A DNA stretch of 64,000 nucleotides from NCBI RefSeq assembly GCF_001429185.1, contig NZ_LMIW01000001.1:186968-250967 (forward strand). The letters run 5' to 3'. Under the pieces are notes generated by a model. It worked only from the letters and a program-made list of their open reading frames with translations, was not told where the DNA came from and ran no database searches. This document shows positions 1 through 64,000 of this stretch, piece by piece (within the stretch, counting starts at the first letter, position 1; each line of letters opens with the position of its first letter). The translations under genes and the position numbers were made by a program. The DNA is from Terrabacter sp. Root85 (GTDB taxonomy: Bacteria; Actinomycetota; Actinomycetes; Actinomycetales; Dermatophilaceae).

Positions 1-699
1 GGCCGCGATGAGCTCCCGCGCCCGACCGAGGCGGGTGGACGGCTGGACCGGGTGGGTCATGACGTCCCACGACAGCACGTCCTCGCGGTCGACCCCGACC
101 TGCTCGGCGAGGTAGCCGACGAAGTCGCCGGGCTCGTCGCCGACGCCCCAGAGCGGCTCCATGTGGGCCTGCTTGTTGAGGGTGAGCGCCTCGTTCTGGG
201 TGCGGTCGAGGTGGATGGCGAGCTGCGCGACGCGCAGCAGCGCGTCCCGCCCGTGGAACGTCCGCGACTCGACGCCGTCGGCGCCGCGCACGGCCACCCG
301 GCCGGCGAGTCCGAGGTCGCGGTCCAGCCACGAGCTGAGGATGAGGCCGCCGTAGGGCTCGATGCCGAGCATCTGCCAGCCGGCGCGCGCGTGGTCGGGG
401 TTGGGCTTGACGCGCAGGTTGGGGCTGTCGGTGTGGGCCCCGACGACGCGGAAGCCCGCCGCGGGACCGGCCCCGTCCCCGTGCGCGCCCGTGGTGTCCC
501 AGGCGATGAGCGACCCGCCCCGCACGAGGTAGCGCCGGCCCGGCTCGGTGGGCCACGGCTCGGTCTCGACGACCTCGGTGAAGCCCTCCGCGACGAGCCG
601 CGCCGCCGCCTGCTCGCACGCGTGGAACGGCGTCGGTGCGGCGTCGACGTAGTCGATGAGGCCCTGGGCTTCGGTGTCGGTGTCGAACGAGTGCGCCAT
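1..699 (-). CDS. M18 family aminopeptidase, N-terminal 233 residues (3' end outside window)
   Basis: A reading frame starts with ATG at 699 and runs leftward off the window edge, so the C-terminal half is missing. The visible protein shows the M18 (aspartyl/leucyl aminopeptidase I) pattern: a start reading MAHSFDTDTEAQGLIDYVDA, then a conserved GAHTDSPNLRVKP block whose His is a zinc ligand in this family, followed by the PYGG and SWLDRDL segments. The family forms cytosolic dodecamers that remove N-terminal residues from peptides. The next gene to the right is also on the minus strand, 73 bp away. The family call is firm; which residue it prefers cannot be judged. The bacterial M18 name apeB is often used. 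Confidence 0.88.
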   Translation of the reverse strand, partial: MAHSFDTDTEAQGLIDYVDAAPTPFHACEQAAARLVAEGFTEVVETEPWPTEPGRRYLVRGGSLIAWDTTGAHGDGAGPAAGFRVVGAHTDSPNLRVKPNPDHARAGWQMLGIEPYGGLILSSWLDRDLGLAGRVAVRGADGVESRTFHGRDALLRVAQLAIHLDRTQNEALTLNKQAHMEPLWGVGDEPGDFVGYLAEQVGVDREDVLSWDVMTHPVQPSTRLGRARELIAA

Positions 700-772
700 G
701 GCTCCCGACCCTATCCGCCGGTCGGCCGGCGGCTCGGGTCGGGCCGGGCCGGGCCGGAGGGGGCGCGCGGGG

Positions 773-1600
773 TCAGGCGCGGCGCAGGGTCCGCAGGATG
801 CCGTCGGCGATGGCGTCGGCGGCATCCCAGTCGGAGGCCGAGACGGTGATGTAGGTGACGTGCCCGTCCAGCTGGACGGCGAGGGACCGGCTCGCGACGA
901 TCATCGTCGCGAGGGGCACCCGCGACTTCGCGACGAGGGCCTCGCCGACCGCCGTCGTCGTGCGGTCGACGCGGTCGACGGAGGCGCCGGCCAGCTCCAG
1001 CTGGGAGCGCAGGTCGGCGGCACTCGGCAGACGGGTGCCGGGTGTCGGGATGACGGACACGTTGTCGGCGAACCCGTGGCGCGGGCGGCCCATGACCATG
1101 ACGTCGATGGCGGTGCCGACCCGCCTCATGAACTCGTCCGCGGTCATCCCGGACTGCTCGGCGAGCGTCCGGAACGAGTCCGGCAGCACGGAGGCTCCGG
1201 CGCGAGTGGCGGACGACGGGTCGATGGCCTGCCACCCGTCCGGCACCTCGAAGGACAGGCCCGCCCTCCGAGCCATAACGCGACCCGCGACGACCACCGG
1301 CGCGGCAGGGTCCGACGTCGCCGTGGCCACGGTCGCGGCCGGCGTGGCGGGCGAAGGGGTGGTCGGGCCCGGGTCGGTCGGTGCCCGGGACGTCAGGTCA
1401 CCGGTCGACGGACCTGCTGGCGATCCCGCCTGAGGCAGGGTGAAGGCGGAGCCGCCGTCCTTGGCGCACCCGGACACGGAGAGCGCCAGCACGACGCCGA
1501 GCACCGAGGCCCACCGGCTCCCTCTCCCACGGCCGGATCCCCTGCCACCTGCCGGACGGCGGGTGCGGCGCGCCGACACCCTCTCCCCTGTCGAGACCAT
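773..1600 (-). CDS. Putative lipoprotein, unknown function
   Basis: A 275-residue protein with a basic, Arg/Gly-rich N-terminus, a hydrophobic stretch and a lipobox (LSVSGC, Cys45) is predicted to be a membrane-anchored lipoprotein on the outer face. A Thr/Pro/Ala-rich linker follows (about residues 60-100), then a compact domain that begins around GLSFEVPDGWQAI and ends near TLRRA. That pattern resembles short secreted domains of the LpqN/PsbP-like kind, but I cannot assign a family. The start is uncertain: ATG at 1600 is used here; a GTG at 1579 directly behind AGGGGAGAGG would shorten the unusually long n-region, and an ATG at 1612 is also in frame. Confidence 0.7.
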   Translation of the reverse strand: MVSTGERVSARRTRRPAGGRGSGRGRGSRWASVLGVVLALSVSGCAKDGGSAFTLPQAGSPAGPSTGDLTSRAPTDPGPTTPSPATPAATVATATSDPAAPVVVAGRVMARRAGLSFEVPDGWQAIDPSSATRAGASVLPDSFRTLAEQSGMTADEFMRRVGTAIDVMVMGRPRHGFADNVSVIPTPGTRLPSAADLRSQLELAGASVDRVDRTTTAVGEALVAKSRVPLATMIVASRSLAVQLDGHVTYITVSASDWDAADAIADGILRTLRRA

Positions 1601-1685
1601 GCGGCCAGTCATACGGCATCGGCGCACCGGCGGCAACGAACGTCGCCGCGGCCACGCCGTGGGGGCGAGTGGCAGGATCGCCCGC

Positions 1686-2435
1686 ATGCCCCAGACCACG
1701 CTGCGTTCCCTCGTCGACGACCTGGCCTCCCCCGACCCCGCGGTGCGGGACGACAGGGCGTATGCCGCCCTGGCGCGCCTCGTGCAGGAGGGCGCCCTCG
1801 GCTCGGACGACCGCTCGTGGCTCGCCGTGGAGATGCTCGAGCGGCTCGACCACTCACGGGTGGAGGCGCGCGCCTTCGCGCCGCTCGTCCTCGCCGCGCT
1901 CGTCTCCGCCGGCGACTTCGAGCAGGGCTGGGTCGAGGACGTCACCCGGTGGTACGTCTCCGAGCAGGACCTCCGGGGGCACGACCCCGTCCTCGGGTGG
2001 GTGCACGCCGTCGCGCACGGCGCCGACTTCTTCGGGGCGTGTGGCGCCGCCGGTGTCGGCGACCCCGCGGCCCTGCTCGACGCCCTGGGTCTTCGGCTCG
2101 TCGCACCGACGACGTCCGTGTGGCGCGACCAGGAGGACGATCGGCTCGCCTGCGCGATCGCCCTCGTGCTGACCCGCGACGACGTCGACGAGGCCACGGC
2201 CATCGGGTGGCTCGGTCACTCCCGCGCGATGTTCGCGGCGGGATCTCCGGGCCCGGTGCCCGCCGAGGCGAGCAACACGATGCGGACGCTGCGCTCGCTG
2301 CACGTGGCCCTCGATGAGCAGGTGCTCCGGGACGGTGAGCCGGTCGCCGTGCCGCACGGGGAGCCGGTCCGACGCGAGATCGCCTCGCTCCTGGCCGATG
2401 TGACGCCGTGGTTCTGGCGGCCGCGGACCGCCTGA
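1686..2435 (+). CDS. DUF2785 domain protein
   Basis: A 249-residue soluble, mostly helical protein beginning MPQTTLRSLVDDLASPDPAV. The first part looks like HEAT-type helical pairs, and the centre holds the segment WVHAVAHGADFFGA, which is the hallmark of DUF2785. No signal peptide or membrane segment is visible. It is divergent from the lipoprotein gene on its left (85 bp apart). A short inverted repeat (GGGGAG/CTCCCC, 2439-2452) lies just after the stop and could act as a weak terminator. The biochemical function of DUF2785 is not known to me. Confidence 0.8.
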   Translation: MPQTTLRSLVDDLASPDPAVRDDRAYAALARLVQEGALGSDDRSWLAVEMLERLDHSRVEARAFAPLVLAALVSAGDFEQGWVEDVTRWYVSEQDLRGHDPVLGWVHAVAHGADFFGACGAAGVGDPAALLDALGLRLVAPTTSVWRDQEDDRLACAIALVLTRDDVDEATAIGWLGHSRAMFAAGSPGPVPAEASNTMRTLRSLHVALDEQVLRDGEPVAVPHGEPVRREIASLLADVTPWFWRPRTA

Positions 2436-2453
2436 GACGGGGAGAGCTCCCCA

Positions 2454-2483
2454 TTGGCCGAGCCGGCCCACCGTGCCTAGGGT
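2454..2483 (+). promoter_or_regulatory. Candidate sigma-70-type promoter for the WXG100-like/lipoprotein pair
   Basis: TTGGCC at 2454-2459 and TAGGGT at 2478-2483 are separated by 18 bp, fitting an actinobacterial housekeeping promoter (TTGnnn, TAnnnT). The predicted start would lie near 2490, about 50 bp before the GTG at 2544. This is inferred from sequence only. Confidence 0.35.
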
Positions 2484-2543
2484 TTGGGGAGCGGCCACGC
2501 CTCGGTCGCCACGGACGCCGACAGCTCGGGGAGGGCATCAGCC

Positions 2544-3692
2544 GTGGTCGTGTACAAGAAGGGCGCCGATCCTGACGTCCTCGATCGCAGCGCCGGCGAG
2601 CTCGACCGCTTCGCGGGCGAGTGCCGGGCGGTACGCAACGCCGTCGACCACGCGTTCGGCGCGCTCGGAACCGCTTGGGGCGGAAGGGACTTCGACTCCT
2701 TCCGTGGAGACTGGCGGTCGTCCGCCCCCAGCATCGACGCACTGGAGCGCGCCCTGCACGGCCTCGGCGCGAAGCTGCGCGAGAACGCCGCGAAGCAGCG
2801 CGGTACCAGCGGGAACGCCGGTGGGACAAGCGGATCCGGCGGCACCGCAGGTGCAGTTCCCTTCGGCGCCGGCGTCCCGATGTCGTTCGGTCCCACGCCC
2901 TCACCGTCGCCGGGACCCGCGCCCACCCCGTCCTCTCCTCCGCCACCTGCCACGACGGGCACGGGTGGCCCCGTCGACGGCTACGACTTCGGTGAGCCGA
3001 CGAAGCCCGACATCGAGTGGGACGAGGGGTTCGAGTACGACTCCAAGGACTCGAACTGGCACGACCACATCGCCAAGCTCGAGTGGATGGCGAAGCTCGA
3101 GGGTGGCCGCATCGTCAAGTCGGACCTCGACGACGCGACGGCGATGTATGCCCACTACTGGGACAACAACGGCGAGCCGATGCGGTTCGACTACGAGGAG
3201 GGCTACCAGGAGGACCCGTCGATCGCGGCCAACGTCAACTCGGAGGTCGCCCGCACCGCCGCGGCCGTCGACGAGATGGTCCGCAACGGCAACTCGCACT
3301 TCAGCATCACCGGGGGCGCCCACCCGGCGACCGCCTACCCGACGACCGAGAACTGGCAGAAGACGATCGGCGGCTACCAGCAGTGGAGCAGCGCCGACGT
3401 CACCGCCCTGAACGGCCAGGTCTCGATGCAGGTCACCGTGCACGCCGAGGACCACTACAACTTCAACCCCGACCAGTCCGACATCGCGAGCGGCGCCGGC
3501 GACAACGAGAACGGGCGTTTCACCGAGATCGGCTGGGCCAAGCCCTTCCCGTCGAGCGGCGACGTCACGCGTACGATCACGTGGCCGGTCGGCTCGCCGC
3601 CGCCGAGCATCGACGTGGGACCGGGGGATGTCGAGCGCACCCCGGGCCTGGGTCGGGAGGACCGAGCCGACGAACGAGGGAGCAGCCGATGA
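2544..3692 (+). CDS. WXG100-like N-terminal protein with a conserved-looking C-terminal domain
   Basis: The GTG at 2544 is chosen because GGGGAGGG (2528-2535) sits 8 bp upstream; the protein is 382 residues. Residues 1-85 look like a WXG100/ESX helical hairpin: two amphipathic helices around a TAWGG turn (Trp45-Gly46), with a second Trp at 57. A Gly/Ser/Pro linker (about 85-150) leads to a C-terminal domain rich in aromatic and acidic residues, with HYWDNNG, FSITGGAHP and an AEDHYNFNP...GRFTEIGWAKPF segment. There is no Sec signal peptide, as expected for type VII substrates. The architecture resembles ESX-exported effectors, but I recognise no toxin active site and no ESX secretion genes are in the window. 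The next gene, a lipoprotein, overlaps its stop. Confidence 0.72.
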   Translation: MVVYKKGADPDVLDRSAGELDRFAGECRAVRNAVDHAFGALGTAWGGRDFDSFRGDWRSSAPSIDALERALHGLGAKLRENAAKQRGTSGNAGGTSGSGGTAGAVPFGAGVPMSFGPTPSPSPGPAPTPSSPPPPATTGTGGPVDGYDFGEPTKPDIEWDEGFEYDSKDSNWHDHIAKLEWMAKLEGGRIVKSDLDDATAMYAHYWDNNGEPMRFDYEEGYQEDPSIAANVNSEVARTAAAVDEMVRNGNSHFSITGGAHPATAYPTTENWQKTIGGYQQWSSADVTALNGQVSMQVTVHAEDHYNFNPDQSDIASGAGDNENGRFTEIGWAKPFPSSGDVTRTITWPVGSPPPSIDVGPGDVERTPGLGREDRADERGSSR

Positions 3693-4180
3693 GGACCCGC
3701 CCCGCCCTGGCCGCGCTCGCGGCCGCCCTGACCGTCACCGTCACCGCGGGGTGCAGCACCGACCCCACCCCCGCCACCGACCGCACGAGGAGCACCGTGA
3801 GCAGCGCGACCAAGACCGGCACCGGAGACGTGCGCACCGACCTCGAGCCGCTGACCAGGCGCTTCAGCGCGCTCGGCACGCCGGTTTCCGCGACGTGGAT
3901 GTCGGGGACCCTCGGCGGCGACGCACCGGGACCGTCGACGTACTGGATCGACGCCGTCGTCGAGGTCACTCCCGAGACGGCGACCACCCTCCGCGCAGCC
4001 TCACCGGAGCCCACCACGGAGACCCCCGACGTCGAGGACGGCGTCCGCTCCGCCCTGCCGTCGGGTCAGCTGCTCCGCTCTACCTCGCTCGACGCGCTCT
4101 TCGCCCAGGGATCCTTCCGCGCCAAGGCCTACCTCGCCGCCGACTCCGACACCGTCGTCCTCGTCGCCCTCGGCCAGTAG
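3689..4180 (+). CDS. Small lipoprotein coupled to the WXG100-like gene
   Basis: A 163-residue protein with a short signal sequence and lipobox (TVTAGC, Cys22), then a Thr-rich linker and a small alpha/beta domain (about residues 50-163). ATG at 3689 overlaps the upstream stop (ATGA), and GAGGG lies upstream, so the two genes are translationally coupled. A cell-surface lipoprotein paired with an ESX-type protein could be an immunity or partner protein, but that is inference. I do not recognise a named family. Confidence 0.72.
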   Translation: MRTRPALAALAAALTVTVTAGCSTDPTPATDRTRSTVSSATKTGTGDVRTDLEPLTRRFSALGTPVSATWMSGTLGGDAPGPSTYWIDAVVEVTPETATTLRAASPEPTTETPDVEDGVRSALPSGQLLRSTSLDALFAQGSFRAKAYLAADSDTVVLVALGQ

Positions 4181-4242
4181 CTCCTCCGGATCGGCGGCCG
4201 CGCAACCTGCCGGCCGGCCCCCGCTAGGAGGACCATCGGGCC

Positions 4243-5073
4243 ATGGACCCCTCCGAACGCCGCGCCGGCGTCGCCGCGCTCTTCGACCAGCTCGCTCCCG
4301 GCTACGACCGCAGCGGCGTGCCGTGGTTCGGGCCCATCGGTGCCCGCCTCGTCGAGCTGACCTCGCCCCGCCCCGGTGACCGCGCCCTCGACGTCGGCGC
4401 GGGTCGCGGAGCCGCGACCTTCCCGCTCGTCGACGCCGTCGGGCCAACCGGCCACGTCACCGCGGTCGACCTCTCCGCCGCGATGCTCGACCAGCTGCGC
4501 ACCGAGGCCGAGACCCGAGCGGTCAGCACCCTCGACACCCGGACGGGTGAGGCCACCCCGGACACGATGCCGCCCGACACCTTCGACGTCGTCACCGCGT
4601 CTCTCGTGCTCTTCTTCGACCCCCAGCCCGCCGAGACCCTCGGCGGCTGGATCGCCCTCCTGCGCCCCGGCGGTCGTCTCGGCCTGTCGACCTTCGGTCC
4701 CACCGACCCTGCCTGGACGGCCGCCGAGGCCGTGCTCATGGCGTATGCGCCGCCCCAGGTGCTCGACGCCCGCACCACCGGTCGGACCGGCCCCTTCGCC
4801 ACCACGGACTCGGTGACCGCGCTCCTCGAGTCCGCAGGAGCCACCGACGTCGACTGCCACGACGAGCCGCTCGACGTCGCCCTCCCGGACGCCGCCGCCT
4901 GGCGCGCCTGGACGATGACGCTCGGCATGCGCCAGTTCTGGGCCTCCGTCCCCGACAGCGAGCTCCCGGACGCCATGGCCCTGATCGCAACCGCCCTGGA
5001 AGCGGACCGGGGCGACGACGACCAGCTGCACCTCACCCAACAGGTCCGCTACACCACCGCCACCAGACCCTGA
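4243..5073 (+). CDS. SAM-dependent class I methyltransferase
   Basis: This 276-residue protein has the class I methyltransferase fold in order: motif I ALDVGAGRGAATF around residue 47, an acidic residue ending the second strand (VTAVDLSAAML), and motif post-I near FDVVTASLVLFF. The start MDPSERRAGVAALFDQLAPGYD is typical of the UbiE/COQ5-like and small-molecule methyltransferase group. It follows the lipoprotein gene by 62 bp, with AGGAGGACC 10 bp upstream of ATG at 4243. The substrate cannot be told from sequence. Nothing nearby indicates menaquinone biosynthesis. Confidence 0.82.
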   Translation: MDPSERRAGVAALFDQLAPGYDRSGVPWFGPIGARLVELTSPRPGDRALDVGAGRGAATFPLVDAVGPTGHVTAVDLSAAMLDQLRTEAETRAVSTLDTRTGEATPDTMPPDTFDVVTASLVLFFDPQPAETLGGWIALLRPGGRLGLSTFGPTDPAWTAAEAVLMAYAPPQVLDARTTGRTGPFATTDSVTALLESAGATDVDCHDEPLDVALPDAAAWRAWTMTLGMRQFWASVPDSELPDAMALIATALEADRGDDDQLHLTQQVRYTTATRP

Positions 5074-5156
5074 CCCCCGAGCGAGAGGCAGCCGTGCGCG
5101 CCCGAGGGTGCCCGCGGCATACGGAACCGAGGAGCGGGACGCTCGACGGCGCGAGC

Positions 5157-5254
5157 GGCATCGGCGGCGGCCGACGGCATCCGAAAGCGCAGTGACGCTG
5201 GTAGCGGCCGCCGACGCTCCACGCCGCTCGGGCCGTCGGGCGTTCCACGACCGC
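5157..5254. repeat. Intergenic repeat element, copy A (downstream of tuf)
   Basis: The gap between the methyltransferase and tuf contains no gene. It holds blocks shared with the gap downstream of rplL: GGCATCGGCGGCGG at 5157-5170, CCGCCGACGCTCCACGCCGC at 5208-5227 and CCACGACCGC at 5245-5254. CGGGACAGCG (5262-5271) is also shared. The two outer blocks can pair in part (GGCGGCGG/CCGCCG). In both places the element sits just beyond the terminator hairpin of a highly expressed gene. Confidence 0.6.
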
Positions 5255-5270
5255 GTGCCCTCGGGACAGC

Positions 5271-5308
5271 GGTAGGGCCCGCTCCGCCGAAGCGGAACGG
5301 GCCCTACC
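5271..5308 (-). terminator. tuf operon terminator hairpin
   Basis: GGTAGGGCCCG (5271-5281) and CGGGCCCTACC (5298-5308) form a perfect 11-bp stem, extended inside by TCCGC/GCGGA. It lies 33 bp after the tuf stop. There is no long T-tract, which is common for actinobacterial terminators. Confidence 0.75.
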
Positions 5309-5340
5309 GGAACTGCAGGTGAAGCTGGTGCTGCGTCAGA

Positions 5341-6537
5341 TCACTTGATGATCTTGGTGACGCGACCGGCGCCGACCGTGCGGCCACCCTCACGGATGGC
5401 GAACTTGAGGCCGTCCTCCATGGCGATCGGCTGGATGAGCTCGACCGTCATGTCGGTGTTGTCGCCGGGCATGACCATCTCGGTGCCCTCGGGCAGGTGC
5501 ACGACACCCGTCACGTCCGTCGTACGGAAGTAGAACTGCGGACGGTAGTTGTCGTAGAACGGCGTGTGACGGCCGCCCTCGTCCTTCGAGAGGATGTAGA
5601 CCTGAGCCTCGAAGTCCGTGTGCGGGGTGATCGAGCCGGGCTTGCAGATGACCTGCCCGCGCTCGACGTCCTCGCGCTTCGTGCCACGAAGGAGCAGACC
5701 GACGTTCTCACCGGCGCGACCCTCGTCGAGGAGCTTGCGGAACATCTCGACGCCCGTGACGGTCGTCTTGGCCGGCGGACCGGTGTGGATGCCGACGATC
5801 TCGATCTCCTCGTTGACCTTGAGGATGCCGCGCTCGATACGACCGGTGACGACGGTGCCACGACCAGTGATCGTGAAGACGTCCTCGACGGGCATGAGGA
5901 ACGGCTTGTCGACGTCGCGCTCGGGCTCCGGGATGGAGTTGTCGACGGCGTCCATGAGGTCGAGGACCGACTGGCCCCACTTCTCGTCGCCCTCGAGCGC
6001 CTTGAGCGCCGAGACCTGCACGACCGGGAGGTCGTCGCCCGGGAACTCGTACTGCGACAGGAGCTCACGGACCTCCATCTCGACGAGCTCGAGGATCTCC
6101 TCGTCGTCGACCATGTCGGCCTTGTTGAGCGCCACGACGATGTAGGGGACGCCGACCTGGCGGGCCAGGAGGACGTGCTCCTTCGTCTGCGGCATGGGGC
6201 CGTCGGTGGCGGCGACCACGAGGATCGCGCCGTCCATCTGAGCCGCACCCGTGATCATGTTCTTCACGTAGTCAGCGTGGCCCGGGCAGTCGACGTGGGC
6301 GTAGTGACGACCCTCCGTCTGGTACTCGATGTGCGCGATCGAGATCGTGATACCGCGCTGGCGCTCCTCGGGAGCCTTGTCGATGTCCTCGAACGCGAAC
6401 TGGGGGTTCAGGTCGGGGTACTTGTCGTGCAGAACCTTGGAAATCGCAGCCGTCAGCGTCGTCTTGCCGTGGTCAATGTGACCGATGGTGCCGATGTTGA
6501 CGTGCGGCTTGGTCCGCTCGAACTTTGCCTTCGCCAC
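5341..6537 (-). CDS. tuf: Elongation factor Tu
   Basis: EF-Tu, 398 residues and full length, delivers aminoacyl-tRNA to the ribosome as a GTP complex. The G1 motif GHIDHGKT is at residues 19-26, followed by DCPGH, NKADMVD (where many bacteria have NKCD), and the [13 protein letters not shown] start of domain 2. The C-terminus ends [15 protein letters not shown] as usual. The start is GTG at 6537, preceded by a strong GAGGAGGACC site. It is the last gene of the str operon, 104 bp behind fusA; an inverted GGGACATCCC lies in that gap. A strong hairpin follows the stop. Confidence 0.98.
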
Positions 6538-6641
6538 TGTGGTCCTCCTCAGGACTATCTCGTGTTACGCCGTACGACCAGGGCAGGACGTGGCGCTGTT
6601 GGGGTGGTTTCCGATGGAAGAGACTACGGGATGTCCCGCAG

Positions 6642-8759
6642 TCACTCCCCGCGGGTCTTCTTGATGATCTCCTCGGCAACGGCCTTGGGGACCTCTGCGT
6701 AGGAGTCGAACTCCATGGAGAAGCTCGCGCGGCCCTGCGTCTTGGAGCGCAGGTCGCCGACGTAGCCGAACATCTCGGACAGCGGGACGAGGCCCTTGAC
6801 GACCTTGGCGCCACTGATGTCCTCCATGCCCTGGATCTGGCCACGGCGGGAGTTGATGTCACCGATGACGTCGCCCATGTAGTCCTCGGGCGTACGGACC
6901 TCGACGGCCATCATCGGCTCGAGCAGGACGGGGTCCGCCTGCCTGATGGCCTCCTTGAGGACCATCGAGCCGGCGATCTTGAACGCCATCTCCGAGGAGT
7001 CGACGTCGTGGTAGGCGCCGTCGTTCAGGGTCGCCTTGATGCCCACGAGGGGGTACCCGGCGAGCACGCCGTACTGCATGGCGTCCTGGATACCGGCGTC
7101 GACCGACGGGATGTACTCACGCGGGACGCGACCACCGGTGACACCGTTGACGAACTCGTACATCGAGCCGTCCTCGGTCTCGCCCAGGGGCTCGAAGCTG
7201 ACCTGGACCTTGGCGAACTGACCCGAGCCACCGGTCTGCTTCTTGTGCGTGTAGTCGTACTTGAGCACGGCGCGGCGGATCGTCTCGCGGTAGGCCACCT
7301 GCGGCTTGCCGACGTTGGCCTCGACCTTGAACTCGCGCTTCATGCGGTCCACGAGGATGTCGAGGTGCAGCTCGCCCATGCCGGCGATGATCGTCTGGCC
7401 GGTGTCCTCGTCGTGGTGGACCTGGAAGGTCGGGTCCTCGGCCGAGAGCTTCTGGATGGCCGTGCCGAGCTTCTCCTGGTCGCCCTTGGTCTTGGGCTCG
7501 ATGGCGACCTGGATGACGGGGTCCGGGAAGGTCATCGACTCGAGCACGATCTGCTCGTTGATGTCCGACAGCGTGTCGCCGGTCGTCGTGTCCTTGAGGC
7601 CGATGGCCGCGTAGATGTGGCCGGCGAGGGCCTCCTCCACGGGGTTCTCCTTGTTGGCGTGCATCTGGAAGAGCTTCCCGATGCGCTCCTTGCGGCCCTT
7701 GGTCGAGTTGATGACGCTCGTGCCCGAGCTGATGTGGCCCGAGTAGACGCGGATGAAGGTCAGCGTGCCGAAGAACGGGTGCGTCGCGACCTTGAACGCC
7801 AGCGCGGAGAAGGGCTCCTCGGTGGACGGCGCACGGGTCAGCTCGACGGCCTCGTCGCCCGGCTTGTGACCGATCATCGGCGGCACGTCGAGCGGCGACG
7901 GGAGGTAGTCGACGACGGCGTCGAGCATCGGCTGGACGCCGCGGTTCTTGAACGCGGAGCCACAGAAGACCGGGTAGAGCTCGGAGTTGACCGTGAGCTT
8001 GCGGATGCCGGCCTTGAGCTCCTCGGGGGTCAGCTCCTCGCCACCGAGGTACTTCTCCATGAGCTCGTCGTCGGACTCGGCGACGCGTTCGACGAGGGCC
8101 ATGCGGTACTCCTCGGCCTTCGCCTGGAGGTCGGCAGGGATCTCGGCGATCTCGTACTTGGCACCCATGGTCACGTCGCCCTTGGCGTCGCCGGGCCACA
8201 CGAGGGCACGCATGTAGACGAGGTCGATGACACCGAGGAAGTCGTTCTCGGCACCGATCGGCAGCTGCATGACGAGCGGCTCCGCACCGAGGCGGTCCTT
8301 GATGGTCGCCACGGTGAAGTAGAAGTCGGCGCCGAGCTTGTCCATCTTGTTGACGAAGCAGATGCGCGGCACATCGTACTTGTCGGCCTGACGCCACACC
8401 GTCTCGGACTGCGGCTCGACACCCTCCTTGCCGTCGAACACGGCGACGGCACCGTCGAGGACGCGCAGCGAGCGCTCGACCTCGACCGTGAAGTCCACGT
8501 GTCCGGGGGTGTCGATGATGTTGATCTGGGTGCCCTCCCAGAAGGAGGTCACGGCGGCAGACGTGATCGTGATGCCGCGCTCCTTCTCCTGCTCCATCCA
8601 GTCGGTCGTCGACGCACCGTCGTGGGTCTCACCGATCTTGTGGTTGACACCGGTGTAGAAGAGGATGCGCTCCGTCACCGTGGTCTTGCCAGCGTCGATG
8701 TGCGCCATGATGCCGATGTTGCGGACCTTGTTGAGGTCCGTCAGGACGTCGAGTGCCAC
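6642..8759 (-). CDS. fusA: Elongation factor G
   Basis: EF-G, 705 residues, drives ribosomal translocation and, with RRF, recycling. The P-loop AHIDAGKTT begins at residue 19, followed by the switch I region, DTPGHVDF and NKMD. Domain IV ([10 protein letters not shown] onward, GSGQFAKV) and the C-terminal domain V ([20 protein letters not shown]) are complete. The start is GTG at 8759. It lies between rpsG and tuf in the standard order rpsL-rpsG-fusA-tuf. Confidence 0.98.
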
Positions 8760-8810
8760 GTCAGGTTTCTCGTCTCATTCGTCGTGGAGTGAAAATCGTG
8801 GGCGCCGTGG

Positions 8811-8830
8811 GCCCCGTCATGTGACGGGGC
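8811..8830 (-). other. Intercistronic hairpin 1 between rpsG and fusA
   Basis: GCCCCGTC and GACGGGGC flank ATGT, an 8-bp stem with a 4-nt loop. On the transcribed strand it comes 62 bp after the rpsG stop. It may stabilise or partly terminate the operon message. No T-tract follows. Confidence 0.5.
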
Positions 8831-8843
8831 GGCGCGTGCCCGG

Positions 8844-8877
8844 CGGTATGCCGTGGAGCGAGCTCCCCGGCATACCG
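8844..8877 (-). other. Intercistronic hairpin 2, built from paired GTATGCC/GGCATAC
   Basis: CGGTATGCCG (8844-8853) pairs perfectly with CGGCATACCG (8868-8877), and the loop holds a further GGAGC/GCTCC pair. It lies 14 bp after the rpsG stop. The arms contain the heptamer that recurs through the whole window. Confidence 0.6.
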
Positions 8878-8891
8878 ACCGGACCGCTGGG

Positions 8892-9362
8892 TCACCAGCG
8901 GTAGTGCGCGAAGGCCTTGTTGGACTCGGCCATCTTGTGCGTGTCCTCGCGGCGCTTGACAGCGGCACCGAGGCCGTTGCTCGCGTCGAGGATCTCGTTC
9001 ATGAGGCGCTCGGTCATCGTCTTCTCGCGACGCTGCCGCGAGTAGCCGACGAGCCAGCGCAGGGCGAGCGTGGTCGAGCGGTTCGGCTTGACCTCGATCG
9101 GCACCTGGTAGGTCGCGCCACCGACGCGACGGCTCTTGACCTCCATGGCCGGCTTGACGTTGTCGAGCGCACGCTTGAGCGTGGCGACGGGGTCGGTGCC
9201 GGTCTTCTGGCGAGCACCCTCGAGGGCGCCGTAGACGATCATCTCGGCGATCGACTTCTTGCCGTCGAGGAGGATCTTGTTGACGAGCTGCGTGACGAGC
9301 GGGCTCTGGTAGACCGGGTCGACGACGAGCGGGCGCTTCGGAGCGGGTCCCTTACGAGGCAT
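8892..9362 (-). CDS. rpsG: 30S ribosomal protein S7
   Basis: S7, 156 residues and full length, is the primary binder of the 3' domain of 16S rRNA and lines the E site. The start [20 protein letters not shown] and the conserved [20 protein letters not shown] and [11 protein letters not shown] blocks are all present. ATG at 9362 overlaps the rpsL stop by one base (TGATG), so the two are translationally coupled. Confidence 0.98.
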
Positions 9363-9736
9363 CAGCTCTTCTCCTTCTTCGCGCCGTAACGGCTACGAGC
9401 CTGCTTGCGGTTCTTGACACCCTGGGTGTCGAGCGTGCCGCGGACGATCTTGTAACGCACACCCGGGAGGTCCTTCACACGACCACCACGCACGAGCACG
9501 ATCGAGTGCTCCTGCAGGTTGTGGCCGACGCCGGGGATGTAGGCCGTGACCTCGATGCCCGAGCTGAGGCGCACGCGGGCGACCTTGCGGAGGGCAGAGT
9601 TCGGCTTCTTGGGGGTGGTGGTGTACACGCGGGTGCACACACCGCGGCGCTGGGGCGAACCCTTGAGCGCCGGGGTCTTGGCCTTGCTGGCCTTGTCCTG
9701 GCGGCCCTTGCGGACCAGCTGGTTGATGGTAGGCAA
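9362..9736 (-). CDS. rpsL: 30S ribosomal protein S12
   Basis: S12, 124 residues, takes part in decoding at the A site. The start is TTG at 9736 (reads as [13 protein letters not shown]), with GGAG 8 bp upstream. The [13 protein letters not shown] loop places Lys at 43 and the GRVKDLPG loop places Lys at 88, the drug-sensitive state at both classical streptomycin-resistance positions. It is the first gene of the str operon and is preceded by a leader of about 270 nt. Confidence 0.98.
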
Positions 9737-9863
9737 CCTGGTTACTCCATAACGTTGCTCGTGGTCAGTCGCCCTGGCGGGCGGCTCCTTGACTGTTCGG
9801 CCCCTCGACCCCCGAGGTCGGGCGTGTCGGAACCGGTACTTCCCCCTGCACTCCCCTGCTTCA

Positions 9864-9883
9864 CGACGGCCGGGAGGCCGTCG
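9864..9883 (-). other. Hairpin in the rpsL leader
   Basis: CGACGGCC (9864-9871) and GGCCGTCG (9876-9883) form a perfect 8-bp stem with a GGGA loop. It lies about 130 nt upstream of the rpsL start, inside the predicted untranslated leader. The rest of the 9737-10120 gap holds the promoter and a terminator listed separately and no gene. Confidence 0.45.
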
Positions 9884-10013
9884 GTGGGAAGGGTTGCCCG
9901 GCGAAAGGTGTGCTCTGGACCGCAGTGATGTCACGTCCCGCGGTGAGCGGGCGGACAGGGCACCGAGGCCGTCATCGCGCGTGCCTGAGTACGTGCCTCA
10001 GACACAGTGTTCA

Positions 10014-10042
10014 AGCGTACCGGGGCGCGGCACGCCGACCAA
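10014..10042 (-). promoter_or_regulatory. Candidate str operon (rpsL) promoter
   Basis: On the minus strand TTGGTC (10042-10037) and TACGCT (10019-10014) are spaced by 17 bp. The -35 lies within GATTTGGTC, which is repeated exactly in the rplJ promoter region. An alternative, TTGAAC (10014-10009) and TACTCA (9991-9986), also has a 17-bp spacer and could be a second start. Confidence 0.5.
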
Positions 10043-10053
10043 ATCGGTTAGAC

Positions 10054-10070
10054 CGGCCCCCACGGGGCCG
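10054..10070 (-). terminator. Terminator hairpin after the conserved hypothetical gene
   Basis: CGGCCCC (10054-10060) and GGGGCCG (10064-10070) form a 7-bp stem with a 3-nt loop, 51 bp beyond the stop at 10121. It separates this gene from the rpsL promoter immediately next to it. Confidence 0.5.
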
Positions 10071-10120
10071 ATGCGGTATGCCGTCCGGCGCGCACCTCGG
10101 CACGGCACCGACGCGCCCGG

Positions 10121-10750
10121 TCAGCCCAGACGCCAGTCACCGGCGTACATGTGCAGCACGGGCACGCCGAGGGCCTCCCGGGCCCGGGAGGCCCAGTCGG
10201 TGTGGAAGGTGTCCTCGACGGCGTGCGGCTCGGTGACGACGACGACCTCGAGGGCGCCGAGGCGGGCCACCTCCTCGACGAGCGTCGGCATGGGGTCGTC
10301 GGCGGTGATCTCGCCGGTCGCGACGACGTCGTGGCCCCCGAACTCGGCCAGCGTCGTCGACAGCGCGGTGTCGGCATCGGTGTGGGCCTCGCTCCGGTCC
10401 ACGGGCCGCAGCGAGTCGAGCGCCTCACGCATCTCGAAGAGGCTGAGGTGGTTGAGGAAGGAGCTGAGCAGGTTGCGCTCCGTGTCGGCGGGCACGAGGA
10501 CCCGGTAGGTCGGCGCGTCGTCCTCGTGCAGCCCGATGATCTTGTCGACGTCGACGGGCTTGAGCGCCTCCTCGGTGAGCACGATGATCGTCGGTGCGGG
10601 ACCGCTGTCGCTCTCGTCCGTGCGACGGTCGGCCGGCCCGGCAGCGGGCTCCGCGGCAGACTCGACACCAGGCGCGTCGGTGGTGGGCTCGGTCGCCGCG
10701 GGCTCGGCGGTCTCGGGCGCGTTCGGCACGTCGGCCGTGGGCTCGGTCAT
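10121..10750 (-). CDS. Conserved hypothetical protein, possible UspA-like fold
   Basis: A 209-residue protein whose first 50 residues are Ala/Pro/Glu/Thr-rich and probably disordered. From residue 52 (TIIVLTEEALKPVDVDKIIG) it alternates strands and helices, and it ends with VVVVTEPHAVEDTFHTDWAS and a closing LGVPVLHMY strand. This pattern recalls small Rossmann-like or universal-stress-type proteins seen in many actinobacteria; I do not know a proven function. It starts with ATG at 10750, 34 bp after the PBP4 stop on the same strand. Confidence 0.7.
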   Translation of the reverse strand: MTEPTADVPNAPETAEPAATEPTTDAPGVESAAEPAAGPADRRTDESDSGPAPTIIVLTEEALKPVDVDKIIGLHEDDAPTYRVLVPADTERNLLSSFLNHLSLFEMREALDSLRPVDRSEAHTDADTALSTTLAEFGGHDVVATGEITADDPMPTLVEEVARLGALEVVVVTEPHAVEDTFHTDWASRAREALGVPVLHMYAGDWRLG

Positions 10751-10784
10751 GCGACCACCCTACCGAGGCAGCAGGTCTCGCGGC

Positions 10785-12341
10785 TCAGCGGTTGGTCATG
10801 CGCCAGCGCGCGAGCAGCACGCCGAGACGGTCCTCGACCGGTCGCGGCGAGGTGGCGGAGTAGTTGCTCATCATGACGAAGACGTAGCGGCGGCCGTCAG
10901 CGCCCGTGACGTAGCCCGCGAGAGACGTGACGCCGGTCAGGCTCCCGTTCTTGGCGCGCAGGTTGCCCGCAGCCGCGGTTCCCCGCATGCGGCTCGCCAG
11001 GGTCCCGCCGGTCCATCGGACCGGGTCGGCCCCCGCGACCGGCAGCGCGGCACGGAAGGCGGGCCACCACGACGTGCGCTGGACCTTGTCGAGGAGGCTC
11101 GCGAGCTGGTTGGGGGTCAGGCGGTCGGCCCGGGCGAGTCCCGAGCCGTCGACGAACCGCAGGCCCGCGATGGGGATCCCGATGCGAGCGGCGTAGTCGC
11201 GCAGCGCCTTCGTGCCGTCGGCCCAGCTGCCCGGGCGCCCCGACCGGGCCCCGAGGGTCTTCGTGATGGCCTCGGCATGACCGTTGTTGCTCAGCTTGAG
11301 GAACGGCACGAGCAGCTGCCCCAGGGTCATCGACGCGTGCCGTGCCAGCAGCGCCTGACCGACCGGCGTCCTCCCACGCACGGCGGTCCCGTCGACCCGG
11401 ATGCCAGCGGCCACCAGCCGCGCGCGCAGGGCACGCGCGGTCATGAGGGCGGGGTCGTCGACGGTGACCCACTTCTTGGCCGCCGAGTGCTCGAGCGGCA
11501 CCTGGCCGGTGACGGTCAGCGTGTTGGTGCCTGCCGTTCGGGCGACCGAGATCGTGGTCGCGGACCCGGTGGCGGAGGTGCGCGACCTGTTGACCAGGCG
11601 CACGTGGGAGGCCGCGGACGCCGGCGTCACGGTGAGCCGCGGCGCGCTCGCGGTGCTCGTGCCGGGCGTCGCGGTGACGATGACGGTGCCGGCGTCGTAG
11701 TCGGTGTCGGGTGCCAGCGTCAGGGCCGACACCTGCGCGGCGTAGTAGCTCGACGCGTACGACGTCGACCAGTAGGGGTTGTAACGCACCTCGTCGAAGG
11801 CGGACGCGTCGCCGACGACGTTACCCGTGACCCGCGTGACCCCCTTGGCCCGCAGTGAGCTCGCCAGCGACGTCAGGTCGCGCTCGAGCAGCGTCGGGTC
11901 GCCGCTGCCCTTGAGGTAGAGCCGTGAGACCACTCCCCCGTTCGGCGCCGACGGGGCGTAGACGTCGGTGCGCCAGCGGTAGCCGCTGCCGAGGGTGTAC
12001 ATCGCCGCCGCGGCGGTGAACGTCTTCTGCGTCGACGCCGGCGCGAGCGGGGTGTTGGCGTAGCGGACGTAGACCGGCGTACGCGTGGAGGCGTCGGCCA
12101 CCACGACTCCGACGTGCGCCGTCGAGGCCGTCACGCTCGGGTCGGTCATGAGCCGGCCCACCTCGCGGCGCAGGGCGGCGTCGCGCGCTGAGTAGACAGT
12201 GGCGCCGGAACCCGGTGGGGCCGTCGCCACGAGCGCGGCCACGGCGAGCATGACCACCGCGAGGAGGAACGGCCAGCGCACCGCCCGACGCGGACCGGTT
12301 GAGCCGCGGACGACCTTGAGCGAACGAGGAGCTCCGAACAT
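10785..12341 (-). CDS. dacB: D-alanyl-D-alanine carboxypeptidase/endopeptidase (PBP4, peptidase S13)
   Basis: This 518-residue protein trims or cleaves peptidoglycan cross-links outside the membrane. One N-terminal membrane segment (about residues 23-42) serves as signal or anchor. The active-site motif STQK gives Ser103 and Lys106, and the second motif SNN gives Ser351 and Asn353. The third motif, normally KTG in this family, reads KNG (Lys464-Asn465-Gly466) before SLTGVTSLAGYV. The overall length and the inserted domain between motifs 1 and 2 fit PBP4/DacB. ATG at 12341 has GGGAGG 5 bp upstream. The enzyme is likely functional, but the KNG change deserves attention. Confidence 0.88.
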   Translation of the reverse strand: MFGAPRSLKVVRGSTGPRRAVRWPFLLAVVMLAVAALVATAPPGSGATVYSARDAALRREVGRLMTDPSVTASTAHVGVVVADASTRTPVYVRYANTPLAPASTQKTFTAAAAMYTLGSGYRWRTDVYAPSAPNGGVVSRLYLKGSGDPTLLERDLTSLASSLRAKGVTRVTGNVVGDASAFDEVRYNPYWSTSYASSYYAAQVSALTLAPDTDYDAGTVIVTATPGTSTASAPRLTVTPASAASHVRLVNRSRTSATGSATTISVARTAGTNTLTVTGQVPLEHSAAKKWVTVDDPALMTARALRARLVAAGIRVDGTAVRGRTPVGQALLARHASMTLGQLLVPFLKLSNNGHAEAITKTLGARSGRPGSWADGTKALRDYAARIGIPIAGLRFVDGSGLARADRLTPNQLASLLDKVQRTSWWPAFRAALPVAGADPVRWTGGTLASRMRGTAAAGNLRAKNGSLTGVTSLAGYVTGADGRRYVFVMMSNYSATSPRPVEDRLGVLLARWRMTNR

Positions 12342-12466
12342 GACGACCTCCCGAGGGTGTCGCCGGCCGGCCCTGGCGCCGCCGGACTCTCACCTCGCCC
12401 GAGAGACTAGTCCGATTTGTCCGTTTCCGGCGCGCTGAAACCAACCGCCCGTCCCGGATACGCCGA

Positions 12467-12496
12467 GGGCCGGCTCCCCGGTCGGGGAGCCGGCCC
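12467..12496 (-). terminator. rpoBC operon terminator
   Basis: GGGCCGGCTCCCCG (12467-12480) and CGGGGAGCCGGCCC (12483-12496) form a perfect 14-bp stem, about 50 bp after the rpoC stop. A GGCATAC copy lies right beside it (12500-12506). Confidence 0.8.
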
Positions 12497-12548
12497 AGCG
12501 GCATACGTGGTGGTCGTCGTCCGCCGCTCGCGCGGCGGACGGGACCGG

Positions 12549-16445
<3,897 letters not shown>

Positions 16446-16508
16446 GTGGTTCCTTCTCTCGTAACTCTCGTTAAGTCTTTGGTCTGAGTGGTGTTCGTTG
16501 ACGAGGGG

Positions 16509-16542
16509 GCGTATGCCGCTGAGCGGGCCCAGCGGCATACGC
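16509..16542 (-). other. Perfect hairpin in the rpoB-rpoC gap, made from paired GTATGCC/GGCATAC
   Basis: GCGTATGCCGCTG (16509-16521) and CAGCGGCATACGC (16530-16542) form a perfect 13-bp stem with an 8-nt loop, 24 bp after the rpoB stop. It lacks a T-tract, so it may be a processing or mRNA-stability element or a partial terminator setting the rpoB:rpoC ratio. Confidence 0.65.
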
Positions 16543-16566
16543 ACCGCTTGTCGTTAGGTGGCCTTC

Positions 16567-19500
16567 TCAGACCTCTTCGACGCTGGACGGCTCACGCCGG
16601 CTCAGGTCGATGCCGAGCTCCTCCGCCGCGCGGAAGACCTCCTCGTCGGACTCCTTCATCTCGATCGTGGTGCCGTCGCTGCTCAGGACCTCGACGTTGA
16701 GACACAGGGACTGCATCTCCTTGAGGAGGACCTTGAACGACTCCGGGATGCCCGAGTCGGGGATGTTCTCGCCCTTGACGATGGCCTCGTAGACCTTCAC
16801 GCGGCCGGGAACGTCGTCCGACTTGATCGTCAGCAGCTCCTGGAGCGTGTAGGCGGCGCCGTACGCCTCGAGGGCCCAGACCTCCATCTCACCGAAGCGC
16901 TGGCCACCGAACTGGGCCTTACCGCCGAGCGGCTGCTGGGTGATCATCGAGTACGGACCGGTCGAACGAGCGTGGATCTTGTCGTCGACGAGGTGGTGGA
17001 GCTTGAGGATGTACATGTAGCCGACCGCGACGGGCTCCGGGAACGGCTCGCCGGAGCGGCCGTCGAAGAGGCGCGTCTTGCCCGAGGCGTCGATGAGGCG
17101 AACCCCGTCGCGCGTCTTGAGCGTCGAGTCGAGCAGACCCGTGACGACGTCCTCGGAGGCACCGTCGAAGACCGGCGTCGCCACGCGCGTGCCCGCAGGG
17201 GCCTCGTGCGCGTCGGGCGCGATCTCCTTGGCCCACTCCGGGCTGCCCTCGATCTTCCAGCCGCGCGAGGCGGCCCAGCCGAGGTGCAGCTCGAGGATCT
17301 GGCCGAGGTTCATACGACGGGGAACACCGTGCGGGTTGAGCACGACGTCGACCGGCGTGCCGTCCTCGAGGAAGGGCATGTCCTCGACCGGGAGGATCTT
17401 GGAGATGACACCCTTGTTGCCGTGGCGGCCGGCGAGCTTGTCACCGTCGGTGATCTTGCGCTTGTTGGCCACGTAGACGCGGACGAGCTGGTTGACGCCG
17501 GGCGGCAGGTCGTCGCCCAGGTCGGCACGGAACTCCTTGACGCCGATGACCGTGCCGGTCTCGCCGTGGGGCACCTTGAGCGACGTGTCGCGGACCTCGC
17601 GGGCCTTCTCACCGAAGATGGCGCGCAGCAGGCGCTCCTCCGGCGTCAGCTCGGTCTCGCCCTTGGGCGTGACCTTGCCGACGAGCAGGTCGCCGTCACG
17701 GACCTCGGCGCCGACGCGGATGATGCCGCGCTCGTCGAGGTCGGCGAGGACCTCCTCGGAGACGTTCGGGATGTCCCGGGTGATCTCCTCGGGGCCGAGC
17801 TTCGTGTCGCGGGCGTCGACCTCGTGCTCCTCGATGTGGATCGAGGAGAGGACGTCGTCCTGGACGAGACGCTGGCTGAGGATGATCGCGTCCTCGTAGT
17901 TGTGGCCCTCCCACGACATGAACGCCACGAGCAGGTTGCGCCCGAGCGCCATCTCGCCACCCTCGGTCGCGGGACCGTCGGCGATGACGCCACCGGCCTC
18001 GAGACGGTCGCCCTCGTTGACGACGACGACCTGGTTGTAGCTCGTGCCCTGGTTGGAGCGCGCGAACTTGGCGATGCGGTACGTCTGGTACGTGCCGTCG
18101 TCGTTGGCGACGGTGACGAGGTCAGCCGACACCTCCTGGACGACACCGGCCTTCTCGGCACGGACGACGTCGCCCGAGTCGAGGGCGGCGCGGAACTCCA
18201 TGCCGGTACCGACGATGGGCGCCTCGCTCTTGACGAGCGGGACGGCCTGACGCTGCATGTTGGCGCCCATGAGGGCACGGTTGGCGTCGTCGTGCTCGAG
18301 GAACGGGATCATCGCGGTCGCGGCCGAGACCATCTGGCGCGGCGACACGTCCATGTAGTCGACCTCGTCGCCGGGGACGAGCTCGACCTCTCCACCCTTG
18401 GTGCGCACGAGCACGCGGTCCTCGGTGAAGTTGTTCTGCTTGTCGAGCGGCGCGTTGGCCTGGGCGACGACGTAGCGGTCCTCCTCGTCGGCGGACAGGT
18501 AGTCGACGTCGTCGGTCACGTGACCGCCGGTGACCTTGCGGTACGGCGTCTCGATGAAGCCGAACGCGTTGATGCGACCGTAGGACGCGAGCGAGCCGAT
18601 GAGGCCGATGTTCGGGCCTTCCGGCGTCTCGATCGGGCACATGCGGCCGTAGTGCGACGGGTGGACGTCACGGACCTCCATCTGGGCGCGGTCACGGGAG
18701 ATACCACCCGGGCCGAGCGCGGACAGGCGACGCTTGTGCGTCAGACCCGCGAGCGGGTTGTTCTGGTCCATGAACTGCGAGAGCTGCGACGTGCCGAAGA
18801 ACTCCTTGATCGAGGCCACCACGGGGCGGATGTTGATCAGGGTCTGCGGGGTGATCGCCTCGACGTCCTGCGTCGTCATGCGCTCGCGGACGACACGCTC
18901 CATGCGCGACAGGCCCGTGCGGACCTGGTTCTGGATGAGCTCGCCGACGGAGCGGAGGCGACGGTTGCCGAAGTGGTCGATGTCGTCGACCTCGACGCGG
19001 ACGTCGATCTCCTCGGCGTTCTTGACGCCCTTCATCGAGTCCTGGCCGTCGTGCAGCGTGACGATGAACTTGATCGTCTTGACGATGTCGTCGATCGACA
19101 GGGTCGAGTCGTTGATCGAGGCGTCGAGACCGAGCTTCTTGTTCACCTTGTAGCGGCCGACCTTGGCGAGGTCGTAGCGCTTGCCGTTGAAGTAGAGGTT
19201 GTCGAGCAGGGTCTGCGCGGCCTCCTTGGTCGGCGGCTCGCCCGGGCGCAGCTTGCGGTAGATGTCGAGCAGCGCGTCGTCCTGGCCCTGGGTGTGGTCC
19301 TTCTCCAGGGTGAGGCGCATCGACTCGAACTCGCCGAACTCCTCGAGGATCTGGGCCTCGGTCCAGCCGAGGGCCTTGAGGAGGACGGTGACCGACTGCT
19401 TGCGCTTGCGGTCGACGCGGACGCCGACCATGTCGCGCTTGTCGATCTCGAACTCGAGCCAGGCGCCGCGGCTCGGGATGATCTTGGCCGTGTAGATGTC

Positions 19501-20049
19501 CTTGTCGGACGTCTTGTCGGGCGTGCGCTCGAAGTAGACGCCCGGGCTGCGGACGAGCTGCGAGACGACGACACGCTCGGTGCCGTTGATGATGAAGGTG
19601 CCGCGCTCGGTCATGAGCGGGAAGTCGCCCATGAAGACCGTCTGGCTCTTGATCTCACCCGTCTGGGCGTTCATGAACTCGGCGGTGACGAAGAGCGGTG
19701 CGTCGTACGTCTGGTCGCGCTCCTTGCACGACTCGATCGTCTTGCGGGTCTCCTCGAAGCGGTGGTCGCGGAACGACAGCGACATCGAGCCGCTGAAGTC
19801 CTCGATCGGGGAGATCTCCTCGAAGATCTCCTCGAGCCCGGACCGGTCCGGGACGTCGGTGCGTCCCTCGGCCTTGGCCGCGGCGACGCGAGCCTGCCAG
19901 CGCTCGTTGCCGAGCAGCCAGTCGAAGCTCTCCGTCTGAAGCGCCAGGAGGTCGGGGACCTCGAGTGGTTCGCGAATCTTCGCGAAGGACAGACGTCCCG
20001 AAGGGGTCTGTGCGGTGGACATGTTCGTCGCAGTACGCGAGGCAGCCAA
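16567..20049 (-). CDS. rpoB: DNA-directed RNA polymerase beta subunit
   Basis: The beta subunit, 1160 residues. The start is TTG at 20049 (reads [14 protein letters not shown]), which matches the usual actinobacterial beginning and has GGAAGGA about 6 bp upstream. The rifampicin-binding segment reads [20 protein letters not shown] followed by [11 protein letters not shown], the wild-type sensitive pattern. The C-terminal clamp region with [20 protein letters not shown] is present. It is the promoter-proximal gene of rpoB-rpoC. Confidence 0.98.
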
Positions 20050-20201
20050 GGAGGGTCCTTCCACGGGCCTTTTTCGAATCTTCAGATCCGCGTTGCCGCA
20101 TGGCTCCGCTCGCGGGTCCCGAGGTCATACCGGATGCCGGATGGCATGGTGTTGGGCCTGACCGAGGTCGCGAAGGGTGGGCATGGGCAGCGCAAAGGCC
20201 T

Positions 20202-20230
20202 AGCCTACCGGTAAAGGGCAGGAGTGTCCA
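20202..20230 (-). promoter_or_regulatory. Candidate rpoBC promoter
   Basis: On the minus strand TGGACA (20230-20225) and TAGGCT (20207-20202) are spaced by exactly 17 bp, close to the sigma-70 consensus. It predicts a leader of roughly 145 nt before the rpoB TTG. The remainder of the 20050-20548 gap shows no gene; the part next to the DUF4282 start has a GAGAGGG ribosome site but no promoter I would defend. Confidence 0.6.
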
Positions 20231-20548
20231 GCCGGGTCAAGGGACGGAGATCGTCTCCCGAGGTGCCCACCCGGTCTCGAACGACCGAGCGCCCTCGACG
20301 TGACCTGCCACGCCCCCCGGACCGGGAGCTCGCGATGCGAACGCGACGAATATGGCCCTCCGCGGGCCGGACGTCAAGACCCTCGCCCTCGCAGGCGCGT
20401 CGCGACACGCCGCCGAGGACCGCCCGGAACCCCGCTGACCTGCACGAACACGGCGGCGGCCGGCCTCGATGAGGACCGTCGGGAGGGCCTCCGCCCTAGC
20501 ATGGAGCACGCCAGAGATCCGTTGACGTCTCCTTCCGAGAGGGAAGCC

Positions 20549-21061
20549 ATGTCCGATCCGAACCCGCCCGAGCAACCGTCCTTCAACCAGCCCGCCGGGA
20601 GCGACCCCACCACGCCGATCCCGAGCAGCCAGCCCGCCTCGCCCGGACCGGGGGCACCTGGCGCACCCGGCGCCGCCGGCGCACCTGTGGGCGGCAGCAC
20701 GCCTCCCCCGCCGCCGCCCGTCGCACCGGCGGGTGGACCGAGCGGCATGTCGAGCATCCCCGACCCCGCGCGGGAAGGGGCCGGCTTCTTCACGGCCCTC
20801 TTCGACTTCAGCTTCACGAACTTCGTCACGCCGATCCTCGTGCGCTTCGTCTACCTGCTGGCGACCGTCGCGCTCGTCGCGAGCTGGCTCATCTTCGTCT
20901 TCGCCGGCTTCGCCAACAGCGTCGGGACCGGTCTCGCCGCGCTCATCCTCGGTCCGATCTTCGTGATCATCTACCTCGCCGTCATCCGCATGACCCTCGA
21001 GTTCTACCTGTCGGTCGTCCGGATGAGCGAGGACATCCACAAGCGCCTCCCCCAGGCCTGA
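20549..21061 (+). CDS. DUF4282 membrane protein
   Basis: A 170-residue protein with a Pro/Ala/Gly-rich cytoplasmic N-terminus (about residues 1-75), then two membrane helices (around VRFVYLLATVALVASWLIFV and an ILGPIFVIIYLAVI segment) with a short link between them. This layout and the closing RMTLEFYLSVVRMSEDIH stretch match DUF4282. GAGAGGGAAGCC precedes the ATG at 20549. Its role is unknown to me. It is convergent with the agmatine pair, sharing one strong terminator hairpin. Confidence 0.8.
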   Translation: MSDPNPPEQPSFNQPAGSDPTTPIPSSQPASPGPGAPGAPGAAGAPVGGSTPPPPPPVAPAGGPSGMSSIPDPAREGAGFFTALFDFSFTNFVTPILVRFVYLLATVALVASWLIFVFAGFANSVGTGLAALILGPIFVIIYLAVIRMTLEFYLSVVRMSEDIHKRLPQA

Positions 21062-21090
21062 CCGCCCGGGCGACGGCCGCACCACCACGT

Positions 21091-21126
21091 CGAGTGGGCA
21101 CGTCCCCGTGGGGACGTGCCCACTCG
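21091..21126. terminator. Bidirectional terminator between DUF4282 and aguA
   Basis: CGAGTGGGCACGTCCC (21091-21106) and GGGACGTGCCCACTCG (21111-21126) form a perfect 16-bp stem with a 4-nt loop. It lies in a 105-bp convergent gap and can serve both genes. Confidence 0.85.
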
Positions 21127-21166
21127 GCGTTCCGGGGCTCCCGTCGGACGGGAGTGTGCACCCGCC

Positions 21167-22243
21167 TCAGAGGGAGGGCTGCTGCTGGGTGATGCAGTGG
21201 ATGCCGCCGCCACGGTCGAAGAGCGGCCGCGCGTCGACGCCGACCACCCGTCGGCCCGGGTACGCGTCGGCGAGGACACCGAGGGACACCTCGTCCTGCT
21301 CGTCCCCGAAGGTGCAGGCGATGACGCCGTCGTTGACGACGAGGTGGTTGATGTAGGACCAGTCGACGGGCCCCTCGGCGTCGGCCAGGGTGCGCGGAGC
21401 CGGCACGCCGACGACCTCGAACCGCTCGCCACGAGCGTCCCGCGCCTCCTCGAGCAGCTCGCGCAGGGTGCGCGACACCGCATGGTCGGGGTGTGAGGGG
21501 TCCTGCTGCTCGTGGAGCAGCACGATGCCCGGACTCGCGATGGTGGCCACGATGTCGACGTGGCCCCGGGTGCCGAACTCGTCGTAGTCGCGGCTCAGGC
21601 CCTGCGGCAGCCAGATGCACGTCGTGGCGCCGATGGTGCGGGCGAGCTCCGCCTCGACGTCGCTGCGCGCCAGCCCCGGGTTGCGGCCAGGGTCGAGCTG
21701 GACGGTCTCGGTCAGCAGCACCGTGCCCAGCCCGTCGACGTGGATGCCCCCGCCCTCGTTGACGAGGGACGAGCCGACGACCTCGGCCCCGGACAGGCCG
21801 CCGACGAAGGCACCGATCCGGGCGTCGTGCTCCCACGTGGCCCAGGACTGCGCGCCCCAGCCGTTGAAGACCCAGTCGACCGCCCCGAGCCGCGAGCCGT
21901 CGGCCGAGCGGACGAAGGTCGGGCCGATGTCGCGCATCCACGCGTCGTCGAGGGCGGCCGGGACGAGCTCGACGTCGGGGTGCAGGTGGCCGGCGGCCAC
22001 CTCGAGGTCGGCGGGGACGACGACCATGCGCACGGGCTCGAACTCGACGACCGCGTTGGCGACCGCGGCCCACGTGCGCCGCGCAGCGGCCACCTCCTCG
22101 GTGGTCTCGCCGAGCGTGTAGCCCTGGCTCGGCCACGCCATCCACGTGCGGTCGTGCCGGGCGGTCTCGGACGGCATCACCCAGCCGGGCCCTCCCCCAC
22201 CGGCTTCCGCCGCAGAAGCGTCGGTCACGGCGGTGTCGGTCAC
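21167..22243 (-). CDS. aguA: Agmatine deiminase
   Basis: This 358-residue enzyme of the pentein (GME) superfamily converts agmatine to N-carbamoylputrescine plus ammonia. Family marks visible are the N-terminal MPSETARHDRTWMAWP, the DDAWMRDIGPTFV block, VNEGGGIHVDG, and the catalytic Cys350 in GGGIHCITQQQP at the C-terminus. GTG at 22243 overlaps the aguB stop (GTGA), so the two enzymes are made together. With AguB it completes a route from agmatine to putrescine. No arginine decarboxylase is in the window. Confidence 0.92.
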   Translation of the reverse strand: MTDTAVTDASAAEAGGGGPGWVMPSETARHDRTWMAWPSQGYTLGETTEEVAAARRTWAAVANAVVEFEPVRMVVVPADLEVAAGHLHPDVELVPAALDDAWMRDIGPTFVRSADGSRLGAVDWVFNGWGAQSWATWEHDARIGAFVGGLSGAEVVGSSLVNEGGGIHVDGLGTVLLTETVQLDPGRNPGLARSDVEAELARTIGATTCIWLPQGLSRDYDEFGTRGHVDIVATIASPGIVLLHEQQDPSHPDHAVSRTLRELLEEARDARGERFEVVGVPAPRTLADAEGPVDWSYINHLVVNDGVIACTFGDEQDEVSLGVLADAYPGRRVVGVDARPLFDRGGGIHCITQQQPSL

Positions 22244-23202
22244 GGCGTCACCTCGCGACGGTGCTCCTCGCGCACGGGGGCGGTCAGGGCGGCATACGAG
22301 TCGGGACGACGGGTGGCGAGGAAGGGGAAGAGCTCGAGCCAGTCGCGACGCTGCGCGAGGTCGAGGTCGGCGACGAGGACGGCGGCCTCGTCGCGGGGGG
22401 CCTGGACGAGGACGCGGCCGTACGGGTCGGAGATGAACGAGCTGCCGTAGAAGGTGATGAGCCCCTCCGTGCCGAAGCGGTTGGGCACGACCATGAAGAG
22501 GCCGTTGGCGATGCCGTTGCCGACGATGACCTGCTGCCACAGGGGCTGGGTGTCGAAGTCCGGGTGGTCGGGCTCGGAGCCGATCGCCGTGGGGTAGCAG
22601 AGCACCTCGGCGCCGCCGAGCGAGTAGAGACGGGCGACCTCGGGGAACCACTCGTCCCAGCAGGTCGGCAGACCGAGCTTGAGCGACGGGTCGCCCAGTG
22701 CCACAACCGGATACGCATCCTCGGAAGGGCCGGGACGGAAGTACTTGTCCTCGTAGTAGCCGGCCGTGACGGGGATGTGGGTCTTGCGGGTGCGGGCCAC
22801 GACCTCCCCGCTCGGGGCCACGACGACCGCGGTGTTGAAGCCGAGGCCGTCGCCCTCGTCGGCACGCTCGTAGAGAGAGGCGTGGACGTGGACGTCGAAG
22901 TCACGGGCCGCGTCGCGGGCGAAGGTCACCGTGGGACCCGTCTCGAGGTCCTCGGCCGTCGCGGACGGTGTGCCCTCGGGCAGGGTGTCGGCCGGGTAGC
23001 GCGACAGGGTCAGCTCGGGCAGGAACACGATGGTGGCGCCGGCCTCGGCGGCCGTACGGATGCCGTCGCGGAGGGTCTCGACGAGGGCTGCGGGGTCGTC
23101 GACCCACTCGTGCTGCACGACGCCGACGCGCACGGGCGTGGCCTCCGGCTGGTCGACGCGGGCGAGGGACTCTGGGACGCCATTGGCCTGGATGAGCTTC
23201 AC
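22240..23202 (-). CDS. aguB: N-carbamoylputrescine amidohydrolase (nitrilase superfamily)
   Basis: A 320-residue carbon-nitrogen hydrolase that releases putrescine, CO2 and ammonia from N-carbamoylputrescine. The catalytic triad is visible as Glu63 (FLPELTLSRYP), Lys140 (RTRKTHIP) and Cys181 (LPTCWDEWFPE). The last motif matches the AguB subgroup, and the adjacent agmatine deiminase supports the assignment. The start is GTG at 23202; no good ribosome site is seen, so it could be slightly shorter. A GTATGCC copy lies just upstream. Confidence 0.9.
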   Translation of the reverse strand: MKLIQANGVPESLARVDQPEATPVRVGVVQHEWVDDPAALVETLRDGIRTAAEAGATIVFLPELTLSRYPADTLPEGTPSATAEDLETGPTVTFARDAARDFDVHVHASLYERADEGDGLGFNTAVVVAPSGEVVARTRKTHIPVTAGYYEDKYFRPGPSEDAYPVVALGDPSLKLGLPTCWDEWFPEVARLYSLGGAEVLCYPTAIGSEPDHPDFDTQPLWQQVIVGNGIANGLFMVVPNRFGTEGLITFYGSSFISDPYGRVLVQAPRDEAAVLVADLDLAQRRDWLELFPFLATRRPDSYAALTAPVREEHRREVTP

Positions 23203-23311
23203 AGCGTGCAGTATGCCGCAGCGCCCAGCGGGCGGTCCGGGCCACGACGCCCAGTGCCCGTCCCCGGTACCTCCCGGGGTGCAGCGTCGCGCACGCCGCC
23301 GTGGGCCGCTC

Positions 23312-23343
23312 GGTCCCGGACGACCTCTCGGGCGCCCGGGACC
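23312..23343 (-). terminator. Possible terminator after the mce operon
   Basis: GGTCCCGG (23312-23319) and CCGGGACC (23336-23343) form an 8-bp stem with a 16-nt loop, 20 bp after the last mce-associated stop. It separates that operon from aguB on the same strand. Confidence 0.4.
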
Positions 23344-23362
23344 TTCCCCCCTCGTTCCCCCG

Positions 23363-24184
23363 TCAGAAGGCGGACAGCTCGCTGACGAGCCAGCGGTCGC
23401 CCACCTTCCGCATCGTGGCGATGACCCGGTTCTGGTCGATCGCAGGTGCCTGCTGGGCCTTGGTGGTCGTGGCCTGGTTGATGAACGCCATGACCCGCAC
23501 GGTCGTCCCCTCGCCGCCGTCGCCGTCGGCATCCATGACGCCTGCGTCGTAGACCTTGGCCTGGACGGTGGCGTCGTTCTTGACGGCCATCGGCTTGATG
23601 TCGGTGGCGGCGACCTTGGCGAACTGGTCCTTGAAGGGGGAGGCCAGCAGCGGGGTGACCTCCCCGATGTGCTTGTCGAACGCGGAGCCGCTGTAGCTGA
23701 GCAGGCTCTCCAGAGTGGTCCGCGCCGAACCCACCGCGGCCGTCCGGTCGGTGTCGGACACCCCGGGGCGCAGGCCGTAGACGAGCGAGGCCGCGAGCAG
23801 GGCGAGCGCCAGGGTGGCGCCGATGGCGGACGCCCAGAGCCCGGCGGAGCCGCGCGAGCGCGAGGCGGCCTCTGTCTGCGCGTCGTCCGCGTCGACCTCC
23901 TGTGCGCCGGTCGGGCCCACCCGGCGCTCGACGGCCACTGCCTCCCGGTCGCCGGTGCTGGTGGTGGTGGTCGTGGTGGTGGTGGTGCCGGCGGTGTCAC
24001 CTGCGAAGGGATCGGCAAGGCTCTCGTCGGTGGTGGACGGGCCCCGGTCGAGGACGATCGTCGAGGTCGCGGGGGCTCCGGCGCCGGAGGACCGGCGGCG
24101 GGCACCTGCCACGCGCTTGCGCGGGCTCCCGGCAGATGCGGCCGACGCTGCGAGCGGACGGCGGGGGTCAGCTGACGAAGTCAA
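23363..24184 (-). CDS. Mce-associated membrane protein (Mam), second copy
   Basis: A 273-residue protein with a long disordered N-terminus that includes a run of nine Thr, one membrane helix (about LWASAIGATLALALLAASLV), and an extracytoplasmic domain ending WLVSELSAF. This layout (disordered tail, one helix, small NTF2-like domain ending in a W-L/K-V-S motif) is that of Mce-associated proteins, which help stabilise Mce complexes in mycobacteria. The start is TTG at 24184, overlapping the previous gene by 17 bp, with GGAAGG upstream; a later start is possible. Confidence 0.75.
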   Translation of the reverse strand: MTSSADPRRPLAASAASAGSPRKRVAGARRRSSGAGAPATSTIVLDRGPSTTDESLADPFAGDTAGTTTTTTTTTSTGDREAVAVERRVGPTGAQEVDADDAQTEAASRSRGSAGLWASAIGATLALALLAASLVYGLRPGVSDTDRTAAVGSARTTLESLLSYSGSAFDKHIGEVTPLLASPFKDQFAKVAATDIKPMAVKNDATVQAKVYDAGVMDADGDGGEGTTVRVMAFINQATTTKAQQAPAIDQNRVIATMRKVGDRWLVSELSAF

Positions 24185-24836
24185 GGGTGCTCACCTTCCA
24201 GGCGTCGCCGACCTTCACGAGGTCGAGGCGGAGCCGGTACGTCTTCTTCTCGGCCTTGGGGGTCGAGGCGTTCGAGGTCGGCGCGACGACCCCGACGATG
24301 ACCTTGGCCGAGTCGTCGTCGCCTGACACGAGCGAGGCCTCGGCCCGCTCGACGGTCGAGACGGTCTTGTTGGCGGTGACGACGGGCTTGAGCTGGGCCA
24401 GCGTGGAGGCGTACTCCTTGCGGAAGGCCCCGGTCGAGTCGTCGAGGACGCGCTGGGTGTCGGCGTCGAACGTCGTGGCGTTCATCGTCACGAAGTTGAC
24501 GGCGATCTGGCGCCCGGCGGCCAGCGCAGCGGCGCGGTTGTCGGCGTCGCGCTGCTGCTGCCACGCGGTGCGCCCCAACGTCGCCGCGACGGCGACCGCC
24601 GCGAGCAGCAGCACGGCCGTGACGATCCACAGCAGGCGCGGGGTGGGGCGCCACGTGCGGACACCCCTAAGGCCCGCACGTGGCGCGTCGGGGGGACCGG
24701 AGCCCACCGCGGCGTCAGTGGGGTCATGAGGCTCATGGCGCTCGTGCTCATCGGGCTCGCGGTCGGTGGAGCTCTCGGGCGACCGCTGGGATCGCGGCGG
24801 TCGCTCGGTCTCCGATCGGGTGGTGACCATCGTCAT
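24168..24836 (-). CDS. Mce-associated membrane protein (Mam), first copy
   Basis: A 222-residue protein with a charged N-terminus, one membrane helix (LLWIVTAVLLLAAVAVAATL) and an extracytoplasmic domain ending DAWKVSTLDFVS. It shares layout with its neighbour downstream, so the two look like an old duplication. ATG at 24836 is chosen because GGAAGGA lies 9 bp upstream; a GTG at 24857 would add seven residues. It follows mceF by about 25 bp. Confidence 0.75.
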   Translation of the reverse strand: MTMVTTRSETERPPRSQRSPESSTDREPDEHERHEPHDPTDAAVGSGPPDAPRAGLRGVRTWRPTPRLLWIVTAVLLLAAVAVAATLGRTAWQQQRDADNRAAALAAGRQIAVNFVTMNATTFDADTQRVLDDSTGAFRKEYASTLAQLKPVVTANKTVSTVERAEASLVSGDDDSAKVIVGVVAPTSNASTPKAEKKTYRLRLDLVKVGDAWKVSTLDFVS

Positions 24837-24860
24837 CGAGGGGTTTCCTTCCGTCACCGG

Positions 24861-26159
24861 CTAACGGAGCGCCTCCTGCATCATCCAGAGCCAGCTCGTG
24901 CCGTTGTCGGTCCGTTCGTCGCCACCGGCCGGAGCGACCGGCGACTGGACTGACAACGACTCAGGGCTGCCGGAGGTCACGGCCCGGTTGCCGAGGGCGA
25001 CCGGTGTCGCCCCGAAGGACATCGGGTAGCTCTGCCCGCTCTGCCCCCCTCGGGTGGGTTTGGGGGCGTTCTGGGCCCCGCGCACGTTGACGCCCGAGCC
25101 ACGAGAGGCCGCGCAGTGCGCGTCGAGGTTGACGGGCGGCAGGCCCGTCGTGCGGTGCGGGTCGACCTTCGTCGTGCCCTCGTAGCCGGCCTCGCACGCC
25201 TTGGGGTCGTCGACGTTGAGCACGAGCCCGAAGTGCGCGGTGCCGTCGCCGGGCACGACGCTGAAGCCACCCGTCACGACGTCGGGGTAGGTGACGAGCA
25301 GCTGCTCGATGCCGTCGAGCCGGGCCGTCGTCACGTTGCCGATGGTGATGAAGTTGGCGAGGAGCGCAGCCAGGCTCTGCTTGTTCTCCGAGATGAGGGC
25401 GTCGAGCTGCTCGACCGCGACGGACCCTCGGTCGAGGACGACGCGCAGGTCGGGGTCGGCCTGGCGGAGCGCGTCGGCGACGTTCGCGAAGCCGGACACG
25501 CTGGTGCGGATGTCGTCGCCGCTCTTGACCTGCGTGTCGAGGACGATCCGTCCGTCGTCGATGAGACGGGTCGTCTCGGGGAGCGCCTCGGAGGCGGCCG
25601 TGGTCAGGGCGTCACCCGAGTCGATGAGCCGCTGCAGGTCGGAGCCGCCACCCTTGAACGCCTCGGCCAGCTCGTCGACCGTGGTCACGAGGGCGTCGCG
25701 CGGCACCGACGACACGGTGTCGTCGACGTGCTGGAGCAGCTGGTCGATACGGAGCGGGAACGCGGTCCGGTCGCGCGGGATGACGTCACCGGCGGCGAGG
25801 TAGGGCGCCCGAGGCGTGCGGGGCTGGAGGTCGAGGTACTGCTCTCCCACCGCCGAGCGGTTCTCGACGACGGCCTTGGTGTCCTTGGGGACCTCGGTGC
25901 CGCGGTCGAGGCGCGCGTCGACGACGACGCCGTCGCCCGACAGGCGCATCCCGTCGACCTTGCCGACCGTGACGCCCCGGTAGGTGACCTCGGCGCCGAC
26001 GAAGATGCCACCCGACTGGGCGAGGTCGGCGGACACGACGTAGCTGCCGCCGGCGATCTTGTCGGTGAGACCGACGTAGTTGGCCGACAGGATCGCGACG
26101 AGGGTGATGGACAGCAGGGCGAAGGCGGCCAGCTGGAGTCGGACGGTGCGGGTGATCAT
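24861..26159 (-). CDS. mceF: MCE family protein MceF
   Basis: A 432-residue protein with an N-terminal helix (RLQLAAFALLSITLVAILSA), the MCE/MlaD beta-barrel domain (about residues 35-115, GGIFVGAEVTYRGVTVGKVD), a helical section, and a variable C-terminal tail. By family knowledge six such subunits assemble into a tunnel that carries lipids from the outer envelope to the YrbE permease. ATG at 26159 overlaps the mceE stop (ATGA) with GGGAGG upstream. It is the sixth MCE gene in the operon. Confidence 0.88.
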   Translation of the reverse strand: MITRTVRLQLAAFALLSITLVAILSANYVGLTDKIAGGSYVVSADLAQSGGIFVGAEVTYRGVTVGKVDGMRLSGDGVVVDARLDRGTEVPKDTKAVVENRSAVGEQYLDLQPRTPRAPYLAAGDVIPRDRTAFPLRIDQLLQHVDDTVSSVPRDALVTTVDELAEAFKGGGSDLQRLIDSGDALTTAASEALPETTRLIDDGRIVLDTQVKSGDDIRTSVSGFANVADALRQADPDLRVVLDRGSVAVEQLDALISENKQSLAALLANFITIGNVTTARLDGIEQLLVTYPDVVTGGFSVVPGDGTAHFGLVLNVDDPKACEAGYEGTTKVDPHRTTGLPPVNLDAHCAASRGSGVNVRGAQNAPKPTRGGQSGQSYPMSFGATPVALGNRAVTSGSPESLSVQSPVAPAGGDERTDNGTSWLWMMQEALR

Positions 26160-27394
26160 CGGGAGCCTCCCGTGGGGAAGAGCGTGGACCACGACGCCGC
26201 GTCGGCGGTGCCGGCTCCGGAGCCGGGCCGCCTCGAGCCGAGCAGGCCACCCGGCAGCGTCGTCGGCAGGGGCACCCCGGGCACCGAGGGGACGGTGACG
26301 CTCGGGAGCGGGACCGAGGGCACCGGCACCGACGGCAGTGGCACGGAGGGCAGCGGCACCCCAGGGATGCCCGGGAGGTTCGGGAGCTTCCCGACGCCGA
26401 GGTTGCCGGCGATGGTGTCGAGGTTGGTGTCGAGGGTGGCCCAGAGGTTCGTGAAGTCACCCTTGATCGTGTTCTGGGCGTTGTTGGGGAAGGGGTAGGT
26501 CAGGAGCAGCTGGTAGCTCTTCGGCAGGTCGTCACCGGCCTTGTTGAGCTGGCGCAGGATCGGGCTCACGGCCCGGAGGTTGGCCTCGAGGTCGGCGCGC
26601 GACCCTCGGATCACCCGGGTGCCGACCTCGCCGAGGTCGCGCAGCGCCGTCAGCATCGCGGTCAGCTGCCGACGCTGGTCGGCGAGGATCTTCAGGCCCT
26701 TGGGCAGCTCGTCCAGTGCCGCGGCGATCTTGGCCTGGTTCCGGGCCAGGGTCGACGAGAGCCGGTCGATGCTGTCGATGGCCCGGACGATCTCGCCCTT
26801 CTGGGCGTCGAGTCCCCCGACGAACGTGTTGAGCTGCGTGACGAGGTCCTTGACGTCGCCGGTGCGACCGCGGAGGGCGTTGTTGAGCTCGGCCTCGATG
26901 GTCTTCAGCTGTGCGACACCACCACCGTTGAGCAGCAACGACATCGCGCCGAGGACCTCCTCGACCTCGGGGTTACGGCTCGTGCGCGACAGCGGGATGC
27001 GGTCGCCCTGCCCGAGGCGGCCCTGGGCCGGCACGTCGGTGGGGGCTGCCAGCGCGACGTACTTCTCGCCGAGCAGCGAGGTCTGCTTGAGCTCGGCCGT
27101 GGCGTTGTCGGGCAGCACGACGTTGCCGGGGAGCCGCAGCCGGACCGTCGCGGTCCACCCGGTCACCTGGATGTCCTCGACGGACCCCACGGTCACCTGG
27201 TTGACCTTGACCGACGACTGCGGCACGAGGTCGAGCACGTCGGCGAACTCGGCGGTGACCGTGTAGGAGTCGTCGCCGGTGCCGGCGCCACCCGGCAGCG
27301 GGAGGTCGTAGGCGCTGCAGCCCCCGAGAGCGAGGGAGGCCAGCACGACGACGGCGGACCGGCGTCGGGAACGGGAGCGGACGGCATACGTCAT
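26156..27394 (-). CDS. mceE: MCE family lipoprotein MceE
   Basis: A 412-residue protein with a lipobox (LALGGC, Cys26), which marks it as the lipidated MceE/LprK-type subunit. The MCE domain follows (about residues 40-125), then a helical region and a Pro/Val/Ser-rich C-terminus with repeated PLPSVPLPSVPVPSV units, probably an extended tail. ATG at 27394 overlaps the mceD stop (ATGA). A GGCATAC copy lies within its second to fourth codons. Confidence 0.88.
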   Translation of the reverse strand: MTYAVRSRSRRRSAVVVLASLALGGCSAYDLPLPGGAGTGDDSYTVTAEFADVLDLVPQSSVKVNQVTVGSVEDIQVTGWTATVRLRLPGNVVLPDNATAELKQTSLLGEKYVALAAPTDVPAQGRLGQGDRIPLSRTSRNPEVEEVLGAMSLLLNGGGVAQLKTIEAELNNALRGRTGDVKDLVTQLNTFVGGLDAQKGEIVRAIDSIDRLSSTLARNQAKIAAALDELPKGLKILADQRRQLTAMLTALRDLGEVGTRVIRGSRADLEANLRAVSPILRQLNKAGDDLPKSYQLLLTYPFPNNAQNTIKGDFTNLWATLDTNLDTIAGNLGVGKLPNLPGIPGVPLPSVPLPSVPVPSVPLPSVTVPSVPGVPLPTTLPGGLLGSRRPGSGAGTADAASWSTLFPTGGSR

Positions 27395-28605
27395 CGGGAG
27401 CCTCCGAGCAGTCCGCCGAGGGTGGGGTCGGCGCCGCGCAGGTTGACGAGGCCGCTCGACTGCGGAGTGCCCTGCAGCGCAGTGCCGCTCGGCAGCGACG
27501 GCAGGGTGGGCAGCTTCGGCAGCAACGCCTTCTTGAGGGAGTCGCACAGCTTGGTGTTGCCGGTGTGCGTCGGGCCGGTGAGGATCGAGCACACGAGCAG
27601 CAGCGGGTCGTCGAAGCCCTTGGCGTTGTTGCGGGTGTCGAGGGTGCCGGTCTCGGGGTGGTAGGCGTTCTGGAGGTTCGACAGCGCGACCGGGGCGTTC
27701 TCGAGGAGCTGGGCCAGGGCCTGACGGTTCTTCGCGAAGGCGTTGGTGACGGTGACCGCCCGGTCGAGGTTGCTCTTGAGCAGCGCCCGGTTGTCGGAGA
27801 CGAAGCCCGACACCTCGTCGACCGCGACCCCGAGGCTCTCGAGCGTCGCCTTGAGGTTCTCCCGCTCCTCGCTCAGCTGGGTCGCCACGGTCGCGAGGTC
27901 GGTGTTGAGCCGCCGCACCTGCGCGTTGTTCGTCGCGAGCATCGAGGTGAAGGACTGGAGGTTCTTCACGGTGCCGAAGAGGTCGTCGCGGCTGCCGGAC
28001 AGGGTCGAGAGCGCGGTCGAGAGGTCGTGCACCGTGCCGTTGATCTTGTCGCCGTTGCCGTCGAGGTTGGCGGCAGAGGTGCGCAGCAGCTCGTTGAGCG
28101 CACCGTCCTTGTTGGCCCCGTCGGGACCGAGCGCCACCATGAGGTCGTCGAGGCTCTGCGACACCCGATCGAGCTCGACCGGAACTGCCGTGCGCTCCAA
28201 GGGGATTCGCGTCCCGGCAGCCAGCGCCGGGCCCGCCTCGTAGACGGGGAGCAGCTGGACGTAGCGGTCCGAGACGAGCGACGGCGCGACGATCGCGGCC
28301 TTGGCCGAGGCGGGAACGCGGTACTTGTCGTCGTAGCTGAAGGTGACGTGCACGTGGTCGCCCTCGGGCGTCACGGTGTCGACCTGGCCGACCTTGACCC
28401 CGAGGATGCGCACGTCGGACCCGGGGTAGAGACCGACGGCGCGCGTGAAGTCGGCGCTGACCGACGTCTGGCCCTGGCGGGGCCAGAAGACGATGCCGGC
28501 CGCGACGAGCGCGACGACGACGAGGCCGCTGACGACCTTGCCGAGCACGGTGGCGGGGCCGTGCAGCCGGCCGAACGGCATACGGGATCCTTGGCGCGCA
28601 GGCAT
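27391..28605 (-). CDS. mceD: MCE family protein MceD
   Basis: A 404-residue protein with an N-terminal membrane helix (VVSGLVVVALVAAGIVFWP), the MCE domain (about residues 38-115, with RILGVKVGQVDTV) and a long helical tunnel-forming region to about residue 300, then a Pro/Gly-rich tail. ATG at 28605 overlaps the mceC stop by one base (TGATG) and has GGAGGTGG upstream. Confidence 0.88.
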   Translation of the reverse strand: MPARQGSRMPFGRLHGPATVLGKVVSGLVVVALVAAGIVFWPRQGQTSVSADFTRAVGLYPGSDVRILGVKVGQVDTVTPEGDHVHVTFSYDDKYRVPASAKAAIVAPSLVSDRYVQLLPVYEAGPALAAGTRIPLERTAVPVELDRVSQSLDDLMVALGPDGANKDGALNELLRTSAANLDGNGDKINGTVHDLSTALSTLSGSRDDLFGTVKNLQSFTSMLATNNAQVRRLNTDLATVATQLSEERENLKATLESLGVAVDEVSGFVSDNRALLKSNLDRAVTVTNAFAKNRQALAQLLENAPVALSNLQNAYHPETGTLDTRNNAKGFDDPLLLVCSILTGPTHTGNTKLCDSLKKALLPKLPTLPSLPSGTALQGTPQSSGLVNLRGADPTLGGLLGGSR

Positions 28606-29636
28606 CAGCGACCACCTCCGGAGGTGCCGGGAAGGAGCAGGTCGGGCAGCTTCGTGCCGGGCAGGGCGAGCCCGGGCGTGCCGACCGGCACGACGAGGTT
28701 GGAGACCCACGTGTCGAACCAGCGTCCGGTGCCCAGGGTGTTGGCGTAGACCCGCGTGAAGGGCGCCATCGCCTGGATCGTCTTCTGGAGGTCGGCGTCG
28801 TGCTTCTGGAGCATGGCGAGCGTGGTGTCGAGCTGGGCGAGGGCCGGCTTCAGCTGTGCCCGGTTGTCGCGCGCGAGGCCGGTCAGCTGCTTGGCGAGCG
28901 CCGAGGTGTTGCGGAAGAGCGTGCGGATGTCGTCGCGACGCTTGACGAGCTCGACCATGAGCAGGTCGGCGTCCCGGATGAGCGTGCTGACCTGCTCGTT
29001 GCGGCTGCGGACGAGGCCGGTGACGCTGTTGGCCCGCTGGAGCAGCGAGCCGAGCTCGGCGTCGCGGCTCGCCACCGTGCGGGAGAGGCGTGAGAGGCCG
29101 TCGAGCGTGGCCTTGACGTACTGCGGGCTGTCCTTGAACTCCGTGGCGATGACCGTCAGGGACTTCGCGAGCTGGTCGGTGTCGATGCGCTCGGTCGTCG
29201 TCGTGAGGTCCTGGAAGGCGTTGATGACGTCGTAGGAGCTGACGGTGCGCGAGACCGGGATCTGCGCGTCGGCGTCGAGCTGGCCCTGCCCCTTGGGGTC
29301 GAGCGCGACGTACTTCTCCCCGAGGATCGTCTTCATCCGGATCGAGGCACCGGTCTGCTGGCCGAAGCTCGCGTCCTCGGTGATGGTGAAGTCGACGCGG
29401 ACGTGGCCGTCCTCGAGGTCGACGCCGGTCACCTTGCCGACCTTGACCCCGGCGATGCGCACGTCGTCGTCGGGCTTGATGCCGCCGGCCTCCGAGAAGG
29501 CCGCGCTGTATGCCGTCCCGCCGCCGATGAGCGGAAGGCTGGAGGCGTTGAACGCCAGGTACAGCACCACCGCGATGACGAGCAGGCCGATCGCACCGAT
29601 CGGGACCGGGTTGCGCTCTCGGAAGGGGATGCTCAT
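28605..29636 (-). CDS. mceC: MCE family protein MceC
   Basis: A 343-residue protein with an N-terminal helix (PIGAIGLLVIAVVLYLAFNA), the MCE domain (AAFSEAGGIKPDDDVRIAGV, about residues 35-115), a helical section, and a short Pro/Gly-rich tail ending LLLPGTSGGGR. ATG at 29636 overlaps the mceB stop (ATGA) and has GAGGTG upstream. Confidence 0.88.
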   Translation of the reverse strand: MSIPFRERNPVPIGAIGLLVIAVVLYLAFNASSLPLIGGGTAYSAAFSEAGGIKPDDDVRIAGVKVGKVTGVDLEDGHVRVDFTITEDASFGQQTGASIRMKTILGEKYVALDPKGQGQLDADAQIPVSRTVSSYDVINAFQDLTTTTERIDTDQLAKSLTVIATEFKDSPQYVKATLDGLSRLSRTVASRDAELGSLLQRANSVTGLVRSRNEQVSTLIRDADLLMVELVKRRDDIRTLFRNTSALAKQLTGLARDNRAQLKPALAQLDTTLAMLQKHDADLQKTIQAMAPFTRVYANTLGTGRWFDTWVSNLVVPVGTPGLALPGTKLPDLLLPGTSGGGR

Positions 29637-30664
29637 GACTCGCACCTCGCTGACGAGACGTCGTAGGTGGGGCTCACGCCCGGGAGGATCGGGCTCTTGG
29701 TGTCGAACTTGCAGAGGTAGAAGTTGAACCACGACCCGTAGGTCGCCGTGCGCGTCAGCGTGGCGATGCGCCCCGGCGCGCCGGTGATGAAGTCCTCGAA
29801 CTCCTTGCCGTTGGCCGGCTTGTTGAGCGTCGTGGCCAGCGTGCGCAGCTGGGAGACGTCGTCCTTGATGAGCGGGCGCGTCGAGACGAGCAGGTCGGCG
29901 GTCTCGGCCGAGAGGGTGTTGATCCCGGACAGCGAACGGCCGATCGTCTCGCGGTCGGCCGCGAGCCCGCTCGTGAAGCGCTGGAGCTGGTCGATGAGCG
30001 AGAGCAGCTGCTGGTCGTGGGCGTCGACGGTGCCGAGCACGGTGTTGAGGTTGTCGATGGTGCGGCCGATGACGGCGTCGCGGTCGGCGATGGCGGACGT
30101 GAGGCTGGCCGTCTTGGCGAGCAGGGTGTTGACGTCGCCGCCCTCCCCCTGCAACGTCTGGATGAGCAGGCCCGAGAGCTCGTTGACGTCGCTGGGCGAC
30201 AGCGCGGCGAAGAGCGGCTTGAAGCCGTTGAAGAGGACGGTGAGGTCGAGCGCGGGGTGGGTGCGCGAGAGCGGGATCGTCGAGCCGTCGGCGAGCGGGG
30301 CGGGGGCGCCGGTGCCCTGGCTCAGCGCGAGGTAGCGCTGGCCGACGAGGTTGCGGTACTTGACCGTCACCTCGGTGCCCTGCGTCAGCACCGAGCTCTT
30401 GAGCACCGAGAAGTCGATCTCGGCCGTGGCGCCCTCGGACGTCGCGTCGTGGGCGACGCGGACGTCGGTCACCTCGCCGACCCTGACACCGGCGATGCGG
30501 ACGTCCTGCCCGGCGATGACACCCGTCACGTCGGTGACGACGGCCGTGTAGGTCGCCTTGGAGCCGAGCTGGATGTTGGCGATCGTCAGCGCGAGAATGC
30601 TCGTCGCGAAGAGCGTGACCGCCGCGAAGACGATGAGCTTGATGAGTGAGCCCTTGACCTTCAT
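29633..30664 (-). CDS. mceB: MCE family protein MceB
   Basis: A 343-residue protein starting MKVKGSLIKLIVFAAVTLFA, whose N-terminal helix anchors it. The MCE domain has the TGVIAGQDVRIAGVRVGEVT core (about residues 45-65). A helical region follows, and the C-terminus carries two Cys (NFYLCKFDTKS and SSARCES) that may form a disulphide outside the membrane, as is common in MceB. ATG at 30664 overlaps the mceA stop. Confidence 0.88.
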   Translation of the reverse strand: MKVKGSLIKLIVFAAVTLFATSILALTIANIQLGSKATYTAVVTDVTGVIAGQDVRIAGVRVGEVTDVRVAHDATSEGATAEIDFSVLKSSVLTQGTEVTVKYRNLVGQRYLALSQGTGAPAPLADGSTIPLSRTHPALDLTVLFNGFKPLFAALSPSDVNELSGLLIQTLQGEGGDVNTLLAKTASLTSAIADRDAVIGRTIDNLNTVLGTVDAHDQQLLSLIDQLQRFTSGLAADRETIGRSLSGINTLSAETADLLVSTRPLIKDDVSQLRTLATTLNKPANGKEFEDFITGAPGRIATLTRTATYGSWFNFYLCKFDTKSPILPGVSPTYDVSSARCES

Positions 30665-31992
30665 CGGGTGCTCACCACCGTGCCGCGCATCATCGGCCCG
30701 GCGAGCAGGGTCTGGATGCCGCTCTCGCCGCCGTCGGACGGCTGTCCGCCGTGGGCCAGCAGCGCCCCGACGACGCGCTGCTCGTCGACCGTGCCGGCGC
30801 TGCCGGAGTCGGCCGCGGAGGCGTCGCCGAGCAGTGCCTGGGGCACGGCCGAGAAGGGCGTCGCGTCGCTCGCGGGCTGGGTGCCGTCGTCGAAGTGGTT
30901 GCCCGCGAAGGGGTTCGCCTGAGAACCGTCGGGCGTGGGCAGGCCGTAGCAGTGGGGTCCGCGCTTGTCATCCCAACGGGGCTCCTCACCCGGCCTGTAC
31001 GGCTGTCGGGGAGGCACGACCTCGAGGGTGATGTGGAAGGTTCCGCCGGCGAAGGCCGCGTTGGCGCGCGGCAGCCAGTTGACCAGGCCCGAGGCCACGC
31101 ACGGGTAGATCGGGGAGTACTCGGCGAGCAGCTGGAGCGTCGGCTTGCTGACCTGGCCGACCTGGATGATGCGCTGCTCGTTGTCGCGCAGGAAGCCGGC
31201 CGCCTCGTTGGCGAAACCTGCGGTGCCGACGAGGAAGGCCGCCAGCTGCTGGTCCTTCTCGACGATGGTCTTGTTCGTGACGCGCAGCGACTCGGTCAGA
31301 CGGAAGAAGTCGGGCGCGACGCCGGCGTAGAGGTCGGCGGTGTCGGCGAGCAGCGAGATGTCTTGTCGGATCGTCGGCATGCTGGGGTTGAGCGCCTTGA
31401 GGTAGCGGTCGACGAGCACGAGGTTGCGGCCGATCTGGTCGCCGCGACCGTCGAGCGTCGTCGACAGGGCGTTGAGAGTGGTCGCGAGCTTGGCCGGCTG
31501 CACGGTGCGCAGCAGCGGGTAGAGGTTGTCGAGGACCGTCTCGAGCTCGATGGACACCCGGCTGCGGTCCTGCGGGATGGTGTCCCCCGCCTCGATGGGC
31601 CGGGCGTTCGACGTGGCCGTCACGAGGTCGACGTAGCGCTCGCCGAAGAGCGTCTTGGGCAGCAGCCGTGCACTGACGTTGGACGGGATCTTGGCAACCT
31701 CGTCGGGCTGGAGCGCCAGCTCCAGACGCGCTCCCGTGGGGGTGGCCTCGACGTGGCGCACCTCGCCGACGAGCAGGCCGCGCAGCTTGACGTCGGAGCT
31801 CTCCTGCAGCTGGCTGCCGAGGCGGTCGGTCTCGAGCGTGACCATGACGACGGGCGTGAAGCGCTTCTGGAAGGACGCGATGGCCAGGCCAACGAGCAGC
31901 GCCAGCACGAGGAGGAAGACGATGCCGTAGGCCTTGACGCCGATGCGCCACCGCGTCAGCTGGGTGAGCGGGCCGGGACTGGTGTCGCTCAT
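30661..31992 (-). CDS. mceA: MCE family protein MceA
   Basis: The first of six MCE subunits, 443 residues. It has one N-terminal helix (YGIVFLLVLALLVGLAIASF), the MCE domain (DVKLRGLLVGEVRHVEATPT, about residues 65-85) and a longer helical region ending around NWLPRANAAF, with Cys residues (YPCVASG, GPHCYG) typical of MceA. A disordered C-terminal tail follows. ATG at 31992 overlaps the permease stop (ATGA). Confidence 0.88.
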   Translation of the reverse strand: MSDTSPGPLTQLTRWRIGVKAYGIVFLLVLALLVGLAIASFQKRFTPVVMVTLETDRLGSQLQESSDVKLRGLLVGEVRHVEATPTGARLELALQPDEVAKIPSNVSARLLPKTLFGERYVDLVTATSNARPIEAGDTIPQDRSRVSIELETVLDNLYPLLRTVQPAKLATTLNALSTTLDGRGDQIGRNLVLVDRYLKALNPSMPTIRQDISLLADTADLYAGVAPDFFRLTESLRVTNKTIVEKDQQLAAFLVGTAGFANEAAGFLRDNEQRIIQVGQVSKPTLQLLAEYSPIYPCVASGLVNWLPRANAAFAGGTFHITLEVVPPRQPYRPGEEPRWDDKRGPHCYGLPTPDGSQANPFAGNHFDDGTQPASDATPFSAVPQALLGDASAADSGSAGTVDEQRVVGALLAHGGQPSDGGESGIQTLLAGPMMRGTVVSTR

Positions 31993-32852
31993 CCGGCGAT
32001 CCTCACGCTCGTCGTCGCGCCCCAGATGGCCAGGGAGAGGAAGAAGTCGACGATGTTGATGGCGACGATCGACGTGCGCACCGCGGTGCCGACGGCGACG
32101 CCGACCCCGGCCGGGCCGCCCGACGCGGTGTAGCCGTAGTAGCAGTGGATGAGGATGATGACGACCGCGAAGACCATGACCTTTGCGAACGACCAGAAGA
32201 CGTCACCCGGTGGCAGGAACAGGTGGAAGTAGTGGTCGTAGGTGCCCTCCGACTGCCCGAAGTACGCCGTCGAGATGAAGCGCGTGGCGGCATACGAGCT
32301 GAGCAGCCCGAGGACGTAGAGCGGGATCACCGCGATGAAGCCGGCGATCATCCGGGTCGTGACGAGGAACGGCAGCGACGGGATGCCCATGACCTCGAGG
32401 GCGTCGACCTCCTCCGAGATCCGCATCGCGCCGAGCTGGGCCGTGAAGCCGCAGCCGACCGTGGCCGCGAGCGCCAGCCCCGCGACGAGCGGGGCGATCT
32501 CGCGGGTGTTGAGGTAGGCCGAGAAGAAGCCTGTGAAGGCCCCGGTGCCCAGCTGCTCGAGCGAGGAGTAGCCCTGCAGGCCGACCTCGGTGCCGGTGAA
32601 GAAGGCGAGGAAGGCGATGACGCCCACCGTGCCGCCGATGACCGAGAGCGCACCGGTGCCGAGGGAGACCTCGGCGAGCAGCCGGATGACCTCCTTCTTG
32701 TACCGGCGGATCGTGCGTCCGCTCCACGCGAGGGAGCGCACGTAGAAGCGCATCTGCTCGCCGAGCGAGTCGAGCGCGCGGGAGGGCCGGCTCGCGAGGT
32801 GGAGCAGCCGCTCCGAGCCCGGTCGAGTCCGGTTCTGGGTCTTGGTCGCCAT
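31989..32852 (-). CDS. Mce-type ABC permease YrbEB
   Basis: A 287-residue MlaE/YrbE-type integral membrane permease with five to six helices. The EQ-loop-like segment SEEVDALEVMGIPSLPFLV (around residues 146-164), which contacts the ATPase in this family, is intact. It pairs with YrbEA as the heterodimeric permease below the MCE tunnel. ATG at 32852; 10 bp after yrbEA. Confidence 0.9.
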   Translation of the reverse strand: MATKTQNRTRPGSERLLHLASRPSRALDSLGEQMRFYVRSLAWSGRTIRRYKKEVIRLLAEVSLGTGALSVIGGTVGVIAFLAFFTGTEVGLQGYSSLEQLGTGAFTGFFSAYLNTREIAPLVAGLALAATVGCGFTAQLGAMRISEEVDALEVMGIPSLPFLVTTRMIAGFIAVIPLYVLGLLSSYAATRFISTAYFGQSEGTYDHYFHLFLPPGDVFWSFAKVMVFAVVIILIHCYYGYTASGGPAGVGVAVGTAVRTSIVAINIVDFFLSLAIWGATTSVRIAG

Positions 32853-32862
32853 CGCCCTCTCC

Positions 32863-33633
32863 TCAGATCTTCTGCGGGACGACTTGGAAGTACACAGCCG
32901 TGATGACGAAGTTGACGACGAAGAGCAGCATGAACGTGATGACGACGCTCTGGTTCACCGCGTCGCCGACGCCCTTGGGACCACCGCCCGCGTTGAGCCC
33001 CTTGTAGGCCGCGACGACGGCCGCGATGGCACCGAAGATCAGGGCCTTGATCTCGGCGGTCCAGAGGTCGGGCAGCTGGGCCAGCGCGGTGAAGCTCGCG
33101 ATGTACGCGCCCGGCGTGCCGCCCTGGACGATGACGTTGAAGACGTAGCCGCCGACGACGCCGACGACCGACACGAGCCCGTTGAGCAGGACCGCGACGA
33201 GCATCGAGGCGAGCACCCGGGGCACGACGAGGCGCTGGATCGGGCTGATGCCGAGCACCTCCATGGCGTCGATCTCCTCGCGGATCTTGCGCGAGCCGAG
33301 GTCGGCACAGATGGCCGAGCCGCCCGCGCCGGCGATGAGCAGGGCCGTGACGATCGGGCTGGCCTCGCGCAGCACCGCGAGGACGCTCGCAGCGCCGGTG
33401 TAGGACTGGGCGCCGAGCTGACGGGTCAGCGTGCCGAGCTGGAGGGCGATGACCGCGCCGAACGGGATGGAGACGAGGGCGGTCGGCAGGATCGTCACGC
33501 TCGCGATGAACCACGCCTGCTGGATGAACTCCTTGACCTGGAACGGGCGCTTCGGCAGGGCCCGGAACACGTCGAGGGCGAGCGCGAAGAGCGAGCCGGA
33601 CTGGCGCAGGGCGCCCGTGAGGGGTGCGGCCAC
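32863..33633 (-). CDS. Mce-type ABC permease YrbEA
   Basis: A 256-residue MlaE/YrbE permease. The conserved REEIDAMEVLGISPIQRLVV segment that docks on the ATPase is present, along with the preceding GAGGSAICADLGSRK. GTG at 33633 lies one base after the ATPase stop, so the three transport genes are read together. Confidence 0.9.
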   Translation of the reverse strand: MAAPLTGALRQSGSLFALALDVFRALPKRPFQVKEFIQQAWFIASVTILPTALVSIPFGAVIALQLGTLTRQLGAQSYTGAASVLAVLREASPIVTALLIAGAGGSAICADLGSRKIREEIDAMEVLGISPIQRLVVPRVLASMLVAVLLNGLVSVVGVVGGYVFNVIVQGGTPGAYIASFTALAQLPDLWTAEIKALIFGAIAAVVAAYKGLNAGGGPKGVGDAVNQSVVITFMLLFVVNFVITAVYFQVVPQKI

Positions 33634-33634
33634 G

Positions 33635-34603
33635 TCAGCTCACCCCCGCCCGGACACCGGGGATGCCGGCGTTGCGCGACTCGAAGGAGCCGGGCGGCGG
33701 CGTGATGCCGTTGTCGCGGCACCAGCCGCCGGCAGGCCGCTCCGCGCGACGCGGCTTGCCGTCGCTCGTCGGGAGCTGGAGGGCGATCGGCGGCAGGGGC
33801 GGCAGCTCCTGACCGGACTCGGCGGCGAGCTCGTCGGCGTCCTTCTCCTCCGACATCCCGATCGGGCCGATCGTCTGTGCGTTGAGGAACTGCCGCACGA
33901 CGGGCTCCTCCGAGCTGAGCAGCATCTCGCGCGGCCCGAACATCGCGAGGTGCTTGTGGTAGAGCAGGCCGATGTTGTCGGGCACCGTCCGGGCCGTGTT
34001 GATGTCGTGCGTGACGATGAGGAACGTCGCGTCGATCTGCGCGTTGAGGTCGACGAAGAGCTGGTTGATGTAGCTCGTGCGCACCGGGTCGAGACCGGAG
34101 TCCGGCTCGTCGATGAGGAGGATCTCGGGGTCCAGCACGAGCGCCCGGGCCAGCCCGGCGCGCTTGCGCATGCCGCCGGAGATCTCTCCCGGGAGCTTGC
34201 CCTCGGCACCGGACAGACCGACGAGGTCCATCTTCTCGGTCACGATGCGCTTGATCTCGGCCTCGGTCTTCTTCGTGTGCTCGCGCAGCGGGAAGGCGAC
34301 GTTGTCGTACAGGGTCATCGAGCCGAACAGGGCGCCGTCCTGGAAGAGGACGCCGAAGAGCTTGCGCACCTCGTAGAGGTCGGCCTCGCGCAGCCGGGTC
34401 AGGTCACGTCCGTTGATGACGATCGACCCGGCATCCGGCTTGAGCAGGCCGACGAGCGTCTTGAGGAAGACGGACTTGCCGGTGCCCGAGGGCCCGAGCA
34501 TGACCGAGATCTCTCCCGCGGGAAGCGTGAGGGTCACGTCCCGCCAGATCGTCTGCGAACCGAAGGTCTTCGTCAGACCTTGCACCGCGATCTCCACACC
34601 CAT
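33635..34603 (-). CDS. ABC transporter ATPase of the Mce system (MceG/Mkl type)
   Basis: A 322-residue ATPase that powers Mce lipid import. It shows Walker A GPSGTGKS (37-44), the Q-loop at Gln88, the signature SGGMR (142-146), Walker B ILLIDEP (161-167) and the switch His199. Beyond about residue 245 there is the extra C-terminal tail seen in MceG/MlaF-like ATPases. It is the first gene of the operon. In mycobacteria the equivalent ATPase gene is usually apart from the mce operons; here it is in one transcript with them. Confidence 0.9.
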   Translation of the reverse strand: MGVEIAVQGLTKTFGSQTIWRDVTLTLPAGEISVMLGPSGTGKSVFLKTLVGLLKPDAGSIVINGRDLTRLREADLYEVRKLFGVLFQDGALFGSMTLYDNVAFPLREHTKKTEAEIKRIVTEKMDLVGLSGAEGKLPGEISGGMRKRAGLARALVLDPEILLIDEPDSGLDPVRTSYINQLFVDLNAQIDATFLIVTHDINTARTVPDNIGLLYHKHLAMFGPREMLLSSEEPVVRQFLNAQTIGPIGMSEEKDADELAAESGQELPPLPPIALQLPTSDGKPRRAERPAGGWCRDNGITPPPGSFESRNAGIPGVRAGVS

Positions 34604-34753
34604 GTGGCATCCACCTATGTCTTCCTGGCCGTCTCGACTCGGCTACGGGGGAAACGAGGGCGCCGGGCGGAAGTTACGCGCCAGTCGGGTTCTCCCGGTC
34701 AGGCGGCTCCCCCGCGGTTAACCTGTGCGAGTCATGTGGAGCCAGGAGGATGC

Positions 34754-35230
34754 ATGCGCGCAGAACTGCGGCCGTCACAGGTCGCACCGGGGGCTCTGCT
34801 CGAGGTCGAGGGCAGCACGTACCGGGTCGTCGGGACCGTCCGGTTCGACCTCGGCGGCACTCGGTGGGGCGAGCACTGCATCACCTCGTCGGGCCCGCGG
34901 GAGTGGCTCTCTCTGCAGCCGCGCGGCGCCGGGTGCGTCATCCACTGGCGGACCCGGGACGACCTCTTCGGCGACCCGGACCACGGGGGCATGAGTCTCG
35001 ACGGCCGCGACTGGACGCTGCTCGAGGCCGGGTCGCTCACCTACACGGCCGAGGGTGACACGGGTCTCGGCGTCCGGGGCACGTGCGATTTCGTCGAGTT
35101 CGTCGCGACGGACGCACCCGATGCCGTCCTCGTCTACGAGAGCTTCGACGGCGGCATGTGGGAGATCAGTGTCGGTCGACTCGCCGACCCGGCACGCGTG
35201 CGCGGCTACCGCGAGGTCGCCGGCGACTGA
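34754..35230 (+). CDS. DUF4178 domain protein
   Basis: A 158-residue soluble, beta-rich protein starting MRAELRPSQVAPGALLEVEG, with the FDLGGTRWGEHCITSSG and GMWEISVGRL segments typical of DUF4178. AGGAGG lies 4 bp before the ATG at 34754. The gene is divergent from the mce operon, and its 3' end overlaps the convergent gene by 25 bp. DUF4178 proteins often accompany PspA- or spermidine-synthase-like genes, none of which is seen here. Confidence 0.8.
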   Translation: MRAELRPSQVAPGALLEVEGSTYRVVGTVRFDLGGTRWGEHCITSSGPREWLSLQPRGAGCVIHWRTRDDLFGDPDHGGMSLDGRDWTLLEAGSLTYTAEGDTGLGVRGTCDFVEFVATDAPDAVLVYESFDGGMWEISVGRLADPARVRGYREVAGD

Positions 35231-36420
35231 CCTCCGTCGTGCGTGGCCGTGACCTCGTGGGCCACGAGGTCCCCGTCGACGCGCAGGGTGACCGCGGCGA
35301 CGCGGTCGGCCCCCTCGAGGTCCGCGAGGCGGGCGAGCACGTCGGCGATCCGGCCGAAGGTCTCGGGGCTGGGCACGGGTGCCTGGCCGTCGGCGTTGCC
35401 CGACAGCCCGGTCAGTCGGTGGTCGGCGTCCATCGTCAGGGCTGCGGTCATCCGCTGGACCGGCGCGCCCCGCTGCGCCTCGACGCCGCGGCGCAGGGTC
35501 GCCGTCAGCTCGTCGAGCAGCCCGTCGAGCCGCGTGGGTGGCGTATGCCGTCCGCCCGCCGCTGCGCCCGACGTGACCGGCGGGGTCGGCGGGTTCGGCT
35601 CCGTGGCGAGCTCGGTGACCGACTCGGTGACCGGCTCGTCCACGGGATCGGTGACGGGATCGGTGACGGGATCGGTGACGGGCGTCGACGGGGCCTCGCT
35701 GGCCGGCTCTGCCGTGGCTCGCGGGGCGTGGCCCTCGCTGAGAAAGCCGATCGCGGCGAACTGGATCTTCGCGAAGTCGACCTCGGCGTCGCGGGCCAGC
35801 GAGTTGTCGATGACGTAGGCGAGGTTGACGGCGAGGTCGGCCATGTCCGGGTGCAGCTGCTGGCCGACGAAGCGCGCACACAGCAGCAGCGCGTGCACGC
35901 GCACCATCGTCCGACCCTTGCGGTCCTGCACCTGCTGGTCCGGCTCGACGCGACGCAGGTCGAACCCGTCCCGGGGGTAGAAGTGCAGCGGGCGTTCGAG
36001 GACGAGCAGCGAGTAGTCCGGCCGGTCGGAGCCCGGCATGAGCCGGTACAGCTCGCCGTTGAGCGGCAGCTGCCACTCCAGCTCGGGCGGCGCGCTGTCG
36101 AAGCGCGTCACGCACACGAGGGGCCCGTAGCGTCCTGTCGGGCTCGAGGCGTCGGCCGTCGGGCTCGAGGCGTCGGCCATCGGGGCCGCCGTCGGGGTCG
36201 GAGGCGCCGTGGGGGTCGAGGCGGTCGGTGCCCCGAGAGGGCTGGTTGCCGCAGCAGTGCCGGGCGCGGCGGCCGGGCTGTGCGCTTGGGCGGCCATCGT
36301 CGGCGCCGCGGGCACCGCTGCAACCTCGGGCGCGTTGGGGTCAACGGGGGGCGCCTGCTCGGCAGCGGTGTCCGCGTCGTCGTCAGCAGCGGGCCTGAAG
36401 GTGCGCGACAGCCATCCCAT
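35206..36420 (-). CDS. Hypothetical protein with two low-complexity repeat tracts
   Basis: A 404-residue cytoplasmic protein beginning MGWLSRTFRPAADDDADTA. Residues 10-100 are Ala/Pro/Thr-rich and include a duplicated ADASSPT. A folded part follows (about 105-245: GPLVCVTRFDSAPPELEWQL to FAAIGFLSEG), then a second disordered stretch containing a TDPVTDPVTDP repeat, and a C-terminal domain (about 300-404). I do not recognise either domain. It may belong to a group that works beside the DUF4178 gene, with which it overlaps tail to tail. Confidence 0.65.
   Translation of the reverse strand: MGWLSRTFRPAADDDADTAAEQAPPVDPNAPEVAAVPAAPTMAAQAHSPAAAPGTAAATSPLGAPTASTPTAPPTPTAAPMADASSPTADASSPTGRYGPLVCVTRFDSAPPELEWQLPLNGELYRLMPGSDRPDYSLLVLERPLHFYPRDGFDLRRVEPDQQVQDRKGRTMVRVHALLLCARFVGQQLHPDMADLAVNLAYVIDNSLARDAEVDFAKIQFAAIGFLSEGHAPRATAEPASEAPSTPVTDPVTDPVTDPVDEPVTESVTELATEPNPPTPPVTSGAAAGGRHTPPTRLDGLLDELTATLRRGVEAQRGAPVQRMTAALTMDADHRLTGLSGNADGQAPVPSPETFGRIADVLARLADLEGADRVAAVTLRVDGDLVAHEVTATHDGGQSPATSR
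35643..35678. repeat. 12-bp tandem repeat, three copies, in coding sequence
   Basis: The unit CGGGATCGGTGA occurs three times in exact tandem. On the coding strand it encodes the TDPV repeats of the hypothetical protein. Copy number is likely to vary between strains by slippage. Confidence 0.8.
36137..36178. repeat. 21-bp exact direct repeat, two copies, in coding sequence
   Basis: Two adjacent identical 21-bp units (36137-36157 and 36158-36178) encode the duplicated ADASSPT peptide in the N-terminal disordered part of the same gene. Confidence 0.8.
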
Positions 36421-36553
36421 GCGGGCAAACCTACCGGGACCGGTCGACCGATCGACGGATCGGCGGGGTGTGGCCGCAGCAGATCCGGCCCCTCGGTGCG
36501 TCACAGTGTCGGAGGAGCGTGGGCCGAGCACGCGCCGGACAGGGAGGCAGGGC

Positions 36554-36922
36554 GTGGAGGCGTCGTTCGAGGACTTCGTGCGCAGCCGAGGGCCGGCGCT
36601 GCTGCGCTACGCCCACCTGCTCTGCGGTGACGGCGCCCGGGCCGAGGACCTCGTCCAGGATGCCCTCGTCAAGGTGCACCGCCGCTGGGCCGGTGGCGCC
36701 GAGGTGTCCGCGCCGTTCGCGTACTGCGCCGACAGCCGCGACGTCGTCGCCTCGCTGACCCTCACGATCACCGGCGCCGACGTGTCGACCACGACCTCCA
36801 CCCCGTCGCTCATGTCGACCGTCACCTACACCGTGGGCGCGACCGTGACGAGCACGACCGTCGTCGCCCTGTCACCCGGTTCCGACGGCGCCGCGACCGA
36901 GACCGTCACGGTGAGCCGGTGA
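36554..36922 (+). pseudogene. Truncated ECF/SigE-type sigma factor region 2 joined to unrelated sequence
   Basis: From the GTG at 36554 (AGGGAGG 6 bp upstream) the first 55 or so residues are a typical sigma-70 region 2 of the SigE-like group: FEDFVRSRGPALLRYAHLLC, then EDLVQDALVKVHRRW and APFAY. The frame then changes character abruptly at CADSRDVVASLTLTITGADV into a Thr/Val/Ser-rich stretch with no region 4. A full sigma factor of this class is about 165-180 residues; this is 122. A deletion fusing a sigma gene to the end of another gene explains it best. An expressed short chimera is not excluded. The gap to the next gene (36923-37027) shows nothing else. Confidence 0.6.
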
Positions 36923-37027
36923 ACGAGCCCGCGCGACAGGGTCGCTGACGCGCGAGCCGGCGGGACGGCATACGCCATCTCCTCGCCCGGGACGCCCGCG
37001 CCGGCCGGTCGTGGTTACGGTGGACCG

Positions 37028-38419
37028 GTGACGACAGTGAGCAAGGACGCTCCGGACCTGCGCGCCCTCGAGGGGCTCGCCGAGTCCCTGACGCCCGGCG
37101 CGTTGCTGACCGACCCCGACAGCGTGGCGGCCTACCGCTTCGACTACACGGCTGACGCCGGAGCCGGTGTGCCGCTCGCCGTGGTCCGCGCGACGAGCGC
37201 GGCCGACGTGCAGGCCACCGTGCGCTGGGCCGGGGAGCACGACGTCCCCGTCGTGCCCCGCGGTGCCGGCAGCGGGCTCTCAGGGGGCTCGAACGCCGTC
37301 GACGGCTGCATCGTGCTGAGTCTCGAGCGGATGCGGGCCGTCGAGATCGACCCGACCACGCGCACGGCGGTCGTCGAGGCCGGAGCCCTCAACGTCGAGG
37401 TCAAGCAGGCGGCCGCCGAGCACGGGCTCTGGTACCCGCCCGACCCGTCGTCCTTCGAGATCTGCTCGATCGGCGGCAACGTCGCGACGAACGCGGGCGG
37501 CCTGTGCTGCGTCAAGTACGGCGTGACGACCGACTACGTGCTCGGCCTCGACGTCGTCCTCGCGGACGGGACGCTCGTGCACCTCGGCGGCCAGCGCGTC
37601 AAGGACACCGCAGGCCTCTCGCTCGTCAAGCTCTTCGTCGGCAGCGAAGGGACTCTGGGCGTCGTGACCCGGGCGACGCTGCGGCTCGTCCCCGCGCAGG
37701 CGCCGCCCGCCACCCTCGTGGCCACCTTCGACACCGTCGAGGACGCCGCGCGGGTGGTCGTCGCCATCGGCAACACCCTCCGCGCGTCGATGATGGAGCT
37801 CATGGACCGGGCGTCGGTCAACGCCGTCGAGGACCACCGCAGCATGGGGCTCGACCGCGAGGCCGGTGCCATGCTGCTCGCGCAGTCCGACGCCCCCGGT
37901 GCGGCCCGCGGCGAGGAGATCGCCGTGATGGAGCGGCTGTGCCGGGACGGCGGCGCGCGCGAGTGCTTCACGACGACGGATGCCGCAGAGGGCGAGATGT
38001 TCGTCGCGGCCCGTAGAGCCGCCATCGTCGCCATCGAGCGGCGAGGCGCGATCATGCTCGAGGACGTCGGCGTGCCGGTGCCGCGCCTCCCCGACCTGCT
38101 GACCGGCATCGCCGACATCTCGCGCCGACACGACCTCGAGATCCCCGTCGTGGCCCACGCCGGAGACGGCAACACGCACCCCGTCATCGTCTATCCGCGG
38201 GGCGACATGGACGCCGGTTCCCGTGCGGCACAGGCCTTCTCGGAGGTCATGAGCCTCGCGATCGGGCTCGGCGGCACCATCACCGGCGAGCACGGCGTCG
38301 GCCGCCTCAAGCGCGCGGCCCTGCCCGAGCAGCTCGGGCCCGACGTCATGGCCCTCACCCACCGCATCAAGAACGCCCTCGACCCGCAGGGCATCCTCAA
38401 CCCCGGAGCAGGATTCTGA
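37028..38419 (+). CDS. glcD: FAD-linked oxidase, glycolate oxidase GlcD-type
   Basis: A 463-residue flavoprotein with the PCMH-type FAD-binding domain (VPRGAGSGLSGGSNAV, around residues 77-92, and GGNVATNAGGLCCVKYG around 155-171) and the C-terminal FAD-oxidase domain ending HGVGRLKRAALPEQLG. It oxidises a 2-hydroxy acid, most likely glycolate or D-lactate. The next gene, an aminotransferase that accepts glyoxylate, overlaps by one base and favours glycolate. GTG at 37028 is used as start. Confidence 0.85.
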   Translation: MTTVSKDAPDLRALEGLAESLTPGALLTDPDSVAAYRFDYTADAGAGVPLAVVRATSAADVQATVRWAGEHDVPVVPRGAGSGLSGGSNAVDGCIVLSLERMRAVEIDPTTRTAVVEAGALNVEVKQAAAEHGLWYPPDPSSFEICSIGGNVATNAGGLCCVKYGVTTDYVLGLDVVLADGTLVHLGGQRVKDTAGLSLVKLFVGSEGTLGVVTRATLRLVPAQAPPATLVATFDTVEDAARVVVAIGNTLRASMMELMDRASVNAVEDHRSMGLDREAGAMLLAQSDAPGAARGEEIAVMERLCRDGGARECFTTTDAAEGEMFVAARRAAIVAIERRGAIMLEDVGVPVPRLPDLLTGIADISRRHDLEIPVVAHAGDGNTHPVIVYPRGDMDAGSRAAQAFSEVMSLAIGLGGTITGEHGVGRLKRAALPEQLGPDVMALTHRIKNALDPQGILNPGAGF

Positions 38420-39546
38420 TGACCGCGACCCCGCCCGTCACGACCCGCCGCCCGATCGCCGACCGGCACCTCTTCGGTCCCGGTCCGTGCAACCCCTACC
38501 CCGAGGCGACCCTCGCCCTCGCAGCACCTCTGCTCGGACACCTCGACCCGGACTTCCTCGCGATCATGGACGAGACGTGCGACCTGCTCCGGTACGCCTG
38601 GGGCACCGACAACCGCCGCACCCTCCCACTCTCGGCCACCGGGTCAGCGGGCATGGAGGCCGCCTTCGTCAACACCGTATCCCCCGGCGACGTCGTCGTC
38701 GTGGCCGTCAACGGGCTCTTCGGGGAGCGCATGGTCGACGTCGCGGGCCGCCACGGCGCCGAGGTGGTCCGCGTCGACCACGAGTGGGGCACACCCGTCG
38801 ATGCCGAGAGGGTCGCCGCCGCCCACCCCGCACCGAAGATCATCGCCGCAGTCCATGCCGAGACGTCCACCGGCGTCCGCTCCGACATCGCCGCCCTCGG
38901 CGCGGTCAAGGGCGACGCCCTGCTGCTCGTCGACGCGGTCACCAGCATCGGCGGGATCGAGCTGCGCGCCGACGACTGGGGCATCGACATCGGCTACGCC
39001 GGCACCCAGAAGTGCCTGGGCGTCGCGCCCGGCCTCGCTCCCTTCACCATCAGCGACCGCGCCTTCGAGCGCCGCGTCGAGAAGCCGTCGTCCTGGTACC
39101 TCGACCTCGGCCTGCTCGGCGGCTACGTCGGTGAGGCCTCCGGCTCGGGCAAGCGCACCTACCACCACACGGCGCCGACCGCGATGGTCGCGAGCCTCCA
39201 TGCAGGCCTCCAGCGCATCGCCGACGAGGGCCTCGAGAAGGTCTGGGACCGCCACGCCGAGGCCGGCCGCCTCCTCCAGGACGGCCTCGAGGAGATGGGC
39301 CTCGCCCTCTTCGCCGCCGAGGGCTCTCGCCTGCCCCAGCTGACGACGGTCCGCGTACCCGACGGGGTCGACTCCGCCGCCGTCCGCGCCTACCTCCTCG
39401 AGCGCCACGACCTCGAGATCGGCGCGGGCGTGGGCGAGTTCGCTTCCACCGTCTGGCGCATCGGCCTGATGGGCCACAACGCGCGCCCCGACCGCGTCGC
39501 CCTCGTCCTCGCCGCCCTGAAGGACGCCCTGGCCCACGCCACCTGA
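38419..39546 (+). CDS. Class V aminotransferase (alanine/serine-glyoxylate type)
   Basis: A 375-residue PLP enzyme. The N-terminus HLFGPGPCNPYPEATLALAA and the LSATGSAGMEAAFVN phosphate-binding region fit the alanine/serine-glyoxylate aminotransferase group. The PLP Lys is Lys198 in GYAGTQKCLG, after the VDAVTSIGG strand holding the cofactor Asp. The ATG overlaps the glycolate oxidase stop (TGATG). Together the pair would turn glycolate into glyoxylate and then glycine. Confidence 0.87.
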   Translation: MTATPPVTTRRPIADRHLFGPGPCNPYPEATLALAAPLLGHLDPDFLAIMDETCDLLRYAWGTDNRRTLPLSATGSAGMEAAFVNTVSPGDVVVVAVNGLFGERMVDVAGRHGAEVVRVDHEWGTPVDAERVAAAHPAPKIIAAVHAETSTGVRSDIAALGAVKGDALLLVDAVTSIGGIELRADDWGIDIGYAGTQKCLGVAPGLAPFTISDRAFERRVEKPSSWYLDLGLLGGYVGEASGSGKRTYHHTAPTAMVASLHAGLQRIADEGLEKVWDRHAEAGRLLQDGLEEMGLALFAAEGSRLPQLTTVRVPDGVDSAAVRAYLLERHDLEIGAGVGEFASTVWRIGLMGHNARPDRVALVLAALKDALAHAT

Positions 39547-39567
39547 CGCAGCCTCCCCCGGTTCGAG

Positions 39568-39699
39568 GGGCGCGGGGCGTGGCGGTGGTCGCGGCATCGG
39601 CGGCGGGCGCTGACGCTGGGAGCGAGCGTGCACAAGGGCGCGGGGCGTGGCGGTGGTCGCGGCATCGGCGGCGGGCGCTGACGCCGGGAGCGAGCGTGC
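39568..39699. repeat. 64-bp direct repeat, two copies 68 bp apart
   Basis: The stretch 39568-39631 recurs at 39636-39699 with a single difference (T at 39617, C at 39685). It is non-coding, lies in the gap after the aminotransferase, and contains GGCATCGGCGGCGG, the same block seen downstream of tuf. The recent look of the copy suggests slippage or unequal recombination. Confidence 0.85.
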
Positions 39700-39754
39700 C
39701 GGCATACGCCCGCCGACGCTCCACGCCGCGAGCGCCGTCGCGCCCCACGACCGC
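39661..39754. repeat. Intergenic repeat element, copy B (downstream of rplL)
   Basis: It shares with copy A near tuf the blocks GGCATCGGCGGCGG (39661-39674), CCGCCGACGCTCCACGCCGC (39710-39729) and CCACGACCGC (39745-39754), plus CGGGACAGCG at 39777-39786 next to the terminator. GGCGGGCG and CGCCCGCC inside it can pair. A GGCATAC copy is at 39701-39707. Confidence 0.6.
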
Positions 39755-39788
39755 CCAACCAGCAACCCCCGCAAACCGGGACAGCGAA

Positions 39789-39820
39789 AGGCGGGCCCGA
39801 CCGTGTGGTCGGACCCGCCT
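39789..39820 (-). terminator. rplJL operon terminator
   Basis: Arms AGGCGGGCCCGACC (39789-39802) and GGTCGGACCCGCCT (39807-39820) form a 14-bp stem with one mismatch and a 4-nt loop. On the minus strand the stem runs into a short T-run (CCTTTCG). It lies 39 bp after the rplL stop. Confidence 0.8.
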
Positions 39821-39858
39821 TCGCGGTAGAGCAGTGATCCCGGCAGAGCCGGGTCAGA

Positions 39859-40245
39859 TCACTTGAGCTCGACGGACGCGCCGGCGCCCTCGAGCTGCTC
39901 CTTGGCCTTCTCGGCCGCAGCCTTGTCGACACCCTCGAGGACGGGCTTGGGGGCGCCGTCAACGAGGTCCTTGGCCTCCTTGAGGCCGAGGCTCGTGAGC
40001 GCGCGGACCTCCTTGATGACCTGGATCTTCTTCTCGCCCGCGGCGGTGAGAACGACGTCGAACGAGTCCTTCTCCTCCTCCTCGACGGCGGCAGCGCCGC
40101 CACCGGCAGCGGCGGCAACCGCGGCAACGGGGGCAGCAGCGGTGACCTCGAAGGTCTCCTCGAACTGCTTCACGAACTCGGAGAGCTCGATGAGGGTCAT
40201 CTCCTTGAAAGCGTCAAGGAGCTCGTCGGTGCTGAGCTTCGCCAT
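39859..40245 (-). CDS. rplL: 50S ribosomal protein L7/L12
   Basis: L7/L12, 128 residues, forms the multi-copy stalk that recruits translation GTPases. The N-terminal dimerisation domain ([20 protein letters not shown]), the Ala/Gly hinge (about residues 38-52) and the C-terminal domain ([20 protein letters not shown]) are all intact. ATG at 40245; 70 bp after rplJ. Confidence 0.98.
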
Positions 40246-40314
40246 GGTGGCTTCCTTCCTAGATATTGCCGTGAGTGGCGTGTTGTTGAATCGAGCTGGT
40301 GCGCAGGAGCGCAA

Positions 40315-40902
40315 TCAGCTCTCGTCGCCACCCTCGGCGACGTCGGTGGTTGCCTCGGCGGCCGGAGCGGCCTCCGTGGCGGGACCCTGCGCCTCGACCT
40401 TCTGGCGCAGGGCGTCGACCACGCGGGCCGTCTGCGACAGAGGAGCGACGAAGAGGTAGGCGGCCTTGTTGAGGGAGCCCTTCATGGCGCCCGCAAGCTT
40501 GGCCAGGAGAACCTCGCGGGACTCGAGGTCCGCGAGCTTCGTGATCTCCTCGGGGGACAAGGTCTTGCCGTCGAGGACGCCAGCCTTGATCACGAGGAGG
40601 GGGTGTGCCTTGGCGAAGTCACGCAGACCCTTGGCCGCCTCGACCGGGTCACCGGTGATGAAGGCGATGGCCGACGGGCCCTGGAGGTGACCGTCGAAGG
40701 CCGTGATACCGGCCTCCTTGGCGGCGCGCTCCGTGAGCGTGTTCTTGACCACGGCGTAGGTGGCGTGTTCCCGGATCGAGGTGCGCAGCTGCGAGAGCTG
40801 GGCCACGGTCAGACCGCGGTACTCGGTGAGAACGGCCGCACCGGACTCACGGAACTTGTCCGCGATCTCGGCAATGGCAGCCGTCTTCTCGGAGTTCGCC
40901 AT
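40315..40902 (-). CDS. rplJ: 50S ribosomal protein L10
   Basis: L10, 195 residues, anchors the L7/L12 dimers to 23S rRNA and, in the family, represses its own operon through the leader RNA. The start [20 protein letters not shown] and the [14 protein letters not shown] block are typical. The C-terminus adds an Ala/Glu-rich tail after [15 protein letters not shown] at 40902 has GGAAGGAGG upstream. A terminator-like hairpin lies in its leader. Confidence 0.97.
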
Positions 40903-40964
40903 CTGGGCCTCCTTCCCTTGCGTGGTGCCGCCTGTCGAAGGGGCCCGGAGGGCCTGCACGAAAA

Positions 40965-40992
40965 GAGCCCCGGCGCAGGGCGCTCGGGGCTC
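40965..40992 (-). promoter_or_regulatory. Terminator-like hairpin in the rplJ leader (candidate attenuator)
   Basis: On the minus strand GAGCCCCG pairs with CGGGGCTC (40985-40992 with 40965-40972), extended inside by GCGC/GCGC, and is followed at once by TTTT. This is the most classical intrinsic terminator shape in the window, yet it stands upstream of rplJ. It fits attenuation of rplJL, possibly as part of an L10 leader. A smaller GGCC/GGCC hairpin lies between it and the gene. The rest of the 40903-41221 gap holds the promoter and no gene. Confidence 0.6.
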
Positions 40993-41116
40993 GCAGCGAC
41001 ATACTCGAGGTATGCCGTGAGGCTGAGTGTCCTGCGCTGGCTGCCCGCATCGTGCGGAACCTTCGGGAGATCGTGGTTGCCCACGCCCTCCAACCGGCGG
41101 TCATTGGTCGTGGACC

Positions 41117-41145
41117 ACAGTACGGGCTGGACCGCTGCGGACCAA
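41117..41145 (-). promoter_or_regulatory. Candidate rplJL promoter
   Basis: On the minus strand TTGGTC (41145-41140) and TACTGT (41122-41117) are spaced by 17 bp. The -35 is embedded in GATTTGGTC, identical to the rpsL promoter. The predicted leader is about 205 nt. Confidence 0.55.
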
Positions 41146-41221
41146 ATCGAGCCCGGGGCCTGTCGGCGGGTCCGACGCACGATCCCCCACCACACCGGGT
41201 ACGTGACCTAGCGTGACCCCC

Positions 41222-42172
41222 ATGGCGAGTGGCAGCGCAGTCCGCCGCCCGACCCCGTCAGAGCGGCAGGCGATCCGCCGCCGCCGGACGTGGGCGGGTC
41301 TGGCCGTCGTGCTGTGCGTGGCCGCCGACCTCTGGGTCATGACGTCAGCCGGCGCCGGCGAGCCGGTCCCCGAGGGTGCGGTCTCACGCGCCGCGCGGGT
41401 CTCAATCACGGCCGGGACGGCACCCGCGGTCTCGATCGACCAGGTCGAGCGAGTGCCCGAGGCCGCGACCGACTCGCAGGTCGACGGTTCCGCCTCGACC
41501 GGTGCGACCGGTGCGGCAGGCACCACGGGCTCGACGACGTCGGACGACGCGACGGCCGCCGGGAAGAACGACGGCAAGGACGACGGCAAGGACGACAAGG
41601 GCGCGGTCATCCAGGCGGGGTCCGGCAGGTTCACGGTCGTGGCCATGCCCGCGGCCGCCCTGCGCCCGGTCCCCACGAGCGGCCGCACGGTGCGCTACAC
41701 CGTGGAGCTCGAAGGTGGTCTCGACATCAAGGCCGCGGACCTGGCCACGACGGTGGGGAGCGTGCTGACCGATCCGCGAGGCTGGCAGGCGAAGGACGGC
41801 GTCCGCTTCGTCAACGTCTCCCCCGCCGCGGCCGCCAAGGGCGGGGCGACCATCGACCTGCGCATCACGCTCGCGAGCCCCGACACGACCGACCGGCTCT
41901 GCGCGCCGCTGCAGACCCGGGGCCAGGTCAGCTGCCACAACTCCGGGCGGGTGGTGCTCAACCTGCGCCGGTGGGTCCTCGGCGCGGAGGCCTACGGCAG
42001 CGACATCGCCGGCTACCGCACCTACCTCGTCAACCACGAGGTCGGCCACGGCATCGGTCACGCGCACGCCTATTGCGGCGGGCCGGGCAGGGTGGCCCCG
42101 GTCATGATGCAGCAGACCTACGGCCTCAAGGGCTGCACGGCGTGGCCCTGGCCGACCCCGAAGCCGGCCTGA
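41222..42172 (+). CDS. DUF3152 protein, secreted or anchored metalloprotease-like
   Basis: A 316-residue protein with a basic N-terminus, one membrane helix (about residues 24-40), a Thr/Gly/Asp/Lys-rich linker with GKDDGKDDKG, and a C-terminal DUF3152 domain (about 133-316). That domain contains an HExxHxxGxxH zinc motif (His272, Glu273, His276, His282), and Cys pairs around CAPL, SCHNSG, YCGG and GCTAW likely form disulphides outside the membrane. A GTG at 41213 would add three residues. Proteolytic activity is inferred from the motif only. Confidence 0.82.
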   Translation: MASGSAVRRPTPSERQAIRRRRTWAGLAVVLCVAADLWVMTSAGAGEPVPEGAVSRAARVSITAGTAPAVSIDQVERVPEAATDSQVDGSASTGATGAAGTTGSTTSDDATAAGKNDGKDDGKDDKGAVIQAGSGRFTVVAMPAAALRPVPTSGRTVRYTVELEGGLDIKAADLATTVGSVLTDPRGWQAKDGVRFVNVSPAAAAKGGATIDLRITLASPDTTDRLCAPLQTRGQVSCHNSGRVVLNLRRWVLGAEAYGSDIAGYRTYLVNHEVGHGIGHAHAYCGGPGRVAPVMMQQTYGLKGCTAWPWPTPKPA

Positions 42173-42265
42173 CCTCCCACGTCGCGGCCGGCATACGCCC
42201 ACTCTCCCTGGTGACGGGCCGCGGCCGGTGATGCCGACCGCGGCCTCGTCACGATGGGTGCCGTC

Positions 42266-43522
42266 TCAGAGCAGCGAGCTCGCGGAGTGGCCGACCCGGA
42301 CGACGGAGCCCGTCGGCAGCGAGCCCAGCACGCGGTCGGTGACGACCTCGATCATGACGACCTCGACCGACTTCGCGGTGCGGGTCACCTTGTGCAGGGT
42401 GACCCGGCCGAGCCCCGGCACGGTGACGACCGTGTTGGGCTTGACCGTCGAGGTGATGGACGGCAGACCGGTGATGCGCAGCCCGACGAACCGCGAGGCG
42501 TCGGTGGTCACCGGGGTGGCGCCCGCGCTCGATTGGACCGCCGAGGTCTCGGCGACGATCGTGTCGGCGCTGATGAGGCCGTTCAGCACGCGAGGCGCAC
42601 CAACGGTGTTTTTGACCTGGCTGCGACGCGACGTGGCGGTGATGGTGGAGAGCACGTCTGTCGTCGTCGTGCCGGTGGACACCACCCCCGGCACCCCTGC
42701 CGTGGCCACCGTCGCGCGTCCCGAGCCTCCGGTGCACGGGGGGTACGCGAGAGCGGTCCGGCTCGAGGACACGGCGCCGTCGGCGAGGTTGGCCGACGTG
42801 GCGTAGCCCATACCGGAGACGAGCCCGACCACTGGTCGCGACAAGGAAGTGTTGGCGACCCCGACGTCGATGCGTGACCCGACCGGCAGGCCGAGGGAGT
42901 TCTGTGCGGTGATGACGACCCGCAGGGCCGTCGTGCTGACTCGCCAGTCGTTGCCGGAGAACGCCTTGGTCTGCGTGTTGAGGTAGACCGTGGCGAGCGC
43001 GGTCCCGGCCGAGGTCCGCAGCGTGATCGCCGAGTTCGGAGCCGGGTTCGCATTGAGGGCACGCCCGCCGATCTTGAGGCCGAGCAGCTCGGCGCGGTTG
43101 TCGCCGCTGTAGACGCCTGTCGTGCTCAACGTCGCCGTGCTGGCCCCGGTGACGGCATCGGCTCGGACGAGCCCGCCGAGGAGGTCGACCGCCCCGGTGG
43201 TCGCCGTGGCACGGCTGATCTTGTAGGTCGTCGTCGTCGAGGTCGCGGCCGAGGTGCGCGTCGACCCCACCGACCCGGCCGCCGGGACGGTGACTGCCGC
43301 CGTGGATCCCGTGGTCGTGTGGCCGAAGGTAGTCGTGCAGCCGATCGAGGCGATGGCCGTGGGCCCGGAACGCACGAGGCCCCCGACCACGACGTAGGTG
43401 CCGTAGGCGAGGGCCGAGACTCCGGTCGCCGGTGCTGCTGCGGATGCCGGTGCGGCACCGAGGGGCGCGGCCATCGTGGAGATGGCCGCTGCTGCGAGGA
43501 TCGCCGTGAGTTTCCTGTTCAT
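42266..43522 (-). CDS. Secreted choice-of-anchor P family protein
   Basis: A 418-residue protein with a clear signal peptide (KLTAILAAAAISTMAAPLGA, cleavage near ASAAA). The mature part is built of two related halves of about 180 residues, each Thr/Ser/Val-rich with a glycine-leucine-valine core (GGLVRADAVTGAS and NGLISADTIVAET are matching positions). This fits the choice-of-anchor P group of actinobacterial exported proteins, although I see no obvious C-terminal sorting signal. AGGAG lies upstream of the ATG at 43522. Function is unknown. Confidence 0.7.
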   Translation of the reverse strand: MNRKLTAILAAAAISTMAAPLGAAPASAAAPATGVSALAYGTYVVVGGLVRSGPTAIASIGCTTTFGHTTTGSTAAVTVPAAGSVGSTRTSAATSTTTTYKISRATATTGAVDLLGGLVRADAVTGASTATLSTTGVYSGDNRAELLGLKIGGRALNANPAPNSAITLRTSAGTALATVYLNTQTKAFSGNDWRVSTTALRVVITAQNSLGLPVGSRIDVGVANTSLSRPVVGLVSGMGYATSANLADGAVSSSRTALAYPPCTGGSGRATVATAGVPGVVSTGTTTTDVLSTITATSRRSQVKNTVGAPRVLNGLISADTIVAETSAVQSSAGATPVTTDASRFVGLRITGLPSITSTVKPNTVVTVPGLGRVTLHKVTRTAKSVEVVMIEVVTDRVLGSLPTGSVVRVGHSASSLL

Positions 43523-43621
43523 GGTCGTGCTCCTGTCATCGATGCCCTGCTCATCGATCCCCTGACCGATGTACTCATGTCAACGACCCGACCTGTCGGC
43601 GTGTTATGGGCTGGATGCGTC

Positions 43622-43659
43622 AATCGCAAGGTTGGTGTGGTATTGGGGCTATTGCGATT
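43622..43659. repeat. Inverted repeat in an AT-richer gap upstream of the choice-of-anchor P gene
   Basis: AATCGCAA (43622-43629) and TTGCGATT (43652-43659) face each other across 22 bp. The surrounding stretch is the most AT-rich gap I noticed. It lies about 100 bp upstream of the ATG at 43522, with a weak TTGCGA...TAACAC promoter-like pair (17-bp spacer) overlapping its right side. It could be an operator. Confidence 0.4.
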
Positions 43660-43681
43660 TCAAGCACCTCCGGAGCGGACG

Positions 43682-43720
43682 CCGGAGAGGCCGGCCCCTC
43701 GTCGGGACCGGCCTCTCCGG
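43682..43720 (-). terminator. Terminator after gamma-glutamyltransferase
   Basis: CCGGAGAGGCCGG (43682-43694) and CCGGCCTCTCCGG (43708-43720) form a perfect 13-bp stem, 16 bp after the ggt stop. Confidence 0.8.
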
Positions 43721-43736
43721 GTGGGTGCGCTCCAGG

Positions 43737-45620
43737 TCAGCGCGGGTGCACCACCATGGCCGAGCCACCACCGCGGCGCGTCGTCTCCGCGGCGGCCTCG
43801 AACAGGCCCCCGCGCAGGCTGCGGATCGCCGTGACGGCACCGATCTCGTTGGGCGTGCCTGCCGATGCCAGCTTGTGGCCCATCGCCGTCAGCGCCGCAC
43901 CGGTCGGACCGCTGAGGATCGCCGGCTCGGCGCCCTCGCTCGAGCCGTTGCGCGAGCTGAGGCGCGGCGCCGCGATCGCGTCGACGAGCGACAGGTCGCG
44001 GTCGAGGTAGCCGAGGATCGTCTGCGACACCGACGTGATGATCGTGGCACCGCCCGGCGAACCCACCGCGAGGAAGGGCTTGCCGTCGTCGAGCAGGATC
44101 GTCGGGCTCATCGACGACCGCGGACGCTTGCCGGGGCCGGGCAGGTTCGGGTCCGGGACGCCCGGGGTCAGCGGCGTGAAGTTGAAGTCGGTGAGCTCGT
44201 TGTTGAGCAGGAACCCGTACCCGGGGACCGTGATGCCGGAGCCACCGGTCTGCTCGATGGTCAGGGTGTAGGACGCGACGTTGCCCCAACGGTCGGTGGC
44301 CGTCAGGTGCGTCGTCGACTGCCCCTCGTAGGGCTCGCTCTGCGCGACCGTGCCGGGCGCGCAGGAGGTGTAGGCGCCGTCGGGCGAGCCGAACGGGATC
44401 GGACGGGCCTGGGCCTTCATCGGGTCGAAGAGGCAGGCGCGCTCTGCGGCGAAGGCAGGATCGGTCAGCTCCTTGACCGGAACGTCCGGGACGTCACCCA
44501 CCCAGCGGTTGCGGTCGGCGAAGGCCGTCGCCGACGCCTCCGAGAACCGGTGCAGGTAGTCGACGTCCGACAGGTCGGACGTCGAGACGCCCGTGCGGTC
44601 CTCGTAGGCCTGGACGAGGTTGAGGATCTCGGCCACCGCGATGCCACCCGAGCTCGGGACCGGCATGCCGTAGACGTCGTAGCCCTTGTACTGCGAGTGG
44701 ATCGGGGCCTTGGTCAGGGCGCGGTAGGCGCGCAGGTCGGCCCTCGTCATCTGGCCGCCCATGACCGAGGAACCCGCCTTGGTGTGCGGCGCCCGGGACT
44801 CGGCGACGATCGCCCGTCCGAGCGCCCCGGCATACAGCGCCTCGGTGCCGTGGGTGCGCAGCGTCCGGTACGCCCTGGCCATGTCGGGGTTGGTGAAGAC
44901 GGAGCCCACGGCCGGAGCCTGGCCGCCCCGCAGGAAGACCTTCGCCGTCTCGGGGAACACGGAGAAGCGCGCGGCGTTGGCTGCCGTCTGGTCGGCGAAC
45001 GTCTGGTCGACGACGAAGCCCGTGGCGGCGAGGCGCTCGGCCGGCTTGAGCGCCGCGTTGAGCGACAGCGTGCCGTGGTCGCGCAACGCCTTGGCCCACA
45101 GGGCGGGCGTGCCGGGCACGCCGATCGACAGCCCCGAGTTCACCACGGTGTTGAAGTCCATCGCCTTGCCCGTGGCCGCGTCGGTGAAGGTCTTGTCGGT
45201 GAACGTCGCCGGAGCCGTCTCGCGGCCGTCGATGGTCGAGACCTTCCTGCTGCGCGCGTCGTAGTAGACGAGGAAGCCACCGCCGCCGATACCGGCGCTG
45301 TAGGGCTCCGTGACGCCGAGCGCCGCTGCGGTCGCGACCGCAGCGTCAGCTGCGTTGCCCCCGCGGGCCAGGACGTCGATGCCGACCTGCGAGGCGTCGC
45401 GGTCGACCGAGCTGACGGCACCCCCGGAGCCCGTCATGACGGGGACCTTCGGCAGCGGGGTGGGCTGGCCGTGCCAGCCGCGGTCAGCCGCTGCGGCGGC
45501 GGGCGCGACCGCCGGCTGCGCGCCGGCCGTGGCCGGCAACAGGGAGAGAGGGAGCCCGACGACGAGAGCGCCGAGGACCCATCGGGAACGTGTCGTGGTG
45601 CATACGCTGTGACGACTCAT
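43737..45620 (-). CDS. ggt: Gamma-glutamyltransferase
   Basis: A 627-residue exported Ntn-hydrolase precursor that transfers or hydrolyses gamma-glutamyl groups such as glutathione. A signal segment lies at about residues 13-35. The self-cleavage and nucleophile site is Thr436 in GQSTTHLTATDRWGN. The substrate-binding ELTDFNF and SSMSPTI segments and the C-terminal GSPGGATIITSV block are present. Actinobacteria use mycothiol, so the natural donor may not be glutathione. ATG at 45620 is used; a longer frame upstream lacks support. Confidence 0.9.
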   Translation of the reverse strand: MSRHSVCTTTRSRWVLGALVVGLPLSLLPATAGAQPAVAPAAAAADRGWHGQPTPLPKVPVMTGSGGAVSSVDRDASQVGIDVLARGGNAADAAVATAAALGVTEPYSAGIGGGGFLVYYDARSRKVSTIDGRETAPATFTDKTFTDAATGKAMDFNTVVNSGLSIGVPGTPALWAKALRDHGTLSLNAALKPAERLAATGFVVDQTFADQTAANAARFSVFPETAKVFLRGGQAPAVGSVFTNPDMARAYRTLRTHGTEALYAGALGRAIVAESRAPHTKAGSSVMGGQMTRADLRAYRALTKAPIHSQYKGYDVYGMPVPSSGGIAVAEILNLVQAYEDRTGVSTSDLSDVDYLHRFSEASATAFADRNRWVGDVPDVPVKELTDPAFAAERACLFDPMKAQARPIPFGSPDGAYTSCAPGTVAQSEPYEGQSTTHLTATDRWGNVASYTLTIEQTGGSGITVPGYGFLLNNELTDFNFTPLTPGVPDPNLPGPGKRPRSSMSPTILLDDGKPFLAVGSPGGATIITSVSQTILGYLDRDLSLVDAIAAPRLSSRNGSSEGAEPAILSGPTGAALTAMGHKLASAGTPNEIGAVTAIRSLRGGLFEAAAETTRRGGGSAMVVHPR

Positions 45621-45793
45621 CTTTCGACCGTACCCGCGCAAACGCCGCAGATCGCCCCGAGAACCCCGCCGATCCGAGGTCTGGGACAGGTGTGACCAGG
45701 AGGCCACTCGACGGGGACGGGGCGCTCACTCGAGGGTGAGCGAGTGGCGTCGGCGCCGGGAGCGCCCCCAGCCAGGACGGTCGGAGACGCACG

Positions 45794-45827
45794 AGAGCCC
45801 GCCACCCCCAGAGGGGTGACGGGCTCT
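45794..45827 (-). terminator. rplKA operon terminator
   Basis: AGAGCCCG (45794-45801) pairs with CGGGCTCT (45820-45827), with an inner CACCCC/GGGGTG pairing and a short loop. It lies 20 bp after the rplA stop. The rest of the 45621-45847 gap shows nothing else. Confidence 0.75.
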
Positions 45828-45847
45828 GCGTTGCGTGGGTCAGGCCG

Positions 45848-46564
45848 TCAGGCCTGGTCCTCCTCGGCGAGGAGGTTGCGCGTCTTGGAGAAGTCGAGCG
45901 GGATGCCCGGGCCCATCGTCGTGGAGACGGTGGCCTTCTCGATGTAGCGGCCCTTGGAGCTGGCCGGCTTCAGACGCAGGATCTCCTCGAGGGCAGCGGC
46001 GTAGTTCTCGACGAGCTTCGTCTCGTCGAAGGAGGCCTTGCCGATGATGAAGTGGAGGTTCGCGTGCTTGTCGACGCGGAACTCGATCTTGCCGCCCTTG
46101 ATGTCGGCGACGGCCTTGGCGACGTCCATCGTCACGGTGCCGGTCTTCGGGTTCGGCATGAGACCACGCGGGCCGAGGACCTTGCCGAGACGACCGACCT
46201 TGCCCATGAGGTCAGGCGTGGCGACGACGGCGTCGAAGTCGAGCCAGCCGCCCTGGACCTTCTCGAGCAGGTCGTCGGAGCCGACGTGGTCGGCGCCGGC
46301 CTCACGGGCGGCCTCGGCCTTGTCGCCGTTGGCGAAGACGAGGACGCGGGCGGTCTTGCCCGTGCCGTGCGGCAGGTTGACCGTGCCGCGCACGGCCTGG
46401 TCGGCCTTGCGGGGGTCGACGCCGAGGCGCATGGCGACCTCGACGGTCTCGTCGTACTTGGCCTTGGCGGTCTGCTTGGCGACGCGGACGGCCTCGAGCG
46501 GGGCGTAGACCTTGCCGGGCGTGACGAGCTCGGCGGCTGCGCGGTAGTTCTTGCTGCGCTTCAT
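45848..46564 (-). CDS. rplA: 50S ribosomal protein L1
   Basis: L1, 238 residues, forms the mobile stalk at the E site and, in the family, can repress the L11 operon. The typical blocks [20 protein letters not shown] and [14 protein letters not shown] are intact. ATG at 46564, 149 bp after rplK, with two hairpins in the gap. Confidence 0.98.
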
Positions 46565-46661
46565 GACTGCTCCTGCTTTCTTCGTGGAGTCGTGGTGCGA
46601 CCGTGCGCTGGTCTCCCACGGGGCCTCACGGCCGTATGCCGTGTGGCCCGGTTCGGGGCGT

Positions 46662-46686
46662 GCCCGCCCTCGCGCGGAGGGCGGGC
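46662..46686 (-). other. Hairpin in the rplK-rplA gap
   Basis: GCCCGCCCTC (46662-46671) and GAGGGCGGGC (46677-46686) form a perfect 10-bp stem with a GCGCG loop. A second imperfect hairpin (46621-46649), centred on a GTATGCC copy, lies between it and rplA. Such intercistronic structures could set the relative yield of L11 and L1. Confidence 0.5.
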
Positions 46687-46713
46687 GTCCCGAGGTCTGG
46701 TGACCCGGGCTCG

Positions 46714-47148
46714 TCAGAGCTCGGTGTCGATGCCCATCGAGCGGGCGGTGCCGGCGATGATGCGCGCCGCCATCTCCTCGTCGTGGGCGTTGAGGTCTTC
46801 CATCTTCTGACGGGCGATCTCGAGGACCTGGTCGCGCGAGAGCTTGGCGACCTTGGTCTTGTGCGGCTCGCCCGAGCCCTTGGCGACGCCGGCGGCCTTC
46901 TTGATGAGCTCGGCGGCCGGCGGGGTCTTCGTCACGAAGGTGAACGAGCGGTCCTCGTAGACCGTGATCTCGACCGGGATGACGTTGCCGCGCTGGGACT
47001 CCGTCGCGGCGTTGTACGCCTTGACGAACTCCATGATGTTGACGCCGTGCTGACCGAGGGCGGGGCCGACGGGCGGGGCGGGGGTGGCCTGACCGGCCTG
47101 GATCTGCAGCTTGATGAAGCCGGAGACCTTCTTGCTCTTGGGGGGCAT
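46714..47148 (-). CDS. rplK: 50S ribosomal protein L11
   Basis: L11, 144 residues, lies at the GTPase-associated centre and is needed for RelA-type sensing and thiostrepton binding. The N-terminal [20 protein letters not shown] and the Pro-rich [19 protein letters not shown] segments are intact. ATG at 47148, 97 bp after nusG. Confidence 0.98.
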
Positions 47149-47206
47149 GGTTGCCTACCTTCTGCGTTGCTGGGCCGACGCCTTGGGCGATGACCCGGTT
47201 GCATGT

Positions 47207-47230
47207 CCTCGTGCGGTCAGCCGCACGAGG
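47207..47230 (-). terminator. Hairpin between nusG and rplK, possible partial terminator
   Basis: CCTCGTGCGG (47207-47216) and CCGCACGAGG (47221-47230) form a perfect 10-bp stem with a TCAG loop, 16 bp after the nusG stop. A short palindrome (GTCGTACGAC) lies between. Confidence 0.5.
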
Positions 47231-47245
47231 TCGTACGACCCTCGA

Positions 47246-48115
47246 TCAGATCTTGGCGACCTGGGCGAAGGAGAGCTCGACCGGGGTCTCCCGGCCGAAG
47301 ATGGAGACGAGCACCTTGAGCTTCTGGGTGTCGGGGTTGATCTCGGAGATCGTCGCGGGGAGGGTCTCGAACGGGCCCTCCATGACGGTGACGGACTCGC
47401 CGACCTCGAAGTCGACGACCCGCACGTCCTTGCCGGCGCTCGAGCCCGACGACGCGCCGGAGCCGTCGGCGGCCGCAGCGGCCTCGAAGTTCGGGGCGAG
47501 CATCGTGAAGACCTCGTCGATCGACAGCGGCACCGGCTGGTGGGCGTTGCCGACGAACCCGGTGACGCCGGGGGTGTGGCGCACGGCGCCCCAGCTCTCG
47601 TCGGTGAGGTCCATGCGGACGAGGACGTAGCCGGGCATCCGGACGCGACGGACCTGCTTCTTCTGGCCGTTCTTGATCTCGGTGACCTCCTCCATGGGGA
47701 CCTCGATCTCGAAGATGAAGTCCTCCATGTTGAGGGTCTGGATGCGCGTCTCGAGGTTGGCCTTCACGCGGTTCTCGTAGCCGGCGTAGGAGTGGATGAC
47801 GTACCAGTCACCGAAGCGCGTGCGCAGGTCGGCCTTGAAGTCGGCGACGGGGTCGCCGCTGCCCTGGGCCACCGGCTCGTCGTCATCGGAGGTTTCGGAG
47901 TCAACGGCGGCGTCGACGTAGTCGTCGGACCCGTCGTCGGTCTCGACATCGGTCTCCGCGGCGACGGTGTCGAGGTCGGAGTCGGTGGCGTCGTCCTCAG
48001 CACCCGACTCGACGTCGGAGGCCGAGAGGTCGTCGGTCTCGACCGCGGGGTCGACGACGTCGCTCTCGGTGCTCTCGCCGTTCGGGGCGCCCTCGTGGGC
48101 GAACTGCTCGGACAC
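47246..48115 (-). CDS. nusG: Transcription termination/antitermination factor NusG with acidic N-terminal extension
   Basis: A 289-residue NusG that binds RNA polymerase and links it to Rho or the ribosome. The NGN domain starts near residue 101 ([20 protein letters not shown]) and the KOW domain is the last 60 residues ([20 protein letters not shown]). The first 95 residues are strongly acidic (Asp/Glu/Ser/Thr), and a Gly/Ser/Ala linker splits the two domains. The extension is longer than in E. coli (181 residues) and typical in kind for actinobacteria. GTG at 48115. Confidence 0.96.
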
Positions 48116-48195
48116 GCTCTGACCTGCTTCCTTGCTCGTGGACCGGCCGTGACGGCCGGCAGTGACATCCCGTGAGGGGGCCGGGGGCTCGTGCC

Positions 48196-48465
48196 TCAGG
48201 TGGCCGAGCCAGTGAAGACCCAGGAGACCAGCCGGCTCAGACCGAAGTCGAGCGCTGACACGAGCGCCATCATGATCACGACGAACACGACCACGACGGT
48301 CGTGTAGCGCACGAGCTCAGGACCCGTCGGCCGCACGACCTTGCGCAGCTCGTCGAGGATCTGGCGCACGAAGAGGCTGATCGCGCCAAAGAGGCGCGAC
48401 ACGGGGTTGCCGCCGCGAGCCTTGTCGGCACGGCCGGACCCGCGCTTGGCGCTCGTCTCCGTCAC
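48196..48465 (-). CDS. secE: Preprotein translocase subunit SecE
   Basis: SecE, 89 residues, clamps SecY in the Sec translocon. The short actinobacterial form is seen: a basic N-terminus, the amphipathic [20 protein letters not shown] segment and one membrane helix ([20 protein letters not shown]). GTG at 48465 with GAAGGA upstream; nusG follows after 80 bp. Confidence 0.95.
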
Positions 48466-48581
48466 GATTCCTTCTTTCTGCCTGGGTGTCGGCCCGCGGG
48501 CGCCACACCCCGACCGTGGAGTCCCACGTCAGGGCAGAAGCCGCGTGCCGCCTTGCACGACGACCACATCACTGGGATGCG

Positions 48582-48654
48582 CAGGGCAAGAGGGACTCGA
48601 ACCCCCAACCGCTGGTTTTGGAGACCAGTGCTCTACCAATTGAGCTATTGCCCT
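48582..48654 (-). tRNA. tRNA-Trp (anticodon CCA)
   Basis: A 73-nt cloverleaf: acceptor AGGGCAA/TTGCCCT, D arm GCTC/GAGC, anticodon arm CTGGT-CTCCAAA-ACCAG with CCA, and T arm GGGGG-TTCGAGT-CCCTC. The 3' CCA is not encoded. It stands just upstream of secE, as in many actinobacteria. Confidence 0.96.
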
Positions 48655-48726
48655 TCGCCGGGGACGTTGGGTGTCCACGGCGGGACGGCATGCGTCAGCA
48701 TGGCCAGCGAAGCCGTCCGAGGGACG

Positions 48727-48732
48727 ATCATA
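48727..48732 (-). promoter_or_regulatory. Candidate -10 element for tRNA-Trp
   Basis: On the minus strand TATGAT lies about 73 bp upstream of the tRNA 5' end. No convincing -35 is found at the usual spacing. The rest of the gap to 48912 shows nothing else. Confidence 0.3.
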
Positions 48733-48912
48733 CGGGACGGATGCGCCCCAACGCGAACCGACCCGAAACCCCCTCCGCGGGCCCTCCCCCGTCACCCGCA
48801 GGTGACCCTTCGGACGGCCTCCGGGGACCTGCCGCGCCCGCGGCGGGAACCGCGCGACCCGTCATACGGACTCGGCCGCCCGACCCGGGCGCCGCAGTGG
48901 CAGGATCGAGAG

Positions 48913-50295
48913 GTGACGAACCCGCGCACCTCCCTCGCGTCCCTGTCCGACGACGACCTGGCCGGCTTCCTCGCCGAGCAGCGTGAAGCCTACGCGGCCC
49001 TGCAGTCCCGCGGCCTCAGGCTCGACCTGACGCGGGGCAAGCCGTCCGCCGCGCAGCTCGACCTCTCCGACGACCTCCTGCGCCTGCCGACCGCGACGAA
49101 GGACCGGGCCGGGGTCGACGTGCGCAACTACGGCGGACTCGAGGGCCTCGCCGAGCTGCGCGAGCTCTTCGCCGACCTGCTCTGGGTCGAGCCGAGCCAG
49201 ATCGTCGCCGGGGGCAACTCGAGCCTGACGATGATGTACAGCACGATCGTCGACTTCCTCCTCTTCGGCGGCGTCGACTCGCCGCGGCCCTGGTCGCAGG
49301 AGGAGAAGGTCCGCTTCGTCTGCCCCGTCCCCGGCTACGACCGGCACTTCTCGATGCTCGCGTCGTTCGGCATCGAGATGGTCACCGTCGACATGCACGC
49401 GGACGGCCCGGACATCGCCGCCGTCGAGGCGCTCGTCAAGGACGACCCGAGCGTCAAGGGCATCTGGATCGTCCCGACCTACGCCAACCCGTCCGGGGCC
49501 GTCGTCTCGCAGGAGATCGCCGCCCGCCTCGCGGCCATGCCGACCGCGGCGCCCGACTTCACGATCTTCTGGGACAACGCGTACGCGTTCCACCACCTCA
49601 CCGAGGACGAGGCCAAGAGCGCCGACATCCTCAGCCTCGCCGCCGCCTCCGGGCACCCGAACCGGCCGATCATGTTCGCGTCGACCTCGAAGATCACCTT
49701 CGCGGGCGCCGGAGTCGCCGTCCTCGCCGCGAGCGCGGCCACCGTGAGGTGGTACCTCGGACACCTCGCGATGGGCTCCATCGGTCCCGACAAGGTCAAC
49801 CACCTGCGTCACGTCGAGTTCTTCCACGACGCCGACGGCGTGCGTGCGCACATGCGCAAGCACCGCGAGATCATCGCGCCGAAGTTCGCGGCGGTCGACG
49901 AGGCTCTGACGAGCGGCCTCGCGGGGCTCGAGATCGCCGAGTGGAGCCACCCGACCGGGGGCTACTTCGTCAACCTCGACGTGCTCGACGGGACCGCGTC
50001 GCGGGTCGTCGCGCTCGCCAAGGAGGCCGGCATCGCGCTGACGCCGGCGGGCGCGTCCTTCCCGCTGGGCCACGACCCGCGCGACCGCAACATCCGCCTC
50101 GCCCCGACCTTCCCCGTGCTCGACGAGGTGCGCACGGCCATGGCCGGCGTCGCGACGTGCGTCGCCCTCGCCGCCGCCGAGAAGCTGACGCAGGACCGCG
50201 CCGCGGGGGTAGGGGCAGAGGGCGACGGCGAGACGCCGTCGGCCGGGGACGCCACGAGCCCCTCGCACACCGCCACCGAAGGAGCCTCGCGATGA
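48913..50295 (+). CDS. Aspartate aminotransferase, type Ic (MocR-like aminotransferase) family
   Basis: A 460-residue PLP enzyme beginning (GTG at 48913, GAGAG just upstream) with TNPRTSLASLSDDDLAGFLA. The LRLDLTRGKPSAAQLDLSDD opening, GNSSLTMMYSTIVDFLLFGG, and the PLP Lys in STSKITFAGAG mark the PF12897-type aspartate aminotransferases common in actinobacteria, not AspC of enterics. A low-complexity tail follows the catalytic domain. The stop overlaps the start of the next gene (ATGA). Confidence 0.85.
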   Translation: MTNPRTSLASLSDDDLAGFLAEQREAYAALQSRGLRLDLTRGKPSAAQLDLSDDLLRLPTATKDRAGVDVRNYGGLEGLAELRELFADLLWVEPSQIVAGGNSSLTMMYSTIVDFLLFGGVDSPRPWSQEEKVRFVCPVPGYDRHFSMLASFGIEMVTVDMHADGPDIAAVEALVKDDPSVKGIWIVPTYANPSGAVVSQEIAARLAAMPTAAPDFTIFWDNAYAFHHLTEDEAKSADILSLAAASGHPNRPIMFASTSKITFAGAGVAVLAASAATVRWYLGHLAMGSIGPDKVNHLRHVEFFHDADGVRAHMRKHREIIAPKFAAVDEALTSGLAGLEIAEWSHPTGGYFVNLDVLDGTASRVVALAKEAGIALTPAGASFPLGHDPRDRNIRLAPTFPVLDEVRTAMAGVATCVALAAAEKLTQDRAAGVGAEGDGETPSAGDATSPSHTATEGASR

Positions 50296-50813
50296 GCGAC
50301 CAGGATCCCAACGAGACCATCGACGACGAGCTGACGACCTACAGCGTCGACGACGAGGACCAGCTCCAGCCCGAGGACACCCTCGACGACGGTGACCTCG
50401 AGGACGTGCTCGACCGCGGCTACTCGCCCAACGACCGGCCGCAGGGCGTCACCGCCCACGGCACGACCGCCTACGAGGAGTCCGTCGACGAGACCATCGA
50501 CGAGCGCATCCGCCAGGAGGTGCCGGACCCCGACTCCGCCTACGGCGCGCCCGACAACGAGAGCGGCCTCGACGGCGACCGCGTCGGTGGCGACGACCCC
50601 GACGCCATCGACGCCGAGGACGACTGGCTCGGAGACCACGAGGTGGGCGACGCCCGCGCCGGTCGCCTCGTGGCCGACGACGAGGGCGCGCACGACGACG
50701 ACGAGAAGCAGGCCTGGGCCAGCGACGTCGGCGTCGACGGGGCCGGCGCGTCGGCCGAGGAGGCCGCGATGCACATCGTCGACGAGATCGCTGACGAGCC
50801 CGACGAGGACTGA
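50292..50813 (+). CDS. DUF5709 acidic protein
   Basis: A 173-residue, very acidic protein. It begins MSDQDPNETIDDELTTYSVD and has the DRGYSPNDRP, TIDERIRQEVPDP and AGRLVADDEG segments that mark DUF5709, then ends with AAMHIVDEIADEPDED. It is predicted to be largely disordered and cytoplasmic. It is translationally coupled to the aminotransferase. Function is unknown to me. Confidence 0.8.
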   Translation: MSDQDPNETIDDELTTYSVDDEDQLQPEDTLDDGDLEDVLDRGYSPNDRPQGVTAHGTTAYEESVDETIDERIRQEVPDPDSAYGAPDNESGLDGDRVGGDDPDAIDAEDDWLGDHEVGDARAGRLVADDEGAHDDDEKQAWASDVGVDGAGASAEEAAMHIVDEIADEPDED

Positions 50814-50830
50814 GTCCCGCGCGACCCGCA

Positions 50831-50870
50831 GAGAGGCCACGGCCCGGCACCAGCCGCGCCGTGGCCTCTC
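50831..50870 (+). terminator. Terminator after the aminotransferase/DUF5709 pair
   Basis: GAGAGGCCACGGC (50831-50843) and GCCGTGGCCTCTC (50858-50870) form a perfect 13-bp stem, 17 bp after the DUF5709 stop. Confidence 0.8.
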
Positions 50871-50906
50871 CGCGCCGCCCGGGGACCGGATGACACACTG
50901 ACCCGC

Positions 50907-51935
50907 ATGACGCGTGCGGTGCAGGACCTGCCCAAGGCGCACCTGCACCTGCACTTCACGGGCTCGATGCGCATCGACACGGTGCGAGACCTCGCCGCCC
51001 GGCACGGCATCCGCCTGCCCGACGCCCTCGTGACGGGCTGGCCGCCCCGACTCGCCCGAGCCACCGACGAGCGCGGCTGGTTCCGCTTCCAGCGCCTCTA
51101 CGACGCCGCCCGGTCCTGTGTGCGCGGGGAGGACGACATGCGCCGGATCGTGCGCGAGGCCGCGGCCGACGACGCGGCCGAGGGGTCACGCTGGCTCGAG
51201 ATCCAGGTCGACCCGACGTCGTACGCCCCCTTCGTCGGCGGGATCACGCCGGCGCTCGAGATCGTGCTCGACGAGGCACGGGCCGTGTCGGCCGCGGGGG
51301 ACATCGGGGTCGGCGTCGTCGTCGCGGCGAGCCGCATGCGCCACCCCCTCGAGGCCCGCACGCTCGCTCGCCTCGCCGCCCACCACGCGGGCGAGGAGGC
51401 CGGCGACGTCGTCGGCTTCGGCCTGTCCAACGACGAGCGACGCGGGGCCGTCGCCGACTTCGCGCCGGCCTTCGCCATCGCACGGCGGGCCGGTCTGGCT
51501 CTCGTGCCGCACGGCGGCGAGCTCCTCGGCGCCCAGTCCGTCATGGAGACGCTCGAGCACCTCGACCCGGACCGCATCGGGCACGGCGTGCGCAGCGTCG
51601 AGGACCCACAGGTGCTCGACGCCGTCGCCGAGGCCGGCGTGACCCTCGAGGTGTGCCCGGGCAGCAACGTCGCCCTCGGGGTCTACGCCGACGCGAGCGA
51701 CGTCCCGTTGCGCCGGATCGTCGAGGCCGGCATCCCCGTGGCGCTCGGCGCGGACGACCCGCTCCTCTTCGGGTCCCGCCTGGCCGCGCAGTACGCCGCG
51801 GCCCGAGAGCTCGGCTTCGACGACGACGGCCTCGCCGCGCTCGCCCGCGGCTCCCTCGAGGGCAGCCGGATGCCCGACCGCCTGCGCAAGGCCGCGCTCG
51901 CCGACGTGGACGCCTGGCTCGCCGGGCCTGCGTGA
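50907..51935 (+). CDS. Adenosine deaminase-like amidohydrolase
   Basis: A 342-residue member of the adenosine/AMP deaminase family. Zinc ligands are in KAHLHLHFTGSMR (His14, His16), and the later motifs read VPHGGE, IGHGVR, CPGSNV and LGADDPLLF. Classical adenosine deaminases read HLDGS, VHAGE, CPTSN and (G/N)TDDP at these places, so several pocket positions differ. The metal-binding histidines, catalytic Glu and Asp pair are kept, so it should be active; the substrate may be adenosine or a related purine. ATG at 50907. Confidence 0.78.
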   Translation: MTRAVQDLPKAHLHLHFTGSMRIDTVRDLAARHGIRLPDALVTGWPPRLARATDERGWFRFQRLYDAARSCVRGEDDMRRIVREAAADDAAEGSRWLEIQVDPTSYAPFVGGITPALEIVLDEARAVSAAGDIGVGVVVAASRMRHPLEARTLARLAAHHAGEEAGDVVGFGLSNDERRGAVADFAPAFAIARRAGLALVPHGGELLGAQSVMETLEHLDPDRIGHGVRSVEDPQVLDAVAEAGVTLEVCPGSNVALGVYADASDVPLRRIVEAGIPVALGADDPLLFGSRLAAQYAAARELGFDDDGLAALARGSLEGSRMPDRLRKAALADVDAWLAGPA

Positions 51936-52060
51936 CACCGACCACACGCAGGACCGGGTCGTAACCGGTCATAACGGGCCGCTCCCCACGGAGCCGGCCT
52001 CCTCGCCCATCCCCACCGGGTTTGCTCAGGATCGGTGCGCCCGGTCATGCTGGTCGGGAG

Positions 52061-52744
52061 ATGAAGACTTCTGCCCCCGCCACCACCCGCCCATCGACCG
52101 CCTCCGGCGCCCGTCTGCGACGACTCGCCGTGGTCGGTCTCGTCGCCCCCGTCGTCGCGCTCGCGGCGTGCAGCGGGGAGTCGCCCGTGACCGCCGACCC
52201 GACGGCCCGGGCCGGCACGACCCCGGCCGCGACGAGCACCTCGACGACGTCCACGACGACCGCAGCGCCCACCACGGCCGCGCCGACGACCGCCGCCCCG
52301 GTGAAGTACTCGACGCGCACCGTCAAGGCCGTCATCAAGGACCCCCAGCTCGGCCACACGATCACGGCCATGCGCGTCTCGCGCGGCCTGCCGTTCCCGA
52401 AGAACCAGCCCGTCGGGGCCGAGGCCTTCGAGATCGTCGGGGTCAAGGTCGAGTTCGCCGCCGGCTCGCGCTACTCGGCGTCGCTCGACCCGAAAATGCT
52501 GACGCTCATCGCGACGAACCCCAAGCAGAACGTCGCGCCCACGGCCGAGTTCGGCAAGGCGTACAAGGCCGACCCGCTGCTCACGACGAAACGCGACGAG
52601 CGCGACCGCGGGTGGGTCTTCTTCAAGGTCGACAAGGGAACGACGACCGCCCTGCGCCTGGCCTTCAACCGGCCGGCCTACGCCGTCAGCACGACGGACA
52701 AGAACATCCCGGCCAAGACCTTCTCCGTCGTCCTGACGAAGTAG
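52061..52744 (+). CDS. Lipoprotein with DUF4352-like domain
   Basis: A 227-residue protein with a lipobox (ALAAC, Cys37), a Thr/Ala linker (about residues 48-85) and a C-terminal beta-sandwich (about 90-227) resembling DUF4352 immunoglobulin-like domains: AEAFEIVGVKVEFAAGS, RGWVFFKVDKGTTTALRLAF. The ATG at 52061 directly follows GGGAG, an unusually tight ribosome site, so the true start may differ. Likely surface exposed, role unknown. Confidence 0.7.
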   Translation: MKTSAPATTRPSTASGARLRRLAVVGLVAPVVALAACSGESPVTADPTARAGTTPAATSTSTTSTTTAAPTTAAPTTAAPVKYSTRTVKAVIKDPQLGHTITAMRVSRGLPFPKNQPVGAEAFEIVGVKVEFAAGSRYSASLDPKMLTLIATNPKQNVAPTAEFGKAYKADPLLTTKRDERDRGWVFFKVDKGTTTALRLAFNRPAYAVSTTDKNIPAKTFSVVLTK

Positions 52745-52766
52745 TCACTGCACACGGTCTGACGCG

Positions 52767-52800
52767 AAAGGCTCCGGTTCCCAAGGGAACCGGAGCCTTT
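52767..52800. terminator. Strong bidirectional terminator between the lipoprotein and murB
   Basis: AAAGGCTCCGGTTCCC (52767-52782) and GGGAACCGGAGCCTTT (52785-52800) form a perfect 16-bp stem with an AA loop and A/T-rich ends in both directions, suited to both convergent genes. Confidence 0.92.
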
Positions 52801-52832
52801 GCCGTGTGATCGAGCGCTCGCCGGAACTGATC

Positions 52833-53906
52833 TCAGAGCTGGTCGCCGACGATGACCGGCTCGTTGACGAGCGTCACGCCGAAGGTGTCGCGCACCCCGT
52901 CGCGCACCTGCCGGGCGAGGGCGAGGACGTCGGCGGTCGTGGCACCGCCCCGGTTGGTCACGGCCAGGGTGTGCTTCGTGGACAGCGCCGCCGGCGCCGG
53001 CAGGCCGAAGCCCTTGCCGAAGCCGGCGTGGTCGATGAGCCACGCGGCGCTCGTCTTGACCCGGCCGTCGGGCTCGGGGAAGCGCGGCGGCGTCGGCCCC
53101 TCCCAACCGAGCCGCTCCCCCACGCGCTCGACGAGGTCGTCGAACTCGTGGCGGCTGAGGATCGGGTTGGTGAAGAACGACCCGCACGACCACGTGTCCG
53201 GGTCGGCGTCGTCGAGCACCATGCCGCGGGACCGGCGCTGCGCGAGGACGGCCTCACGGGCGTCCTGGAGGGGCACGCGCGTGCCGAGCTCGACCCCGAG
53301 ACCCTTCGCCAGGGCGGCATACGCCACCGGGCGGCTGAGGTCGGCGACCTCGAACTGGAACACCACGTCGAGCACGACGTAGCGCGAGTGCCCCTTGAAG
53401 CGCGAGTGGCGGTAGGTGAAGGCGCAGTCGGCGTTCATGAAGGTGCGCACGGCCTGCTCCTGCCGGTCCCACGTGCGCACCTGCGCGACCGTCTGCGACA
53501 CGTCCTGACCGTAGGCGCCGACGTTCTGGATGGGCGTGGCCCCCGTGAGACCGGGTATGCCGCTCAGTCCCTCGACGCCCGCCCATCCCTGCGCGACGGC
53601 ATGGGCCACGACGTCGTCCCACACCTCGCCGGCGGCCACCCGGACCACGGCGCCGCCGCAGTAGTCGGCGGACTCGGGCGTGATGCCCGACGTGGCGACG
53701 CGCACGACCGTGCCCTCGAAGCCGTCGTCGGAGACGAGGAGGTTGGAGCCGCCCGAGACGACGAGCAGCGGCTCGTCGGCGTCGTCGACCTCACGGACCG
53801 CGTCGACGAGCTCGTCGGTGGTCGTGGCCGTGACGACGCGCGCAGCCGGGCCACCGACCCGCATCGTCGTGAGGGTCGAGAGGGGGACGTCGTGTTGCTC
53901 CTGCAC
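52833..53906 (-). CDS. murB: UDP-N-acetylmuramate dehydrogenase
   Basis: A 357-residue FAD enzyme that reduces UDP-GlcNAc-enolpyruvate to UDP-MurNAc for peptidoglycan. FAD-binding GGSNLLVSDDGFEG and GIPGLTGATPIQNVGAYGQD blocks are clear, as are the catalytic Arg segment FTYRHSRFKG, the GSFFTNP Ser and the C-terminal VNEPVIV Glu. It is the longer type I form. GTG at 53906; 17 bp after the MaoC gene. Confidence 0.95.
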   Translation of the reverse strand: MQEQHDVPLSTLTTMRVGGPAARVVTATTTDELVDAVREVDDADEPLLVVSGGSNLLVSDDGFEGTVVRVATSGITPESADYCGGAVVRVAAGEVWDDVVAHAVAQGWAGVEGLSGIPGLTGATPIQNVGAYGQDVSQTVAQVRTWDRQEQAVRTFMNADCAFTYRHSRFKGHSRYVVLDVVFQFEVADLSRPVAYAALAKGLGVELGTRVPLQDAREAVLAQRRSRGMVLDDADPDTWSCGSFFTNPILSRHEFDDLVERVGERLGWEGPTPPRFPEPDGRVKTSAAWLIDHAGFGKGFGLPAPAALSTKHTLAVTNRGGATTADVLALARQVRDGVRDTFGVTLVNEPVIVGDQL

Positions 53907-53923
53907 GCGGTGGACCGGCCGGC

Positions 53924-54394
53924 TCAGTCGAGGACCGCGACGGCGAGCGCCCGGCCGAGGACCTTCTCGCCGGCCGCGGTGGCGGTCAGCTCGACGGTGA
54001 CCCGCTTCGTCTCGGGGTCGACGGACTTGACGACGCCCGAGACCTCGATGTCGGCGCCGGCGTCGTAGGGCACGACGACGGGGCGGGTGAAGCGCACGCC
54101 GTACTCGACCACGCGGCCGGCGTCGCCCACCCAGGCGGTGACGAGCGTGACCGCCGAGCCCATCGTGAACATGCCGTGGGCGATGACGTCGGGCAGCCCG
54201 ACCGCCTTGGCGAAGGGCTCGTCCCAGTGGATGCGGTTGCGGTCGAGGGAGGCGCCGGCGTACTGGACCAGGCGCGCCCGGTCGACGTGGACGGTCGTCG
54301 CGGGCAGCGCGTCACCGACGGAGACCTCGGAGAAGGACCGCACGGCCGCCGGCGTCGTGCTCGGAGTGCTCGGAGTGCTCGGAGTGGTGCTCAT
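53924..54394 (-). CDS. MaoC-family hydratase, HadB-like
   Basis: A 156-residue single hot-dog protein. The hydratase motif NRIHWDEPFAKAVGLPDVIA followed by HGMFTMG holds the catalytic Asp and His. In mycobacteria the matching subunit HadB is the catalytic part of the fatty acid (3R)-hydroxyacyl-ACP dehydratase. The ATG at 54394 overlaps the HadA-like stop (TGATG). The first residues contain a 9-bp tandem repeat (TPSTPSTPST). Confidence 0.85.
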   Translation of the reverse strand: MSTTPSTPSTPSTTPAAVRSFSEVSVGDALPATTVHVDRARLVQYAGASLDRNRIHWDEPFAKAVGLPDVIAHGMFTMGSAVTLVTAWVGDAGRVVEYGVRFTRPVVVPYDAGADIEVSGVVKSVDPETKRVTVELTATAAGEKVLGRALAVAVLD

Positions 54395-54840
54395 CACTCG
54401 CCCCCTCGGATGACGATGGTCGACGTGGCCGTGCAGACGGCCTCACCCGCCTCGGTGGCGAGCTCGGTGCGGGTCGTCACCATGGCGTGGCCGCCGGCCT
54501 CGCGCACGGTGTCGACGTGGAGCGTGCCGACGACGGCGTCGCCGGCCGTCAGGGGGCGGTGGTGGACGAAGCGCTGCTCGCCGTGCACGACGCGGGAGAA
54601 GTCGATGCCGGCCTCGGGGTCGCGGATCAGCTGGCCGTCGCACTGCTGGGCGATGAGGACCGCAAACGTCGGAGGCGCGATGACGTCGGCGTAGCCGCGA
54701 GCCCGGGCGACCTCGGCGTCGACGTGCACCCGATCGGCCGAGCCGACGGCCTCGGCGAACTCACGGATCTTGGCGGCACTGACCCGATAGGTCTCGGTGG
54801 GCGGGTAGACCCGGCCCTGGAAGTCTGAGTTCACCGGCAT
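54394..54840 (-). CDS. MaoC-like dehydratase partner, HadA-like (UPF0336 group)
   Basis: A 148-residue hot-dog protein starting MPVNSDFQGRVYPPTETYRV, with the IAPPTFAVLIAQQC and VVHGEQRFVHHRPLTAGD segments typical of the UPF0336 (HadA/HadC-type) non-catalytic subunit. It lies between rpmG and the HadB-like gene, the order I recall from mycobacteria. This organism need not make mycolic acids; the pair may serve another long-chain acyl substrate. Confidence 0.85.
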   Translation of the reverse strand: MPVNSDFQGRVYPPTETYRVSAAKIREFAEAVGSADRVHVDAEVARARGYADVIAPPTFAVLIAQQCDGQLIRDPEAGIDFSRVVHGEQRFVHHRPLTAGDAVVGTLHVDTVREAGGHAMVTTRTELATEAGEAVCTATSTIVIRGGE

Positions 54841-54903
54841 ACGGGCAGCCTATCGACCGCTGCCGACCGGCGCCCGCGCCACCCGGTGGGCGTCCGGGAA
54901 CGA

Positions 54904-54938
54904 CGACGCTCCCCCGGCCGATGGCCGAGGGAGCGTCG
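54904..54938 (-). terminator. rpmG terminator
   Basis: CGACGCTCCC (54904-54913) and GGGAGCGTCG (54929-54938) form a 10-bp stem with an inner CGGCC/GGCCG pairing, 14 bp after the rpmG stop. It separates the tRNA-rpmG unit from the HadA-like gene. Confidence 0.8.
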
Positions 54939-54952
54939 AGGAACGCGATGGT

Positions 54953-55123
54953 TCAGCGGGTCTCGCGGTGCTCCGTGTGCTTGCCGCACTTCGGGCAGAA
55001 CTTGTTCATGGCGAGACGGTCGGGGTTGTTCCGACGGTTCTTCTTGGTGATGTAGTTGCGGTCCTTGCAGTCCACACACGCCATCGTGATCTTCGGACGG
55101 ACGTCGCTGCTCTTGCTGGCCAC
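54953..55123 (-). CDS. rpmG: 50S ribosomal protein L33
   Basis: L33, 56 residues, from the GTG at 55123. All four zinc-binding cysteines are present (CVDC and CPKC), the zinc-containing form rather than the zinc-independent one. It ends [10 protein letters not shown]. It follows tRNA-Thr and tRNA-Met on the same strand. Confidence 0.95.
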
Positions 55124-55293
55124 GGCAACCTGCTCTTTCGGGAACGTACTTTGGGTGTTCGGTCGTCTTGCGACGGGTGTCGCGCGGCGCGTCACGCGTT
55201 CCGGGCGGCATCCCGGGGTGACACGCAGGCGCGACGTCCAAGGCTACGCGACACCCCGATGATTCGAGAAATCGAACCGGGTGCGCGCGGAAG

Positions 55294-55370
55294 TGGTAGC
55301 GGGAGCGGGGCTCGATCCCGCGACCTCACGATTATGAGTCGTGCGCTCTAACCAGCTGAGCTACCCCGCC
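55294..55370 (-). tRNA. tRNA-Met (anticodon CAU), CCA encoded
   Basis: A cloverleaf of 74 nt plus encoded CCA: acceptor GGCGGGG/TCCCGCT (two G-U pairs), D arm GCTC/GAGC, anticodon arm CACGA-CTCATAA-TCGTG with CAT, T arm GCGGG-ATCGAGC-CCCGC. The paired first base and lack of three G-C pairs in the anticodon stem favour an elongator rather than the initiator. Confidence 0.94.
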
Positions 55371-55429
55371 ATGGGCTGTCGTCCCCCGGCCCGCCGCAGA
55401 AGCGACGAGGCCGGGAACCGACCGACCAG

Positions 55430-55502
55430 AGCCCCAATAGGGAATCGAACCCTAGACCTTTTCCTTACCATGGAAACGCTCTGCCGACTGAGCTATTGGG
55501 GC
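55430..55502 (-). tRNA. tRNA-Thr (anticodon GGU)
   Basis: A 73-nt cloverleaf: acceptor GCCCCAA/TTGGGGC, D arm GCTC/GAGC, anticodon arm TTTCC-ATGGTAA-GGAAA with GGT, T arm TAGGG-TTCGATT-CCCTA. It comes first in the tRNA-Thr, tRNA-Met, rpmG series. A weak TAGTCT -10-like site lies about 70 bp upstream. Confidence 0.95.
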
Positions 55503-55640
55503 GCGGCCGACACCGAGAAACGTTGCGAGAACGTCTTCAGGACGACCTGTTGTGCGACGGTGAGACTACACGGTCGGCGGCGCGGATACGAAATCGAGCA
55601 GATGACCGACGGCCGGCGTCCCAACTGGGAGGATCAGGGC

Positions 55641-57017
55641 ATGAGCGGTCTCATCGACGGCCAGCACGACCCGGGTCCGGCCACCGAACCGCCGGACCCA
55701 CCGGTCGGGTCCGGGGGCCCACCGCCCGGCACCGACGTCGGTGACGTGGACACCCGCCTGGTCGACGTGCAGGTGCGCTTCGACCGGCGCAGCGTATGGC
55801 GCGCGGGCTGGCTCGCGGTCGCCATCGTCGCGATCGCCGCGCTCGGCAAGTTCGTCATCGACGACGGCGGCTCGGTCATCTTCACCCTCATCATGGCCAT
55901 GCTCGCCTCGATCGCGATGGAGCCGGCCGTCGCACGGCTCTCGCGCCGGATGCGGCGCGGCATGGCGACCATGATCGTCATGCTCGGCGTGCTCGTCTTC
56001 TGCATCGTCTTCATGCTCGCCTTCGGCAACCTGCTGGCCGACCAGCTGGCCACCTTCGTCGCCTCGATCCCGTCGCTCGTGGAGAGTGCGACGACGTGGG
56101 CCAACGAGACCTTCGGCGTCGAGCTCAGCCCGGACAAGCTGCTGGCCCAGTTCACGAGCGAGGTCGGCGGCCTGAGCACCCTGGCCGGCAGCGTGGCCGG
56201 CGGCCTCATCGGTGCCGTCGCCGCCGTGCTCGGCGCCTTCTTCTCGTCGATCACCTTCTTCTTCTTCACCTTCTACTTCTCCGCCGACAGCCTGCGCCTG
56301 CGTCGCTGGGTCGCCCAGCTCGCCCCGCCGCGCCAGCAGGCGGTCATCGGGGTGGCCTGGGACCTCGCGGTGATCAAGACCGGCGGCTACGTGTCGGCCC
56401 GGCTCGTGCTCGCCGGGATCTGCGGCGGACTGTCGAGCCTGTTCATGCTCATCATCGGCATGGACTACTGGTTGGCCCTCGGCATCTGGACCGGCCTCGT
56501 GGCCCAGTTCGTGCCGACCATCGGGACCTACATCGCGATCGCGCTGCCGGTCTTCGTCGGCCTCGTCGGACCGGAGCCGTGGCAGGGGCTGGCGCTGCTC
56601 GGCTTCGCCCTCGTCTACCAGCAGATCGAGAACGTGACGATCGAGCCGCGCATCTCGGCCGACGCCGTCGACGTGCATCCCGCGGTGTCCTTCGCAGCCG
56701 TGATGTTCGGCGCGGCGCTCTTCGGCGTCTCGGGGGCCTTCGTGGCGGTGCCCGTGGCCGCGCTGATGCTCGCCCTCTTCGACATCTACTCGCGCAAGTA
56801 CGAGCTGCTCCCCCAGCTCGCCGCGCCGCAGCCCGGTGAGCGCCAGAAGGCCGACCACCAGCACGCGTCCTTCACGGCCCGCCTCCCGGTGCTGCCCGGA
56901 GCCCGGGCGAAGGCACCCGAGCCGCCGACGCCCGCGGCGGCGCCGGAGCCGACGGGTCTGCGCGCGACGCTGCGCCACTGGTTCTCCCGGCACGACACGT
57001 CCGGCCCGAAGACGTAG
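55641..57017 (+). CDS. AI-2E family transporter (permease-like membrane protein)
   Basis: A 458-residue protein of the AI-2E/PerM family with a Pro/Gly-rich cytoplasmic N-terminus, about eight membrane helices between residues 55 and 385, and the family segment GLVAQFVPTIGTYIAIALP near residue 290. The C-terminal tail is long and charged. Members are variously proposed as exporters; the AI-2 link is not general. GGGAGGA lies about 8 bp before the ATG at 55641. Confidence 0.85.
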   Translation: MSGLIDGQHDPGPATEPPDPPVGSGGPPPGTDVGDVDTRLVDVQVRFDRRSVWRAGWLAVAIVAIAALGKFVIDDGGSVIFTLIMAMLASIAMEPAVARLSRRMRRGMATMIVMLGVLVFCIVFMLAFGNLLADQLATFVASIPSLVESATTWANETFGVELSPDKLLAQFTSEVGGLSTLAGSVAGGLIGAVAAVLGAFFSSITFFFFTFYFSADSLRLRRWVAQLAPPRQQAVIGVAWDLAVIKTGGYVSARLVLAGICGGLSSLFMLIIGMDYWLALGIWTGLVAQFVPTIGTYIAIALPVFVGLVGPEPWQGLALLGFALVYQQIENVTIEPRISADAVDVHPAVSFAAVMFGAALFGVSGAFVAVPVAALMLALFDIYSRKYELLPQLAAPQPGERQKADHQHASFTARLPVLPGARAKAPEPPTPAAAPEPTGLRATLRHWFSRHDTSGPKT

Positions 57018-57044
57018 CCCGCACCCGATGCCCTGACGGCCGCG

Positions 57045-57941
57045 TCACTCCCCGTCGTGCGCGTCGTGGGCGTCCAGCGCCTGCTGGGCCGTCGCCTCCT
57101 CCTCCTCACGGCGACTGCGTATGCCGCCCGCCTCGTCGAGCTCACCCGTGACCTTCTCGAGCCGGGACCTCGCCGTCGCGAGCCGCCGCTCGAGGTCGGC
57201 GATGCCCTCCGTGACCTCCTCCTGGCGGGCCGTGAGGACCGCCACCTGTCGGTCGGCGGACCGCAGGTCGGCCCGTGCGGTCTCGAGTGCCGACTGGAGT
57301 CGGGCCCGCTCGGCGGCGCGCCGGCTGCGTCGTCGCTCCTCGAGGTCGACGGCGTCCCCTCCTCCCCCGCCGGGCAGGACCGAGAGCGACGGTCGGGCGC
57401 GGTCGGGCGCGGACGACCCGAGCTCCTCGGGGTCCGTGATGGCGACGACGTCGGCCACGTCGACCGAGCCGAATCCTGAGTAGCTGAGCGCCTTGACGAG
57501 CGCGCCCGTGAGGACCGAGGCCTCGGCGTCCTCGTCGGCGATGAGCGCGGTCAGCGTCTCGCGCACCTCCTGGGCCGCACCGGCGCCGAGCTTCTGGCCG
57601 TCCTCGGCCGCGACCTCGGCGATGCGGTCGGCCATGGCGTCGACGCGGGTGGCGCGCTCCCGGCCGAGCAGCCGCAGCTGGTCGGCGTCGAGGGTGCGCT
57701 GGGCCTCACGGAGCAGCTCGGCGAACGACCGGAGCTCCTCGAGCTCGTCCGCGTGCTCGCGCACGAAGTGGTTCACCGCCCACGCGGCGAGGGTCGGCTT
57801 GCGCAAGGCACCCACCGAGGCGGCGAGGTCCTTCTCGCCCGCTGACCTCGCCTGGGCCACCAGCTCGGAACGGAGCGGGGTGAAGCGAGCGGGCGGGGCG
57901 GCATACAGCTGCTCGACGGCGGCGCGCAGGTGCAGGATCAC
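57045..57941 (-). CDS. Hypothetical coiled-coil protein
   Basis: A 298-residue cytoplasmic protein starting MILHLRAAVEQLYAAPPARF (GTG at 57941, GGGAGGA 7 bp upstream). The first 170 residues look helical and globular (SVGALRKPTLAAWAVNHFVR). After a Gly/Pro linker the last 100 residues are a highly charged coiled coil (RRAAERARLQSALETARADL). It is convergent with the AI-2E gene (27 bp) and divergent from the MBL gene (59 bp). I cannot name a function. Confidence 0.7.
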   Translation of the reverse strand: MILHLRAAVEQLYAAPPARFTPLRSELVAQARSAGEKDLAASVGALRKPTLAAWAVNHFVREHADELEELRSFAELLREAQRTLDADQLRLLGRERATRVDAMADRIAEVAAEDGQKLGAGAAQEVRETLTALIADEDAEASVLTGALVKALSYSGFGSVDVADVVAITDPEELGSSAPDRARPSLSVLPGGGGGDAVDLEERRRSRRAAERARLQSALETARADLRSADRQVAVLTARQEEVTEGIADLERRLATARSRLEKVTGELDEAGGIRSRREEEEATAQQALDAHDAHDGE

Positions 57942-58000
57942 CTCTGCATCCTCCCGCAAACCCGCTGGTGCGGCCCGCGCGGGACGGGCAGGCTGGGGCC

Positions 58001-58822
58001 GTGATCTGGATCTGTGCGACGTGCGCCGTCGAGACCGATGACCTGCCCGAGCCTCCGGACGCGTGCGCCGTCTGCGAGGACGAGCGGCAGTGGGTGCCCG
58101 AGCAGGGGCAGCGCTGGACGACGGTGGACCGGCTGCGGGAGGCCGGGACGCGCATCCGCGTCGAGGCGGTCGAGGACGACCTCTGGGGGCTGCGCGCCGA
58201 GCCCGAGGTCGGCATCGGGCAGCAGACGATGGTCGTGCGCGTGCCCGAGGGGGTGCTCCTCTTCGACTGCGTCGGCTACATCGACGACGCCGCGGTCGAG
58301 CTCGTGCGATCGCTCGGGCCCGCGCTCGCGGTGGCCTCGAGCCATCCGCACATGTACGGCGTGCAGACGGAGTGGGCCCGGGCGCTGGGCGACGTCCCGG
58401 TGCTCGTGGCCGCGCCCGACGCCGAGTGGGTGCGCCGGCGAGACCCGCTCGTCGAGCTCTACGACGAGCAGCGGCAGGTCGCACCGGGTCTGACGCTGCA
58501 CCGCGTGGGCGGGCACTTCCGCGGTCAGGCCGTCGTCGAGTGGACGGCGGGCGCCGAAGGACGCGGGGTGCTGCTGGCAGGCGATGCCGTCTTCCCCAAC
58601 CCAGACCGTCGGTCGATGAGCTTCATGCGCAGCTATCCGAACCGGATCCCCTTGTCGGGCAACGTCGTCCAGCGCGTTGCCGGTCAGCTGGAGGCCCTGC
58701 ACTTCGACCGCCTCTACAACAACTTCGGCACCGCCGTGCCGTCAGGGGCCAAGGCCATGCTGCGACGGTCCGCCGACCGCCACGCGGCGTGGACGCGGGG
58801 GGACTTCGACCACCTGACGTGA
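58001..58822 (+). CDS. MBL-fold hydrolase-like protein with N-terminal zinc ribbon
   Basis: A 273-residue protein whose N-terminus has two CxxC pairs (CATC and CAVC, residues 5-25), a rubredoxin-like or zinc-ribbon unit. The rest follows the metallo-beta-lactamase pattern, but the usual HxHxDH reads SSHPHMYG, followed later by VGGHFRGQ and LLAGDAVF. Metal binding is therefore likely but with an altered first motif. GTG at 58001. It lies 97 bp upstream of the repeat-protein/JmjC pair and could be in one operon with them. Confidence 0.72.
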   Translation: MIWICATCAVETDDLPEPPDACAVCEDERQWVPEQGQRWTTVDRLREAGTRIRVEAVEDDLWGLRAEPEVGIGQQTMVVRVPEGVLLFDCVGYIDDAAVELVRSLGPALAVASSHPHMYGVQTEWARALGDVPVLVAAPDAEWVRRRDPLVELYDEQRQVAPGLTLHRVGGHFRGQAVVEWTAGAEGRGVLLAGDAVFPNPDRRSMSFMRSYPNRIPLSGNVVQRVAGQLEALHFDRLYNNFGTAVPSGAKAMLRRSADRHAAWTRGDFDHLT

Positions 58823-58919
58823 GGACGCGGCGCCAGGTCGTGCCCGCGACGCGTCCAGTGGGTAGGTGCACCTCGACGGCGTCGTCCGGCGCCGCGCCAC
58901 ACCCCGTGGAGGAGAAGCC

Positions 58920-59192
58920 ATGAGCGACAACCCGCTGGACCCCGTGAGCGACGACCCGACGACCGAAGGCCCCGCTGACGGCGGAGCCGACACGAGCAGC
59001 CACGACGGTGGTGCCGACGGTGGCGCCGACACCGAGGGCCCCGCTGACGGCGGAGCCGACACGAGCAGCCACGACGGTGGCGCCGACGGTGGCGCCGACA
59101 CCGAGGGCCCCGCTGACGGCGGAGCCGACACGAGCAGCCACGACGGTGGCGCCGACGGTGGGGCCGGAGCGGACCCGACCAGCTCGATCTGA
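58920..59192 (+). CDS. Short acidic repeat protein, candidate substrate of the adjacent JmjC oxygenase
   Basis: A 90-residue protein composed almost only of Asp, Gly, Ala, Ser, Thr and three His. Residues 16-84 are three copies of a 23-residue unit containing GPADGGADTSSHDGGADGG, with His at 28, 51 and 74 always in SSHDGG. There is no hydrophobic core, signal peptide or Cys. GGAGGAG precedes the ATG at 58920 and the stop overlaps the JmjC start (TGATG), which ties the two products together. Its nature as a modified peptide or a metal-binding tail is speculation. Confidence 0.72.
   Translation: MSDNPLDPVSDDPTTEGPADGGADTSSHDGGADGGADTEGPADGGADTSSHDGGADGGADTEGPADGGADTSSHDGGADGGAGADPTSSI
58968..59170. 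repeat. 69-bp tandem repeat, just under three copies
   Basis: Units begin at 58968, 59037 and 59106 with a period of 69 bp, in frame with the coding sequence. Copies are almost identical (for example GGTGGTGCC versus GGTGGCGCC), so copy number probably changes by recombination. Confidence 0.9.
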
Positions 59193-60439
59193 TGACCGCT
59201 GGCACGACGAGCCGGGTGCCCACGCACGAACGTGGGCGCTCGGCGCTCGCGCGCCTCGTCCCCTTCGCCGCCGACGAGTTCGCCACGGACCACTGGTCGC
59301 ACACGCCGGTCGTCACCAGGGCAGCCGACCTGCCGGGCGGACTGCTCGACCTCTTCGGCGAGGGCTCCGTCGACGAGCTCGTCTCCCGACGCGGGCTGCG
59401 CGCCCCTTTCCTGCGGGTCGCCCAGAACGGCCGCACCCTCGGTGACCGGGAGTTCACCCAGAGCGGAGGCGTCGGTGCATCCGTCGCCGACCAGGTGAGC
59501 GACGACAAGCTGCTCGGGCTCTTCGCCGACGGTGCCACCATCGTCCTGCAGGGGCTGCACCGTACGTGGGGGCCCCTCATCGACTTCACCCAGCAGCTCG
59601 CGGAGGAGCTGGGGCACCCGGTCCAGGCCAACGCGTACGTCACGCCCAGCCAGAACACCGGCTTCAGCGACCACTACGACGTGCACGACGTCTTCGTGCT
59701 CCAGATGGCCGGGGAGAAACGCTGGCGCGTCCGGCCCCCGGTGCACGACTCACCGCTGCGCGACGAGCCGTGGACCGACCACCGTGCCGAGGTCGAGGAG
59801 GCGGGACGTCGAGCACCTGACCACGAGTTCACGCTCCGTGCCGGTGACGTCCTCTACCTGCCGCGCGGCTGGGTGCACTCTGCCACCGCGCTCGGCGGGG
59901 TCAGCACGCACCTCACTCTGGGCGTCCACGTCTGGACGCGACGTCACGTGGCCGACGAGCTCGTGTCGATAGCGCTGGCCGAGGCCAGCCGCGACGAGAG
60001 CGTGCGCGCCTCCCTCGACGTCGCGCCGACGGGCTTCGACCACGAGGCCATCGCCCCCGACGTCGAGCTCGTGCGGGCAGCGCTCGTACGCGCCCTGGGC
60101 GAGATCGACGTGGCCACGGTCGTCGACGCGCTCGAGGCGCGCGCTCGCGGGTCGCAGCGTCCAGCACCGATCAGCCCACTCGCCCAGGTGGCAGCCGCTG
60201 AGGCCCTTCGTCCCGAGACGACGCTCCGGCTCCGGCCGCACGTGGCCGCGCGGCTCGTGCCCTCGGGCGACGGCCCGGCCCGGCTGCGCAGCCGCCTCGC
60301 CGACTTCCCGGTCGAGTCGCACGACGTCGGCACCTTCGTGGCGCTCGTGGCAGGCGGCGTGCTGCGTGCCGACATGGTCGGGCTCGAGCTGGCTCGTCGG
60401 CTGATGCTCTCCGGCCTGCTCGTCGTCGCCGACGACTGA
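59192..60439 (+). CDS. JmjC-domain (cupin) 2-oxoglutarate/Fe(II) oxygenase, ribosomal-oxygenase type
   Basis: A 415-residue protein with the fold of the RoxA/NO66/MINA53 group: an N-terminal region, the JmjC barrel with SQNTGFSDHYDVHDVFVLQM giving iron ligands His161 and Asp163, GEKRWRV with a likely 2-oxoglutarate-contacting basic residue, and distal His229 in LPRGWVHSA. A C-terminal helical and winged-helix-like part follows (about 255-415). Known relatives hydroxylate Arg or His in ribosomal proteins. The overlap with the His-repeat gene suggests a dedicated substrate instead. Confidence 0.85.
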   Translation: MTAGTTSRVPTHERGRSALARLVPFAADEFATDHWSHTPVVTRAADLPGGLLDLFGEGSVDELVSRRGLRAPFLRVAQNGRTLGDREFTQSGGVGASVADQVSDDKLLGLFADGATIVLQGLHRTWGPLIDFTQQLAEELGHPVQANAYVTPSQNTGFSDHYDVHDVFVLQMAGEKRWRVRPPVHDSPLRDEPWTDHRAEVEEAGRRAPDHEFTLRAGDVLYLPRGWVHSATALGGVSTHLTLGVHVWTRRHVADELVSIALAEASRDESVRASLDVAPTGFDHEAIAPDVELVRAALVRALGEIDVATVVDALEARARGSQRPAPISPLAQVAAAEALRPETTLRLRPHVAARLVPSGDGPARLRSRLADFPVESHDVGTFVALVAGGVLRADMVGLELARRLMLSGLLVVADD

Positions 60440-60441
60440 GG

Positions 60442-60521
60442 CACGACGTGGCCCCCTCGACGGTCGAGGAGCGGCAGATGGTGGCCTCTCGACGGTTGAA
60501 CCCTCGAGAGGCCACGTCGTG
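60442..60521. repeat. Nested inverted repeats between two convergent genes, with GTGGCC-TCGACGGT units
   Basis: CACGACGTGGC (60442-60452) pairs with GCCACGTCGTG (60511-60521), while GGCCTCTCGA (60483-60492) pairs with TCGAGAGGCC (60504-60513). The two hairpins share three bases and can nest or compete. The related units at 60448 and 60481, and one on the other strand around 60501-60519, read GTGGCC, then pyrimidines, then TCGACGGT or similar. It probably serves as a two-way terminator. Confidence 0.6.
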
Positions 60522-60560
60522 TCGGATGCCGATGGTCGAGGGGTCAGTCGGTGCCGGGAC

Positions 60561-61322
60561 TCAGGCGGTGCCGGCCGCAGTCAGGATCGCCCGGGCACCG
60601 ACGAGGCTCGGGCCGTACCAGGTGAGCAGGCGTCCGCTGACGAGAGCCGTGCGGGCCTGCGTGAAGGCCTCCGGACCGTCGGCCGCCGTGAAGACGTAGG
60701 GCTCGTCGGGCAGCAGGACGGTCATGCCCTCACGGTCGAGGTCGGCCACCTCGACGTGCGGATAGCGGTCTGCGTCGTCGGCGAGGACGTTGCGCCAGCC
60801 GAGCCGCGACACGAGGTCACCGGTGAAGGTGTCACGCCCGACCGCCATCCACGGGTCGCGCCAGATCGCCACGGCCACGTCGACGACGGGCTCGGGCACG
60901 GGCCCACCCCACTCGCCCCGCGCGGCGACGAGCCAGCCGGGTGTGCCGACCTCGAGCACCTCGACGAAGAGTCGATCGAGGGAGTCCAGCGCCCCCGGCA
61001 CCGTCTCGATGTCGGTGACCCAGACCGGTAGGCCGTCAGCCCGCAGCCGGCGGACGTCGAGCTCGCGGTTCTCCTCCTTGTTGGCCACGACGAGATCCGG
61101 CTCGAGAGCCGAGATGGCCCTGAGGTCGGGGTTCTTGGTGCCCCGAACCCGTTGCACCGCAAGACCTTCCGGATGCGTGCACCAGTCGGTCGCGCCGACG
61201 AGCCGCTCCGGGCACGTCGTCGCCAGCGCCTCGGTGATCGACGGGACCAACGACACGACCCGGCGTGGCGGTGTCGGGAACGACACGGCATACGCCAGGT
61301 CGTCGGCGAGTGTCACCGGCAC
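60561..61322 (-). CDS. Cytoplasmic BtuF-like (helical backbone metal receptor) protein
   Basis: A 253-residue protein with the pattern of periplasmic B12/iron-siderophore receptors: RRVVSLVPSITEALATTCPE at the start, GTKNPDLRAISALEPDLVVA, and a second lobe ending GPSLVGARAILTA. It has no signal peptide or lipobox, so it should stay in the cytoplasm, and no ABC permease is nearby. GTG at 61322 is used. Its downstream neighbour is a B12-dependent mutase, so a role in cofactor or metal handling is plausible but unproven. Confidence 0.72.
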   Translation of the reverse strand: MPVTLADDLAYAVSFPTPPRRVVSLVPSITEALATTCPERLVGATDWCTHPEGLAVQRVRGTKNPDLRAISALEPDLVVANKEENRELDVRRLRADGLPVWVTDIETVPGALDSLDRLFVEVLEVGTPGWLVAARGEWGGPVPEPVVDVAVAIWRDPWMAVGRDTFTGDLVSRLGWRNVLADDADRYPHVEVADLDREGMTVLLPDEPYVFTAADGPEAFTQARTALVSGRLLTWYGPSLVGARAILTAAGTA

Positions 61323-61327
61323 GGTTC

Positions 61328-61346
61328 GTGGCCTTTCGACGGTTGC
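61328..61346. repeat. Further GTGGCC-TCGACGGT unit between the BtuF-like gene and icmF
   Basis: GTGGCCTTTCGACGGTTGC at 61328-61346 matches GTGGCCTCTCGACGGTTG at 60481-60498. The units thus flank the BtuF-like gene on both sides. This unit ends about 6 bp before the end of the icmF gene. Confidence 0.55.
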
Positions 61347-61352
61347 AGCGGT

Positions 61353-64000
61353 TCAGACGTTGCGGCGGTACTGGCCACCGACCTCGAAGAAGGCCTCGGT
61401 CACCTGCTGGAGCGAGCACACCCGCGCCGCCCGCATGAGGACGTCGAAGACGTTGCCGCCCTCGATGGCGACGGCCTTGAGCTCCTCGAGCGCCGCCGCC
61501 GCCTCGACCTCGTGCTCTGCGCGGAACGCCCGGACGCGCGAGAGCTGGCTCTGCTTCTCCTCCTCGGTGCCACGGGCGAGCACGACCGTGCGGGGCACGT
61601 CACCCTCGTGCGGGTTGCGGAAGGTGTTGACGCCGACGATCGGCAGGCTGCCGTCGTGCTTGCGGTGCTCGTAGAGCATCGACTCGTCCTGGATGCGGCC
61701 ACGCTGGTAGCCGGTCTCCATGGCCCCGAGCACGCCGCCGCGCTCGGTGATGCGGTCGAACTCCTTGAGGACGGCCGCCTCGACGAGGTCGGTCAGCTCG
61801 TCGATGACGAACGAGCCCTGGAGCGGGTTCTCGTTCATCGCGAGCCCCCACTCGCGGTTGATGATGAGCTGGATGGCGAGGGCGCGACGCACCGACTCCT
61901 CCGACGGGGTCGTCACGGCCTCGTCGAACGCGTTGGTGTGCAAGGAGTTCGCGTTGTCGTAGATCGCGATGAGCGCCTGCAGCGTCGTGCGGATGTCGTT
62001 GAAGTCCATCTCCTGCGCGTGGAGCGAGCGACCCGACGTCTGGACGTGATACTTCAGCTTCTGCGACCGCTCCCCCGCGTTGTACTTCTCCTTCATCGCC
62101 ACGGCCCAGATGCGGCGGGCCACGCGGCCGAGCACGGAGTACTCCGGGTCCATGCCGTTGCTGAAGAAGAAGCTGAGGTTGGGCGCGAAGTCGTCGACCG
62201 CCATGCCGCGCGCGAGGTAGCTCTCGACGTAGGTGAAGCCGTTGGCGAGGGTGAAGGCGAGCTGGCTGATGGGGTTCGCCCCGGCCTCGGCGATGTGGTA
62301 GCCGGAGATCGACACGGAGTAGAAGTTGCGGACCTTCCGCTCGATGAACCACTCCTGGATGTCGGCCATCATCTTGAGGCTGAACTCGGTGCTGAAGATG
62401 CAGGTGTTCTGGCCCTGGTCCTCCTTGAGGATGTCGGCCTGCACCGTGCCGCGGACGTTGGCGAGGGCGTATGCCGTGAGCTCCTCGCGCTCGACGTCGC
62501 CGGGCTCCCTGCCCTCCCGCGCCCGGAAGGCATCGACCTGCTGGTCGATGGCGGTGTTGAGGAAGAAGGCGAGGATCGTCGGCGCCGGACCGTTGATCGT
62601 CATGGAGACGCTCGTCGTCGGGGACACGAGGTCGAAGCCGTCGTAGAGGGCCTTCATGTCGTCGAGCGTGGCGACGGAGACGCCCGAGGTGCCGACCTTG
62701 CCGTAGACGTCGGGGCGGGGGTCGGGGTCGCGGCCGTAGAGCGTCACGGAGTCGAAGGCCGTGGACAGGCGGGTGGCCGGCTGCCCCTCGGAGACGAGCT
62801 TGAAGCGGCGGTTGGTGCGGAACGGGTCGCCCTCCCCCGCGAACATGCGCGCCGGGTCCTCCCCCTCGCGCTTGAACGGGAAGACCCCGGCGGTGAAGGG
62901 GTAGTAGCCGGGGAGGTTCTCGCGGCGCAGGAAGCTGACGAGCTCGCCGTGGTCGCGATAGCGAGGCAGTGAGACGCGGGGGATCTTGTTGCCCGACAAC
63001 GACTCCCGGGTCAGGGTGTTGCGGATCTCCTTGCCCCGGATCGTCACGACCTGCTCGTCGCCGGAGTAGGACTCGACGACGGAGGGCCAGTCGGCGAGCG
63101 CGCTCGCCACGTCGGTCGGCACGTCGGTGCGGGCGTGGTCGAGCAGGGCCTCGACGGCGTCGACCGCGCTCTCGGCGCTGTCGACGTCGTCGGCCGCGGC
63201 TGCGGCCGCGAGCTCCCCGCGCACCGACTCGAGCCGCTGCACCCGACTGGCCGCGGCGGCATACCGCTCGGTGGCCTCGTGGTAGCCGCGGACGGTGTCA
63301 CTGATCTCGGCGAGGTAGCGCACCCGGGACGCGGGCACGATGGTCGCGATGCGGGTGGACTGCCTCGTGGCGACGCGCGGCAGCACGCCCTCGTCGACGG
63401 GCATCCCCTTCTCCGAGAGCAGCTCGCGCAGCTGCTGGTAGAGCGCGGTGACGCCGTCGTCGTTGAAGGTGGCCGCCGAGGTGCCGTAGACGGGCATGTC
63501 GGCCGGGCTCTTGCCGAAGGCCTCGCGGTTGCGCACCATCTGGCGGCCGACGTCGCGCAGGGCGTCCTCGGCGCCGCGGCGCTCGAACTTGTTGATGGCC
63601 ACGACGTCGGCGCGGTCGAGCATGTCGATCTTCTCGAGCTGGCTGCTGGCGCCGAACTCCGGCGTCATGACGTAGAGGGAGACGTCGGCGTAGTCGATGA
63701 CGGCGGCGTCGCCCTGGCCGATGCCCGGCGTCTCGAGGATGACGAGGTCGAAGCCGGCGGCGCGCACGACGTCGAGGACGTCATCGAGGTGGGTCGGCAC
63801 CTGCGAGCCGCCGCGCGTGGCGAGGCTCCGGAAGAAGACGCGGTCGCCGTCGAGCGAGCTCATCCGGATGCGGTCGCCGAGGAGCGCTCCGCCGCCACGG
63901 CTGCGGGTCGGGTCGACGGCGAGCACGGCGACCCGCAGCTTGTCCTGCTGGTCGAGGCGCAGCCGGCGGATCAGCTCGTCGGTGAGGCTCGACTTGCCGG
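61353..64000 (-). CDS. icmF: Fused isobutyryl-CoA mutase IcmF (N-terminal part outside window)
   Basis: The visible 881 residues enter the window at the Walker A of the MeaI-type GTPase chaperone (GKSSLTDELIRRLR) with ETPGIGQGD and NKFERRG following, then a linker and the B12-dependent mutase barrel. YPFTAGVFPFKREGEDPARM, with Phe after YP rather than the Tyr of methylmalonyl-CoA mutase, points to IcmF. The B12-binding domain expected at the N-terminus lies beyond position 64000. The enzyme interconverts isobutyryl-CoA and butyryl-CoA. The C-terminus GGQYRRNV is complete. Confidence 0.9.
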   Translation of the reverse strand, partial: GKSSLTDELIRRLRLDQQDKLRVAVLAVDPTRSRGGGALLGDRIRMSSLDGDRVFFRSLATRGGSQVPTHLDDVLDVVRAAGFDLVILETPGIGQGDAAVIDYADVSLYVMTPEFGASSQLEKIDMLDRADVVAINKFERRGAEDALRDVGRQMVRNREAFGKSPADMPVYGTSAATFNDDGVTALYQQLRELLSEKGMPVDEGVLPRVATRQSTRIATIVPASRVRYLAEISDTVRGYHEATERYAAAASRVQRLESVRGELAAAAAADDVDSAESAVDAVEALLDHARTDVPTDVASALADWPSVVESYSGDEQVVTIRGKEIRNTLTRESLSGNKIPRVSLPRYRDHGELVSFLRRENLPGYYPFTAGVFPFKREGEDPARMFAGEGDPFRTNRRFKLVSEGQPATRLSTAFDSVTLYGRDPDPRPDVYGKVGTSGVSVATLDDMKALYDGFDLVSPTTSVSMTINGPAPTILAFFLNTAIDQQVDAFRAREGREPGDVEREELTAYALANVRGTVQADILKEDQGQNTCIFSTEFSLKMMADIQEWFIERKVRNFYSVSISGYHIAEAGANPISQLAFTLANGFTYVESYLARGMAVDDFAPNLSFFFSNGMDPEYSVLGRVARRIWAVAMKEKYNAGERSQKLKYHVQTSGRSLHAQEMDFNDIRTTLQALIAIYDNANSLHTNAFDEAVTTPSEESVRRALAIQLIINREWGLAMNENPLQGSFVIDELTDLVEAAVLKEFDRITERGGVLGAMETGYQRGRIQDESMLYEHRKHDGSLPIVGVNTFRNPHEGDVPRTVVLARGTEEEKQSQLSRVRAFRAEHEVEAAAALEELKAVAIEGGNVFDVLMRAARVCSLQQVTEAFFEVGGQYRRNV

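Follow-up and report, generated by a model that had tools for sequence, protein, structure and literature searches.

The described enzymes closest to the oxygenase studied here are NO66, MINA53 and RoxA (YcfD), whose targets, according to the available text of PMC6006756, are His or Arg residues of ribosomal proteins. JmjC-type enzymes also act on ribosomal precursor peptides: BipG and PbsQ are presented in the accessible parts of PMC12707348 and PMC12257519 as ornithine hydroxylases of biphenomycin-type RiPPs, in clusters that additionally contain an MNIO, an arginase and a B12 radical SAM enzyme, and with an F-R-F motif as target. Regarding Asp, FIH (factor inhibiting HIF), a JmjC-type hydroxylase of repeat proteins, accepts L-Asp (excerpts of PMC9814778), and PesHI and SmaO hydroxylate Asp in a RiPP precursor peptide, with SmaO/SmaX proceeding from there to aminomalonate; the accessible portions of these two reports (PMC13060819, PMC13097080) mention neither a JmjC nor a cupin enzyme and describe no Asp-repeat core. 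Moreover, the available part of PMC12710340 states that some eukaryotic PF08007 JmjC proteins bear folds like those of RiPP recognition elements (RREs), which require a three-strand, three-helix order, and that the closest bacterial homologues of these proteins occur in RiPP-like contexts; it also cites (its reference 45) work on macrocyclisation by a 2-oxoglutarate dioxygenase in RiPPs. In the literature searched, which was mostly freely readable and represented by titles and starts of abstracts among the matches listed, neither an Asp-repeat precursor with a JmjC enzyme nor 'sucrase ferredoxin' together with 'cupin' was found, in agreement with an earlier note on this DNA, which knew of no described system of this make-up.

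The locus compared here with these systems lies in a stretch of 64,000 nucleotides from Terrabacter sp. Root85 (NZ_LMIW01000001.1, positions 186,968-250,967, forward strand), hereafter called the window. A short gene for an Asp-rich repeat peptide precedes a JmjC oxygenase gene (Table 1), and the two share one base, as the final stop base of the former doubles as the first base of the ATG of the latter. We infer that the two genes are translationally coupled. With NO66, MINA53 and RoxA, the window enzyme has in common the JmjC_2 domain, the iron ligands and a fold extending over nearly the full length; unlike them, it is proposed to have a coupled, dedicated short substrate gene. A precursor peptide as the proposed substrate is also its likeness to BipG and PbsQ, as far as the accessible text on these goes, while the cores of the present family are Asp-rich repeats and its constant partner is a Suc_Fer-like protein. 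Upstream of the peptide gene, GGGTAGG was present in all 11 aligned regions and the GACGGCGTCGTCCGG block was kept only in the nearer ones; in the alignment of close relatives both blocks are conserved amid diverging flanks, and may represent a promoter or regulatory element, although the follow-up pointed to no regulator.

Table 1. Features of the peptide-JmjC locus, with positions counted within the window.
Feature	Position	Strand	Remarks
Upstream element GGGTAGG... GACGGCGTCGTCCGG	58860..58894	+	Possible promoter or start region; 11-region alignment
Shine-Dalgarno-like GGAGGAG, 5' of the peptide gene	58908..58914	+	Sequence; GGAGGA kept in 11 aligned regions
Asp-rich repeat peptide, 90 aa	58920..59192	+	Proposed precursor/substrate; ATG 58920, TGA 59190-59192
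N-terminal 14 residues of the peptide, MSDNPLDPVSDDPT	58920..58961	+	At the position of the relatives' leader motif, no clear match; alignment
Repeat unit 1, TEGPADGGADTSSHDGGADGGAD	58962..59030	+	
Repeat unit 2, identical in sequence to unit 1	59031..59099	+	
Repeat unit 3, final residues diverged	59100..59168	+	
TGATG stop-start overlap of the peptide and JmjC genes	59190..59194	+	Sequence
JmjC 2-oxoglutarate oxygenase, 415 aa	59192..60439	+	NO66/RoxA fold; ATG 59192
C-terminal domain of the JmjC protein, residues 344-406	60221..60409	+	Strands then three helices in model

The peptide consists of a short N-terminal part followed by three units of 23 residues, the third diverging at its end, and the corresponding 69-bp array (3.0 copies, 97% matches, 58956-59166) has the highest tandem-repeat score of the window, 392 against 257 for the next. 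The latter, at 39568-39699, has a 68-bp unit in 1.9 copies with 98% matches. Thus, a 90-residue protein of near-identical units whose stop overlaps the JmjC start by one base, as the earlier note had described it, was found again. Compared with the relative whose JmjC protein is 96% identical, the peptide gene shows five nucleotide differences, all of them in third positions and without any amino acid change; compared with the equally long gene of Humibacillus xanthopallidus, 37 nucleotide differences result in four amino acid changes over 90 residues. As judged from these alignments, the frame is conserved as a protein, i.e., it is a genuine gene. These whole-gene counts were used in place of a unit-level pN/pS of 0.119, which was discarded as biased, since the units had been chosen by a pattern that fixes most residues. 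Inside the genus, the number of repeats ranges from 2 to at least 5. The window peptide contains no aromatic residue and has no match in Pfam or NCBIfam; among 37 peptides searched against both, no named family was found and the weak matches concerned single members, the best being daptide_123 (NCBIfam, E 0.009) and RHS (Pfam, E 0.016).

The JmjC frame matches Pfam JmjC_2 (PF08007, E 1.5e-27). His161, Asp163 and His229, pointed out before as intact iron ligands of a RoxA/NO66-type enzyme, are the same in all 44 aligned homologues and line up with the HxD...H of NO66. A profile of these homologues, compared with solved structures, retrieved NO66 (E 3e-46), MINA53, the YcfD/RoxA enzymes and YxbC. 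In agreement, an AlphaFold model (16-row alignment; pLDDT 84.5, pTM 0.80) had as its top PDB match in Foldseek NO66 (4y4r), along almost the whole protein (E 4.1e-22, TMq 0.66, rmsd 7.2), followed by MINA53, YcfD and YxbC. FIH, which is eukaryotic, appeared at ranks 43 and below with a lower similarity (E 2.8e-8), and we know of no substrate gene coupled to it. In the model, residues 344-406 form strands and then three helices, as expected of a C-terminal winged-helix-like domain; given that this is the strand-helix order of the RRE definition, the domain is a candidate for binding the peptide's N-terminal part. R75, H165 and D166 had been considered as marks of Asp binding, and were dropped because they are invariant also in distant homologues lacking a peptide. 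In Terrabacter aerolatus (L038 4001-5258/L161), the JmjC gene is divided over two reading frames beside an intact peptide gene, possibly as a pseudogene or through a sequencing error.

We then focused on how constantly the two genes occur together. JmjC searches of 58 relative genomes (E 1e-20; 28 rows) and of 396 genomes belonging to the phylum (E 1e-10; 64 rows) gave 89 different match rows combined, from which 88 loci were read: 60 with flanks of about 9 kb, contig ends permitting, and 28 from the remaining 29 rows. Among the 85 testable loci, an Asp-rich repeat frame was read directly upstream of the JmjC gene in 72, so that a short precursor-type gene beside a modifying enzyme, as is usual for RiPPs, is found at most of them. 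This total comprises 53 of 59 loci in the first set (L126 set aside at a contig end; L098, acidic and without repeats, counted as lacking the peptide; L125 counted as having it) and 19 of 26 in the second, where seven lack the peptide and L169 and L181 were set aside at contig ends. A mechanical criterion, i.e., an Asp-rich, K/R-poor frame ending near the start of the next gene, selected 53 of 60 JmjC genes and 12 of 763 neighbouring genes; it missed L125, whose repeat peptide is too rich in K/R, and accepted L098. Of the 13 loci without a repeat peptide, two (L090 and L098) belong inside the family and the other 11 (L135-L138, L177-L180 and L182-L184) hold distant homologues scoring 77 to 116 bits, although two loci with scores as low, L094 (109 bits) and L176 (101 bits), do have the peptide. 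All eight genomes of the same genus carry the peptide at the JmjC gene. Named genera with the pair are Terracoccus, Terrabacter, Humibacillus, Intrasporangium, Luteipulveratus, Nocardioides and Ornithinimicrobium.

The stop-start distance is mostly between -50 and +29 bases, often -4 or -1, and in relatives values of -4 to +1 are common; gaps of 170, 179 and 229 are overestimates arising from L093, L115, L130 and L040, where the start codon was placed too far downstream. These are the four of 81 loci, located with a query file of P0001, P0002 and P0003, that P0001 alone did not confirm (77 of 81 confirmed). With the peptide query P0003, 17 matches were obtained in 15 of the 58 relative genomes, every one at the JmjC gene, and none in the 32 relative genomes without a JmjC match; as the query misses diverged peptides (11 genomes with JmjC gave no match), this result speaks only for the absence of close copies elsewhere. 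In the genome of strain Root85 itself, the four other matches of the peptide query were at chance level (E 0.075 to 0.83). Overall, it is well supported that the pairing of peptide and JmjC genes exceeds chance and is widespread in Actinomycetota.

From the 81 loci, 71 peptides (70 distinct; some with start codons placed too early) were drawn, which fall into two classes. Class A (41 of 71, the window's class) is built of units of the form EGPADGGA...(H/Q)DGGADG(G/S/T)A, and class B (30 of 71) has cores that are mostly DADGTDGDATDG-like. When the peptide classes are placed on a maximum-likelihood tree of 65 JmjC proteins, each of the two is associated with a different clade: the three labels require six changes, compared to a mean of 26.7 after shuffling, and none of 200 shuffles was as low. 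For this tree, L122, L130, L038, L040 and L050 were dropped as too short and seven of 21 named loci were added; L125 and L126 carry the label 'none', and L135-L138 sit on long branches with unsure placement. Such agreement is expected of an enzyme and its substrate, but linked descent alone could also produce it.

The N-terminus of class B peptides usually reads L-S/T-D-E/D-D-I-x-T, in some followed by V-x-G-G, and we take it to resemble closely the double-glycine leaders of RiPPs. A loose form of this pattern matched 25 of 29 peptides of class B, compared with 2.6% when class B was shuffled, and 8 of 22 of class A. The window peptide fails the loose pattern; in the alignment MSDNPLDPVSDDPTT occupies the position, and could at best be a worn form of the leader. 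In L114, the motif is kept in front of a different core (SADGTDQGV.GGTYGPRDAS), which is what a precursor would show. Neither this motif nor a Suc_Fer-like third gene is visible from the window alone, since both appear only in relatives.

Concerning the residue that might be modified, the earlier note had favoured oxidation of the single His of each repeat, in the manner of NO66 and MINA53 on ribosomal proteins. The closest solved relatives of the window enzyme are indeed histidyl hydroxylases, and His precedes DGGADG in all three window units and in 81 of 110 class A units. In the remaining units, however, the position holds Q (24), A (3), R (1) or V (1), the Nocardioides peptide having Gln in place of His, and His is entirely lacking from 32 of 71 cores (class A, 10 of 41; class B, 22 of 30), the enzyme being conserved nonetheless. 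His as a constant target was rejected on these counts, and hydroxylation of the repeat His by the JmjC enzyme appears very unlikely as an explanation of the pair. Asp makes up 17% of class A and 35% of class B cores, with 9 to 45 residues per peptide, and the next residue is G, A, S or T at 95% of 550 places in class A and 93% of 604 in class B (summed fractions). Given that Asp before a small residue is constant and His is variable, the common target, if it is one residue, would be Asp. Counting against Asp is the fact that, in those JmjC relatives whose targets are known, the modified residue is His, Arg or Orn, FIH being a more distant precedent.

We also analyzed the neighbouring genes. 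A Suc_Fer-like gene (two members, when scanned, matched PF06999 at E 4.8e-22 and 7.4e-24) lies directly 3' of the JmjC gene, often overlapping it as ATGA, in 50 of 71 peptide-bearing loci, i.e., 41 of 52 in the first set with at least 600 bases downstream and 9 of 19 in the second. It is absent from the other 21 of 71 loci, the window included; eight of the ten misses in the second set belong to the window's own genus, and in the window's clade no Suc_Fer gene is linked to the JmjC gene, peptide and enzyme being nevertheless kept. By class, among loci with room, the gene was found in 15 of 22 for class A, 26 of 30 for class B and 1 of 7 for others, the sole positive one being L126, cut off on its upstream side; it is also present in L181 of the second set. 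In the linked proteins, Cys135, Cys143, Cys144 and His168 are invariant (22 of 22), and some of them are presumably [2Fe-2S] ligands, the protein probably carrying such a cluster. H140 and D172 are each present in 21 of 22, as opposed to R and H in five of five unlinked paralogues, among them the Root85 copy. Two kinds of Suc_Fer-like protein can hence be told apart (L149-L156), and the Asp/His difference at position 172 possibly reflects a change of cluster ligand. Unlinked copies are common, with Suc_Fer-like genes in 42 and JmjC in 26 of the 58 relatives. The single Suc_Fer-like gene of the Root85 genome was rejected as the missing partner, as it best matches the unlinked paralogues L151, L150, L155 and L154 and has R and H at positions 140 and 172.

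The MBL-fold zinc-ribbon gene upstream, noted previously as a possible part of the system, is present as described; as a component it was rejected, since it is only a local neighbour, occurring in 12 of 81 loci, all close relatives, where it ends 373 to 791 bp 5' of the JmjC start (L038 excepted, its JmjC gene being split). Downstream of the pair, on the minus strand (60561-63998), lies a gene for a TroA-like metal-receptor protein without obvious signal peptide, behind a large mutase-type gene; the two look like a B12-related pair unrelated to the peptide and its oxygenase. The TroA-like gene was likewise rejected as a component, its cluster being confined to L079 and L080 among the 60 wide loci. 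In these 60 neighbourhoods, analyzed with a simple gene caller that small or odd genes may escape, no leader peptidase or exporter recurred at a fixed place, and no further gene cluster did so in more than four.

Distant relatives of the enzyme were found in other settings. In L135 (8835-11909), a distant JmjC gene lies directly behind YcaO and TfuA genes, and is a candidate tailoring enzyme of a thioamide-type RiPP; on a Pseudanabaena plasmid, another is located about 2.8 kb from a LanM gene. A Dolichospermum plasmid (L147 2655-2870) encodes, near its JmjC gene, a 71-aa peptide with MSDEDIKSI and LNGG, which resembles the actinobacterial leader motif and possibly represents a cyanobacterial branch. 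In Streptomyces clavuligerus, a JmjC protein with 38% identity over 277 residues is preceded by a 48-aa peptide (LEPDEIEV and two IAD-x-DP-like stretches); at L148, another Streptomyces plasmid locus, no such peptide was recognized by annotation or motif.

Two further explanations of the pair have to be considered. According to one, the peptide serves, as an acidic partner or a metal-holding chaperone, the JmjC protein, whose true target is a ribosomal protein, as for RoxA/YcfD. The fold, including the C-terminal domain, is that of the ribosomal oxygenases, Asp-rich repeats could bind metal without being modified, and unmodified repeats could work by themselves; the lack of a conserved leader peptidase or exporter nearby would fit as well. 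Against this, many lineages preserve the N-terminal motif despite strong divergence in core and number of repeats, as in a precursor, distant homologues sit in other peptide-modification clusters, and the JmjC gene is patchy, occurring in 58 of the 396 genomes of the phylum sample (E 1e-10). Taken together, we regard a chaperone role as quite unlikely. The settings of other JmjC relatives, namely those of BipG/PbsQ, YcaO with TfuA, and near LanM, support reading the peptide as a precursor.

The other explanation accepts a modified core and changes the chemistry to desaturation, hydroxylation followed by aminomalonate formation, cleavage of the backbone or cross-linking, possibly involving Suc_Fer. 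Elsewhere in RiPPs, 2-oxoglutarate enzymes carry out several of these reactions, SmaO/SmaX being an example in the available text of PMC13097080, and the third gene may encode a redox protein. Nevertheless, the nearest relatives of known chemistry hydroxylate, and the window's clade retains peptide and enzyme in the absence of a linked Suc_Fer gene. Cross-links in particular would be limited, as Cys is missing from all 71 cores and aromatic residues from most of them (class A, 39 of 41; class B, 28 of 30); the aromatic-Arg-aromatic motif of biphenomycin-type cores is not found here either. Such alternative chemistry is unlikely, and hydroxylation is the reaction we retain.

Phylum-wide adjacency, co-segregation of peptide class and enzyme clade, and the absence of close copies away from the enzyme support the dedicated repeat substrate put forward in the earlier note, and the peptide is very probably the substrate of the JmjC enzyme. 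With some reservation, we favour a family of RiPP-like enzyme-substrate pairs, each made up of an Asp-rich precursor and a JmjC enzyme that hydroxylates it, probably at Asp. The short gene would then encode a precursor with an N-terminal recognition part, i.e., the leader clear in many relatives and worn in the window peptide, and a core built from Asp-rich repeats. Translated from the same message at the overlapping TGATG, the JmjC enzyme would recognize the N-terminal part, perhaps through its C-terminal domain, and, with Fe(II), O2 and 2-oxoglutarate, hydroxylate the core stepwise along its length, with the beta-carbon of the repeated Asp preceding a small residue as the most likely site. 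In most lineages, the Suc_Fer-like protein might supply electrons or iron, or serve a later step. Several observations count against this reading: the leader motif is clear in a minority of class A peptides and not in that of the window, no protease or exporter is conserved, L090, L098 and the 11 distant homologues have no peptide, and Suc_Fer is missing from part of the loci. The pair may be filed as RiPP-like peptide modification by a JmjC oxygenase, short of a proven RiPP.

As no exporter or protease is linked to the pair, the product may remain intracellular. Siderophores use hydroxyaspartate to bind iron, which makes a metal-binding product an attractive, though unproven, reading. The most extended form of the proposal, in which peptides throughout the phylum are beta-hydroxylated at Asp by JmjC enzymes to give a hydroxyaspartate polymer that stays inside the cell and binds a metal, be it iron or another, with Suc_Fer as redox or iron partner, is speculative and rather doubtful as a whole; if true, such a polymer would be a carboxylate counterpart of the cysteine-based ribosomal metallophores. 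If the pairs are indeed enzymes with their own Asp-rich precursors, they would constitute a compact natural system in which a JmjC oxygenase has a substrate other than ribosomes or histones, with both partners encoded side by side in many genera, and an additional RiPP-like family, unnamed in the Pfam and NCBIfam versions searched. Moreover, Asp would enter the chemistry of the bacterial JmjC group, and the 'ribosomal oxygenases' would be tied to peptide-tailoring enzymes.
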